This document shows, piece after piece, positions 1 to 42,884 of a DNA stretch of 42,884 nt; the first letter of the stretch is position 1, and each line of letters opens with the position of its first letter. Origin of the DNA: Clostridia bacterium (GTDB lineage Bacteria; Bacillota; Clostridia; Christensenellales; Aristaeellaceae); assembly GCA_017434085.1 (NCBI GenBank), contig JAFRFY010000080.1, forward strand, positions 1 through 42,884, given 5' to 3'. Position numbers and translations under genes: made by a program. Below the pieces are notes generated by a model, which did no database searches, was not told where the DNA came from, and worked only from the letters and a program-made list of their open reading frames with translations.

Positions 1-331
1 AGGGCGCGACGGGCACCGGGCGCGCGCGCACCATGGGGTCCCACGCCTGTGTGTCGGTCCGGGCGCTGTCGGTCAGGACCTGCAGCTTCTCGCCGCCGCG
101 CAGCAGGCGGACCGCCATGTCCCGGTCCACCGTCACGCGGCAGGCCAGCTCCCGCCGCCACGCGGCCTCCCCCGCCCCACGGTACTCCACGGCGCACTTC
201 TTGCAGGTCCCCTTGCCGCCGCAGGGCGCGTCGGCGGGCAGCTGCACGAGCCTCTGGGCCTCCAGCAGCGTCGTACCCGCCGGAACGGTCACGCATTTGC
301 CCTCGGCGATGTAGTTTACACGATATTCCAT
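1..331 (-). CDS. RACo-type corrinoid activation protein (N-terminal part; gene runs off the window)
   Basis: The reading frame starts at an ATG at 331, with GGGGAGG just upstream, and stays open to the window edge, so only the first 110 residues are visible. They form a plant-type 2Fe-2S ferredoxin domain, with C37, C43 and C46 in a CGGxGxCxxC context and C64 in an ELAC motif. This arrangement is typical of RACo proteins (reductive activators of corrinoid proteins), which use ATP and an iron-sulfur cluster to reduce inactive Co(II) corrinoid back to Co(I). The ATPase part and C-terminal clusters would lie outside the window. The gene follows a UroD-type and a pterin-binding methyltransferase on the same strand, which strongly supports this role over a plain ferredoxin. 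Confidence 0.82.
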   Translation of the reverse strand, partial: MEYRVNYIAEGKCVTVPAGTTLLEAQRLVQLPADAPCGGKGTCKKCAVEYRGAGEAAWRRELACRVTVDRDMAVRLLRGGEKLQVLTDSARTDTQAWDPMVRARPVPVAP

Positions 332-364
332 GGCGGCCTCCCCGTTTCATCGCATACCAATACG

Positions 365-398
365 GCCTTTCCGACGCGGGCGTACCGGTCGGAAAGGC
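365..398. other. Intergenic hairpin before the RACo gene
   Basis: An 11-bp perfect inverted repeat (GCCTTTCCGAC at 365-375, complement at 388-398) with a 12-base loop lies in the 185-bp gap between the methyltransferase at 517 and the RACo gene. There is no T-tract after it in the transcribed (minus) direction, so it may be a processing or attenuation element rather than a terminator. Confidence 0.4.
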
Positions 399-429
399 TT
401 GTATCATTGTTCTTAGGTTGCTTCAACTC

Positions 430-500
430 GGGGCGATGAGGGCATCGCCCCTACAACAGCGCAGGATCAGTAGGGGCGATCCCCTGATCGCCCGCCGGAC
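430..500. repeat. Inverted pair of REP-like TAGGGGCG palindromes
   Basis: Two REP-like units face each other. The first (about 430-454) is in reverse orientation. The second (about 470-500) begins GTAGGGGCGATCCCC and continues into CGCCCGCCGGACTGAAC. Each unit is itself a palindrome (GGGGCGAT...ATCGCCC). Related copies lie at 9312-9431, 13671-13700 and inside the element at the window end. Confidence 0.75.
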
Positions 501-516
501 TGAACAGTTGTTCGAT

Positions 517-1326
517 TCAGTCCTTCTTCGGTCCGAACAGGCCCTCGCGGTAGGCGGAGATGTACTCCATGCAGTAGTCGTCCATGCCCAGCAGCGCCTC
601 GGTGGCGTAGATGACGCCCATCATATCCCGGTTGGTGGGATCGAGTATGGCGCTGTCCAGGCCGGCGTTCATCGCCAGCACCGTGAAGCCCAGGTTCACC
701 ATCTTGCGCACCGGCAGGTTGAAGGAGATGTTGGAGATCGCCGCGGTGATGTGGATGCTGGGATACTTCTCGCGGATGGTCGAGATGACCTCGGTGTTCG
801 TCTCGATGCCGTTCTCGGAGGTGCAGAGCATCTCCACCAGCGGGTCGATGTGCAGCCGGTTGGGCGTGATGCCGTATTCCTTGGCCTTGGCCATGATCTT
901 GTCGAACACCTTCAGGCGGTCGGCGGCGTTCTTCGGGATGCCCGTGTCGTCGGAGCACAGGGCGATGCACTCCCACTTCTTGTTCTCCGCCATGATCGGG
1001 AAGATGATGTCGATCTTGTCGCCCTCGCCGGACACGGAGTTGAACAGGCCGGGCCTCTTGCAGAACTTGTACGCCTCCGAGAGCACCTTGGCGCTGGGGC
1101 TGTCCACGGAGATGGGCAGGTCGGAGACCTCCTGGATGCAGTCGATCATCCACTTGAGGGTCTCGACCTCCTGGGCCTCGGGCACGGACGCGCAGCAGTC
1201 GATGAACGTGGCGCCGGCCTCCTCCTGCATCCTGGCGCGGGCCTTGATGAACTCGCTGTCCCTGCGGGCGATGGCGTCCGCCACAATCGGAATGGAGCCG
1301 TTGATCTTCTCGCCGATGATAATCAT
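517..1326 (-). CDS. Pterin-binding methyltransferase (methyl-THF:corrinoid protein type, MtgA/AcsE-like)
   Basis: This 269-residue protein is a full-length DHPS-like pterin-binding TIM barrel. The residues that bind methyltetrahydrofolate in acetogen MeTr are recognisable: D75 in SVDSPS, N96 in LFNSVSGE, D161 in HIDPL and N199 in SNISF. These sit almost exactly at the family positions. Such enzymes move a methyl group between a corrinoid protein and tetrahydrofolate; in O-demethylase systems they are methyltransferase II. The start at 1326 has GGGGAGG upstream. It lies 22 bp after the mutarotase-like gene and upstream of RACo, so it is probably the step that passes the methyl group to folate. 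No corrinoid-binding protein is visible; it may be encoded beyond position 1. Confidence 0.85.
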   Translation of the reverse strand: MIIIGEKINGSIPIVADAIARRDSEFIKARARMQEEAGATFIDCCASVPEAQEVETLKWMIDCIQEVSDLPISVDSPSAKVLSEAYKFCKRPGLFNSVSGEGDKIDIIFPIMAENKKWECIALCSDDTGIPKNAADRLKVFDKIMAKAKEYGITPNRLHIDPLVEMLCTSENGIETNTEVISTIREKYPSIHITAAISNISFNLPVRKMVNLGFTVLAMNAGLDSAILDPTNRDMMGVIYATEALLGMDDYCMEYISAYREGLFGPKKD

Positions 1327-1348
1327 GTGATTTCCTCCCCCTGTGTTA

Positions 1349-1675
1349 TTAATCGAGGTGATACACTTCCTCCATGTCAGACCAGAATTCGCCTTCCTTG
1401 CGATCTTCCAGCGGCTGCATCAGGGGCTTCACCACGTCCCACCAGGCCTGGGTATTGGGGTCGGCGGCCATCTTCGCCATGTCGGCGTCGAAGTCGTCCC
1501 CGTCGTACTCAAAGTAGGCGAACAGGTAGTCCCCTCTGCTGTAGATGGAATAGTTCTTCAGATGGCAGGCCTTGATCATCTCATTGACCCCGGGCATGGG
1601 GTTGGCGTGCCACTTCTTGTAGGCGGCCAGGCCGTCGGGCTTGACCTTGATCATCTGTCCAAAGCGCAGAAGCAT
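1349..1675 (-). CDS. L-rhamnose mutarotase-like protein (RhaM/DUF718 family)
   Basis: The 108-residue protein matches the RhaM family in length and landmarks: GQMIKVKP near the N-terminus, a candidate catalytic His at 23 (His22 in E. coli RhaM), NYSIY at 41-45, the AWWD motif near 77-80 and a terminal EEVYHLD. RhaM interconverts alpha and beta anomers of L-rhamnose. The start at 1675 has GGGAGGG upstream. The gene sits between two methyltransferase genes and downstream of a RhaS/LsrB-type sugar importer, which suggests that the imported compound is rhamnose-like. The true substrate could be another 6-deoxy or methylated sugar. Confidence 0.85.
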   Translation of the reverse strand: MLLRFGQMIKVKPDGLAAYKKWHANPMPGVNEMIKACHLKNYSIYSRGDYLFAYFEYDGDDFDADMAKMAADPNTQAWWDVVKPLMQPLEDRKEGEFWSDMEEVYHLD

Positions 1676-1699
1676 GTGCTTATCCCTCCCGCATCTATT

Positions 1700-2746
1700 T
1701 TAATATATTTTTCCCGCTTCGTCAAATAAAGATTTAACATTTTCCGGAGGAACGTCCGCCTGCAGCGCCTCATGGCTGGGGGAGACGATCAATCCGGTAG
1801 GGAAGATCGCCCGGAGCTCCCTCACGCGCTGGGCCACCTGCTCCGGCGTGCCGAAGGGCAGCAGGTCCTGGGTGTCCACGCCGCCGCAGAAGGCCACCTT
1901 GCCGTAGAACTTCTCCTTGAGGTTCTCGGGGTCCATGCCCGCGGCCTTGGCCTGTATGGGATGCACGGCGTCCACCCCCGCCTCGATCAAAAGCGGTATG
2001 GCGTCCACGATGGAGCCGCAGGAGTGGTACACGATCTTCACGCCGTAGCTGTGGGCGATGTCGATGAGCTTCTTCGCCCCGGGGATCACGAATTCCTTGA
2101 CCAGCGCCGGGGAGATCATGAGGCCGCGCTGGCTGCCCACGTCGTCGCCGATGAGCAGCGCGTGCACCTTGCCCTTGGTGGCGTCCAGGAATATGCGCAG
2201 CGCCTTTTCGTAGAACGCCACGATGTGGTCGTCCACGTAGTGCACCATCTCCGGCTCCGCGACCATGTTCATCAGCGCGGTCTGCATGCCGAAGGCGGCG
2301 CAGGTATCCTGGAAGTGGCACGCCCACAGCATGCCCATGACCGTCTTGCCCTCGGGGGCCTCGCCCACCAGCTTGCGGCACAGCTCGGGGTCGATGTACT
2401 TTTCCGGGTCCGGCCAGGGGAAGTTCACGGCCTTCACGTCCTCCAGGTCCTCGCAGTGGGCAAAGCAGCCGTCCGCGGTGAGCGTGCGGTGCTCGGTGTC
2501 CACGTTGGTGCCGTTCATATACCAGTCAAACGCCGCGAATATGGCGTTGCAGGTGGGGCTGTGATAGGGAATCTCCACCGCGTAGAAATCGTCCCCCACC
2601 ACCTTCTTGAGCGCGCTGGTGTTGGCGACGCCGTAGTATTTGCAGAGCTTTTTGGCCTCCTCCGGGGTCGGGTCGCCCAGCCAGCAGGCGGGACGGTCCA
2701 CGGGCTCGTAGGCGATGGTCTTGTAAAATCTCTCCAGGCTGTTCAT
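1700..2746 (-). CDS. UroD-family zinc methyltransferase (MtaA/MtbA-like, corrinoid-linked)
   Basis: The 348-residue protein has the uroporphyrinogen decarboxylase fold: a PVDRPACWLGD start, IGDDVGSQRGLMISP in the middle and YHSCGS followed by FCGGVDTQ. H241, C243 and C287 form the HxC...C zinc motif seen in methyltransferases that cleave C-O, C-N or C-S methyl bonds, while the N-terminal signature of true heme UroD enzymes is absent. It is therefore best read as methyltransferase I, moving a methyl group from a substrate to a corrinoid protein. I chose the ATG at 2746 because GGGGAGGAA precedes it; an upstream ATG at 2860 lies inside a repeat. Neighbouring pterin methyltransferase and RACo genes support the reading. 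Confidence 0.85.
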   Translation of the reverse strand: MNSLERFYKTIAYEPVDRPACWLGDPTPEEAKKLCKYYGVANTSALKKVVGDDFYAVEIPYHSPTCNAIFAAFDWYMNGTNVDTEHRTLTADGCFAHCEDLEDVKAVNFPWPDPEKYIDPELCRKLVGEAPEGKTVMGMLWACHFQDTCAAFGMQTALMNMVAEPEMVHYVDDHIVAFYEKALRIFLDATKGKVHALLIGDDVGSQRGLMISPALVKEFVIPGAKKLIDIAHSYGVKIVYHSCGSIVDAIPLLIEAGVDAVHPIQAKAAGMDPENLKEKFYGKVAFCGGVDTQDLLPFGTPEQVAQRVRELRAIFPTGLIVSPSHEALQADVPPENVKSLFDEAGKIY

Positions 2747-2822
2747 GTCAGGTTCCTCCCCTATATATTGTTTCGTTGTGCGTCTATTGATTGCTTGCAT
2801 CTTTTCCGGGCTTCGCCCGAGA

Positions 2823-2984
2823 GTGGAGTGTGGAGAGTGGAGAGTGGAGTTGCGGTACAAATCCTTCGGATTTGTTTTGATTTAAATATTATAATCAATG
2901 ATTGTACGATACTCCGTAACCTTCATTCAAAAGAAATCCGAAGGATTTCATCCTGAAACTCCACACTCCACTCTCCACACTCCA
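2823..2984. repeat. Heptamer-flanked inverted-repeat element A
   Basis: Four tandem heptamers GTGGAG(T/A) at 2823-2850 face four complementary heptamers (A/T)CTCCAC at 2957-2984; the two 28-base arms match at 27 positions. The AT-rich core carries two smaller palindromes (AATCCTTCGGATT near 2869, GAAATCCGAAGGATTTC near 2933) and a minus-strand TATAAT. It begins about 14 bases after the permease stop at 2998. Part of the core recurs in the element at 34345-34480. Confidence 0.8.
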
Positions 2985-2997
2985 CACTCAAATGTTC

Positions 2998-4002
2998 TCA
3001 CGCTTTCGCGGCCTTCCTCGCTCTCCGCTTCAACTGAAAGCCTCCGTTGACGCGGGTCGACATCACCAGCACCACCAGCAGCAGCGCGCCCCAGATGAGG
3101 CTGGCGTAGTAGGTGTTGAGATTGGGGAACATATTGACGCCGGTGGCGATGATCTGTATGGTGACGATGGCGATGAGCACGTTGCCGATCCTGCCCATGC
3201 CGCCGTCCGGCAGCACGCCCGCCAGCACGAGGATCAGTATGCAGCGCATCACGTAGGAGGTGCCGTAGTCCGCCTTGGCGCTGGCCATGGTGGAGATCAT
3301 GATCAGGCAGCCGATGCAGCAGATCACGTCGCAGAGGATATAGGTGCCGATCACCATGCGCCTGGTGTTGATGGCGGAGAACTCGGCGGCCTTGATGTTG
3401 GTGCCCACCATGTAGAGCTTCTCGCCGTACACGGTGTGCTGCAAAAGCCACCAGGCGACGGCGAATATCAACAGGAAGATCAGAAGCGGCACCGGCAAAA
3501 AGCCCATCAGGTAGGTGTGGCCGATGTCGGTGTACAGGCTCGGCAGGCCCTTGACGGTGTTGCCGTTGGTCAGCGCCACCGAGAGGCCCGTCCACACCAG
3601 CTGCATGGAGATGGTGGCCATCACCGGCGGGATGTCGAGGTAGGCCACCAGCATGCCGTTGATCAGCCCGCCGACGACGGCGATGCCCAGGGCGATCAGT
3701 ATGCCCACCAGCATCACGCCGCCCGCCGGGGAATCCGCGTGGGCGCCCATGTACATGACCGCCATGATGGTGGCGAAATTGCCCAGCGCCATGAAGGACA
3801 TGTCCATCTTGCCGCAGATGAAGCAGAACATCAGCCCCAGCGTGACCACGCCGTACTCCGGGAACTGCATGGCGATGCCCAGCCACACGTCCCCCTTCCA
3901 CATCATGCCGCCCTTTAAGACGGTGAAGAACAAAAGCACCACGGCCATCAGGCCCAGCAGCATGAAGGTGTAGCTGTGCTTTTCAAAGGTCTTGGATTTC
4001 AT
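2998..4002 (-). CDS. Sugar ABC transporter permease (RbsC/RhaQ-like), second subunit
   Basis: This 334-residue protein has about eight to ten hydrophobic segments and belongs to the BPD_transp_2 (RbsC/XylH) permease family that forms the inner-membrane channel of CUT2-type sugar importers. Recognisable stretches include GLMFCFICGKMDMSF, GLINGMLVAYLDIPP and VGTNIKAAEFSAINT, the last being the usual cytoplasmic coupling loop. The start at 4002 follows GGGAGG at a normal distance; an earlier in-frame ATG at 4062 overlaps the upstream permease gene and has no such site. It follows that permease by 16 bp and probably pairs with it as a heterodimer. Confidence 0.85.
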   Translation of the reverse strand: MKSKTFEKHSYTFMLLGLMAVVLLFFTVLKGGMMWKGDVWLGIAMQFPEYGVVTLGLMFCFICGKMDMSFMALGNFATIMAVMYMGAHADSPAGGVMLVGILIALGIAVVGGLINGMLVAYLDIPPVMATISMQLVWTGLSVALTNGNTVKGLPSLYTDIGHTYLMGFLPVPLLIFLLIFAVAWWLLQHTVYGEKLYMVGTNIKAAEFSAINTRRMVIGTYILCDVICCIGCLIMISTMASAKADYGTSYVMRCILILVLAGVLPDGGMGRIGNVLIAIVTIQIIATGVNMFPNLNTYYASLIWGALLLVVLVMSTRVNGGFQLKRRARKAAKA

Positions 4003-4018
4003 CGATGCGCACCTCCCA

Positions 4019-5032
4019 TTACTGCTTCTGGCGCTTGGCCTGCAGGGCGGACACGGTGACACCGACCAGTATCACCAGGCCGTTGAAGAACTGCTGCCAG
4101 TAGGTGTCGATGCCCAAGAGCAGCATGGAGTTGGACACCAGCGATATGATGGCCACCGCCACCACCGTGCCGAACACGGTGCCCTCGCCGCCGAAGATCG
4201 ACGCGCCGCCCAGTATGACCGCGGGGATAATGGTCATCTCGCGGCCCACCATGGCCTTGGGGATGGACTGGCTCTCCATGCACACGCGGATCATGCCCAC
4301 GAAGCCGGACAGCGCCCCCACGGAGGAGTACAGCAGGAACTTGACCTTCCTGACGTTGTAGCCCGCGCGCTCGGCGGACACCTCGTTGCCGCCGATGGCG
4401 TAAAGCGCCCGGCCGAACATGGTCTTGTTGAGTATGAACGACACGATGGCGCACAGCAGTATCAGGAAGATCACCATCGCCGACAGCGTGAAGCGTATCT
4501 TGCCGTCCACGCCCTCCAGTATGTACAGCTTGCCGAAGGTCTTGAAGCCGTTGGGCAGCGTGGAGGTGATCTCCTTCAGCGCCAGCAGGCCCATGGAGAT
4601 GCCGGTGAACAGCGTCTGCGTGCCCAGGGTGACGATCATGGTGTTGAGCTTGAAATTTGAGATGATCCAGCCGTTGAGCATGCCCAGCACCCAGCCGATG
4701 GCCGCCGCCAGCAGAAAGCCGACGACGGGGCTGTTCTGGCACCAGCCGTTGTTTAAGCAGATGGTGCAGGTCAGCGAGTACGACAGCGCCGCGATGGCCG
4801 GGAAGGACAGGTCGAAGCCGCCGGAAATCATGACCACCAGCGAACACATGGCGAACATGCCGTCCACCACCATGGTCCGAAGCACCGTGACGTTCAAACG
4901 GGTGAATATGCCGGGGAAGGCGATCAGCTTGCCGCCGGACTTGATCTGTACCAGCACGCACAGCAAAATCAGCACGATAAACATGTAAAACTCGGTTCTG
5001 CGCGTCATGCGCTTCAATGCAGCCTTATTCAT
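4019..5032 (-). CDS. Sugar ABC transporter permease (RbsC/RhaP-like), first subunit
   Basis: A 337-residue multi-spanning membrane protein of the BPD_transp_2 family. Diagnostic stretches are MISGGFDLSFPAIAALS, GMLNGWIISNFKLNTMIVTLG, the coupling loop AIGGNEVSAERAGYN and the late loop AVILGGASIFGGEGT. It begins with a basic N-terminus (MNKAALKRMTRRTE) before the first membrane segment. GAGGAGG precedes the start at 5032, only 12 bp after the ATPase gene. Two different permeases with one fused ATPase and one binding protein is the layout of rhamnose (RhaSTPQ) and AI-2 (Lsr) transporters. Confidence 0.87.
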   Translation of the reverse strand: MNKAALKRMTRRTEFYMFIVLILLCVLVQIKSGGKLIAFPGIFTRLNVTVLRTMVVDGMFAMCSLVVMISGGFDLSFPAIAALSYSLTCTICLNNGWCQNSPVVGFLLAAAIGWVLGMLNGWIISNFKLNTMIVTLGTQTLFTGISMGLLALKEITSTLPNGFKTFGKLYILEGVDGKIRFTLSAMVIFLILLCAIVSFILNKTMFGRALYAIGGNEVSAERAGYNVRKVKFLLYSSVGALSGFVGMIRVCMESQSIPKAMVGREMTIIPAVILGGASIFGGEGTVFGTVVAVAIISLVSNSMLLLGIDTYWQQFFNGLVILVGVTVSALQAKRQKQ

Positions 5033-5044
5033 GTGCGCGCCTCC

Positions 5045-6529
5045 TCATCGTATGATGTCGAGGATGTTCTCCTCGGTGATCCTGTCGCCGGTCATCTCGC
5101 CCACGATGCCGCCGTCCTTCATCACGATCACGCGGTTGCAGTTGACCACCACCTCCGCCAGGTCGTCTGAGATGATGATAACCGCCAGCCCCCTGTTGGC
5201 CAGGTCGTGCACCAGCGCGTGGATGTCCTGCTTGGCGCCGATGTCCACGCCCACGGTGGGGCCGTTCAGTATCAGCACGTCCAGGTCGTTGTTGAGCCAC
5301 TTCGAGAGCACGATCTTCTGCTGGTTGCCGCCGGAGAGCGTGGAGGCGTGCTTGTGGGCGTCGTCGGTGGCGATGGAGAAGGTCTTGACCCACTCGTTGG
5401 ACTTGTCAAACAGCTCCTGATGGCTGATCATGCCCAGCGCCCGGGTGAGCTGCTTCAATGATGAGAGCATGATGTTGTCGGCGATGGGCTGACGCAGGCA
5501 AAGTCCCTCGGTCAGCCGGTCCTCCGGCACGTAGCCGATGCGCAGCTTCTGCGCCTCGATGGGCGAGGTAATCCTGACCTGCCTGCCGTTCAGCGTGATG
5601 CTGCCCGAGTGCACCTTGCCCAGCCCGAACAGCGAAAGCGCCAGCTCCGTGCGGCCGGAGCCCAACAGGCCGGTGATGCCGAGGATCTCGCCCTTGCGAA
5701 GCTCGAAGGACACGTCGTGGAACTTGTCCCTCCAGGTCAGGTGGTCGACCTTCAGCACCGGCTCCTTTGAGATGTTGGTGGGCACGAAGTAGTCGTCCAC
5801 GATCTCGCGGCCAGTCATATAATAGGTGAAGTCCTTCTTGGTCAGCGTGGCCGTCTCCCCGAGGAACACGTTCTTGCCGTTGCGCATGATGCACACGTCG
5901 TCGGAGATCTCGAATATCTCCTCCGTCTTGTGGCTGATGAACATGATGGCGATGCCGGAGTCCCGGAGCTGCCGCACGGTCTTGAACAGCGCGTCCACCT
6001 CTTTTTTCGTCAGCGCGGTGGTGGGCTCGTCCATGATGATCAGCTTGGCGTTGAACAGCAGCGCGCGGCAGATAGCCACCAGCTGCTTGTCCGCCACCGA
6101 GAGCTCGCCCATCTTCTTGTGCAGGTCGATCTCGTAGCCGATCTTGGAGAGCGCCTCCCGGGCGGTCTGCTCCCAGCGCCTGCGGTTGACGATCTTTCGG
6201 TTGGCGGTGATCTCGGAGTTGATGGCCAGGTTCTCCATCACCGTCAGGTTCGGGAAGATGGACAGGTCCTGGTATATGACCTGTATGCCCATGCGCGTGG
6301 CGTCCGCCGGGGTGATCTTCTCGATGGCCTTGCCCTCGAACATCACCTCGCCCGAATCGCGGGTGTACACGCCGGAGATGATCTTCACCAGCGTGGACTT
6401 GCCGCACCCGTTTTCCCCGGCCAGGCACATCACCTTGCCGGGCTTGATGGCGAAATTGACGTGGTCCAGCGCGTGCACGCCGCCGAAGGACTTGTCAATC
6501 CCCGTCATTTGAAGCAGGTATTCAGACAT
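5045..6529 (-). CDS. Sugar ABC transporter ATPase with two fused nucleotide-binding domains (RhaT/RbsA-like)
   Basis: The 494-residue protein contains two ABC domains in tandem. The first has Walker A GENGCGKST, a degenerate signature LSVADKQ and Walker B LIIMDEPTTAL. The second has a modified Walker A GLLGSGRTE, an intact signature LSGGNQQ, and LILNGPTVGVD where LILDEPT is expected. The second site thus lacks the usual Asp and catalytic Glu, an asymmetry that leaves hydrolysis to the first domain's Walker B. It powers the two downstream permeases. AAAGGAG precedes the start at 6529. Upstream lies a hairpin-containing gap separating it from the binding-protein gene. Confidence 0.9.
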   Translation of the reverse strand: MSEYLLQMTGIDKSFGGVHALDHVNFAIKPGKVMCLAGENGCGKSTLVKIISGVYTRDSGEVMFEGKAIEKITPADATRMGIQVIYQDLSIFPNLTVMENLAINSEITANRKIVNRRRWEQTAREALSKIGYEIDLHKKMGELSVADKQLVAICRALLFNAKLIIMDEPTTALTKKEVDALFKTVRQLRDSGIAIMFISHKTEEIFEISDDVCIMRNGKNVFLGETATLTKKDFTYYMTGREIVDDYFVPTNISKEPVLKVDHLTWRDKFHDVSFELRKGEILGITGLLGSGRTELALSLFGLGKVHSGSITLNGRQVRITSPIEAQKLRIGYVPEDRLTEGLCLRQPIADNIMLSSLKQLTRALGMISHQELFDKSNEWVKTFSIATDDAHKHASTLSGGNQQKIVLSKWLNNDLDVLILNGPTVGVDIGAKQDIHALVHDLANRGLAVIIISDDLAEVVVNCNRVIVMKDGGIVGEMTGDRITEENILDIIR

Positions 6530-6620
6530 GTTTCGCTTGCTCCTTTGCCGTTCGTAGTCCGTTCATGACATCGCATCGCCCGCGCGATGCCGATCTCATC
6601 AGCGGACGGTCAATCGTGAC

Positions 6621-6654
6621 GCGAGGCAGGGAAGGCCTACCTTCCCTGCCTCGC
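6621..6654 (-). promoter_or_regulatory. Strong hairpin between binding-protein and ATPase genes
   Basis: A perfect 15-bp stem (GCGAGGCAGGGAAGG and its complement) closes on a 4-base loop. It begins about 20 bases after the stop of the binding-protein gene. There is no run of T after it in the transcribed direction. A hairpin at this point in ABC operons commonly stabilises the upstream message or terminates it partially, giving more binding protein than membrane subunits. Confidence 0.65.
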
Positions 6655-6672
6655 AAGAGGTCATGTGATCGA

Positions 6673-7665
6673 TCAGAAGCCGAAGGACTCCCAGTTGTCC
6701 ACGGTCACGGCCAGGTAGCCGTCGCCGTAGATGTAGTTCTTGCCCTTGCCGTTGTCGGCGATGTGGATGGCGGCGTAGCCCTCCTCGCCCAGGTCGGAGC
6801 CATCCTCGATGGACTCGCCGGCGAAGAGCTTCATGGCGGCGTTGAGCTGCACCTTGGCGGTGACGCTGGCGTCCCACAGCGCGACGGACTTGAGGGTGCC
6901 GTTGATCAGGTAGTCGGAGACCTCGGCGGGCATGGCCACGGAGATGGCGAACATCTCACCGGTCAGGCCCATCTCCTCGATGGCGCGGGCGGCGCCGGGG
7001 GCGTCGAAGGAGCCGGTGCCCAGGATGCCCTTGAGGTCCGGATACTTCTCCTTGAGCTGCATGGTGAGGTTGTAGGCCTCCTGAGCGTCGGAGTTGTCCT
7101 CGACGCGCTTGTCGGGCACCAGGGTCATGTTCGGATAGGCGGCCTCCTGGCGGGCGATGGCGGCGTCGGCCCAGTTGTTCTGGCTCTCCATGGTCATGGA
7201 GCCCACCATGGTGATGTACTCGCCCTCTTCGCCCATCTGCGCGGCCAGCTCGTCCATCAGGAACGCGCCCAGGCCGGCCTCGTCGAAGGCCTCGATGTCG
7301 AAGTCCACGTTCTCCATGCCGGAGGCCTCGGTGGCGATGACGATGACGCCCTTGTCGCGGGCCTGCTTGCAGATCTGCTCGCAGGCGTCGGGATCGTTGG
7401 GGGAGAAGCACAGGATGTCGATGCCCTGGTTGACCAGGTCGGTCATGATCTGCACCTGCTCGGCGGAGTCGGTGGTAGTGCCGCCCTTGTAGATCACATC
7501 GATGCCCTTGTCGGCGGCCCAGGCTTCAACGCCCTGCTGCACGTGGTCCCACCAGGGCTGGCCGATGACCTTCGGCACGTAGGCGATGGTCGGATTGCCC
7601 TCCGCAAACGCGGCCACGGACAGAACCAACATCAGAGCCAGGATTGCTGCGACGATTTTCTTCAT
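6673..7665 (-). CDS. Periplasmic-binding-type sugar receptor (RhaS/LsrB-like)
   Basis: The 330-residue protein starts with a typical signal peptide (MKKIVAAILALMLVLS, cleavage likely after AFA). There is no lipobox cysteine, which is unusual for a Gram-positive solute receptor. The mature part is a type I periplasmic-binding fold: IAYVPKVIGQPWW, then IDVIYKGGTTTDSAEQVQIM, ILCFSPNDPDACEQ and, late, SVALWDASVTAKV and VTVDNWESFGF. These resemble rhamnose (RhaS) and AI-2 (LsrB) receptors. It is the first gene of the operon and should be its most abundant product. GAGGAGG precedes the ATG. The ligand is inferred from the neighbouring mutarotase-like and demethylation genes. Confidence 0.88.
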   Translation of the reverse strand: MKKIVAAILALMLVLSVAAFAEGNPTIAYVPKVIGQPWWDHVQQGVEAWAADKGIDVIYKGGTTTDSAEQVQIMTDLVNQGIDILCFSPNDPDACEQICKQARDKGVIVIATEASGMENVDFDIEAFDEAGLGAFLMDELAAQMGEEGEYITMVGSMTMESQNNWADAAIARQEAAYPNMTLVPDKRVEDNSDAQEAYNLTMQLKEKYPDLKGILGTGSFDAPGAARAIEEMGLTGEMFAISVAMPAEVSDYLINGTLKSVALWDASVTAKVQLNAAMKLFAGESIEDGSDLGEEGYAAIHIADNGKGKNYIYGDGYLAVTVDNWESFGF

Positions 7666-7746
7666 GACGATTTCCTCCTCGGTTTTTATAATAATCCTCC
7701 CGCGCCGGGGAGGATCATCTTCACAACAGGCGGTAACGTTAAAACT

Positions 7747-7775
7747 ATCATATCAAATCAATGTTACGATTGCTA
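7747..7775 (-). promoter_or_regulatory. Candidate promoter of the sugar import/demethylation operon
   Basis: On the minus strand TATGAT (7747-7752) is preceded by TGA, giving an extended -10. A weak -35 (TAGCAA, 7770-7775) lies 17 bp upstream. Transcription would start near 7740, about 75 bases before the ATG. A TAACGTTA palindrome (7734-7741) covers the predicted start, and an ATCAAT...ATTGAT inverted repeat (7757-7780) spans the -35; both are possible regulator sites. Confidence 0.5.
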
Positions 7776-7991
7776 TTGATGTTTCAAAGATAAAACTGTA
7801 TATTTTTAATATGTTATGAATTGGGTGCCATTGTCCGCCCCGAAAGTATGCAAAACGGGGTATAATCAAATGATCTTAAATAAACAATATCCTCCGCCAT
7901 TTCGCGCCGGAATATTTGTATAATTTAACTGTTTTTGTCCGCCGCCGCTTTATTGGGACGTAAATTTATTCTTATCAAGCATCACTAATGG
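7776..7991. promoter_or_regulatory. AT-rich intergenic region between divergent operon and AraC gene
   Basis: This part of the 396-bp divergent gap is much more AT-rich than the genes. It holds a CCCCG/CGGGG inverted repeat (7838-7860) followed directly by TATAAT (7861-7866), and a further TGTATAAT (7917-7924) without a good -35. No gene is visible. It is the likely binding region for the adjacent AraC regulator. Confidence 0.4.
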
Positions 7992-8020
7992 TAGACAAAC
8001 AAAATATTATGCTGTATAAT
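7992..8020 (+). promoter_or_regulatory. Promoter of the AraC-family gene
   Basis: TAGACA (7992-7997) and a perfect TATAAT (8015-8020) are separated by 17 bp. Transcription would start near 8027, about 35 bases before the ATG at 8062. Confidence 0.75.
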
Positions 8021-8061
8021 TTTGATGTAGGCTATTCAAAGGACAGCGGAGGGCGATACCC

Positions 8062-8967
8062 ATGCGGCGCAACTACTACGCGGACGATCTCGAGCACGAC
8101 ATCGTGGGCACCGTGCCCCACGACGATTACTACATATCCTCCAAGCCGGTGGACCTGAACGCGCTGTACATGCAGGTCAACCGGGCGGGGATCGTGCTCA
8201 AGACGCCGACGGACTTCGTGATCTCCCGGGACGACGCCTACCGCTACAGCCTGATCCACTGCTGCTTCCACGGCAAGGGCAGCGTGTCCTGCCGCGGGCA
8301 CATGTACAACGTGCACGCGGGCCAGGCGTTCGTGCTGGCGCCCAACGAGGGGCACCTGTACTCCTCCGACCCCAAGGACCCCATGGGCCTGGTGTGGGTG
8401 GAGTACGGCGGCGGCAATTCCGCCCAGCTCACCACCCACGTGCTGGACGTGGGCGGCCCCATCTACGAGGGCAGCACCTTCGTGGACGTGATGAACATCT
8501 GCACCTCCATACTCTACCAGCCCTCCCACATGGGCCCGGGCATCAGCCTGAAGCTCTATGAGATCCTGATGACGCTGTGCAAGCGGGTGGAGATCGAGTC
8601 CGGCGGGCGCTCGGTCAACCACGACATCCTCAAGTACATCGACGACAACATCGAGCGCCGGCTGAGCCTCACGGAGATCTCCCAGGCCTTCGGCTACCAC
8701 CCCGCCTACTTCTCCAGCTTCTTCTCCCGCATGATGGGCACCACCTACTCCAAGTACGTCATGAACCGCAAGGTCAGCCACGCCAGCTACCTGCTGGAGA
8801 CCACCGCCTGGCCCGTGGAGCGCATCGCCCAGGAGCTCGGCTTTTGCGATATCTCCCACTTCATACAGCGCTTCAAGGCCATCAAGGGCGTCACCCCCAT
8901 GGCGTATCGGACCGGAAGCGTGCTGTATCAGAAGAAGCATGGGGGGAGGAGGATAAGGGAGGAGTAG
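8062..8967 (+). CDS. AraC-family transcriptional regulator with N-terminal cupin sensor
   Basis: This 301-residue protein has an N-terminal AraC-binding cupin-like domain (RYSLIHCCFHGKGSV, HAGQAFVLAPNEGHLY) and a C-terminal double helix-turn-helix at about 205-290. The first HTH is in LSLTEISQAFGYHPAYFSSFF and the second in PVERIAQELGFCDISHFIQRF, ending in the family's GVTPMAYR. GGAGGG precedes the start. It is transcribed divergently from the sugar import/demethylation operon, the usual position for its activator; the sugar or its demethylated product would be the effector. The last residues are basic, and the stop codon leads straight into a heptamer repeat tract. Confidence 0.9.
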   Translation: MRRNYYADDLEHDIVGTVPHDDYYISSKPVDLNALYMQVNRAGIVLKTPTDFVISRDDAYRYSLIHCCFHGKGSVSCRGHMYNVHAGQAFVLAPNEGHLYSSDPKDPMGLVWVEYGGGNSAQLTTHVLDVGGPIYEGSTFVDVMNICTSILYQPSHMGPGISLKLYEILMTLCKRVEIESGGRSVNHDILKYIDDNIERRLSLTEISQAFGYHPAYFSSFFSRMMGTTYSKYVMNRKVSHASYLLETTAWPVERIAQELGFCDISHFIQRFKAIKGVTPMAYRTGSVLYQKKHGGRRIREE

Positions 8968-8975
8968 GGGGATTA

Positions 8976-9038
8976 GGCAATAGGGAAAAGGGAAAAGGCA
9001 ATAGGCAATAGGGAATAGGCAATAGGGAATAGGCAATA
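8976..9038 (+). repeat. One-armed heptamer tandem repeat (B)
   Basis: Nine consecutive heptamers of the form GG(C/G)AATA or GGGAAAA run from 8976 to 9038, starting nine bases after the AraC stop codon. Unlike the arrays at 2823, 11485 and 34345, no complementary array is found downstream, so this is either a solo arm or a remnant of a larger element. Confidence 0.8.
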
Positions 9039-9123
9039 GGAATGGCCTGAGTTTTGCCGTGTATGATTTATTTCCTGTTTGGCATGAACTTATCTTTATT
9101 CCCAAATTCAGTGGCATCACTAC

Positions 9124-9152
9124 TTGATATGCCGCCTCGTTTGCTGTATAAT
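9124..9152 (+). promoter_or_regulatory. Orphan sigma-A promoter within the gap
   Basis: TTGATA (9124-9129) and TATAAT (9147-9152) are spaced by exactly 17 bp. No protein gene follows on this strand; a terminator begins about 40 bases after the predicted start. The -10 lies in the left arm of a 16-bp inverted repeat. Confidence 0.5.
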
Positions 9153-9196
9153 GTATTTGCTGTTCTTGTTTCATACCAGTTACATTATACAGCAAA
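9140..9196. repeat. Perfect 16-bp inverted repeat
   Basis: TTTGCTGTATAATGTA at 9140-9155 is repeated in inverse complement at 9181-9196, with 25 bases between. Both arms contain TGTATAAT, so each strand carries a -10-like box; only the plus strand has a good -35. Confidence 0.8.
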
Positions 9197-9234
9197 AAGC
9201 GGAGTTGTTCTACTCGAACTTCTCCGCTTCTTTT
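9158..9234 (+). ncRNA. Candidate small RNA
   Basis: A transcript from the promoter at 9124-9152 would start near 9158 and end at the hairpin and T-rich tract near 9234, or at the second T-run near 9253, giving an RNA of about 75-100 bases. No convincing reading frame with a ribosome binding site is present. The call depends entirely on the promoter-terminator pair and is speculative. Confidence 0.3.
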
Positions 9235-9253
9235 GTTGTTCTCCGCTTTTTTT
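9197..9253 (+). terminator. Terminator with two alternative 3' arms
   Basis: AAGCGGAG (9197-9204) can pair with CTCCGCTT at 9222-9229, with a further GTTC/GAAC pair inside, followed by CTTTTGTTGTT. The same 5' arm can instead pair with a second CTCCGCTT at 9241-9248, followed by a longer T-run. It would terminate the AraC transcript and any small RNA started at 9158. Confidence 0.6.
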
Positions 9254-9271
9254 GTTGTTTGATGCTGATTG

Positions 9272-9288
9272 TTAGTGCAACAGCCCCC
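9272..9288 (-). repeat. Solo end of the GGGGCTGTTGC element
   Basis: Read on the minus strand, this segment gives GGGGCTGTTGCACTAA. It matches the left terminal repeat at 42624 in 15 of 16 bases, and the next bases are also similar (CAATCAGCATCAAA against CAATCTGCACAAA). No matching second end was found nearby. Confidence 0.6.
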
Positions 9289-9311
9289 TACGGATATGCA
9301 CGAATCCATTC

Positions 9312-9431
9312 GTAGGGGCGATGCCCTCATCGCCCGTCGCTAAAACCATAGTCGTAGGGGCGCCGATGCGGCGCCCGCCCGACATGAATCCATGATTTCT
9401 TTCGGGCGGGCGGCGCATCGCCGCCCCTACG
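9312..9431. repeat. Cluster of three REP-like TAGGGGCG units
   Basis: One direct unit (9312-9336) is followed by an inverted pair (about 9354-9383 and 9402-9431) that together form a near-perfect hairpin of roughly 30-bp arms. The cluster lies between the AraC terminator and the 3' end of the GGDEF-EAL gene, where it could also act as a bidirectional RNA end barrier. Confidence 0.75.
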
Positions 9432-9451
9432 GTCGTCATCGGCAGCCTGTC

Positions 9452-11347
9452 CTACGCGCACTGCCTGCCGTACTTCTTGAGGAAATCCTCCATCGATATG
9501 GGCTTTGAGAACAGGAAGCCCTGCAGATAATCGCAGCCGACGTCGGTCATGACCTGCGCCATCTCCTCGGTCTCGATACCCTCGGCGGTGATGGTGAAGC
9601 CCATCTGCTTGAAGGCGTTGATCAGGTTGGGCAGCAGCTTGTCCCGCTCGCGGCAGTAATCCCGCACCAGCTCCATATCCAGCTTGACGTTGAAGAACGG
9701 GTAGCGCTTCACCCGGGTCAGGTTGGAGTAGCCGCTGCCGTAGTCGTCCAGCGCGAAGTTGAAGCCGTTTTCCCGGAGCGCGTCGATCTGCTTTTCCAGT
9801 ATCTCGTAGTCCACCATGGACTCCTCGGTGATCTCCAGGTGGATCACGCTGGGGTCGACGCCGTAGCGGGTCAGTATCTCCATGAAGCGCCCATTCAGGT
9901 CCTTGCGCATGCACTGTATGGGCGACAGGTTCACGTTGATCCACTTGAGCCCCAGCTTGTCCAGCTCGTTTTCCCGGATGAACCGGCAGGTCTTTTCAAA
10001 CACCTGCTCGCCCAGCAGGTTGATGTAGCCGCCCTTTTCCGCGATGGGGATGAACGTGGTGGGCGATATGATCTTGCCTTCGGCGTCCCATATGCGCGCC
10101 AGCGCCTCCGCGCCCGCGACCTTGCGGGTGTGGCTGTCCACCAGCACCTGGAGGAACACCTCCACCGCGTCCTGCTCCAGCGCCTGCTCCAGGGCGCGCT
10201 TGACGTCCACCTGGCGGTCGATCTCCCTCATGGTCTCCACGTCGATGGTGTTGTTGTCCACGCTGCCGGAGCGCCCCACCCGGTCGAAGGCGATCATCAG
10301 GCTGGAGATGACCCGATCCACCGCAGACTGCCCGGCGCCGGATTCCATCAGCACGTAGCCCACGTTCAAAAACATGACCGCGTCCTCCGCCTTCCAGGGC
10401 TGCTGGAAGCGGGCGTTGATGCGCGCGCGCATGCCGTCCCAGTCCATGTCCTTCGCGCCCATCAGCACAAACCGGCCGCCGCACACGTAGAAGAGCATGT
10501 CGTTTGAGAACTCCGAGGACAGGTACTCGGCGATCATGGCGATGCCGCTGTCCATCTGGCGCCCGCCGTAGATGCCGCGCTCGTCCACGTAGTTCTCCAG
10601 CGCCACGCCCATGATGCGGTAGGGCTTGCCGTCGGAATACTCCTCCAGCACGTCCCTGAGCGCCCGCATGTTGAAGCCCTCGCCGTTCTCCGAGCGGTAC
10701 AGGTCCGGGTTTTCAAAGGACAGGTAGATGATCACGATCGCCAGCATGCAGAAGGTGTTCATCACCAGGTAGCGCGGCATGAGCATGCGGACGATATTGC
10801 CCGCGAACAGCACCGCGTTGTAGCCCACGATGCTCAGAAGGTCGTGCCGGCTGATCCTTTCGGTATAGCGCAGCGCCAGCACCAGCGACAGCGCGATGTA
10901 GAGGAAAAAGGTGATGTAGAGTATGTTGTACAGCGGGCCGCGGTGATAGCCCTGGTCGATGTAGAACACCGCGCCGGTCACAAAGCTGGACAGCGTGATC
11001 AGCTCCATCGTCAAAAAGAAGCCGTGGGACATCACCACCAGCCGCGGCGCGTTGGACCAGCGGAAGCCCAGCACGTCCTTCGTAAACAGGAAGAACCAGA
11101 AGATGCGCGCCAGGAACAGCACGAAAAACGCCATGTTCAGCACGTAGAGCGCGGCGTTTGAATAGCTCGCGTAGTTCTCATCCGCGAAGCTCGAGAGCAC
11201 GTCCGTGACCACCAGCGCCAGCTGCAATAACAGCATCCCCAAAAAGGTGCGGTTGACGCGCACCGGCAGCCGCGGACTCCTCAGGTAGTACACCAGGAAC
11301 ACGCACAGCACCATCAGGCTGGGCAATACAAAGTTATAATTCCACAT
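9452..11347 (-). CDS. Membrane protein with degenerate GGDEF and intact EAL domain (c-di-GMP phosphodiesterase)
   Basis: The 631-residue protein has an N-terminal block of about seven membrane segments. A central domain has the GGDEF size and order but reads CGGRFVLMG at the signature, so it should not make c-di-GMP. The C-terminal EAL domain keeps the catalytic set: AEALAR, NVNLSP, HLEITEES, ALDDYGSGYSN, VKLD, AEGIET and QGFLFSKP. It probably hydrolyses c-di-GMP in response to a membrane or extracellular signal. I take the ATG at 11347 (GGAAGG upstream) rather than 11422, because the predicted transcript start lies near 11420. Confidence 0.88.
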   Translation of the reverse strand: MWNYNFVLPSLMVLCVFLVYYLRSPRLPVRVNRTFLGMLLLQLALVVTDVLSSFADENYASYSNAALYVLNMAFFVLFLARIFWFFLFTKDVLGFRWSNAPRLVVMSHGFFLTMELITLSSFVTGAVFYIDQGYHRGPLYNILYITFFLYIALSLVLALRYTERISRHDLLSIVGYNAVLFAGNIVRMLMPRYLVMNTFCMLAIVIIYLSFENPDLYRSENGEGFNMRALRDVLEEYSDGKPYRIMGVALENYVDERGIYGGRQMDSGIAMIAEYLSSEFSNDMLFYVCGGRFVLMGAKDMDWDGMRARINARFQQPWKAEDAVMFLNVGYVLMESGAGQSAVDRVISSLMIAFDRVGRSGSVDNNTIDVETMREIDRQVDVKRALEQALEQDAVEVFLQVLVDSHTRKVAGAEALARIWDAEGKIISPTTFIPIAEKGGYINLLGEQVFEKTCRFIRENELDKLGLKWINVNLSPIQCMRKDLNGRFMEILTRYGVDPSVIHLEITEESMVDYEILEKQIDALRENGFNFALDDYGSGYSNLTRVKRYPFFNVKLDMELVRDYCRERDKLLPNLINAFKQMGFTITAEGIETEEMAQVMTDVGCDYLQGFLFSKPISMEDFLKKYGRQCA

Positions 11348-11426
11348 CGATACCTTCCCCCATCCTTCCCGAGCGATACCGGTGATCGGTCGGAATGGGA
11401 CCGCTCCAACTGGATTGTTCACCTCT

Positions 11427-11455
11427 ATTCTACATGATAGTTACATGAAAAGCAA
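11427..11455 (-). promoter_or_regulatory. Promoter of the GGDEF-EAL gene
   Basis: On the minus strand TTGCTT (11450-11455) and TAGAAT (11427-11432) are 17 bp apart. The transcript would start near 11420, leaving a leader of about 70 bases. Confidence 0.6.
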
Positions 11456-11484
11456 TCCCGCCGACGATATTTAACCGAGGTAAT

Positions 11485-11632
11485 GAGGAATTAGGAGTTA
11501 GGAGTAAGGAATTGGGTTACCGGCTGCCGCGCAATACTCATAAGGTGTACACATGGCGCAGGGGCGTCGATGCCGCCCCTGCGCCATGCTTCCGGCACTC
11601 TGTAATTCCTAATTCCTCATTCCTAATTCCTA
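11485..11632. repeat. Heptamer-flanked inverted-repeat element C
   Basis: Four heptamers of the type (T/G/A)AGGA(A/G)T at 11485-11512 face four complementary ATTCCT(A/C) heptamers at 11605-11632. Between them is a perfect 15-bp hairpin (CATGGCGCAGGGGCG at 11552-11566, complement at 11574-11588, 7-base loop). The TAG stop codon of htpG is the first three bases of the array when read on the minus strand. Confidence 0.8.
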
Positions 11633-13492
11633 TTTTTGTACCAACTGCGTCAGCAGCGCGTTGGAGCGGCGCAGGAACTCTACCATCTTATCGGCGACCA
11701 GCGGCTGTCGGGCCATCTCGGCGAGGTCGGCCACCTGGGCGCATATGGCCTCGGTGTCGTCGCTCTCCTCGGCCGTGCCCAGCCACTTCACCAGCGGGTG
11801 CTTTTCGTTGAGCACCAGCGTGCGCTTCTCGGGCAGGCTCATGCCGCCGCGGCCCCAGCGGCTGGACATCTCCGTGAACCGGCGGCTCTGCTCGTCCACG
11901 GTGATCATGGAGATCATGCCCTCGTCCTTGAAGGGCTTGAGCTGCACGTCCACGGTGTCGTCCCCCATGGCCTTGCGGAACAGGCCCTCCAGCCTGAGCC
12001 GGGCGGTCTCGTCGGTCTCGCCGTTCTCGGTGAGGCTCTCGGTGTCCGCGTCCACGCGCTTGAAGCTCACCTTGCTGTCGTGGTCCGTGAACTCCAGGTG
12101 GCTGACGAAATCGTCGTCGATCAGCGTGTTCAGCAGCACCACGTCCTTGTCCTGATCGGTGTACAGCTTGATCATTTGGGCCTGGCGCTTGTCGTCGGAG
12201 GCGTAGTAGACGGTCTTGTTCTCGTCGTCGGGGCAGTTGCGGTTGATGTACTCCTCCAGCGTCACGTACTCCCCGGCGGTGGTCCTGTAGATCAGCGCGG
12301 GTTTCACGCGGTCGTAGAACTTCTGGTCGCGGATGCAGCCGTACTTGACGAACATGTGGATGTCGTCCCAGTACTTCTGGTAGTCCTCGCGCTTCGTGTT
12401 GAACTCGCTGACCAGCCGGTCCGCCACCTTGCGGGTGATGTAGGCCGCCATCTTCTTGACGTAGCCGTCGTTCTGCAAAAAGGACCGGGACACGTTCAGC
12501 GGCAGGTCGGGGCAGTCGATGCAGCCCTTCAGCAGCATCAGGAACTCGGGGATGACTTCCTTGATGTTGTCCGCCACGAACACCTGGTTGTTGTACAGCT
12601 TGATGACGCCCTCGGAGGCGGTGAACTCGTTCTTGATCTTCGGGAAGAACAGTATGCCCTTTAAGTTGAAGGGATACTCCGCGTTCAGGTGGATCCAGAA
12701 CAGCGGGTCCTCGAAGTCGTTGAACACCTTGTGGTAGAACGCCTTGTACTCCTCGTCGGTGCAGTCGGCGGGGCGCTTCATCCAAAGCGGCTCGGTGTCG
12801 TTGATCTGCTCCGGCTCCGCGGGCTTCTTGGGCTCCTCCCCCTCCTTGGGTTCCTCGGGCTTTTCGACCTCGCTTAGGAAGATCGGCACCGGCATGAAGG
12901 CGCAGTGCTTTTGCAGCGTCGCGCGCACGGTCCACTTGTCGAGGAAGTCCTTGTCATCCTCGTCGATGTAGAGCGTGATGGCCGTGCCGCGCTCGGCGCG
13001 GTCGGAGGGCTCGATCTCGTACTCCATGCCGTCCTCGCTCGTCCAGCGCACGGCGGGGGCGTCGGTGTAGCTCTTGGAGTCGATGACCACCTTGTCCGAC
13101 ACCATGAAGGCGCTGTAAAAGCCCAGGCCGAAGTGGCCGATGATGCTCGCGCCCTCGCCCTTGTCGTCATCCTTGGTGTACTTTGTGATGAAGTCCGTCG
13201 CGCCGGAGAAGGCCACCTGCGCGATGTACTTCACGACCTCGTCCTCGGTCATGCCGATGCCGTTGTCGATGAAGCTCAGCGTGCCGACTTCCTTGTCCAC
13301 CACCACGTCGATGCGGTCCGGCGCGTCGTCCAGAGTCGCCTGGCCGGTGCTCGCCAGCCAGCGCAGCTTTTTGATGGCGTCACAGGCGTTGGAAATCATT
13401 TCGCGCACGAATATGTCCTTGTCGGAATACAGCCACTGCTTGATGACCGGCATGATGTTTTCAGCATTGATGGAAACAGTCCCCTTGGACAT
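11630..13492 (-). CDS. htpG: Hsp90-family chaperone HtpG
   Basis: The 620-residue protein is a full-length bacterial Hsp90. The N-terminal GHKL ATPase has REMISNACDAIKK, FIDNGIGMT and IGHFGLGFYSAFMV. The middle domain has PLWMKRPADCTDEEY, and the C-terminal dimerisation domain follows. A Pro/Glu/Lys-rich linker of about 20 residues (EKPEEPKEGEEPKKPAEPEQ) sits between N and middle domains, longer and more charged than in E. coli HtpG. The start at 13492 follows GGAGGTG at a good distance; an ATG five codons earlier overlaps that site. It assists folding of client proteins in the cytoplasm. A CIRCE box upstream predicts HrcA repression. Confidence 0.96.
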   Translation of the reverse strand: MSKGTVSINAENIMPVIKQWLYSDKDIFVREMISNACDAIKKLRWLASTGQATLDDAPDRIDVVVDKEVGTLSFIDNGIGMTEDEVVKYIAQVAFSGATDFITKYTKDDDKGEGASIIGHFGLGFYSAFMVSDKVVIDSKSYTDAPAVRWTSEDGMEYEIEPSDRAERGTAITLYIDEDDKDFLDKWTVRATLQKHCAFMPVPIFLSEVEKPEEPKEGEEPKKPAEPEQINDTEPLWMKRPADCTDEEYKAFYHKVFNDFEDPLFWIHLNAEYPFNLKGILFFPKIKNEFTASEGVIKLYNNQVFVADNIKEVIPEFLMLLKGCIDCPDLPLNVSRSFLQNDGYVKKMAAYITRKVADRLVSEFNTKREDYQKYWDDIHMFVKYGCIRDQKFYDRVKPALIYRTTAGEYVTLEEYINRNCPDDENKTVYYASDDKRQAQMIKLYTDQDKDVVLLNTLIDDDFVSHLEFTDHDSKVSFKRVDADTESLTENGETDETARLRLEGLFRKAMGDDTVDVQLKPFKDEGMISMITVDEQSRRFTEMSSRWGRGGMSLPEKRTLVLNEKHPLVKWLGTAEESDDTEAICAQVADLAEMARQPLVADKMVEFLRRSNALLTQLVQK

Positions 13493-13521
13493 GTGTATCA
13501 CCTCCATATTTACTGGATACT

Positions 13522-13549
13522 ATTTTACCACCGAAAGGGGCTTTGTCAA
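13522..13549 (-). promoter_or_regulatory. Promoter of htpG
   Basis: On the minus strand a perfect TTGACA (13544-13549) and TAAAAT (13522-13527) are separated by 16 bp. The transcript would start near 13515, about 23 bases before the ATG. Confidence 0.75.
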
Positions 13550-13556
13550 GTAAAAT

Positions 13557-13583
13557 TTAGCACTCATCATCTTTAAGTGCTAA
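13557..13583. promoter_or_regulatory. CIRCE operator (HrcA binding site)
   Basis: TTAGCACTC, nine bases, then AAGTGCTAA: the CIRCE consensus with one mismatch (GAGTGCTAA expected). It lies just upstream of the htpG -35 box. Confidence 0.88.
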
Positions 13584-13623
13584 CAATTCAACTTCGGTTC
13601 TATATCATTCTACCTGCGGTTGC

Positions 13624-13652
13624 TTGCAATCATAGGTTGAATATGGTATAGT
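13624..13652 (+). promoter_or_regulatory. Promoter of the XRE-type gene
   Basis: TTGCAA (13624-13629) and TATAGT (13647-13652) are 17 bp apart, with TGG giving an extended -10. The REP-like unit at 13671-13700 would fall in the leader of the transcript. Confidence 0.65.
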
Positions 13653-13670
13653 CAATTTGCGGGATGTCCA

Positions 13671-13700
13671 TAGGGGCGATGCCCTCATCGCCCGCCGGAC
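13671..13700 (+). repeat. REP-like TAGGGGCG unit
   Basis: A single unit beginning TAGGGGCGATGCCCTC and continuing CGCCCGCCGGACCGAAC. It matches the unit at 470-500 nearly base for base, including the flank beyond the palindrome. Confidence 0.75.
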
Positions 13701-13735
13701 CGAACCGATATGATCATTGAATGGAGGCGGAAAGC

Positions 13736-15283
13736 ATGATTGACAATCGCACCGTTGGCAAGACCATCGCAACCCTCAGGCAAAACCGGAACATGACCCA
13801 GCAGCAGCTCGCCGCTGCGCTGAACGTCTCGCATCAGGCCGTTTCCAAGTGGGAAAACGGCGCGGCGCTGCCGGACGTGCAGACGCTGATGGACCTGACC
13901 CGGCTGTTCGGCATCACCATGGAGCAGCTTTTGTCCGGCGAGGTACCGCAGGACCGCATGGAGAACAAATCCCCGCTGGAGGAGCCGATCCGGGATATCG
14001 GAAACTTCTTTAACAACATCGTCAACGGCATCTTCCAGCCGCCCAAGGCGGACGAGCCCGCCCCGGAGGACGACGGCGCGGAGGAGACCGTGATCGCCGA
14101 GGAAACCCCCGCGGAGGACAATGAAGCGGAATCGGAAGCCGAGACCGCCAAGCCGCTGGAAATCGAAAAGCTTTTGCAAATGGCCCCCTTCATGTCCCGA
14201 AGCGCCGTGGACGCGCTGCTGTTGGAGCACAAAAGCGAGCTGACCGCGAACGACATCGCCCGCTTCGCGCCCTTCATCTCCCGGGAGTGCCTGGAGAAGC
14301 TCATACAGAACCCGGAGACCGAGATCACCTGGGAGACCCTGCAGCGCATCGCCCCCTTCCTGAAGCGGGAGATGGTGGACCGGCTGGCGAAGCTGGCCAG
14401 CGAGGGCAGCAGGATCGTGCAGGACGTGGCCAACAATCCCAACCCCGGCGAGGACATCGGCCGCTGCATCGGCGACATGTCCCAGACCCTCGGCAAGAGC
14501 ATGGAGAAGGTGGTCCGCAGGGCCGGCAAGCTCAGCGAGGACGTGGCCCGCGAGGTGGGCAACGCCATCAACAGCTTCGTGGAGAGCACCAAGGGCCGGG
14601 AGGACCGTGTCAAGGCCCTGCGCAACGCCGCCTGCCGGCGCGCCCTGCAGGACGAAAAGTGGGACTGGCTGGCCGATCACATGGACGAAATCGACGACGA
14701 GGACCTGCTGCGGGAGATCGCCCAGAAGGCCAACGGCCTCGGCATGCACGACTGGGTGCTGGAGCACATGAACGGCTACGCCGACACCCGCACCATCGAC
14801 GCCGCCATCGAGGCGGGCAACTGGAGCTGGCTGGGCGACCACGTGTGGCAGTTCGAGGACGAGTTCCAGGAGAAGATCGCCCTGGCCGCCGCCCAGGCGG
14901 AGAACTGGCAGTGGCTGAGCACCTACGCCGAGCAGATCTCGCTGGAGCACTGCGCCGATCAGGTCGCCGTCGCCGCCTACCGCGCCGAGGCCCACGCGCT
15001 GGCGCTGCAGCTCACCGAGCACTGCATGAGCGCGGAGCAGCGGGAGGTGCTGGCCAACACGGTGGTCGCCAACGACGACTACGACTTCCTTGCGGAGCTC
15101 GCCCCGCACCTGTCCCCCGAATACTTCGGCAGGCTGTGCGTCGCCCGGGCGCAGGAGAAGAAATGGGAGGCGGCCTCCCGCTTCGCCGCGCAGGCGGACC
15201 ACGCTTCCGTCGAGCAGATGATGGAGCTGGCCATCGCCGAGGGCAATTTCGACGCCATCGACATGCTCGATCCCCTGCTGTAA
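13736..15283 (+). CDS. XRE-family HTH protein with long helical-repeat C-terminus
   Basis: The 515-residue protein opens with a clear XRE/Cro helix-turn-helix (MTQQQLAAALNVSHQAVSKW, then PDVQTLMDLTRLFGI). A Glu/Ala-rich acidic linker follows at about 100-140. Then come three copies of an APF-type motif (MAPFMSRSAVDALL, FAPFISRECLEKL, IAPFLKREMVDRL). The last part, about 290-515, is a run of helical repeats with recurring W-x-W-L and A-x-A patterns, likely an alpha-solenoid for protein binding. GGAGG precedes the ATG at 13736; the ATG at 13721 overlaps that site. It could regulate the TIR operon that follows, but a terminator separates them. Function unknown beyond DNA binding. Confidence 0.8.
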   Translation: MIDNRTVGKTIATLRQNRNMTQQQLAAALNVSHQAVSKWENGAALPDVQTLMDLTRLFGITMEQLLSGEVPQDRMENKSPLEEPIRDIGNFFNNIVNGIFQPPKADEPAPEDDGAEETVIAEETPAEDNEAESEAETAKPLEIEKLLQMAPFMSRSAVDALLLEHKSELTANDIARFAPFISRECLEKLIQNPETEITWETLQRIAPFLKREMVDRLAKLASEGSRIVQDVANNPNPGEDIGRCIGDMSQTLGKSMEKVVRRAGKLSEDVAREVGNAINSFVESTKGREDRVKALRNAACRRALQDEKWDWLADHMDEIDDEDLLREIAQKANGLGMHDWVLEHMNGYADTRTIDAAIEAGNWSWLGDHVWQFEDEFQEKIALAAAQAENWQWLSTYAEQISLEHCADQVAVAAYRAEAHALALQLTEHCMSAEQREVLANTVVANDDYDFLAELAPHLSPEYFGRLCVARAQEKKWEAASRFAAQADHASVEQMMELAIAEGNFDAIDMLDPLL

Positions 15284-15300
15284 TCAAGCGCCGCATCGCC

Positions 15301-15330
15301 GCGGGACGGACCCTTCCGGGTCCGTCCCGC
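15301..15330 (+). terminator. Rho-independent terminator of the XRE-type gene
   Basis: A perfect 13-bp GC-rich stem (GCGGGACGGACCC and complement) with loop TTCC, followed by TTTACC. It begins 18 bases after the stop codon at 15283. Confidence 0.85.
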
Positions 15331-15343
15331 TTTACCATGCCTA

Positions 15344-15364
15344 AAGTTAACAATCTGTTAACTT
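15344..15364. promoter_or_regulatory. Operator-like palindrome upstream of the TIR operon promoter
   Basis: AAGTTAACA and TGTTAACTT are perfect 9-bp arms around ATC. It lies about 25 bp upstream of the -35 box and shares the GTTAAC centre with the downstream palindrome. Confidence 0.6.
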
Positions 15365-15388
15365 CCATACCGTTTCCAAATCCTCATA

Positions 15389-15417
15389 TTGTGCGCGCGG
15401 CGGCGGGCTGGTATAAT
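15389..15417 (+). promoter_or_regulatory. Promoter of the TIR/RyR operon
   Basis: TTGTGC (15389-15394) and a perfect TATAAT (15412-15417) are 17 bp apart, with TGG forming an extended -10. The spacer is entirely GC-rich. The transcript would start near 15424, about 47 bases before the ATG. Confidence 0.75.
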
Positions 15418-15431
15418 GTTGTTAACATTAT
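15413..15431. promoter_or_regulatory. Operator-like palindrome overlapping the TIR operon -10 and start site
   Basis: ATAATGTT and AACATTAT are perfect 8-bp arms around GTT, overlapping the -10 box and predicted transcription start. A protein bound here would block initiation, so repression is likely. Confidence 0.6.
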
Positions 15432-15470
15432 CACGACAGCTGCAACGGACCGACAGGATTGGGAGCGCAT

Positions 15471-17564
15471 ATGGCAAACAGCGTCAATACATCAAGCGCG
15501 ACGGTACGCACCTGCGACATATTCATCAGCTACCGTCGGGACGGCGGCGACATGACCGCCATGTACTTCTATCAGGCGCTCAAGGAGCGCGGCTACAAGG
15601 TGTTCTACGACCTCGAGGTGCTCCGCGCGGGCAAGTTCAACGAGGCGCTGCTGGATTCCATACAATCCTGCAAGGACTTCGTGCTGATACTGTCCCCCCA
15701 CGCCCTGGACCGCTGCAGCGACGAGAGCGACTGGGTGCGCCGGGAGATCGCGGAGGCCCTGCGCGCGAAGAAGAACATCGTGCCGGTGATGCTGAAGGGC
15801 TTCGCCTTTCCCGAGAAGCTGCCGGAGGATATCGACGACATACGCTATCAGAACGGCCTGACCTGCACCACGGAGTACTTCGAGGAGAGCATCAACCGGC
15901 TGTGCGACCGCTATCTGAATTCCCTGCCCGCCTCGGCGACGAAGAAGCGCAGCCCGCTCATCCCGGTGCTGGCGGTGATCGCGGCGCTGGCGGTGGCCTT
16001 CGGCGGCTACATGGCGTTCAGGGGCGGGAAATCCCCCGCGCCGACGCCCGAGCCCACCGCCACAGTGGAAATCACGGAGGCGCCCACGGCCACGCCCGTC
16101 CCCACGGCCACCCCGCAACCCACCGAAGCCCCCACGGAAGCGCCCACGGCCACGCCCGTCCCCACCGACACCCCCGAGCCCATAACGGAACCCGGGCTCA
16201 AGGTCGTGAAGGACACCGACTTCCCGGCGCTTTATCGGGGCATGGACACGGTCGCCGGCATCCCGGAATTTGACGACGACGCCTATCGGGAGCTGCTGGG
16301 CAACGCCCCCGCCTTCAACCTCCCGAACGTGCGGCGGCGGGACGTGGCCTCCGTCACCTTCCTGCCCACGCTGGAGGGCGCGCCGGAGGACGCCGTGGAT
16401 GTCTCCGACGCCGCCGACGGCCGTGTGCTGGCCTGGGCCACGCCCTACGGCGAGCTGTACGACCTGACCATCGCCGGGGACGGCGGCGTGAAGGTGCTGG
16501 AGTGCGACGGCCTGTCCCCCATGTTCTCCTACTTCTTCAACCTGGAGAGGGTCGATTTCAACGGCTGCGTCGATATGTCGGAGCGCACGGACTTCTCCCG
16601 GCTGTTCTGGTGCTGCCACAATCTAAAGGAAGTGAACTTCGACGGGGTCTGCACCGGCAACGCCGTCACCTTCAGCGGCCTCTTCGGCGGCTGCTGGGTA
16701 CTGGAATCGGTGGACGTCACAGGCTTCGACACCTCCCGCGCGGAGTCCTTCGACGGCATGTTCCTCGATTGCAGTCAACTCGCCTCCCTGGACGTCACCG
16801 GCTTCGACACCGGCCACTGCCGGAACATGGAATCCATGTTCATCGGCTGTGAATCGCTCAAATCGCTGGACCTCTCCGGCTTCGACACCTCCCGCGTGCA
16901 GCAGATGGAGTACATGTTCGAGGGCTGCAAAAGCCTCGAAGCGCTGGACCTGAGCGCCTTTGACACCGCCAGGGTGACCAATATGGAGCGCATGTTCGGC
17001 AACTGCGAGAACCTGAACGCCCTCGACCTGTCCGGCTTCGATACGGGGCGCGTCACCAACATGAAGGAGATGTTCATGCGCTGCATCAACCTCGTGGACC
17101 TGAACATCAGCGCCTTCAACACCGGGCGCGTGCAGAACATGTTCGGCATGTTCAACGACTGTGAAAACCTCGCCACCCTTGACATCGGCGGCTTCGACAC
17201 CAGCCGCGTGGAGGACATGGCCTGCGTGTTCTTCGGCTGCAAGCAGCTGGACGGGCTGGACCTGTCCGGCTGGGACACCGGCAGGGCGGAGACCATGAGC
17301 CATATGTTCGCCGTGTGCGAATCCCTGTATAAGCTGGATCTGTCGAACTGGAACACCTCCGGCGTGACCAACATGAGCGTCATGTTCAGCATGTGCCGCT
17401 CCATGGTGGAGCTGAACCTGTCCGGCTGGGACGTCTCCCATGTGACGGACATGAGCCGCATGTTCGAGGATTGCGGGCGGCTGGAGAGCATCGGGCGCGA
17501 CCCCGAAAGCTTCGCCCGCGGCAACACCCAGGGCATGTACGAAGGGTGCGACAATCTTAAATAA
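15471..17564 (+). CDS. TIR domain - membrane segment - Thr/Pro stalk - 26-residue LRR-like repeat receptor
   Basis: The 697-residue protein has a TIR domain at about 14-150 (CDIFISYRRDGGD, KVFYDLEVL, DFVLILSPHAL). E92 in SDWVRREIAEAL sits where the NADase glutamate of catalytic TIR domains lies. One membrane segment follows at 162-183, preceded by KKR, which places the TIR inside the cell. A Thr/Pro/Glu stalk covers about 187-240. From about 351 to the end are roughly 13 copies of a 26-residue repeat (MFxxCxxLxxLDLSGFDTS), known as DUF285/BspA-like surface repeats and leucine-rich-repeat related. The start at 15471 follows GGGAG; a TTG at 15459 is possible. It heads a three-gene operon with two RyR-domain membrane proteins, and looks like a surface receptor with a signalling TIR. 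Confidence 0.9.
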   Translation: MANSVNTSSATVRTCDIFISYRRDGGDMTAMYFYQALKERGYKVFYDLEVLRAGKFNEALLDSIQSCKDFVLILSPHALDRCSDESDWVRREIAEALRAKKNIVPVMLKGFAFPEKLPEDIDDIRYQNGLTCTTEYFEESINRLCDRYLNSLPASATKKRSPLIPVLAVIAALAVAFGGYMAFRGGKSPAPTPEPTATVEITEAPTATPVPTATPQPTEAPTEAPTATPVPTDTPEPITEPGLKVVKDTDFPALYRGMDTVAGIPEFDDDAYRELLGNAPAFNLPNVRRRDVASVTFLPTLEGAPEDAVDVSDAADGRVLAWATPYGELYDLTIAGDGGVKVLECDGLSPMFSYFFNLERVDFNGCVDMSERTDFSRLFWCCHNLKEVNFDGVCTGNAVTFSGLFGGCWVLESVDVTGFDTSRAESFDGMFLDCSQLASLDVTGFDTGHCRNMESMFIGCESLKSLDLSGFDTSRVQQMEYMFEGCKSLEALDLSAFDTARVTNMERMFGNCENLNALDLSGFDTGRVTNMKEMFMRCINLVDLNISAFNTGRVQNMFGMFNDCENLATLDIGGFDTSRVEDMACVFFGCKQLDGLDLSGWDTGRAETMSHMFAVCESLYKLDLSNWNTSGVTNMSVMFSMCRSMVELNLSGWDVSHVTDMSRMFEDCGRLESIGRDPESFARGNTQGMYEGCDNLK

Positions 17565-17582
17565 TTAAACGGAAAGGCGCTG

Positions 17583-19103
17583 ATAACCATCAACGGCGGA
17601 AAAAGGCTCAAACGGCTGATCGCGGCGGGCATCGGCGTCTACATACTGATGCTCCTGCTGCTGGTCGCGCTGGAATCCCCCCGGGAGGACGCCATGATCG
17701 ACAGCCTCCCCAAGGCGGTGTGGTACTCGCTGGTGACCCTCTCCAGCGTGGGCTACGGCGACATGACCCCCGTGACCCCCGGCGGCAAGGTCGTGGGCGG
17801 CGCGTTCGTCATCATGAGCGCGGGCCTGCTGGCGCTGCTGGTGGGGAGCGTCTGCGCCGCCGTCACCGGCAGCCTCTACCCCCGGTTCAGGCTGTGGCGG
17901 CGCCGGCGGGCGCGGTGGTACGTGTTCGCCGGGGACAACGCCGCCTCCCGGGCGCTCTCCGCGGGGCTCCCGGACGGGCTCAGGGTGTTCTGCGGCACGG
18001 CGTGCACCCCGGAGCCGGACGCCATCGCCCTGGACATGTCCCCGGAGGCGCTCATGCGCCTGCCCTTCGCCTCCGAAGGCGCGCGCGTGCTGTTTGCGAT
18101 GGACGAGGACATCTCCGCCAATGAGCGCCTCGCCGCCGCGCTGAAGGACAAGCCGGTGACCGTCTACTGCCGGGGCGACGGCCTGGACGAGGCCCTGCCG
18201 GGCAACGTGGTGCTCTTCGGCGACGCGGAGTGCGCCGCCCGGCTGTACTGGCAGACCCGGCCCTGGCACTACGACGGCGAACGCGCGGCGCTGATCGGGC
18301 GCGGCCGCTTCGCGCAGGCGCTGCTGATGCAGGGGCTTTTGACCGCGCCGCCGGGGTGCGCCATCGACCTGTTCGGCGACTGGTCCCTGTGGCGGACCGT
18401 CCACGGGGCGCTTTCCGGTGTGCCCGACCCGGAATTCGAGCTGCGCTTCCACCCGGAGGACTGGCGTGCCTGCCCCGACGTACTGTTAAGCGCCGACCGC
18501 GTGACGCTGTGCGCCGACGACCCCGAGGCCAACCGCGGGGCGCTGGATCTCATCCGGCGCTACTACGTCGTGCCCGGCGCACTGCACGCCCGGTGTCCCA
18601 AGGGCCTGCGGGACGTGTGGTACTTCGGCGACGAGCTTGGCATATTCACCCCCGAGCTGGTGATGAAGCAGGCCCTCAGCGCCCGCGCGCGGCAGCTTCT
18701 CGAGATGTACCGCCAAAGCGCGGACTATGACGTGCCCCCCTGGGAGGCGCTGCCGGAGTTTTTGAAGCGCTCCAATCTCGCCTCGGCGGACCATCTGCTG
18801 ACCAAGCTGCGGCTTTTGCTCCGCGAGGATGTTCCCGCCCTCACCCCGGAGGCCTGCCGCCGCGCCGCGGAGGTCTACGAGCGCGCCGACACCGCGCTGG
18901 TGGAGCGCTGCCGGTATATCGAGCACGCCCGCTGGTGCCTGTTCCACGCGCTCTACAACTGGCAATACGCCCCCACCCGGGACAACGCCCTGCGCCGCCA
19001 CCCGATGCTCGTCCCCTACGCGCAGCTCGACGAGGCCGAGCGCCGCAAGGACGACAACGCCTGGCGGATGTTCCGTCAGCTTGCCGGGAATCCCCCGTCA
19101 TGA
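17583..19103 (+). CDS. Two-TM potassium-channel-like protein with NAD-fold (RCK-like) domains and C-terminal RyR domain
   Basis: Read from 17583 the protein has 506 residues. TM1 is about 10-30, the pore loop carries the selectivity filter SSVGYGD at 54-60, and TM2 is about 69-95. Two Rossmann-like (TrkA-N/RCK) units follow, the second with LIGRGRFAQALL. The C-terminus, about 400-500, matches a RyR (ryanodine receptor) domain: EHARWCLFHALYNW, then RRHPMLVPYAQLDEAERRKD, preceded by the typical WEALPEFLKRSN. The start is unclear. The first ATG (17649) would cut TM1 in half; GGAAAGG at 17571-17577 instead points to ATA at 17583 or CTG at 17580. It is in the same frame as the TIR gene, 18 bases after its stop. 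Probably a nucleotide-gated channel. Confidence 0.85.
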   Translation: MTINGGKRLKRLIAAGIGVYILMLLLLVALESPREDAMIDSLPKAVWYSLVTLSSVGYGDMTPVTPGGKVVGGAFVIMSAGLLALLVGSVCAAVTGSLYPRFRLWRRRRARWYVFAGDNAASRALSAGLPDGLRVFCGTACTPEPDAIALDMSPEALMRLPFASEGARVLFAMDEDISANERLAAALKDKPVTVYCRGDGLDEALPGNVVLFGDAECAARLYWQTRPWHYDGERAALIGRGRFAQALLMQGLLTAPPGCAIDLFGDWSLWRTVHGALSGVPDPEFELRFHPEDWRACPDVLLSADRVTLCADDPEANRGALDLIRRYYVVPGALHARCPKGLRDVWYFGDELGIFTPELVMKQALSARARQLLEMYRQSADYDVPPWEALPEFLKRSNLASADHLLTKLRLLLREDVPALTPEACRRAAEVYERADTALVERCRYIEHARWCLFHALYNWQYAPTRDNALRRHPMLVPYAQLDEAERRKDDNAWRMFRQLAGNPPS

Positions 19104-19132
19104 CACGACCCGACCCCACATATTCCCTATGA
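19100..19132 (+). CDS. Possible 10-codon coupling reading frame
   Basis: An ATG overlapping the channel gene stop (ATGA at 19100-19103) opens a frame of ten codons (MTRPDPTYSL) whose TGA stop overlaps the ATG of the next gene (ATGA at 19129-19132). The next gene has no Shine-Dalgarno site of its own, so ribosomes ending here could re-start on it. It may equally be chance. Confidence 0.3.
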   Translation: MTRPDPTYSL

Positions 19133-20907
19133 AGATACTGTTCGTCATACTGCTCACCGCCTTGGGCTTTCTGGCGGTGATACTGAACCTCGCACTGGAC
19201 ACCCGCTTCAAGGCGCGGAGCATGGGCTTCTGCGCCTGCCTTGCCGCGGTGTCCGGCCTGCTCATGTACGGCTACGCCTTCACCTGGACGGGCGGCTTCT
19301 GCGCCACCACCGTCATCCGCACGCTGATGACGATCTGCCGCATGTTCGCCGGCGTCAACGACCTGGGCACTTTTTCCCAGACGCCGCTGAGCCAAAACGC
19401 CTACATCATGACCGGCTTCTGGCTCACCCATTTCATGGCCTTCTACGTCACGGCCAGCGCGGCCATCGCGGTGCTGGGGCAGCAGCTGCTCCGGTTTCTG
19501 CGCGTCAGGCTTCTGCGCGTCGGCGGGGTGACGCTGGTGTACGGCGCGACCCGGCAGACCGCGCGGCTGGTCCGGCTCCCCCGCGGGGGGCGGGGCCTGG
19601 TGTGCGTGACGCGAAACGACGACGACATCGCCGACGCCCTGGGCGGCGTCATATTCCCGGACGACGCGGAGGGCCGCGCCGCCGCCTCGGTGCTCCGCCA
19701 CATCAGCCCGCGGCGGCCGCTGTCCGCGTACTGCGTCAGCGCCAACGCCGCCGACAACCTGCGCTTCGCCGTCGCCCTGCGGGACGCCATGGCGGCGCGG
19801 GGCATGGACGGTTTAAACGCCAGCCTGTTCCTGCTGGGCGTGCCCGAAGCGCGGGCGGTGGACCTGCTGGCCGCGCCGGGTCGCTGCGGCTTCGGCAGCC
19901 TGTTCGCCTGCGACGACTGCGAACTCACCGCGCGCCAGGCCATCCGACGGCTGCCGCCCTGGTCCCGCGTGGACTTCGACGCCGACGGGCGGGCAAGGAA
20001 CGATCTGCGGGCGCTCGTGGTCGGCTTCGGCAGGATGGGCCAGGCCATGCTCCGGCAGCTGGTGATGAACGGCCAGTTCGAGGGCGGCGCCTTCCACGCC
20101 CAGGTGATCGACGCCCGCATGGACGACCTCTCCGGCCTGATGCGCGCCCGCTTTTCCGCCATGCTCGACGCCTACGACATACAGCTGATTCGGGAGGACG
20201 CCCGCGGCGCGGCCTTCTACGACCGGCTCGAGGCTTACGGGCCCGACATCATCGCGCTGTGCGCCGGAAGCCGCAGCGCCAACGCCGACCTCGCCCGGGC
20301 GCTGGAGCGCTTCTACGAGGTGCGTGACCGCCGCCCCGCCGTCGTGCAGTGCGCCGAGGGCAGCGTGGCGCTGGAGGACGCGGAGTACCGGCTGGAGCAC
20401 ATCGACGTGCGCGCCATGGACCGTCTGGCCATGGTGCTCAACCATACCTACTGCAACGGCCCCTCCCCGGAGGCCGACTGGCGGACCTGCGACGCCTTCA
20501 GCCGCGCAAGCTGCCGCGCCTCGGTGGACTTCTATCCCGCCTTTTGCCGCATCCTGGGGGCCGAAACCCCGGAGGCGCTCGAGCGGCGCTGGCCCCCGAA
20601 GGGCGCGCTGCTTGAGAACATGGCCCGCACCGAGCATCGGCGCTGGTGCGCGTTTCACCTGGCCATGGGCTACCGTCCCATGACCGGCGCGGAGCTGGAA
20701 CAGCGCGCGGCGCGCGTCAGGGCCGGGGAGGACATCCGCCTCGGCAAGGACACCCGCGCCATGGCCCACGCCTGCCTCGTGCCCTGGGAGGCGCTGGACG
20801 ACCTCTCAAAGCGCGAATACGCCGCCACCGGCAGGCGCGTGGACTACAAGCAGATGGACGTCAATAACATACTCGCCATCCCCGAGATCATGCGGCGGGA
20901 GGGGTAA
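19129..20907 (+). CDS. Membrane protein with two NAD-binding-like folds and C-terminal RyR domain
   Basis: The 592-residue protein has membrane segments at about 1-23, 33-52 and 91-121. There is no GYG filter, so it is not a standard potassium channel. Two Rossmann-like units follow: GVTLVYGATRQTARLVRL at 133-150 and ALVVGFGRMGQAMLRQL at 295-311, the second a good TrkA-N dinucleotide motif. Residues about 495-592 form a RyR domain: MARTEHRRWCAFHLAMGY, AMAHACLVPWEALDDLSKRE and a final ILAIPEIM. It parallels the upstream channel protein in layout and may form a complex with it or provide a second ligand-sensing membrane effector. No clear ribosome binding site precedes the ATG, so translation is probably coupled to the preceding gene. 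A terminator follows. Confidence 0.83.
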   Translation: MKILFVILLTALGFLAVILNLALDTRFKARSMGFCACLAAVSGLLMYGYAFTWTGGFCATTVIRTLMTICRMFAGVNDLGTFSQTPLSQNAYIMTGFWLTHFMAFYVTASAAIAVLGQQLLRFLRVRLLRVGGVTLVYGATRQTARLVRLPRGGRGLVCVTRNDDDIADALGGVIFPDDAEGRAAASVLRHISPRRPLSAYCVSANAADNLRFAVALRDAMAARGMDGLNASLFLLGVPEARAVDLLAAPGRCGFGSLFACDDCELTARQAIRRLPPWSRVDFDADGRARNDLRALVVGFGRMGQAMLRQLVMNGQFEGGAFHAQVIDARMDDLSGLMRARFSAMLDAYDIQLIREDARGAAFYDRLEAYGPDIIALCAGSRSANADLARALERFYEVRDRRPAVVQCAEGSVALEDAEYRLEHIDVRAMDRLAMVLNHTYCNGPSPEADWRTCDAFSRASCRASVDFYPAFCRILGAETPEALERRWPPKGALLENMARTEHRRWCAFHLAMGYRPMTGAELEQRAARVRAGEDIRLGKDTRAMAHACLVPWEALDDLSKREYAATGRRVDYKQMDVNNILAIPEIMRREG

Positions 20908-20923
20908 AACCATACATAACGAG

Positions 20924-20952
20924 CACGACCACCGGCTATGCCGGTGGTCGTG
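20924..20952. terminator. Terminator hairpin between convergent TIR operon and ricT
   Basis: A perfect 13-bp stem (CACGACCACCGGC and complement) with loop TAT lies between two converging genes, 16 bases after the RyR gene stop and 9 bases before the ricT stop. T-tracts are weak on both sides, but it is well placed to serve both strands. Confidence 0.7.
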
Positions 20953-20961
20953 GGCATTATA

Positions 20962-22071
20962 TCATTCTTCCTTCTTCGCGGTCTCGCCCTCCTGCGCGGG
21001 GGCCTCTCCCCTGCCGCGCCCGCCGCGGCGGCGGCGATGCTCGCGGCCGCCGGTCACGGGGGTCACCCCGCCGGTCTCCTTGAGCTTCTCAAAGAACTGG
21101 TCGGTGGACAGGTTCTTGGGGGCCTTCTGGTGGGGATAGCGCCGCTTCCTGTCCTCGGACTCCTCCTCGCCCTTGTTTTCCGCCTCCTCGGCAGCCTGGG
21201 CCCGGCGGGGCCGACGCTCCTGGGGCTTGGGGGTCTCCCGCACGGCGGCGGCGTCGCCGGGCCCGGGGCGGCGCACCTCGTCGATGTCGTACTCCCTGAC
21301 GTCGAAGCTGTCGTCATCCTGGCGGATGCGCACCCGGACGCGCTCCTTGATCACGTTGATCTCGGTGATCACGCCCACGCCGTCCGGGGTGACGATGTCC
21401 TTCCCCACCCGGGGCAGCCGCTTGTGCACCTGCTCGTAGTTCTCCTGCTCGTAATTCAAACAGCACATCAGCCGCCCGCACTGGCCGGAGATCTTGGCCG
21501 GGTTGAGCGACAGGTTCTGCTCCTTGGCCATCTTGATGGACACGGGCTGGAAGTCGCCCAGGAACGCGCCGCAGCAGATGGTCCGCCCGCAGGCGCCCAG
21601 GCCGCCCAGCATCTTGGCCTCGTCGCGCACGCCGATCTGCCGAAGTTCTATGCGGATCTTGAACACGCCGGCCAGGTCTTTCACCAGCTCGCGGAAATCC
21701 ACGCGCCCGTTGGCGGTGAAGTAGAATATGATCTTGGAGTTGTCGAAGGTGATCTCCACGCTGACCAGCTTCATGTCCAGCTTGTGCTTCAATATTTTCT
21801 CCTGGCAGACCGTGAAGGCCTCCTTCTCCCGGCGCTCGTTTGTCTCGGCGCGGCGGATGTCCTCCTCGGTGGCCATGCGCACCACCTTTTTAAGCGGCGT
21901 GACGATCTGCTGGTCGTTGACGGAGCGCGAGCCCGTCACCACCTCGCCGAGCTCCACGCCCCGTGAGGTCTCCACGACCACGCAGTCGCCGGGCCGGGGC
22001 CATATGCCGCTGGGGTCAAAATAGTATACCTTGCCCGCCTTCTTGAAGCGGACGCCAATTACCGTTGCCAT
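20962..22071 (-). CDS. ricT: RicT/YaaT, PSP1-domain RNA-maturation regulator
   Basis: The 369-residue protein has the PSP1 core (VIGVRFKKAGKVYYFDP, FYFTANGRVDFRELVKDLA, IELRQIGVRDEAKMLGGLGACGRTICC) and the cysteine cluster SGQCGRLMCCLNYE. In Bacillus, RicT works with RicA and RicF as an Fe-S-containing complex that directs RNase Y in mRNA maturation and affects sporulation and competence. Here the C-terminal 100 residues form a highly charged Arg/Glu extension, probably disordered or RNA-contacting. It overlaps the holB end by 13 bp, and GGGAGGA precedes the start. The darA-holB-ricT order is conserved in Firmicutes. Confidence 0.93.
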   Translation of the reverse strand: MATVIGVRFKKAGKVYYFDPSGIWPRPGDCVVVETSRGVELGEVVTGSRSVNDQQIVTPLKKVVRMATEEDIRRAETNERREKEAFTVCQEKILKHKLDMKLVSVEITFDNSKIIFYFTANGRVDFRELVKDLAGVFKIRIELRQIGVRDEAKMLGGLGACGRTICCGAFLGDFQPVSIKMAKEQNLSLNPAKISGQCGRLMCCLNYEQENYEQVHKRLPRVGKDIVTPDGVGVITEINVIKERVRVRIRQDDDSFDVREYDIDEVRRPGPGDAAAVRETPKPQERRPRRAQAAEEAENKGEEESEDRKRRYPHQKAPKNLSTDQFFEKLKETGGVTPVTGGREHRRRRGGRGRGEAPAQEGETAKKEE

Positions 22072-23042
22072 GAAAGCGTCGTCCTCCCGCTGTTTTCCTT
22101 ATTGATAAGATCGAAGTACATGTTCTCCAGCACGCCGGGCCAGGCGACGTTGCTCGCAAGCCGCTTGCGCGCCTCCACGACGCCCTTCAAAAGTGCCCGG
22201 CCGTCGATTTTGCCCTTGACGAGGCGGTCGTACTCCCCCGCCTGATAGGGCTGCGCCCCGGCCTGCGCCGCCATGCGGTCCCGGGCCCAGAGCTCCATGA
22301 TGTCGAGTATGTCCCCCTCCGCGCCCTTGTCGTCCTCTAAAAGCGCCGCGGCCCTGGACACGCTGGCGGCGTCGCGCAGGGTCTCCAGCGATTCAAGCAC
22401 CTTTTCCCGCAGCGCCATGGCGCGCTCGTCCGCGTCCAGCTCCAGCGCCCGGCCCACCGAGCCCTGGGCCATGCCCGCGAGCATCCGCGCGCGCTCCGGC
22501 GCGACGCCCCGCCGCGCAAGCACCGCGGCGCAGTCCTCCACGGGCAGATCCCTGAAGCGCACCGCCTGGCAGCGGGAGCGTATCGTGGGCAGCAGGCCCC
22601 TGTCGCCCTCGGCGATCAGGAAGAACATCGCCGCGCCGTCGGGGTTCTCCAGCGTCTTCAGCAGGGCGTTCTGGGCGGGCGGGGTCATGCTGTCCGCCTG
22701 CTCGATGATGGCGATGTGCCTGCCGCCCTCGTAGGGCTTGAGCGACAGGTAGTCGATCAGGTCGCGTATGTCGTCCACGCCGATGGTCTTTTTCTCCGGG
22801 CGGAGCGTCTTAACGTCGGGGTGGGAGCCCGCCAGGAAGCGCTTGCAGGCCGGACAGACCCCGCAGGGCCGGGGCTCCCGCCCCTTGCACAGCATGGCCT
22901 GGGCGAACAGCCTCGCCATCGTGCGCTTGCCCGAGCCGCGGGGCCCCACGAACAGCAGCGCATGAACAATGCGCCCGGCTTGAACCGAACGCATCAGCTG
23001 CTCCATTTTATCGCCATAACCCGTAAACTCAGAGATATTCAA
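22059..23042 (-). CDS. holB: DNA polymerase III delta-prime subunit
   Basis: This AAA+ clamp-loader protein has a Walker A GPRGSGKRT, the zinc module CGVCPACK with an earlier Cys, a HIAIIEQADSMTPPAQNALLKTLE helper segment, and the SRC motif in TIRSRCQ. It opens the sliding clamp with the gamma/tau and delta subunits. I place the start at the TTG at 23042 (327 residues), with GAGGCGG eight bases upstream; an alternative TTG at 23054 overlaps the darA stop and has no site. The stop overlaps the ricT start. Confidence 0.92.
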   Translation of the reverse strand: MNISEFTGYGDKMEQLMRSVQAGRIVHALLFVGPRGSGKRTMARLFAQAMLCKGREPRPCGVCPACKRFLAGSHPDVKTLRPEKKTIGVDDIRDLIDYLSLKPYEGGRHIAIIEQADSMTPPAQNALLKTLENPDGAAMFFLIAEGDRGLLPTIRSRCQAVRFRDLPVEDCAAVLARRGVAPERARMLAGMAQGSVGRALELDADERAMALREKVLESLETLRDAASVSRAAALLEDDKGAEGDILDIMELWARDRMAAQAGAQPYQAGEYDRLVKGKIDGRALLKGVVEARKRLASNVAWPGVLENMYFDLINKENSGRTTLSWQR

Positions 23043-23050
23043 GGCCCGCC

Positions 23051-23380
23051 TCAAATCTTGGTGAACTGCTCGACGTCCAGCACAAAGATGGTCGCGCCGC
23101 CCACGGTCACTTCAATCGGATAGGGCACGTACACCCCGGTGGTGCCGGAGATCGGCGCGGGCGAGGAAGCGATCTGCTTGCGGCTCTTGCACACCTTCTC
23201 GATGATGGACATGGCGTTTTGGAGCTTGTCGTCCTCGACGCCGACCAGCAGCGTGGTATTGCCGGAACGAAGGAATCCGCCCGTGGTGGCGAGCTTTGTC
23301 ACCCGATAGCCGTCGGACATGAGGCTGCTTATCAGGCGGGATGCGTCCTCATCCTGAACGATCGCAATTATCAGCTTCAT
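23051..23380 (-). CDS. darA: Cyclic di-AMP receptor DarA (PII-like, YaaQ)
   Basis: The 109-residue protein matches the DarA/PstA family in length and motifs: MKLIIAIVQDEDASRL, TTGGFLRSGNTTLLVGVED and the C-terminal GATIFVLDVEQF. These trimeric PII-like proteins bind cyclic di-AMP between subunits. The start at 23380 follows GGGAGGAA. It is the first gene of the darA-holB-ricT operon. Confidence 0.95.
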   Translation of the reverse strand: MKLIIAIVQDEDASRLISSLMSDGYRVTKLATTGGFLRSGNTTLLVGVEDDKLQNAMSIIEKVCKSRKQIASSPAPISGTTGVYVPYPIEVTVGGATIFVLDVEQFTKI

Positions 23381-23413
23381 GGAGATTCCTCCCTTATCCA
23401 CTTTTACACTCTC

Positions 23414-23442
23414 ATTATACACGACTTCCCCGGATTATGCAA
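23414..23442 (-). promoter_or_regulatory. Promoter of the darA-holB-ricT operon
   Basis: On the minus strand TTGCAT (23437-23442) and a perfect TATAAT (23414-23419) are 17 bp apart. The leader would be about 27 bases. Confidence 0.78.
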
Positions 23443-23471
23443 TCTTTTTTTCATTTGTAAAGCTGCCTTCG

Positions 23472-23501
23472 TTGACATTTGCCGTCCGGACACACTATAA
23501 T
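23472..23501 (+). promoter_or_regulatory. Promoter of the GH1 gene
   Basis: A perfect TTGACA (23472-23477) and a perfect TATAAT (23496-23501) are 18 bp apart, a strong consensus promoter. It is divergent from the darA promoter. Confidence 0.8.
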
Positions 23502-23538
23502 ATTGTATATCACAACGATGTATACGGAGGGCTTTTCC

Positions 23539-24909
23539 ATGATTCAGTTTCCGAAGGACTTTCTGTGGGGCGTGGCCTGCGCCTCCTTCCAGTGCGAGGG
23601 CGCGTGGGACGCGGACGGCAAGGGCCCCAGCATCTGGGATGACTTCTGCCACGAGATCGGCGGCAACCACGTCAAGCACGGCGACACCGGCGACGTGGCC
23701 TGCGACTGCTACCACCGCGCCAAGGAGGACGTGGCGCTGATGAAGGCGCTGAACGTCCGGGCCTACCGCTTCTCCGTGAGCTGGCCCCGGATCATACCGG
23801 ACGGCGACGGCGCGATCAACCCCCTGGGCTTCAAATTCTACGACGAGCTGGTTAATGAGCTCATCTCAAACGGCATCCGCCCGCTGATCACGTTGTACCA
23901 CTGGGACCTCCCCAGCGCTCTGCAGCACAAGGGCGGCTGGCTCAACCGGGACATCGTGGCCGCCTTTGAGCGCTACGCCCGCGTGGTGGCGGAGCACTTC
24001 AAGGGCCGCGTGGACTGCTTCATGACCCTGAACGAGCCCCAGTGCGCCGCCTACCTGGGCTACGGCAACGGCCTCCACGCCCCCGGCTGGAAGCTGGGCG
24101 ACGCCGACGTGGCCCGCGCGCTGCACCACATGGCGCTGGCCCACAGCGCCGCCCAGCGCGCCATCAAGGCCGTGGACCCCGGCATATCCGTGGGCGTGGT
24201 GTCCTGCGGCGGGCTGTGCTATCCCCGCAACGACACCCCCGCCGGGCGCGAGGCCGCCCGCAAGGCCACCTTCGATCTCGGCCATCCCTACTGGGCCATG
24301 ACCTTCAGCATCTTCCTGGACGATCTGATCCTCAAACGCTACGACGACTCCGCCATCCCCGCGGTGCGCGCCTTCGCAGACAGCATCCCCGCGGGCGACT
24401 GGGAGCTGATGGAGACGCCGGACTTCATCGGCATGAACATCTACAACGCCCGCCCGGTGGACGACGACGCCAGGCAGGTGCGGGAGCCCGTGGGCAGCCC
24501 GCGCACCGCCACCGACTGGCCCGTCACCCCGGAGGCGCTGTACTACGGCCCGATGAACGTCTACAAGCGCTACGGCCTGCCGATCTGGATCACCGAGGAC
24601 GGCCTGTCCAACCACGACATGCTCTACCTGGACGGCAAGGTGCACGACCCCAAGCGCATCGAGTTTTTGCACCGCTACCTCACCTGCCTGGCGCAGGCCG
24701 TCGCGGAGGGCGTGCCGGTGAAGGCCTACCTGCACTGGAGCTTCCTGGACAACTTCGAGTGGAGCGACGGCTACGACCAGCGCTTCGGCATCGTGTACGT
24801 GGATTACGCCACCCTGCGCCGCGTGCCCAAGGATTCCGCCTGGTGGTACGCCGACGTGATCGCCACCAACGGCGACAGCCTCAACGGTATCCCGAAGTAT
24901 TATTATTAA
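23539..24909 (+). CDS. GH1 family beta-glucosidase
   Basis: The 456-residue protein is a full-length family 1 glycoside hydrolase. It starts with the family's FPKDFLWGVACASFQCEG, has the acid/base glutamate in TLNEPQ and the nucleophile in WITEDGL (usually ITENG), and ends with the aglycone-side WSFLDNFEWSDGYDQRFGIVYVD. There is no signal peptide, so it acts on imported beta-glucosides or related disaccharides in the cytoplasm. The RBS GGAGGG precedes the ATG at 23539. It stands alone between its own promoter and a terminator. The exact sugar preference cannot be told from sequence alone. Confidence 0.94.
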   Translation: MIQFPKDFLWGVACASFQCEGAWDADGKGPSIWDDFCHEIGGNHVKHGDTGDVACDCYHRAKEDVALMKALNVRAYRFSVSWPRIIPDGDGAINPLGFKFYDELVNELISNGIRPLITLYHWDLPSALQHKGGWLNRDIVAAFERYARVVAEHFKGRVDCFMTLNEPQCAAYLGYGNGLHAPGWKLGDADVARALHHMALAHSAAQRAIKAVDPGISVGVVSCGGLCYPRNDTPAGREAARKATFDLGHPYWAMTFSIFLDDLILKRYDDSAIPAVRAFADSIPAGDWELMETPDFIGMNIYNARPVDDDARQVREPVGSPRTATDWPVTPEALYYGPMNVYKRYGLPIWITEDGLSNHDMLYLDGKVHDPKRIEFLHRYLTCLAQAVAEGVPVKAYLHWSFLDNFEWSDGYDQRFGIVYVDYATLRRVPKDSAWWYADVIATNGDSLNGIPKYYY

Positions 24910-24916
24910 AAACAGA

Positions 24917-24935
24917 GGCGCCCTTTCCGGGCGCC
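24917..24935 (+). terminator. Terminator of the GH1 gene
   Basis: A 7-bp GC stem (GGCGCCC and complement) with loop TTTCC, followed by CCCGCTTTTA, eight bases after the stop codon. It may also serve the converging hsp20 gene. Confidence 0.75.
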
Positions 24936-24956
24936 CCCGCTTTTACATGGGGTTGA

Positions 24957-25424
24957 TCAACCGTTGATCTCGATGGTATGGGCTTCGGGCTTCTCCTCCG
25001 GCGCGCACTTGGGCAGCTCCAGCGTCAGCACGCCGTCCTGGAACCGGGCGGTGATGCCGTCCTCCTGGATGCCCTCCACGTTGAAGGCGCGGCTCATGCT
25101 GCCGCAGCGGCGCTCGCGGTAGACGTACTTGCTCTCCTCGTCCTTCTGCTCGCTGCGCTCGTCGTAGTTGGCGGAGATGGTCAGCACGCCGTCGTTGACC
25201 TCCACCTTCAGATCGTCCTTCTTCATGCCGGGCACGTCCGCCTCCAGCACGAATTTGTCGCCCTCGTCCTTCACGTCCACCTTCATCTGGCGCTGGGCGG
25301 CCATCAGGCCGAAGCCGTCGCCGAAGAACGGGCGGAAGAAGTCGTTGGCAAAGTCCTCAAAGTAGCCGCGGTTTTCGCGGTTGGCCAGATGGTTACCGGC
25401 GCGATAAGGCATCATATTGAACAT
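24957..25424 (-). CDS. Hsp20-family small heat-shock protein
   Basis: The 155-residue protein has an N-terminal segment rich in Phe (FEDFANDFFRPFFGDGFG) and an alpha-crystallin domain at about 45-145: KVDVKDEGDKFVLEADVPGM, VNDGVLTISANY, and the A-x-x-x-n-GVLTL motif in ARFQDGVLTLELPK. Such proteins form oligomers that hold unfolding proteins. The start at 25424 follows a good GGAGG; an upstream ATG at 25517 lies in the promoter. The promoter overlaps a CtsR-like box. Confidence 0.94.
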   Translation of the reverse strand: MFNMMPYRAGNHLANRENRGYFEDFANDFFRPFFGDGFGLMAAQRQMKVDVKDEGDKFVLEADVPGMKKDDLKVEVNDGVLTISANYDERSEQKDEESKYVYRERRCGSMSRAFNVEGIQEDGITARFQDGVLTLELPKCAPEEKPEAHTIEING

Positions 25425-25506
25425 AATCCCGACCTCCTTGAATGCTTTATATCTATTATGAACGGCGGCTCCGCGTTCTATCCGCGTCGTCCTGCCGACA
25501 GTTATT

Positions 25507-25535
25507 ATTATAGTCAAAGGTCAAAGTAAGTCAAT
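25507..25535 (-). promoter_or_regulatory. hsp20 promoter overlapped by a CtsR-like operator
   Basis: On the minus strand TTGACT (25529-25534) and TATAAT (25507-25512) are 16 bp apart. On the plus strand the same bases carry AGTCAAA, GGTCAAA, three bases, then AGTCAAT (25512-25535). The last two half-sites with a 3-bp gap fit the CtsR consensus RGTCAAA-NAN-RGTCAAA with small deviations, and the first is an extra abutting half-site. Confidence 0.75.
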
Positions 25536-25612
25536 ACCCTTTTGCGCGAATTTACTTGATTTTCACATTGCATTCGTTGCGTTTTTTTTATCAGTGTTTG
25601 CGCTGTGAATTC

Positions 25613-25641
25613 TTGACAAATTCCCACAATATGTATAAAAT
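25613..25641 (+). promoter_or_regulatory. Promoter of the lactaldehyde reductase gene
   Basis: A perfect TTGACA (25613-25618) and TAAAAT (25636-25641) are 17 bp apart. Transcription would begin near 25648, leaving a leader of about 50 bases. Confidence 0.75.
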
Positions 25642-25696
25642 AATGGGCGGAGGTCAGAATGATGACCGATCAGAAATTGCAAAGGAGTGCATACCC

Positions 25697-26842
25697 ATGG
25701 CTGTCAATCGCTTTGTACTGAACGCTATTTCCTATCACGGCAAGGGCGCGATCCAGGAGATCCCCGGCATCGTGAAATCCCGCGGCTTCAAGAAGGCCTT
25801 CGTCGCCTCCGACCCCGACCTGGTGAAGTTCGGCGTCACTTCCAAGGTCACCGATCTTTTGAAGGCCAACGGCATCGACTTTGAACTGTATTCCAACATC
25901 AAGCCCAACCCCACCATCGAAAACGTGCAGGGCGGCGTCGAGGCCTTCAAGAAGAGCGGCGCGGACTTCATGATCACCATCGGCGGCGGCTCCTCCATGG
26001 ACACCGGCAAGGCCATCGGCATCATCATCAACAACCCCGAGTTCGCCGACGTCCGCTCGCTGGAGGGCGTGGCTCCCACCAAAAAGCGCACCGTGTTCAC
26101 CATCGCCGTGCCCACCACCGGCGGCACCGGCGCCGAGAGCACCATCAACTACGTCATCACCGACGTGCAGAAGGTCCGCAAGTTCGTGTGCGTGGACCCC
26201 AACGACATCCCCGACGTCGCCGTGGTCGATCCCGACATGATGTCCTCCATGCCCCGCGGCCTGACCGCCTCCACCGGCATGGACGCGCTGACCCACGCCA
26301 TCGAGGGCTACACCACCAAGGGCGCGTGGGAGCTGTCCGACTGCCTGGACCTCGAGTCCATCCAGCTGATCGGCAAGAGCCTGCGCAAGGCCGTCAACAA
26401 CGATCCCGAGGGCCGCGAGGGCATGGCCCTGGCCCAGTACGTGACCGCCATGGCCTACTCCAACGTCGGCCTGGGCATCGCGCACTCCATGGCCCACACC
26501 CTGGGCGCGCTGTATGACACCCCCCACGGCGTGGCCTGCGCCATGATGCTGCCCATCGTGATGGAGTTCAACCAGGAGTACACCGGCGAGAAGTTCAAGA
26601 ACATCGCCGAGGCCCTGAGCGTGGACACCACCGGCATGGACCAGCCCACCTACCGCAAGGCCGCCATCGACGCCGTGCGCCAGCTGTCCGTGGACGTGGG
26701 CATCCCCACCAAGCTGGAGAAGCTCCGCGAGGAGGACCTGGACTTCCTGGCCCAGTCCGCCGCCGCCGACGCCTGCACCCCCGGCAACCCCCGCGAGGCC
26801 ACCCTCGACGACTACAAGGCCATGTTCCGCAAGCTGATGTAA
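25697..26842 (+). CDS. fucO: Iron-containing alcohol dehydrogenase, lactaldehyde reductase type (FucO-like)
   Basis: The 381-residue protein matches E. coli FucO in length (382) and long stretches: ITIGGGSSMDTGKAIGI, NPEFADVRSLEGVAPT, PTTGGTGAESTINYVITD, FVCVDPNDIPDVAVVD, and the metal-binding GMDALTHAIEGY, AHSMAHTLGALYDTPHG and TPGNPREATLDD. FucO reduces L-lactaldehyde, formed from fucose or rhamnose, to 1,2-propanediol using NADH. AAAGGAG precedes the ATG at 25697. It stands alone here. The rhamnose mutarotase-like gene at 1349 makes a role in deoxysugar breakdown plausible, though other short-chain aldehydes are possible substrates. Confidence 0.88.
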   Translation: MAVNRFVLNAISYHGKGAIQEIPGIVKSRGFKKAFVASDPDLVKFGVTSKVTDLLKANGIDFELYSNIKPNPTIENVQGGVEAFKKSGADFMITIGGGSSMDTGKAIGIIINNPEFADVRSLEGVAPTKKRTVFTIAVPTTGGTGAESTINYVITDVQKVRKFVCVDPNDIPDVAVVDPDMMSSMPRGLTASTGMDALTHAIEGYTTKGAWELSDCLDLESIQLIGKSLRKAVNNDPEGREGMALAQYVTAMAYSNVGLGIAHSMAHTLGALYDTPHGVACAMMLPIVMEFNQEYTGEKFKNIAEALSVDTTGMDQPTYRKAAIDAVRQLSVDVGIPTKLEKLREEDLDFLAQSAAADACTPGNPREATLDDYKAMFRKLM

Positions 26843-26859
26843 GCCATTCTATCAAACGG

Positions 26860-26886
26860 TCAGGGACGGCTTGAAGCCGTCCCTGA
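26860..26886 (+). terminator. Terminator of the fucO-like gene
   Basis: An 11-bp stem (TCAGGGACGGC and complement) with loop TTGAA, followed by TTATTTGTTTTT, 17 bases after the stop codon. Confidence 0.9.
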
Positions 26887-26911
26887 TTATTTGTTTTTAG
26901 CCCGCATTTGG

Positions 26912-26940
26912 TTGAAGGTTAACGTTATCCATGTTATAAT
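26912..26940 (+). promoter_or_regulatory. Promoter of the diguanylate cyclase gene
   Basis: TTGAAG (26912-26917) and a perfect TATAAT (26935-26940) are 17 bp apart. The spacer holds a near-palindrome, GGTTAACGTTATCC, containing the same TAACGTTA octamer found at the start site of the sugar operon promoter. Confidence 0.7.
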
Positions 26941-27002
26941 GGTTATAAAAATGTGACAATTTGATTTGTTATCACTTAAAGCTATGGATCGGAGGCTTGC
27001 GC

Positions 27003-28382
27003 ATGAAGCATTGGATACAGAGGATCCGGGAGGAGGGGCTGTCCCTGCGGCTCACGTTCCTGCTGATGCTGTGCGTCTCCATGGGCATCACCGCCGCGCT
27101 GCTGTTCATGACGTACCACACGATCCACACCTTCCACGCCCTGTCCGACGCCACGGACGCCTACATCGACCTGCAGGACGCGGCGGACAGCCTGTTGAAG
27201 GCGTCGGACTACCTCACCGAGGAGGCCCAGTGCTATACGGTGCTTGGAAAGCGCGCGCATCTGGACAACTATTTCACCGAATCGCTGGTGACCCGCCAGC
27301 GGGAGCGCGCCATCGAGATCATGGAGGCGCGCCAGCCGGATTCCGACGCGCTCACGGAGCTCAACAACGCCATGAGCCAGTCCGTATCGCTGATGGACCG
27401 GGAATACTACGCCATGGCGCTGGTGCTCTCGGCCCAGGGGGACGCGGACATCCCGGAGCCCATGCGGGGCGTCAAGCTGATCGAGGCGCACCGTCAGCTC
27501 TCCGCTGATAATAAGATGGCCCTCGCCCGGGAGATGATGCACGACGACGCCTACTATAATCAAAAAAAGGCCATACGCGCCCACCTCAACCAGTGCATCG
27601 ACGATCTAAAGAGCGACACCCACGGCACGCAGGACCACATGGAGTCCAACATGCACGCCGACCTGGTGTGGATGACCATCATGATCGTCATACAGTCCCT
27701 CACGCTGGTACTGCTGCTGTGGCTGACCACCAGCCTGGGCATCAACCCGCTGATCCGGGCGGTGGACCACATCAAGCACGACCAGAAGCTGCCCATCATG
27801 GGCGCGCACGAGTTCCGCTATCTCGCCGGCACCTACAACCAGATGTACGCCGCCTACAAGCGCAGCATCGACAACCTGTCCTACAAGGCCTCCCACGACG
27901 AGCTGACCGGCGTGTACAACCGCGCGGGCTTCGACCTGATCAAGCACAGCGTGGACCTCTCCTCCACCGTGTTTTTGCTGTTCGACGCGGACAGGTTCAA
28001 AAATATCAACGACAGCCAGGGCCACCAGATGGGCGACGACGCGCTGATCAAGATCGCCTCGGTGCTCAAGCGGAACTTCCGCTCCGACGACTACGTGTGC
28101 CGCATCGGCGGCGACGAATTCATGGTGCTGATGGTGCACGTCAGCCGCCAGGTGCAGCCCCTGATCGAGCACAAGGTTATACAGATCAACCAGGACCTGT
28201 CCGACACCGGGGACGGCCTGCCGCCCATCTCCGTGAGCGTGGGCGTGTCCCTGTGCCGCGACCACGGCGACCCCCAGACGATGTTCCACGAGGCGGACAT
28301 CGCGCTGTACTACGTCAAGGAGCACGGCCGCAACGGCTGCTGCTTCTACAGCCCCGAAATGCAGGATAAGCGGGTTCTGTGA
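27003..28382 (+). CDS. Membrane diguanylate cyclase (GGDEF)
   Basis: The 459-residue protein has a first membrane segment at about 14-36, an extracellular helical sensor of some 185 residues, a second segment at about 222-244 and a short HAMP-like linker. The C-terminal GGDEF domain is intact: SYKASHDELTGVYNRAGFD, FDADRFKNINDSQGHQMGDD, the signature RIGGDEF and a product-binding RxxD (RSDD) five residues before it. It should make c-di-GMP from two GTP and be subject to product inhibition. GGAGG precedes the ATG at 27003. The stop at 28380-28382 abuts the broken end of the decayed EAL gene on the other strand. Confidence 0.92.
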   Translation: MKHWIQRIREEGLSLRLTFLLMLCVSMGITAALLFMTYHTIHTFHALSDATDAYIDLQDAADSLLKASDYLTEEAQCYTVLGKRAHLDNYFTESLVTRQRERAIEIMEARQPDSDALTELNNAMSQSVSLMDREYYAMALVLSAQGDADIPEPMRGVKLIEAHRQLSADNKMALAREMMHDDAYYNQKKAIRAHLNQCIDDLKSDTHGTQDHMESNMHADLVWMTIMIVIQSLTLVLLLWLTTSLGINPLIRAVDHIKHDQKLPIMGAHEFRYLAGTYNQMYAAYKRSIDNLSYKASHDELTGVYNRAGFDLIKHSVDLSSTVFLLFDADRFKNINDSQGHQMGDDALIKIASVLKRNFRSDDYVCRIGGDEFMVLMVHVSRQVQPLIEHKVIQINQDLSDTGDGLPPISVSVGVSLCRDHGDPQTMFHEADIALYYVKEHGRNGCCFYSPEMQDKRVL

Positions 28383-30187
28383 TCAGCTCGATCATGCGGG
28401 TGTCGCGGTTTTCCTCGAAGGCGCTGCTGACGAAGCTCATGTCCAGCTTGAGCGCGTCGATGGGCATGCTGGACAGCATCCCCAGCGAGGAATACCCGGT
28501 GCCGAAGTCGTCCATCGCTATGCGAAAGCCCATGCCCACGCCCCGCAGCTCCCGCACCATGGACAGCACGTGCTCGGAGTCGCCGGTGTAGGCGGATTAG
28601 GTGATCTCCAGTATCATGTCGTCCGCGGTGAGGCCGTAGTCGTTGAGTATCTCCCGGAAGATGCCCTTGAGGTTGGGCGTCAGCATGTCCACGCGGGACA
28701 CGTTCACCGACACGGGCAGCGCGACGTCGAGGCGGTCCTTCCATTCCCGGATGCGCGCGGCGGTCTCCCGCCAGACGAAGCGGTCCAGCTCCAGTATGAG
28801 GCCGTTGTCCTCCAATAGCGGTATGAAGTCGTCCGGGGTGATGATGCCCAGCTCGGGGTGATTCCACCGCACCAGCGCCTCGGCGCTCACCAGCACGGGC
28901 GTCTCCGGGCGGATGTCGTACTTGGGCTGGTAGTACACCGTGAAGCGGTCGTTCTCAAGCGACGGCCAGAAATCCTCCAGCAGGCGCTCCCGGTAGAGCT
29001 CCCGCTCCCGCATCTCGCTGTCGTACCAGCCGATGGTATCGACGTAGTTCCCCTTGACGTTGTCCGCCGCGATCTTGGCGTAATCGAAGCGCCGCTCGAT
29101 GTCGATCTCCTTGTCCGCTTTGGCGTAGATGCCCAGGCGCAGCCGCACGCGGTTGGAGGTCTTTTCGTCGTCCTTGAGCGCCTGGGATACCCGGTCGAGG
29201 ATGTCGTCATAGCGCTCCCGGTGGGGGCAGTAGAGCAGGAAGGTGTCCGCGCAGCGGCGGCAGCCCACGCCCTTGATCTCGCGGACGATCTGCCGGATGC
29301 GCTCGCCGATGCGCCCGAGCACGCTGTCGCCGTAGGCCTTGCCGTAGCGCTCGTTGAGGATGTGGAAGCGGTTCACGTCCAGCACCACGGCGTCCATGGC
29401 CATGTCGTGGTAATGCTGGTCGTACATCTTGACGTAGCGCAGGAAGTAGTCGATGTTGAACAGCCGGGTCAGGCTGTCGCGCTCGGTGGACTGTATGATG
29501 TTGCGGTTCTCGGACAGCTCGATGCAGCGGCGCACCCGGGCGCGCACGATCTCCCAACTGGGGTAGGGCTTGGGGATGAAGTCCATGGCCCCCAGGCGCA
29601 GGCAGTCCACCTCGGCGGTCTGGTCGGCGGTGAGCACGATCACCGGCAGCTTGGAGTAACCCGGGTCCTCCTTCATGATGCGCAGCACTTCCCTGCCGTT
29701 CATGCCGGGCATCTGGAGGTCCAGCAGCATCAGCGACAGGTCGTCCACGCCGGCCTTGACCACCTCCAGCGCCTCCTCGCCGTCGGAGGCGTAGAGTATA
29801 TCGTACTCGTCCTGGAGCGCGGCCCCCAGCATCATCTGGTTGACCGGCTCGCCCTCCACGGTCAGCACCTTCTTGACCACGCTGACGATGACCTGCTCGT
29901 CGCCGGAGGGGGCCTTCTGCTTCACCGCCTCCTCGGCGTCGTCCCGCGTCACCGCGCCCAGGCCCTTCAAAAGCTGCTTTTCCTCGTACATCAGGGCGTC
30001 GGCGCGCTCGAACACGTCGTGGAAGCGGGCGTCCTCCCCGGGGCTTGAAGTGGGAAGCGCCGCCGGACACCACCGCGCCGCCGGTGTTGATGTGGTCCAC
30101 GGACCGGTCGTGCAGCGCCCGGGTGAGCTCCCGGTGGATGGGGTATTCCCTGCCCCGCACGATCACCACGAATTCGTCGCCGCCCAC
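28383..30187 (-). pseudogene. Decayed GGDEF-REC-GGDEF-EAL signalling gene
   Basis: Read from high to low coordinates, the remnant contains: the second half of a GGDEF domain (GGDEFVVIVRGREYPIHREL) starting abruptly at 30187; a frameshift near 30045 in a CCCCGGGG run; a receiver domain with an altered acidic pocket (LTVEGEPVNQ) but phospho-Asp and Lys regions present (LMLLDLQMPGMNG, FIPKPY); a second degenerate GGDEF domain (RRCADTFLL); and an EAL domain (VSAEALVRW, VSVNVSRVD). In the EAL domain a TAA at 28597-28599 replaces the catalytic-loop glutamate after MILEIT. The frame continues past the stop (MDDFGTGYSSLG, ALKLDMSFV) until MIELI, where homology ends at the junction with the diguanylate cyclase. 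Probably not functional as an EAL enzyme. Confidence 0.85.
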
Positions 30188-30822
30188 ACGACGACGGACA
30201 GCCCGAAGCGCTTCTCCTTGTCCTGGCGCAGTATCCTTCTAAAGTACCAGAATCCCAGCACGCTCCACACGGCGAACAGGAAATAGGTCTCCCGTGCGAT
30301 GGTCCCCCGCGATACCAGGTTGGACACCAGCAGGTACGCGCCGAAGACGACCATGAGGCCCAGGCCCGCGCGCCCGACCCACATCTCCCGCCGGTCCTTC
30401 ATCTTCCGCGCCAGATGCGCTGCGGCCCCGGAGACGAAGCCGTAGACCAGCGTCGCGCCGATGGTGGTGACGTCCACGATCCAGCCCGTGGCCGTCCTGC
30501 CCAGCAGCGGCACCAGGCAGGACACCGCCGCCACCGCCATGACCGCCCGGGCGGGCACGCCGCGGTCGTTGACCCCGGAGAGCGCCTCCGGCAGCAGCCT
30601 GTCCTTCGCCATGGCGTACAGAAGCCGGCTCAGCGCGGAGGTATTGCCGATCAGGCTGGTGATCACCAGCGCCAGCCCGAGCACGCTGCCCGCCGGACCG
30701 GCCTGCGCCAGGTACGTGTTGGCGGTCACCACCAGCGACCCCCAGCCCACGCTGGTGCCTATCGCAAAGGCCCACGCCCCCATCGGGGACAGGTGCCTGG
30801 TCAATCCCTGCGCCCTGTTCAT
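30163..30822 (-). pseudogene. APC-family permease remnant with internal deletion, possibly the 5' part of the same decayed gene
   Basis: This 219-residue frame begins like a full APC amino-acid permease (GAWAFAIGTSVGWGSLVVTANTYL) but jumps after the second membrane segment (SVLGLALVI) directly to sequence normally found near TM8 (TSLIGNTSALSRLLYAMAKDRLLP). About 200 residues of transporter core are therefore missing in frame. Its C-terminus, RQDKEKRFGLSVVVW, then runs into bases that encode the GGDEF motif in another frame (30187). The start at 30822 has AGGTGAT upstream and is probably original. Such a short protein cannot form a normal APC transporter. The ancestral gene may have been a permease fused to cyclic-di-GMP domains. 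Confidence 0.8.
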
Positions 30823-30873
30823 AGCATCACCTCAGCCGCGCGATCCTTCGGTAGCGTCTTTAACGGGTCCATT

Positions 30874-32925
30874 TTATCCGACCGTCAATATCGCGGCGCT
30901 GAACATCGGCGCGGCGTAGCGCAGCACGCCTTGCCGCACCACACCGGCGGGGGCGTCGTTCGCCTCATAGCCCTGCGCGGTGCTGACGAAGCGCACCACG
31001 ATCTCCGTGTCGTCCGGGACGCCCAGGTCCCGAAGCGGCAGGTCGAGCTGCATGGGGCGCTCGGTGTTGTTGCAGGTCACGGCGACGGCGCCATCGGCGT
31101 CGAACCGCCCGTAGGCGATGTAGCCGTACCCCGCGCACAAGGGCTTCACGCTGCCGCGCCTGAGCACCGGCAGCGCCTTTCGGACGCGCGCCAGCGCCCG
31201 GAAGAAGACGATCATCTCCCGATCCTCGCGTCCCCAGGGATAGGTCCGGCGGTTGTCGGGGTCCGTCCAGCCGGCGAGCCCGGCCTCGTCGCCGTAGTAG
31301 ATCGTCGGCGCGCCGGGCCAGGTCATCTGGATCACCGCCGCCTCCCGGAATATCTCGGGGCGAACGCCCTCGGACGCCGCCTCCCGCCCCACGGTGTGCA
31401 GCCGCCCGATCCGGCCGTTGGTGCGGGTCAAAAAACGGCTGTGGTCGTGATTGCTCAACTCGTCCATGGCGCAGTACACCGAGGGCGTGGGCATGCGGGA
31501 CATGGCCTCGAAGATCGTATGGAAGAACGCCATGCCGTTTTGGTATAAATCCTCCCGTCGGTAGTCCGAGTGCTTCTCCATGCCCGTCAAGAAGAACGAC
31601 AGCGGGTCCATGAAGCCGTCGTAGTTCATCACGGTGTCCCACTCGTCCCCGCCCAGCCATGCCGAGGGGTTGCCGTAGTGCTCCGCGACGATCAGCGCCT
31701 CGGGGTTTACAGCCTTCACGCGGCGGCGAAATTCCCGCCAGAACAGGTGGTTGAACTCCGGCGTCTGGCCCAGGTCGGCGGCCACGTCCAGCCGCCAGCC
31801 GTCGATGCTGTACGGCGGCGCGGCCCACTTTTCCGCCACCCGGAGGATCTCGCCGCACAGCGCGCTGGACTGCTCGTAGTGCAGCTTGGGCAGGGTCTCG
31901 ATGTCCCACCAGCAGTGGAAGCTGTGGTCATCCCGGAAGGCAAAGTAGCCCCGATACGGGCTGTCGGGGTGCCCGAAGGCCCCGTCCGTACCGCCGTAGA
32001 CGCCCTCCCGGTCCATCCAGCGGTGAAAGGAGCCGCAGTGGTTGAACACGCCGTCCAGTATGATCCGCATGCCCCGGCGGTGCAGCTCCCGGCAGAAATC
32101 GGCGAACCAGGCGTCACCGGCGCGCAGGTTGTCCGGGTGGGTGGTGCGGGTGATGTAAAGGGAGGCGTGGGCGTTGTCATGGTCCCCGCAGGCCAGCACG
32201 TCCCCCGAATCGACGGGGATGACGGTCAGGTGCGGGTCCACGTGGTCGTAGTCCTGGGTGTCGTACTTGTGGCCGGAGGGCGACACGAATATGGGGTTGA
32301 AGTAGATCGCCTCCACCCCCAGCGAGTGCAGGTAGTCCAGCTTCTCCAGCACGCCTATAAGGTCGCCGCCGTACTGGCAGCGGTAGTCGTCGGCCTCCGG
32401 CGGCGCGTCCCAGCCGGGGGCGTGGCGTATGGCGTCGCGGGCGTACCAGTATTCCCGGTCGCGCACGTCGTTGGACGGATCGCCGTTTCGGAAACGGTCC
32501 GGCAGTATCTGGTACTGCACCGCCCCCATCGACCACGCCGGCACGTGGAAGCCCGGGATCACCTTAAAGGCCCCCGCCGGGTCCGGGGACGGCGCGCAGT
32601 CCACCCACCGGGCCCCCAGGCGGTCGAAGTATATGAAGCGCCCCTGCCATCTGATCAAAAAGGCGTAGTCCACCGGGGTCTCCGGGCAGTCCAGGGCGGC
32701 CTCGTACCAGTCAAAGCAGGCGTCGCTTACGGTCCTGGCCATGCCGACCTGCGCGGCGGGAAAGCCCGTGAGCAGCGTGACCTCCGCCTCCGCGCCGCGC
32801 TGCAGGCGCAGCCGCAGCACTGTTCTCTCCCCCGCCTCCGGCTCGGCGGGCTGCCGGAACAGCGCCGTGCCGTCGTGAAATACGGACGACAGCAGCGCGT
32901 CCTGTTCGTTATAGGGTTGATTCAT
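30874..32925 (-). CDS. GH13 alpha-amylase family enzyme (neopullulanase/cyclomaltodextrinase type)
   Basis: The 683-residue protein has an N-terminal beta domain (about 1-125) and a GH13 barrel with all four conserved regions: DGVFNHCG, GWRLDVAAD (nucleophile Asp), IVAEHYG (acid/base Glu) and LSNHDHSR (third Asp). QYQILPDRFRNGDPSND and the N-terminal domain point to the neopullulanase/maltogenic amylase group, which cleaves cyclodextrins, pullulan or maltodextrins. No signal peptide is visible, so it is cytoplasmic. GGAGG lies 12 bases before the ATG at 32925, a long spacing. It follows the secreted protein gene by 26 bp and is likely co-transcribed with it. Confidence 0.92.
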   Translation of the reverse strand: MNQPYNEQDALLSSVFHDGTALFRQPAEPEAGERTVLRLRLQRGAEAEVTLLTGFPAAQVGMARTVSDACFDWYEAALDCPETPVDYAFLIRWQGRFIYFDRLGARWVDCAPSPDPAGAFKVIPGFHVPAWSMGAVQYQILPDRFRNGDPSNDVRDREYWYARDAIRHAPGWDAPPEADDYRCQYGGDLIGVLEKLDYLHSLGVEAIYFNPIFVSPSGHKYDTQDYDHVDPHLTVIPVDSGDVLACGDHDNAHASLYITRTTHPDNLRAGDAWFADFCRELHRRGMRIILDGVFNHCGSFHRWMDREGVYGGTDGAFGHPDSPYRGYFAFRDDHSFHCWWDIETLPKLHYEQSSALCGEILRVAEKWAAPPYSIDGWRLDVAADLGQTPEFNHLFWREFRRRVKAVNPEALIVAEHYGNPSAWLGGDEWDTVMNYDGFMDPLSFFLTGMEKHSDYRREDLYQNGMAFFHTIFEAMSRMPTPSVYCAMDELSNHDHSRFLTRTNGRIGRLHTVGREAASEGVRPEIFREAAVIQMTWPGAPTIYYGDEAGLAGWTDPDNRRTYPWGREDREMIVFFRALARVRKALPVLRRGSVKPLCAGYGYIAYGRFDADGAVAVTCNNTERPMQLDLPLRDLGVPDDTEIVVRFVSTAQGYEANDAPAGVVRQGVLRYAAPMFSAAILTVG

Positions 32926-32951
32926 GAATATACCCGACCTCCGTCGTCATG

Positions 32952-34313
32952 TCACGGTACGTACTCGCGGTTGATCTCCGTGATCTTGCCGTCCACGAAG
33001 CACATCCGGGTGCTGTACGGGTCGAAGGAATCGTCCCCGGAGTCCGCGATGGCCGCCGTCACGGCCTCGATGCCGCTGACGGTCACCGGCGCCTTCTCGA
33101 TGTCCCAGCCGTCGGTGAACTTCACGTCCTCGGCAAAGGGCAGGGTCTGCACGCTGCGCTGGGTATAGGTATTGAAATCGTCATACTCCACGACCTTGTA
33201 GCAGTTGTCCTCCTCGAAGGGGCGAAGGACGTAGCCGTCCCCGTCCAGGCCGCCGTTGATGATCTTGCTCCCGTCGTCGCCCTCCTCCAGGCTCGTGATC
33301 TCGACGGTGACGCCCTCGACGTTGAAGGCGTCGCCCACGGCCATCTGCGCCACGTCCACGATGTCGTAGCAGTCCACGGTGTAGATGCCCACGTCGGCGA
33401 TGCCGCCGTCCTTCACATCGGCGCTGTCAAAGCGCACGGGATAGGTGCCGTCGTCGAGGTCCACATCGACGTCCATGGGGGCGATGACCTTCTGGGCAGC
33501 GGCGGTAGCGTCGGGGTCCGCGCCGCGCTCGAACCGCATGCCCTCGGCGGCGTGCTCCTTCGCGTCGTCCCAGATCAGCATGCCGGCGTCGTCGATGGCG
33601 AAGGTGGCCGCGCCGTCTTCGTACTCCGTCGAAAGGACGGTGCGCGCGCCGTTTTCGTCGCAGCCGACGATCTCCTTCGTGCCGGGCTCGCAGCTGTACA
33701 GCAGGTGGCGGTTGTTGTCGAACAGGCAGGCGTAGTGCCACTCGGTCTGGTCAAAGGCGCTGTTGCCCCAGACCACGCTGACGCCGTAGGTGTCGACGCC
33801 GGTGTCGGTGATGTCGATGGCAGCCCGCTCGCACACCCAGCGACCCACGTAGGACTGGGCCTCCTGGTAATCCGCCGCCTCGGCGTCCGAGAGCCTGGCG
33901 AGGCGGTAATCCGCCGCCAGCCCTTCGGAATCGACCCACAGGAGCCTGTCCTCGCCCTCGGCGAAGCGGAACTCCGCGGTCAGGCCCTCGGCAAGCGTCT
34001 CGGATTTCGTGGCGTCGGCGGTCTCGTCGAAGGTCTCGCGGGTGCGCACGCCGTCGGCGCACACCAGGCTGTCTGTCGCGGCGTCGTAGGCGCAGGTCCC
34101 ATACGCCCAGACCTCGCTCTCGTCGCCGCCGTCGCCCTTCACCGCGGAGCAGTGGAAGGCGCCGTTCTCCTCCTCAAACCAGATCTCCACGGCGATACAG
34201 TCGTCCACCCAGGTATCCGAGAACCGGTCGATGACCGCCGCGTCCGCCTCCGCCAGCGCCATACCGCCCAGTACCAACGCCAGCACCATCAGCATACATA
34301 TCAACTTCTTCAT
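32952..34313 (-). CDS. Secreted protein of unknown function with internal duplication
   Basis: The 453-residue protein opens with a classic signal peptide (MKKLICMLMVLALVLGG, cleavage probably after ALA) and has no lipobox or sorting signal. The mature protein is acidic. Two units of about 120 residues look duplicated: one starts DTWVDDCIAVEIWF and continues WAYGTCAYDAATDSLVC, the other starts GRWVCERAAIDIT and continues WHYACLFDNNRHLLYSC. Each shares a W-x-Y-x-C core and a late acidic strand, compatible with lipocalin-like beta barrels. A third domain (about 290-453) is different. GGAGG precedes the start. I do not recognise the family. Confidence 0.8.
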   Translation of the reverse strand: MKKLICMLMVLALVLGGMALAEADAAVIDRFSDTWVDDCIAVEIWFEEENGAFHCSAVKGDGGDESEVWAYGTCAYDAATDSLVCADGVRTRETFDETADATKSETLAEGLTAEFRFAEGEDRLLWVDSEGLAADYRLARLSDAEAADYQEAQSYVGRWVCERAAIDITDTGVDTYGVSVVWGNSAFDQTEWHYACLFDNNRHLLYSCEPGTKEIVGCDENGARTVLSTEYEDGAATFAIDDAGMLIWDDAKEHAAEGMRFERGADPDATAAAQKVIAPMDVDVDLDDGTYPVRFDSADVKDGGIADVGIYTVDCYDIVDVAQMAVGDAFNVEGVTVEITSLEEGDDGSKIINGGLDGDGYVLRPFEEDNCYKVVEYDDFNTYTQRSVQTLPFAEDVKFTDGWDIEKAPVTVSGIEAVTAAIADSGDDSFDPYSTRMCFVDGKITEINREYVP

Positions 34314-34344
34314 GGTTATGACCTCCTTGTTTTGTTTAATAATT

Positions 34345-34480
34345 GGAAATGGGGAATTGGGAATTGGGAATTATAGAATGCCTGTATCTCCAATGTACGT
34401 ACATTTCACCGTAGCCCTTTCAATCAAAAGAAATCCAGAGGATTTCAACCGGAATTCCCAATTCCCCATTCCCAATTCCC
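34345..34480. repeat. Heptamer-flanked inverted-repeat element D
   Basis: Heptamers GGGAATT (with one GGAAATG) at 34345-34372 face four complementary heptamers (A/C)ATTCCC at 34453-34480. The core contains TCAAAAGAAATCC and GGATTTCA, matching the core of element A, plus a minus-strand TATAAT near 34370. It starts about a dozen bases after the exporter stop at 34493 and fills most of the gap to the secreted protein gene, for which it may supply the promoter. Confidence 0.8.
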
Positions 34481-34492
34481 CATTCATCTGTC

Positions 34493-36700
34493 TCAAACGT
34501 CCGTCACCGGCGGCTTCGCATCGTCCAGCCTCTGCCTTGCGACGAGCTCGGCGAAGCGGCCGTTCAGGGTGATGAGCTGGTCGTAGGTGCCCTCCTCGAC
34601 GATCGCGCCGCCGTCCATCACCAGTATGCGGTCGCAGTTGCGAATGGTGGACAGCCGGTGGGCGATCACGACGCGGGTACACTTGAGCGCGTCCAGCGCC
34701 TCGGACACCTGCCGCTGGGTCTTGTTGTCCAGGGCGCTGGTGGCCTCGTCGAATATCAGTATCTTCGGCTTGGGGGCGATAGCCCGGGCGATCATCAGCC
34801 GCTGCTTCTGGCCGCCGGAGATGCCGCCCTGCCCCTCGGAGATGACGGTCTGCATGCCCATGGGCATGTCCCGGATGTCGTCGGCGATGCCCGCGGTCTC
34901 CGCCGCGGCCCAGGCGTCCTCCAGGGTCAGCTGGGGCGCGGAGATGACGATGTTGGAGAATATATCCCCCTGCATCAGCTGCCCGTTCTGCAGCACCACG
35001 CCCATCTGCTTGCGCAGGGACCTGGGGTCTATGCGCTTCAGATTCTTGCCGTCGTAGTAGATCGCGCCCTTCTCCGGCTGCTCAAAGCCCAGCAAAAGCC
35101 TGATCAGCGTGGACTTGCCGCAGCCCGTGCGGCCCACGATGGCGACGTACTCCCCGGGCCTGATCCTCAGCGACAGGTCGTTCAACACATAGGGGGTGTC
35201 CGGCTCGTAGCGGAAGCTGACGTGGTTCATCTCGATGCCGCCGCCCACCCGCGTGATGACCTCCTTGTCGGAGGCGACCTCCGGCTCGGCCTTCAATATG
35301 GGCTCCGCCATCTCCAGCACCGGCGGTATGGAGGCCACCGCGATGGCGATGCTCGCCAGCGCGGAGAAGGCGCCCATCACCCGCCCGTAGGCGGCGCTGA
35401 ACGCGAAGTACTCGTTGGGGGCCACGCCGGAGCTGGCGGCGATATAGTACAGCACGATGTTGCCCACCAGCATGATGCCGGTGTTCAGCACGCCGTTGAG
35501 CTTCAAAAACGGCGGCGGGTTGTACTCCAGCGCGGTGTTCTGCGCGTACACCTTGGCCCAGCGGGCGAAGGCGCGCTTCTCCGCGCCGGAGAGGCGTATC
35601 TTCTGTATGCCGCTGACCATGGCGTAGCTCATGCCGGACTCTGCTGCGTTGAGCTTCATCTTCTGCCGGGAGATGCGGATCTGCGTAAGCGACGTCGCCA
35701 GGCTCAGAAGCACCGTGGCCATGATGATGGCGATGGAGGGCCAAACCAGCTTGGGCGCGAAGCTGAATATCTGGCCGATGTACAGAAGCGACATCAGCGA
35801 GGTCAGCCCGGTGAACATGGTGTTCTCCAGCAGCATGTCGCACAGGGAGCCCACGGAATCCGCGCGGCTGGACAGCTCGCCGGAGGAGAACCGCCTGAAA
35901 AAGCTGACCGGCAGCGACAGTATGCGCATCATCACCGAGGCCTCCACCGCCAGCGCGGTCTTCTGGGAGATGCGCTGGGACAAGAGGTCCTTGGTCACCT
36001 GCAAAAGCTGCGCGGCGAACGCGGAGGCAATCAGGAACACCGCCATGCCCATCAAAAGCGACAGGTTCCTGCTCTTCAACACGGGCCCGGTGATCACCTG
36101 GGACACCTTGGGCTCGATCATGCCCACCAGCACCACCGAGAGCGTGGCCAGCATGATCACCGCGATATCGCTGCTGGTGATGCAGCTTCTCAGGTACAAA
36201 AGCAGGTCGGGGATCCCCAGCTTCTTCATGGGCAGCGGGCGGTAGAAGCACAGCGCCGCGCGGTCCAGCCGCTTCGCGTTTTCCCGCGTGACCCGCACCC
36301 GCTTGCCGGTGTCCGGGTCGGTGAACCGGTAGCCGTGCAGCCTGCCGGGCAGCAGCGCCACCGCCGCGCCGGAGTCCGCCATGAACCCCAGCATGGGCCC
36401 GTAGGCGTCCTTATACCAGCCCTCCGTGAGCTCCACGTCGCGGGTCATCAGCCCCAGCGGCCGCAGGGCGTACTCGAACTGCGCCTCCGTGTCCGTGAGC
36501 TCCTCCGGGATCTCCACGGGCTTGTAACGGTAGTATTTCAGTATCTCGTCCAGCGCGTGCCGGGCCTCCAGGCGCTCGTCGTACAGCCAGGACGCCTCGC
36601 TGCCCCCCAGCACGGACCCGGCCATGCGCAGAAAGGAATCCTCAAAGACCGCCTCGTCGCGCTTCATGCGCTGCCGGATCTGCTCGTCAAACCAACCCAT
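34493..36700 (-). CDS. NHLM bacteriocin-type ABC transporter, permease/ATPase subunit without peptidase
   Basis: The 735-residue protein has a unique N-terminal domain of about 160 residues, a six-segment ABC exporter membrane domain (about 160-460) and an ATPase domain with Walker A GRTGCGKST, signature ISGGQKQR and Walker B ILIFDEATSALD. This domain order is that of the second NHLM (nitrile-hydratase-leader microcin) transporter component, which pairs with a peptidase-containing partner to export leader-peptide natural products. It follows its partner by 21 bp, and GGGAG precedes the start. It is the last gene of the export operon before repeat element D. Confidence 0.9.
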   Translation of the reverse strand: MGWFDEQIRQRMKRDEAVFEDSFLRMAGSVLGGSEASWLYDERLEARHALDEILKYYRYKPVEIPEELTDTEAQFEYALRPLGLMTRDVELTEGWYKDAYGPMLGFMADSGAAVALLPGRLHGYRFTDPDTGKRVRVTRENAKRLDRAALCFYRPLPMKKLGIPDLLLYLRSCITSSDIAVIMLATLSVVLVGMIEPKVSQVITGPVLKSRNLSLLMGMAVFLIASAFAAQLLQVTKDLLSQRISQKTALAVEASVMMRILSLPVSFFRRFSSGELSSRADSVGSLCDMLLENTMFTGLTSLMSLLYIGQIFSFAPKLVWPSIAIIMATVLLSLATSLTQIRISRQKMKLNAAESGMSYAMVSGIQKIRLSGAEKRAFARWAKVYAQNTALEYNPPPFLKLNGVLNTGIMLVGNIVLYYIAASSGVAPNEYFAFSAAYGRVMGAFSALASIAIAVASIPPVLEMAEPILKAEPEVASDKEVITRVGGGIEMNHVSFRYEPDTPYVLNDLSLRIRPGEYVAIVGRTGCGKSTLIRLLLGFEQPEKGAIYYDGKNLKRIDPRSLRKQMGVVLQNGQLMQGDIFSNIVISAPQLTLEDAWAAAETAGIADDIRDMPMGMQTVISEGQGGISGGQKQRLMIARAIAPKPKILIFDEATSALDNKTQRQVSEALDALKCTRVVIAHRLSTIRNCDRILVMDGGAIVEEGTYDQLITLNGRFAELVARQRLDDAKPPVTDV

Positions 36701-36721
36701 TATGTACTCCCTTCGATGGCC

Positions 36722-38908
36722 TCATTCGCTCGTGACCAGCTCCGCGTACTTGCCGCCCTTGGCGTAGAGCGCCTCATGGGTGCCGCGCTCCACCACGACG
36801 CCCTTTTCCAGCACCACGATCTCGTCGCAGTCGCGTATGGTGGACAGCCGGTGGGCGATCACTATGCAGGTGATGCCGCGGTCCTTGATGGCCTTGACCA
36901 CGTCGTACTCGGTCTTGGCGTCCAGCGCGGAGGTGGCCTCGTCCAGTATGATGATGGAGGGGTCCTGCGCCAGCACGCGGGCGATCTCCAGCCGCTGGCG
37001 CTGGCCGCCGGACAGGTCCTTGCCGTTCTCGGTCAGCCGGCCCTGATAGCCGCCGGGGCGGCTCAGTATGTCGTCGTGGATCTGGGCGTCCCGGGCGGCG
37101 AGTATGACCTCGAAGTCCTGTATGGTATCGTCCCACATGCGGATGTTGTTGGCGACGGTATCCTCAAAGAGTATGATATCCTGGTCCACCACAGCCAGGG
37201 AGCCGGTGAACACGGCCCGGGGAATCTCCGCGATGGGCTTGCCGTCGAACAGTATCTCGCCGGACCAGGGCAGATAGAGCCCGGAGATCAGCTTGGACAG
37301 CGTCGATTTGCCGCTGCCGCTCGCGCCCACGATGGCCACCCGGCTGCCGGGCTTGATGCTCATGGAGAAGTCCTGTATCACGGGCTTCCCCAGGCGGGAA
37401 TAGCCGAAGCACAGGTCCCTGATCTCCACCCCGCCCCGGAGCTTGCCGTAGTCCACGTCCTCGCGGATGGGATCGTCCCGCACCATGGGGTCGGCGGGGT
37501 ACTGCATCACGTCCTCCACGCGCTCCATCTGGGTGCGCATCTCCTGGATGGTCTGGCCCGCCTCGATGAGCGTCTCGGCGGGGTTCATGAACGCGCTCAA
37601 AAAGCCCTGGAAGATGGTGATCGAGCCCAGCGTGAACTGATCGTGCATCGCCAGGTACACGCCGATGAACAGCACCATGTAATTCGCCACGCTGCTCACG
37701 AAGGCGGGGATGATGCCGAGCTCCGCGTCCATGCGGGCGTACTTCACGTTCTGGGTGTTGACGGAGGCCTGATAGCCCGACCACCTGCGGAAGAAGCCGT
37801 TCTCCGCGCCGGAGGCCTTGATGGTCTCGGTCATGCTGATGCCCGCCAGCGTGGCGGAGGCCAGCTTGCCCTCGTCGCGCATCTGCACGCGCATCACGTT
37901 GACGCGCTTCTCGGACATGATCCGGGCGACGACCAGGTTGATCAGCACCGAGGCCAAGCCGATGAGCGTCAAAAGCGGGCTGTAGCGCAGCATCAGCACC
38001 AGGTAGAACACGGTCATGACGGTGTTCAGCAGAAGCGGCGCGACGGTCTCCACCAGGGTGCTGGCGATGGTGGCGTTGGTGGACTGCCGCTGGAGGATGT
38101 CGCCCACCATGCGCTGGGAGAAGAATTCCATGGGCAGGCACAGCACCTTCCACATGAAGCCGGTGCTGCCGATGACCGTCAGCTTGCCGTTGATCCTGAG
38201 CGAATACACCGTGCGCGCCCACTCCACCGCCAGCTGCATGACGCACAACAGCGCCATCAGCGCGATGAAGGGGTGAAGCCACTCCGGATTTCTCCCGGTC
38301 AGCAGGCGATCGTAGAATATGCGGGACATCACGGGGTTGATGATGCCGAACAGGTAGCCGATCGCCGTGGTCAGCGCCACGAACACCGCCGCCGCCCCCG
38401 CGCCGCGCAGCCGCCTGCGGGCGAACGCCAGCGTGCTCTTGCGCCTGCCGGAGGGCTGGAAATCCTCCCCGGGCCTGATTGTGATGACGATGCCCGTGAA
38501 GGCGGCGTCGAAGGCCTCCATGTCCACCTGCACCACGCCCCGGGCGGGGTCGTTGAGCACGGCCTTGTTGCCCTTAAACCCGTCCAGCACCACGAAGTGG
38601 TCGAAATCCCAGTGGATGATGCAGGGATAGGTCGCCACCTGCTTAAGGTTCTCCAGCTCCACGCGGAAGCCCTTCATCTCGAAGCCGTAGTGCCGCCCGG
38701 CGAGCATCATGTTTTTGGCGTTGGAGCCGTCCCGGGAGACGCCGCAGTCCAGCCGCACCTGCTCCAGGGGCACCCACTTCTGATAGTAGGCCATCGCCAT
38801 CGCCAGGCACGCCGCGCCGCACTCCAGCGCCTCCATCTGCATGATGACCGGCACCTTCGCCACGCCGTTTTTGACCGGCTGCCTGGTTTTTTTCGTATTC
38901 TCAAGCAA
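36722..38908 (-). CDS. NHLM bacteriocin-type ABC transporter with C39 peptidase domain
   Basis: The 728-residue protein begins with a C39 double-glycine peptidase: Q24 and C30 in MQMEALECGAACL, H104 in DFDHFVVLDG and D120 in NDPARG. A six-segment membrane domain (about 165-450) and an ATPase domain follow, with GASGSGKST, LSGGQRQR and IIILDEATSALD. It should cleave the leader of a precursor peptide while exporting the core. The start is a TTG at 38908, supported by GAGGAGGG seven bases upstream, 13 bp after the small membrane gene stop. Confidence 0.92.
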   Translation of the reverse strand: MLENTKKTRQPVKNGVAKVPVIMQMEALECGAACLAMAMAYYQKWVPLEQVRLDCGVSRDGSNAKNMMLAGRHYGFEMKGFRVELENLKQVATYPCIIHWDFDHFVVLDGFKGNKAVLNDPARGVVQVDMEAFDAAFTGIVITIRPGEDFQPSGRRKSTLAFARRRLRGAGAAAVFVALTTAIGYLFGIINPVMSRIFYDRLLTGRNPEWLHPFIALMALLCVMQLAVEWARTVYSLRINGKLTVIGSTGFMWKVLCLPMEFFSQRMVGDILQRQSTNATIASTLVETVAPLLLNTVMTVFYLVLMLRYSPLLTLIGLASVLINLVVARIMSEKRVNVMRVQMRDEGKLASATLAGISMTETIKASGAENGFFRRWSGYQASVNTQNVKYARMDAELGIIPAFVSSVANYMVLFIGVYLAMHDQFTLGSITIFQGFLSAFMNPAETLIEAGQTIQEMRTQMERVEDVMQYPADPMVRDDPIREDVDYGKLRGGVEIRDLCFGYSRLGKPVIQDFSMSIKPGSRVAIVGASGSGKSTLSKLISGLYLPWSGEILFDGKPIAEIPRAVFTGSLAVVDQDIILFEDTVANNIRMWDDTIQDFEVILAARDAQIHDDILSRPGGYQGRLTENGKDLSGGQRQRLEIARVLAQDPSIIILDEATSALDAKTEYDVVKAIKDRGITCIVIAHRLSTIRDCDEIVVLEKGVVVERGTHEALYAKGGKYAELVTSE

Positions 38909-38921
38909 CTTGACGCCCTCC

Positions 38922-39338
38922 TCAGTTGTTCAGCAGGAAGCTGATGGGCGCGACGGAATCCGTGACGATCTCGGCGTCATACGTGCCGTCCTCCACGTCG
39001 AGGCTGGCGGTGCAGACGGTGTCGCCCGTCTCGTCCTCCCGCACGTACTCTATGGCGACCTCGCGGCCCGCGACGCGCACCGTCATGCCGTCGTCCACCT
39101 CCTCCCCCTTCGAGGGGGGCAGCGTGATCTGCATCACGCCGTTGTCCACCTGCGCCTCCGCCGGGAGCAGGGTCTCCAGCCGCTTTACGCTGGACAGCAC
39201 CAAAAGCCCCGCCAGCAGCGCGATCACCGCGCCCAGCACCATCCAAACGGCGGGGCTGGTGACCCGCATGTAGTCGTGCAGCTGCTCCGGGGAGGAGATG
39301 CGCTCCAGGCTCTTTTGACGAAACAGCGAATTTTGCAT
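38922..39338 (-). CDS. Small NHLM secretion membrane protein (HlyD-like N-terminus, short form)
   Basis: The 138-residue protein starts FRQKSLERISSPEQLHDYMRVTSPAVW, which is the hallmark N-terminus of NHLM secretion (HlyD-like) proteins. A single membrane segment follows at about 38-60, then only about 75 extracellular residues with a small beta-rich domain. Full-length family members have a coiled-coil hairpin and are much longer, so this is a reduced form suited to a single-membrane cell. GAGGAG precedes the ATG at 39338. The same frame remains open upstream to 39554 but contains the promoter-like sequence. Confidence 0.8.
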   Translation of the reverse strand: MQNSLFRQKSLERISSPEQLHDYMRVTSPAVWMVLGAVIALLAGLLVLSSVKRLETLLPAEAQVDNGVMQITLPPSKGEEVDDGMTVRVAGREVAIEYVREDETGDTVCTASLDVEDGTYDAEIVTDSVAPISFLLNN

Positions 39339-39357
39339 CGTATACACTCCTCTGCCG

Positions 39358-39385
39358 AGTATGTCATTCGTGAAAAACATGTCAA
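39358..39385 (-). promoter_or_regulatory. Candidate promoter of the NHLM export operon
   Basis: On the minus strand a perfect TTGACA (39380-39385) and CATACT (39358-39363) are 16 bp apart. The transcript would start only about 13 bases before the ATG at 39338, which is short but leaves the ribosome binding site inside. Confidence 0.5.
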
Positions 39386-39573
39386 ACCGCCCGTCCCCGC
39401 GGGCCGGCAACATAAAAATATTCGGGCACGGCGGCCCGTTTTCCTCTTTATGACGCGCGATTTCACGCTTTTGTTCCAAGTCCTTCCTGATTTGCCCGGC
39501 GCGGGGGCAGTACACGGGCATCGCCCGATATGCTTTTTTCTCCAATCGGAACACGTTTTTTCACAAAATCGAC

Positions 39574-39602
39574 TTGAAAGCCCAGCTTGAATCCGCTATG
39601 AT
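39574..39602 (+). promoter_or_regulatory. Promoter of the metallophosphoesterase gene
   Basis: TTGAAA (39574-39579) and TATGAT (39597-39602) are 17 bp apart, with the predicted start about 20 bases before the ATG at 39629. Confidence 0.7.
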
Positions 39603-39628
39603 GACAGCATATCGAACGGAGGATGAAC

Positions 39629-40813
39629 ATGTCGCCGATACTGCTGATCACGATTTACGCGGCTCTCTCCGGCTTCGCGGCGTACCTCACCGACCTGTGC
39701 CTGCGCCGCTGGAGGCGCACGTCCGACCGGGCGCGCCGCATCCGCGCGTACTGGCTTGCGCCGTACATACTGCTGTCGCTTCTGCCGGTGGCGGGGGCGT
39801 TCCTGCCGGACAGCCCGGTCAAGTTCGCGCTCCAGGCGGCGGGGAACGTCTGGCTGGGCTTTTATCTCTACTACCACTGGGGCATCGCCATGCTGCTGCT
39901 CGTCGCGTGGATCGCCCGGCGCGTCCGCCGCGGGCATATAAAGCGGGACGTGTACGGCGGCATACTGTGCCTGTCCGTCGCGCTCAGCGTGGCGGTGGTG
40001 GGCTATGGGCTCATCCACGCCCGGAACACCGTGGTGCGCCGGTATGAGCTTACGGTGGACAAGCCCGGCGAGGACATGAAGCTCATACTGCTGGGCGATC
40101 TGCACCTGAGCGTCAACGCCGACCTGGGCGTCACCGAGCGCATGGTGGCGCTGTGCAACGCCGAAGAACCGGACGCCGTGCTGATCGCCGGGGACGTGTT
40201 CACCAGCAGCTACGGAGGTCTGGCCCATGCCGACCGGTACGCCGAGGCGCTCCGGGGGCTTCGCGCCAAATACGGCGTGTACGCGGTCTACGGCAACCAC
40301 GACGTGGAGGAAACGCTGTTCGGCGGCTTCCCCATCTCCCCGGTCAGCGAGGCCTTCCGCCCCCGGGAGATGGCGCAGTTCTTCGAGGACTGCGGCTTCA
40401 TCACTCTGGAGGATCAGGTGGTCGAGCTGGGCGGCGGGGTGCAGCTGGCGGGCCGCGTCGACGGCGACAAGGCCGGGGACGGCACCGCCAACCGCATGCC
40501 GCCCGACGCGCTGCTCGCCGGTGCGGACACATCCCGCCCCATACTGGCCCTCCAGCACGAGCCCAAGCAGTTCAAGGCGCTCGCGGAGGCCGGCGCGGAC
40601 GTCGCGCTGTGCGGCCACACCCACGCGGGGCAGATCTTCCCCGGCAACCTGGTGGTGCCCTTCTTCAACGAAAACGCCTGGGGCTACGCCAACGTTCATG
40701 GGCTGGACACCTTCGTCACCGCGGGGGTGGGCTGCTACGGCCCGCCGATGCGCGTGGGCACGGACAGCGAGGTCACCGTGATCCGGCTGCGCTTCGGGGA
40801 GGCGGCGTCATGA
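39629..40813 (+). CDS. Membrane-anchored metallophosphoesterase (YkuE/YaeI-like)
   Basis: The 394-residue protein has an N-terminal block of about four hydrophobic segments (1-145) and a calcineurin-like phosphoesterase domain with the metal-binding motifs GDLH, GDVF, GNHDVE and GHTHAGQ in order. Relatives include enzymes acting on phospholipid-linked or nucleotide phosphates at the membrane; the substrate here is unknown. GGAGG is six bases before the ATG at 39629, while an ATG at 39623 directly abuts it. Its stop overlaps the next start (ATGA), so the two proteins are made together. Confidence 0.9.
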   Translation: MSPILLITIYAALSGFAAYLTDLCLRRWRRTSDRARRIRAYWLAPYILLSLLPVAGAFLPDSPVKFALQAAGNVWLGFYLYYHWGIAMLLLVAWIARRVRRGHIKRDVYGGILCLSVALSVAVVGYGLIHARNTVVRRYELTVDKPGEDMKLILLGDLHLSVNADLGVTERMVALCNAEEPDAVLIAGDVFTSSYGGLAHADRYAEALRGLRAKYGVYAVYGNHDVEETLFGGFPISPVSEAFRPREMAQFFEDCGFITLEDQVVELGGGVQLAGRVDGDKAGDGTANRMPPDALLAGADTSRPILALQHEPKQFKALAEAGADVALCGHTHAGQIFPGNLVVPFFNENAWGYANVHGLDTFVTAGVGCYGPPMRVGTDSEVTVIRLRFGEAAS

Positions 40814-42621
40814 TCGACAGAAAGGCCATCCGCCGTCAGGCGCGTTCCCATGTCCGGCGGCACTACATACTGCTGGCGCTGCTGTGCGCCGTGTCGGTGT
40901 TTTTGGGCGCGGAGTTCAACAGCGTGCCCTCCAACGCCCAGACGCTCTACGACCTCTTTTCGGGGCAGGCGGTGAAGCTGGACGTGGAGGGCATGTCCGG
41001 CCGGGAAGCGTTTGCGAAGGTCGTCAACGACCTGATCAACGACAACCTCGAAGCCGGCTACGCGGAGAGCGCCGCGCGCATGCGGGCCCTCAGGGACGAC
41101 ACCGACCCCGGCTCCGTGCTGGGGCGGCAGCGCGGCGTGCTGGCGGCGGTGATGAACAGCATCAATACCGGGCACCTCTTCGCCACCATGGCGCTGGCGC
41201 TGCACAACCTGGTGCACTCCCGCAGGGTCGCCACGGTGCTGATGATACTGGTGAGCGCGCTGGTCTACGCGGCGGTGTGGGTATTCTTCAAAAACGTGTT
41301 CGGCGTCATCATGCGCCGCGCCTTCCTGGAAACCCGGGTGTACCGGGCGCTGCCGCTGAGCCACCTGTTCCACCTGAAGGTCAGCCGCCGCTGTGTGCGG
41401 GCCTCCCTCACGATGCTGTGGGCGACGGTCTGGGAGACCCTGTGGGACCTGACCGTCGTCGGGGGCTTCATCAAGCACTATTCCTACCTCATGGTGCCCT
41501 TCATCGCGGCGGAAAACCCGGACATCCGCCCGAGGCAGGCCCTGCTGCTCTCCCGCCGCATGATGGACGGCCACAAGTGGGAGTGCTTCCTGCTGGACCT
41601 GTCCCTGATGCCCTGGCGGGCGCTGGGCTTTCTGACCTTCGGCGCGGCGGACATACTGTGGGCGCTCCCCTATCAGATCGCGGCCCACGCGGAATACTAC
41701 GCCGCCGTCCGCCGGGAGGCCATCGGCAGGGGCGTCCCGGGCGCGGAGTGGCTCAACGACCGCTGGCTTTACGAAAAAGCCGACCCCAGGACGCTCCGCG
41801 ACGGCTACGCGGACATCGTGCGCCACGCGGACATCATCGACGAGGACATCGTGCTCCTCTCCCCCGCCCGGCGCTTCTTCGCGCAGACCTTCGGCCTGTG
41901 GACCGGCAGCCTCGCGGAAAAGGCGGTGTACAGCCGCCAGCAGGGCCTGCGGCAGCGCACCCGCATCGCCCGTATGGAATGCGAGGGCGAGGCCTACCCC
42001 GAGCGCCTGAACCCGCTTTGGAACCACGCCCATGCCGACCTGACCCGGAAGGTCAGCTACCTGGCCCCCTGCACGGTGTGGTCGCTGATCGTGGTGTTCT
42101 TCGTGTTCTGTTTCATCGGCTGGATCTGGGAGGTCAGCCTGCACATGATGACCGAGGGCGGCTTCGTCAACCGCGGCGCGCTGCACGGCCCCTGGCTGCC
42201 CATCTACGGCAGCGGCGTGGCGATGATCGCCGTGCTGCTCTACCGCCTGCGCCCGCGGCCCGCGCTGGAGGCCCTGGCCGTGGTGCTGCTCTGCGGCACG
42301 GTGGAATACCTGACCTCCTATTTCATGGAGCTCTCCCGGGGCATGCGCTGGTGGGATTACACCGGCTACTTTTTGAACCTGAACGGGCGCATCTGCGGCG
42401 AGGGCCTGGCGGTGTTCGCCGTGGGCGGCATGGCCGCCGTGTACCTGCTGGTGCCGCTGATCGACGCCATGGTCACCCGCCTGAAGCCCAGGATACTGAT
42501 ACCGGCCTGCATCGCGCTGATGGTGCTGTTCACCGGCGATGTGGTCTACTCCCACTTCGTGCCCAACGCGGGGACCGGCATCACCGATATCGGAGGACCC
42601 TCCGTCTATCGGCAGCCATAA
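40810..42621 (+). CDS. DUF975 and CmpB-like membrane protein (putative ABC transporter permease)
   Basis: The 603-residue membrane protein appears to fuse two families. The first part (about 1-300) resembles DUF975: RKAIRRQARSHVRRHYILLALL, long amphipathic helices and MVPFIAAENPDIRPRQALLLSRRMM. The second (about 415-603) resembles the CmpB-type 'putative ABC transporter permease' domain: FCFIGWIWEVSLHMM, RGALHGPWLPIYGSG, WWDYTGYFLNLNGRIC. GGGGAGG precedes the ATG, which overlaps the phosphoesterase stop. Despite the family name there is no ABC ATPase beside it. Role unknown, perhaps in the cell envelope with the phosphoesterase. Confidence 0.82.
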   Translation: MIDRKAIRRQARSHVRRHYILLALLCAVSVFLGAEFNSVPSNAQTLYDLFSGQAVKLDVEGMSGREAFAKVVNDLINDNLEAGYAESAARMRALRDDTDPGSVLGRQRGVLAAVMNSINTGHLFATMALALHNLVHSRRVATVLMILVSALVYAAVWVFFKNVFGVIMRRAFLETRVYRALPLSHLFHLKVSRRCVRASLTMLWATVWETLWDLTVVGGFIKHYSYLMVPFIAAENPDIRPRQALLLSRRMMDGHKWECFLLDLSLMPWRALGFLTFGAADILWALPYQIAAHAEYYAAVRREAIGRGVPGAEWLNDRWLYEKADPRTLRDGYADIVRHADIIDEDIVLLSPARRFFAQTFGLWTGSLAEKAVYSRQQGLRQRTRIARMECEGEAYPERLNPLWNHAHADLTRKVSYLAPCTVWSLIVVFFVFCFIGWIWEVSLHMMTEGGFVNRGALHGPWLPIYGSGVAMIAVLLYRLRPRPALEALAVVLLCGTVEYLTSYFMELSRGMRWWDYTGYFLNLNGRICGEGLAVFAVGGMAAVYLLVPLIDAMVTRLKPRILIPACIALMVLFTGDVVYSHFVPNAGTGITDIGGPSVYRQP

Positions 42622-42623
42622 AA

Positions 42624-42853
42624 GGGGCTGTTGCGCTAAGGGCAATCTGCACAAATGAACCGACGGGAATCGTGCGATGAGGGCAGGCGCAAGCGCGGAA
42701 GCGCCCCTACGGGTAGGCAGGGATTTCATATGTTTTGAGCCTCTGCCATGCGTGAAAAGTCCCTTGATCAGTGCGTGGCGTAGGGTCGATACCCTCATCG
42801 CCCGCACTATTTCTTATTGGTTTTGTGCATCTTTACGTTAATGCAACAGACCC
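42624..42853. mobile_element. MITE-like element with 32-bp imperfect terminal inverted repeats
   Basis: The left end (GGGGCTGTTGCGCTAA at 42624) and right end (GGGTCTGTTGCATTAA in inverse complement, ending at 42853) align without gaps over 32 bases with 24 matches, including a shared TGCACAAA at the inner edge. The 230-bp body encodes no protein and holds REP-like units (about 42677-42713 reversed, 42780-42804 direct). It starts two bases after the stop codon of the upstream gene. A clear target duplication was not seen. A solo end lies at 9272-9288. Confidence 0.65.
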
Positions 42854-42884
42854 TTATGATGGATTCAAATCACATAAAACCACT

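Follow-up and report, generated by a model that had tools for sequence, protein, structure and literature searches.

In a 42,884-nucleotide stretch of DNA from a Clostridia bacterium (contig JAFRFY010000080.1; hereafter the window), three adjacent genes encode a predicted TIR receptor, a potassium channel and its putative partner protein, a gene set seen in gut and rumen bacteria. Judging from their sequences, these genes probably constitute a receptor-to-channel module, in which an ADP-ribose-type signal made by the TIR domain would be read by a channel ending in a ryanodine receptor (RyR) domain. The locus comprises the following features:

15389..15417, + strand: promoter-like sequence (TTGTGC, 17 nt, TG-extended -10 TATAAT at 15412-15417), read by eye
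15471..17564, + strand: gene 1, single-pass TIR receptor of 697 aa (TIR, one transmembrane segment, P/T-rich linker, DUF285/PARCEL repeats)
15519..15854, + strand: TIR domain (TIR_2) of gene 1 with the catalytic glutamate candidate E92 (codon 15744-15746)
15957..16013, + strand: single transmembrane segment of gene 1, residues 163-181 (transmembrane prediction)
17583..19103, + strand: gene 2, potassium channel with two transmembrane segments, Rossmann-type cytosolic part (GxGxxA) and C-terminal RyR domain
17736..17762, + strand: pore and selectivity filter of gene 2, residues 52-60 (TLSSVGYGD)
18894..19061, + strand: RyR domain (PF02026) of gene 2 with H448 (18924), W451 (18933), H473 (18999) and D490 (19050)
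19129..20907, + strand: gene 3, membrane protein with tandem Rossmann-like cytosolic part and RyR-like C-terminus
20611..20904, + strand: RyR-like end of gene 3 with H503, W506, H547 and D577
20924-20952, no strand assigned: perfect 13-bp hairpin between gene 3 and a convergent PSP1 gene, read by eye

The genes are separated by gaps of only 18 and 25 nt, confirming the close spacing originally described, and neither their grouping nor the domain matches obtained for genes 1 and 2 can be due to chance. The single promoter and the terminator of the original prediction need qualification. The TG-extended -10 of the promoter-like sequence is also present in an 87% identical relative, but a consensus scan gave this site no score, and the hairpin downstream of gene 3 is perfect, but lacks a T tract and is absent from the terminator scan output. 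Near flanks of the operon read as housekeeping genes, namely the PSP1 gene (profile match) and a putative HtpG gene.

Gene 1 matches TIR_2 (2.2e-14) and DUF285 (7.4e-96) in Pfam, with a predicted topology that places the TIR domain inside and the DUF285/PARCEL repeats outside the cell. The proposed candidate for a catalytic glutamate is corroborated, as E92 lies within the motif W88-V89-x-x-E92, aligns with the glutamate of SARM1 WVHKEI and is kept in 13/13 TIRs of the family as well as in all 11 profile rows. Among TIR domains of solved structure, those closest in sequence profile comparison are the NAD hydrolases SARM1 and tir-1, in line with the type of fold that had been presumed, and NAD may well be cleaved by gene 1. 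One transmembrane segment follows the TIR in 45 of 46 TIRs encoded near gene 2 homologues, the exception being cut by a contig end. Of these, 43/45 have more lysine and arginine before this segment than after it (5.3 versus 2.3), from which, by the positive-inside rule, the membrane side of the receptor parts is predicted. A single transmembrane segment after the TIR was also found in 10 of 17 TIRs encoded elsewhere in these genomes. The outer domain is variable, being DUF285 in the window and Sel1, TPR, LRR (in the receptor of locus L109), beta-propeller, MORN/RHS-type or nothing in relatives, with partners bearing no recognized repeats at L083, L100 and L112. When TIR partners were assigned by hand to nine classes and placed on the gene 2 tree (49 rows labelled, from 80 wider loci), the partner class changed at least 14 times and the order of genes 2 and 3 once.

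The 506-aa gene 2 product was correctly predicted to be a GYG-filter channel ending in a RyR domain, with an Ion_trans_2 match of 7.2e-12 including the filter SVGYGD and a PF02026 match of 3.6e-8 (34.0 bits, where the curated cut-off is 27.4). T52 and GYGD are kept in 87/87 rows of the gene 2 alignment. Its start is likely ATA at 17583; the 87% identical relative has ATG at this position after the same ribosome-binding site; no ATG, GTG or TTG is found upstream of the first transmembrane segment. As the filter is of the K+ type, opening of the channel should release K+ and hence hyperpolarize the cell or deplete it of K+, which gives no support to the membrane depolarization that had been suggested.

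According to the preprint PMC13232231, phage RyR proteins counter Thoeris, their RyR domains binding or cleaving 2′cADPR/3′cADPR through four residues, which are H75, W78, H100 and D117 in RyDEP (H75/D117 forming the catalytic pair), and the other phage homologues tested there showed no cleavage. These four residues correspond to H448, W451, H473 and D490 of gene 2 at identical spacing and are invariant in 13/13 family sequences. Among the 45 rows accompanied by gene 3 and TIR, H448, W451 and H473 are kept in all and D490 in 40, with N or Q in the other five. In a 21-row clade without gene 3, the filter is intact throughout (21/21) and the 20 readable rows retain H448 and W451 (20/20), with H473 in only 1/20 and D490 in 0/20. 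The sole keeper of H473, L143, is also the only member of this clade with a TIR in the stretch read. All four pocket residues are kept in the other four rows without gene 3 (G198, L115, L123 and L142), where the contigs of L115, L123 and L142 end just before gene 2 and no TIR was seen at L142. Loss of pocket residues coincides with absence of gene 3 and TIR in a single clade, and the value of 2.3e-6 from Fisher's test for linkage of gene 3 with TIR is therefore not independent of phylogeny; since this clade makes up 21 of the 25 tree rows that lack gene 3, the linkage test was set aside as a main argument, and a pair test, with 4 pairs, had no power. The gene 2 pocket may serve as reader of a ligand that is presumably of the cADPR type.

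Gene 3 had been expected to end in a RyR domain as well. Its PF02026 score of 12.5 bits, unlike that of gene 2, remains below the curated cut-off, and in two relatives the TrkA_N match likewise falls short of its threshold. Nevertheless, profile-profile comparison aligns gene 3 with gene 2 at a probability of 99.6% over 388 columns including the RyR end, by which the whole cytosolic part is homologous to that of gene 2. Together with the conservation of the pocket residues (H503 and W506 in 57/57 rows, H547 in 56/57 and D577 in 56/56, one row being gapped), this homology argues for a diverged copy of the RyR domain, so that the expectation was upheld despite the low Pfam score. Profile search against the PDB gave no convincing relative of gene 3 (the best match, at E 0.017, being an unrelated protein), only one match was obtained with the membrane part alone (E 0.42), and this part did not align with the membrane part of gene 2 (3.7%). 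A pore was not recognized in it by these comparisons, and the classification of gene 3 as a channel was consequently rejected as unproven. The products of genes 2 and 3 are presumably physical partners.

In a family sample of 200 genomes, near-complete gene 2 was found in 13, a further copy in G155 being cut by a contig end. As anticipated, the genes co-occur: a TIR is encoded in the same cluster in 13/13 of these genomes and gene 3 is present in 12/13, in four orders (TIR-2-3, 2-3-TIR, 2-TIR-3 and 2-TIR), with the genes often overlapping or nearly touching. Moreover, a TIR-Sel1 receptor scoring 243 bits or more occurs in all 13 gene 2 genomes versus 0/187 others (next best 155 bits), where the threshold was chosen after this gap had been seen. 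In nine of the 13 it is the cluster's own TIR, and in G000, G160, G172 and G026 it is encoded on another contig, the unlinked cases stemming mostly from one genus. Among 12 further genomes, 3/4 gene 2-positives and 0/8 negatives (best 74 bits) possess TIR-Sel1, the copies again residing on other contigs and G202 reaching only 117 bits. TIR domains as such are more widespread: they are encoded in all 18 genomes of a TIR survey, five of which lack a near-complete gene 2, and TIRs sharing 42-53% identity with the gene 1 domain are present in six genomes that likewise lack it. At the 80 wider loci, gene 3 adjoins gene 2 in 56, of which 17 show no TIR within the stretch read; these counts were made with a TIR model covering divergent TIRs as well, adding by eye the contig-end-cut TIRs of L091 and L133. 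In nine of the 17, the sequence past the module is shorter than 700 bp at one or both ends; the other eight have more on both sides, with L098 and L106 exceeding 6 kb. A class-wide search with a limit of E 1e-20 recovered 14 of 391 genomes, mostly with partial matches. RyR proteins without K+ filter also adjoin single-transmembrane TIR receptors (G072, G107 and G179), and on plasmid pNP243 of Butyrivibrio fibrisolvens D1 a TIR protein gene adjoins a gene 3 homologue. By these distributions, the link between TIR and genes 2 and 3 is more than chance, and the genomes establish their genetic coupling even across separate contigs.

In the favored mechanism, a single-pass receptor would hold its repeat domain outside the cell and its TIR inside, and an outside or envelope cue would cluster the TIR domains. 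From NAD+, the clustered TIRs would make a nucleotide of the ADP-ribose type, probably an isomer of cyclic ADP-ribose, which would bind the RyR pocket ending the gene 2 channel, and probably also the gene 3 pocket, and gate the K+-selective pore. The resulting K+ flux might shift membrane potential and turgor, thus halting or protecting the cell. Domains, the layout with one transmembrane segment, catalytic glutamate, K+ filter and RyR pocket residues can be read from the sequences; the direction of gating and a role in defence or envelope stress are suppositions. Hence, of the originally proposed NAD-signal circuit, the co-occurrence, RyR homology and catalytic glutamate hold, and signal and gating stay predicted. 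A broader reading, for which chances appear slightly less than even, would see a Toll-like family of receptors with swappable outer domains, whose cADPR-type messenger gates a shared RyR K+ channel, in some cells with two receptor types feeding it. On this view, the RyR domain would have arisen long ago as a reader of TIR signals that serves bacterial channels, was hijacked by phages and persists in the ryanodine receptors of animals.

The same chemistry might instead serve abortive anti-phage defence of the Thoeris kind, the cue being phage and the outcome altruistic arrest: the TIR would sense infection and its cADPR isomer would open the RyR K+ channel, so that infected cells are drained of potassium and cease to grow. 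The patchy occurrence (7/23 genus members tested), surroundings of the module in G172 that differ from those in G000/G160/G200, the pocket shared with phage RyR proteins countering Thoeris and weak matches of gene 1 to ThsB and Thoeris type III models would suit such a function. Nevertheless, we consider it rather unlikely, as the receptor repeats are predicted to be extracellular, in contrast to soluble sensors of infection, the immediately flanking genes appear to have housekeeping functions, and genes 2 and 3 are matched by no PADLOC model, nor by any NCBIfam model above cut-off. In addition, a search of 50,697 phage records gave no match to gene 2, and neither gene has one in viral contigs. 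With plasmids yielding only one partial match for gene 2 and one match for gene 3, mobility of the module by phages or plasmids was rejected.

Alternatively, the RyR ends could be enzymes or sponges quenching the TIR signal, like the glycosidase RyDEP, and the channel be gated by its Rossmann parts or by contact. The RyDEP catalytic pair is indeed present in gene 2 (H448/D490), and gene 3 has nearly invariant H503 and D577. However, replacement of D490 in 5/45 TIR-linked rows, the missing cleavage by the tested homologues other than RyDEP in PMC13232231 and the fusion to a channel, which would suit a sensing role, make this improbable. Equally doubtful is ordinary potassium homeostasis, with the channel pair under the control of a nucleotide of general metabolism (ATP, NAD(H) or ADPR) and the TIR as a frequent but loose neighbor: the clade without gene 3 adjoins TrkH/TrkA-like genes (identified by eye at L125), both of these gene clusters recur in 8 loci, the Rossmann motifs resemble RCK/TrkA domains and 17/56 gene 2/gene 3 loci lack a visible TIR, but the family genomes have their TIR without exception, also on separate contigs, and pocket residues are lost in just that clade. 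Finally, the TIR might do no more than deplete NAD+, or act as a scaffold in direct contact with the RyR channel, with no diffusible signal being made. Numerous TIRs are indeed simple NADases or scaffolds, and the overlapping genes of relatives would be compatible with a complex. This reading is very unlikely, given that an unlinked second receptor type accompanies the same channel and that the ligand-contact residues are conserved.

The favored TIR-to-channel module resembles Thoeris in pairing a TIR bearing the catalytic glutamate with an effector whose domain is capable of binding ADP-ribose-type nucleotides. ThsA-type effectors are SIR2-SLOG, Macro-TM or caspase-like. In contrast, the TIR here is a receptor with transmembrane segment and outer repeats, the effector consists of a RyR K+ channel and gene 3, and SIR2-SLOG, Macro or caspase-like domains were not found in genes 2 and 3 by Pfam, PADLOC and NCBIfam. 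Bacterial MthK/RCK-type channels likewise have two transmembrane segments, a GYGD filter and a Rossmann-type cytosolic part, from which gene 2 differs by its C-terminal RyR domain and by having gene 3 as neighbor at most loci. With animal ryanodine receptors (R12 repeat) it shares a RyR domain on an ion channel (profile match to the RyR1 chimera 6uhi with 81 bits for two copies), but these are giant Ca2+ release channels, whereas gene 2 encodes a 506-aa K+ channel with one RyR per subunit. Outer repeats, one transmembrane segment and inner TIR, the side being predicted, recall Toll-like receptors in layout only, implying no common descent of the whole protein; the repeats in the window are of DUF285/BspA type, not LRR, and the TIR, with its catalytic glutamate kept, is predicted to be enzymatic like SARM1 rather than adaptor-type, with a channel as output. 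RyDEP shares the PF02026 pocket (H, W, H and D, at +3, +25 and +42 from the first His), but is a small soluble counter-defence protein of phages, whereas here the domain ends a host channel encoded with a TIR. The combination was rightly held to be undescribed within the literature searched, conditional on Yirmiya et al. 2025 (doi 10.64898/2025.12.03.692087), as titles and abstract starts disclosed no TIR-RyR channel system and the word ryanodine is absent from the main texts of PMC9503650, PMC13142454 and PMC13174449.

TIR enzymes making nucleotide signals are already known, and the link between cADPR and ryanodine receptors has long been disputed. If the proposed mechanism is true, a small bacterial model for this link would become available in which pocket, ligand and gating are directly testable, and the occurrence of RyR-domain proteins in many phages would be easier to explain. 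With Butyrivibrio fibrisolvens D1 and its pNP243, a cultured entry point to the TIR-gene 3 system exists, and an outward-facing TIR receptor wired to a K+ channel via a RyR pocket would represent a new branch of TIR signaling.

The three genes of the predicted circuit are arranged on the forward strand of the window as follows (Pfam matches).

15471-17564, + strand: gene 1, TIR receptor with DUF285 repeats (TIR_2 2.2e-14, DUF285 7.4e-96)
17583-19103, + strand: gene 2, K+ channel with RyR end (Ion_trans_2 7.2e-12, RyR PF02026 3.6e-8, above cut-off)
19129-20907, + strand: gene 3, membrane protein with RyR-like end (RyR at a sub-threshold 12.5 bits, sole domain match)

These matches corroborate the original prediction of a TIR domain in gene 1 and of a channel ending in a RyR domain in gene 2. 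The first matches of the TIR profile are SARM1 and tir-1, with E92 aligned to the Glu of DWVHKEI, the catalytic residue of SARM1, and the gene 2 profile matches solved structures of K+ channels and ryanodine receptors. The RyR end proposed for gene 3 falls short of the Pfam threshold but is supported by homology of its entire cytosolic part to that of gene 2 (profile comparison, 388 columns, 99.6%); comparing the membrane parts of both proteins revealed no likeness. A hydropathy scan predicts one transmembrane segment (TM) in gene 1, directly after the TIR, and two in gene 2. Assuming an ATA start for gene 2, the intergenic gaps are 18 and 25 nt, and the same genes overlap by 4-8 nt in several relatives. 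This ATA (17583-17585) is replaced by ATG in the 87% identical relative G160, with an identical ribosome-binding site, and may represent a rare start, an assembly error or a weakened gene. For the proposed promoter, a TG-extended -10 also present in a relative can be named, although a consensus scan found no promoter; the proposed terminator was not found on that strand by consensus scan.

Among 200 family genomes, window included, gene 2 matches occur in 57 and a near-complete copy in 13 (cut by the contig end in G155). In line with the predicted co-occurrence, all 13 have a TIR in the same cluster and 12 also gene 3, in the following orders.

TIR-2-3: G000 (the window's genome), G160, G172
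2-3-TIR: eight genomes
2-TIR-3: G026
2-TIR: G198

A search of 18 genomes (these 13 plus five with weaker gene 2 matches) gave 41 TIRs and at least one in every genome. Since this amounts to about two per genome, a TIR less than 5 kb from a random gene is estimated to occur by chance in about 1% of cases. By alignment, the partners in the 13 genomes comprise nine of the Sel1 and four of the DUF285 type, with Pfam checks on the window gene, L034 and L038.

All four genomes with DUF285-type partners additionally carry a TIR-Sel1-type gene on another contig. In the window's genome, this is an orphan receptor (L169:4427-5932, contig G000:C6) akin to receptors that other genera encode in one operon with gene 2. 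Across the 200 genomes, a TIR-Sel1 TIR of at least 243 bits was found in 13/13 gene 2 genomes versus 0/187 others (next best 155 bits), with a threshold chosen after the gap was seen and the match being the cluster's own TIR in nine genomes. With the gene 1 TIR as query, at least 267 bits were reached in only four of the 13, and remoter kin (127-175 bits) occur in six genomes that lack a near-complete gene 2. In twelve further genus members, scored for gene 2 beforehand, three of the four positives (G200, G203, G210) show TIR-Sel1 at 343-403 bits on contigs distinct from the operon's, the fourth, G202, reached only 117 bits, and the eight negatives did not exceed 74 bits. Within the genus, TIR-Sel1 thus accompanies gene 2 in 6/7 genomes versus 0/16 without it (exact probability 7/100947, ignoring kinship). 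In G200, gene 1 (L173:7141-10087) is seemingly broken: the frame holding the TIR spans about 300 aa and no one frame runs through the repeats. Genes 2 and 3 are open there.

A scan of genome contigs gave 160 confirmed gene 2 relatives, the best 80 of which (L079-L158) were analyzed; at least nine overlap genomes counted before (L079, L080, L081, L088, L090, L091, L114, L140, L141). Bacillota labels apply to 78 of the 80, many being of gut or rumen origin. The gene 2 rows of L088 and L089 are nearly identical despite labels of Clostridiales and Coriobacteriaceae, making one bin label doubtful. Gene 3 adjoins gene 2 in 56 loci, 39 of which include a TIR in the stretch (two cut by contig ends) versus 3 of the 24 without gene 3; of the 17 loci with gene 3 but no TIR, nine extend less than 700 bp past the module on one side or both. 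Of the 46 model-detected TIRs (40 loci), many begin no more than 150 bp from the module, and others lie as far as 6.9 kb off. Among ten representative partners, Pfam matches include DUF285, beta-propeller, TPR, LRR and MORN/RHS, with L083, L100 and L112 showing none besides TIR. On a gene 2 tree of 87 rows, the partner class changed no fewer than 14 times, and the relative order of genes 2 and 3 a single time. For the partner classes, 49 rows were sorted manually into nine classes on the basis of TIR motif, length and the Pfam-scanned representatives; L100 was grouped with L109 by its TIR although lacking an LRR match. Exactly one TM follows the TIR in 45 of 46 cases, the exception, L115, being cut by a contig end, and K/R are more numerous before than after this TM in 43 of 45. 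As a modest control, one TM was found in 13/13 cluster TIRs versus 10/17 elsewhere in the same genomes. Five TPR-type receptors are accompanied by a short second TIR, possibly a pseudo-enzyme partner (Pfam on one).

L102:6074-7006, with kin in L122, L143, L156 and L158: short second TIR, one TM, no catalytic Glu motif

According to a preprint (PMC13232231, May 2026), the phage protein RyDEP binds and cleaves 2'cADPR/3'cADPR via H75, W78, H100 and D117, and six of eight phage RyR homologues bound these signals, none but RyDEP cleaving them. Gene 2 shows H448, W451, H473 and D490 at identical spacing (+3, +25, +42). These residues are invariant in the 13 family genomes. In the wider set, rows with gene 3 and TIR keep H448, W451 and H473 in 45/45 and D490 in 40/45, and the 17 gene 3 rows in which no TIR was seen keep all four, one being gapped at the last two sites. 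A clade of 21 rows without gene 3 retains the K+ filter (21/21), H448 and W451 (20/20 each), H473 in 1/20 and D490 in 0/20; its sole H473 keeper, L143, is also its sole member with a TIR in the stretch (15 bp downstream). Eight loci of this clade have common neighbours reading as TrkH and TrkA (identified by eye in L125), consistent with a plain role in potassium handling after loss of the TIR link.

L125:9593-12394: RyR channel, pocket altered, beside TrkH/TrkA-like potassium uptake genes

Four rows without gene 3 outside that clade keep all four residues, G198, L123 and L115 with TIR and L142 with none seen, the contigs of the latter three loci stopping just before gene 2. The gene 3 equivalents are similarly conserved (H503 and W506 57/57, H547 56/57, D577 56/56), although a smaller alignment (A2), unlike the larger set, has Q at the third site in four rows. 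Similar RyR ends occur in 277 phage records (E up to 1); three aligned phage proteins match genes 2 and 3 at both His and gene 2 at the Asp, with Trp replaced by R in one. In Arthrobacter phage Zeina, the RyR-like gp73 (L162:481-1376) lies two genes ahead of the gene for a PnuC-like nicotinamide riboside transporter, possibly an NAD-related counter-defence pair.

Most economically, an outer cue would cluster the receptor TIR domains, which would then turn NAD+ into an ADPR-type signal whose occupancy of the RyR pocket would gate K+ flow. The steps read from sequence are the one-TM layout, the Glu, the pocket, the filter and the linkage; what we infer is the ligand, the gating, the stoichiometry of the partners and the module's role. 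Membrane depolarisation, suggested earlier as the outcome, is disfavoured because the channel filter is K+ selective. A defence role is possible but unproven, with the scattered distribution (7 of the 23 genus members) and the differing operon surroundings in G172 counting toward it; for genes 2 and 3, PADLOC gave no match and NCBIfam none above cut-off. A literature search found no TIR-RyR channel system described, a newness that is provisional because a systematic TIR survey preprint lay outside its reach.

Single-TM TIR receptors also adjoin RyR proteins without K+ filter in G072 (RyR match slightly below cut-off) and G179, and in G107 such a receptor stands beside a RyR protein without any predicted TM. 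We propose these as other RyR effectors of TIRs.

L047:8177-12496, L048:8262-14916 and L046:4404-9170: RyR proteins without K+ filter beside TIR receptors (G072, G107, G179)

On plasmid pNP243 of Butyrivibrio fibrisolvens D1 (L181:6236-10815), a TIR protein with a weak, below cut-off beta-propeller match precedes a gene 3 homologue, annotated as 'hypothetical protein', whose pocket sites read H, W, H and D by eye; the annotated neighbours include no gene 2. Because of this pair and the TIR-adjacent RyR proteins without K+ filter, the constant partner of these TIRs may be the RyR end and not the K+ pore, and pNP243 provides a cultured entry point to the TIR/gene 3 pair.
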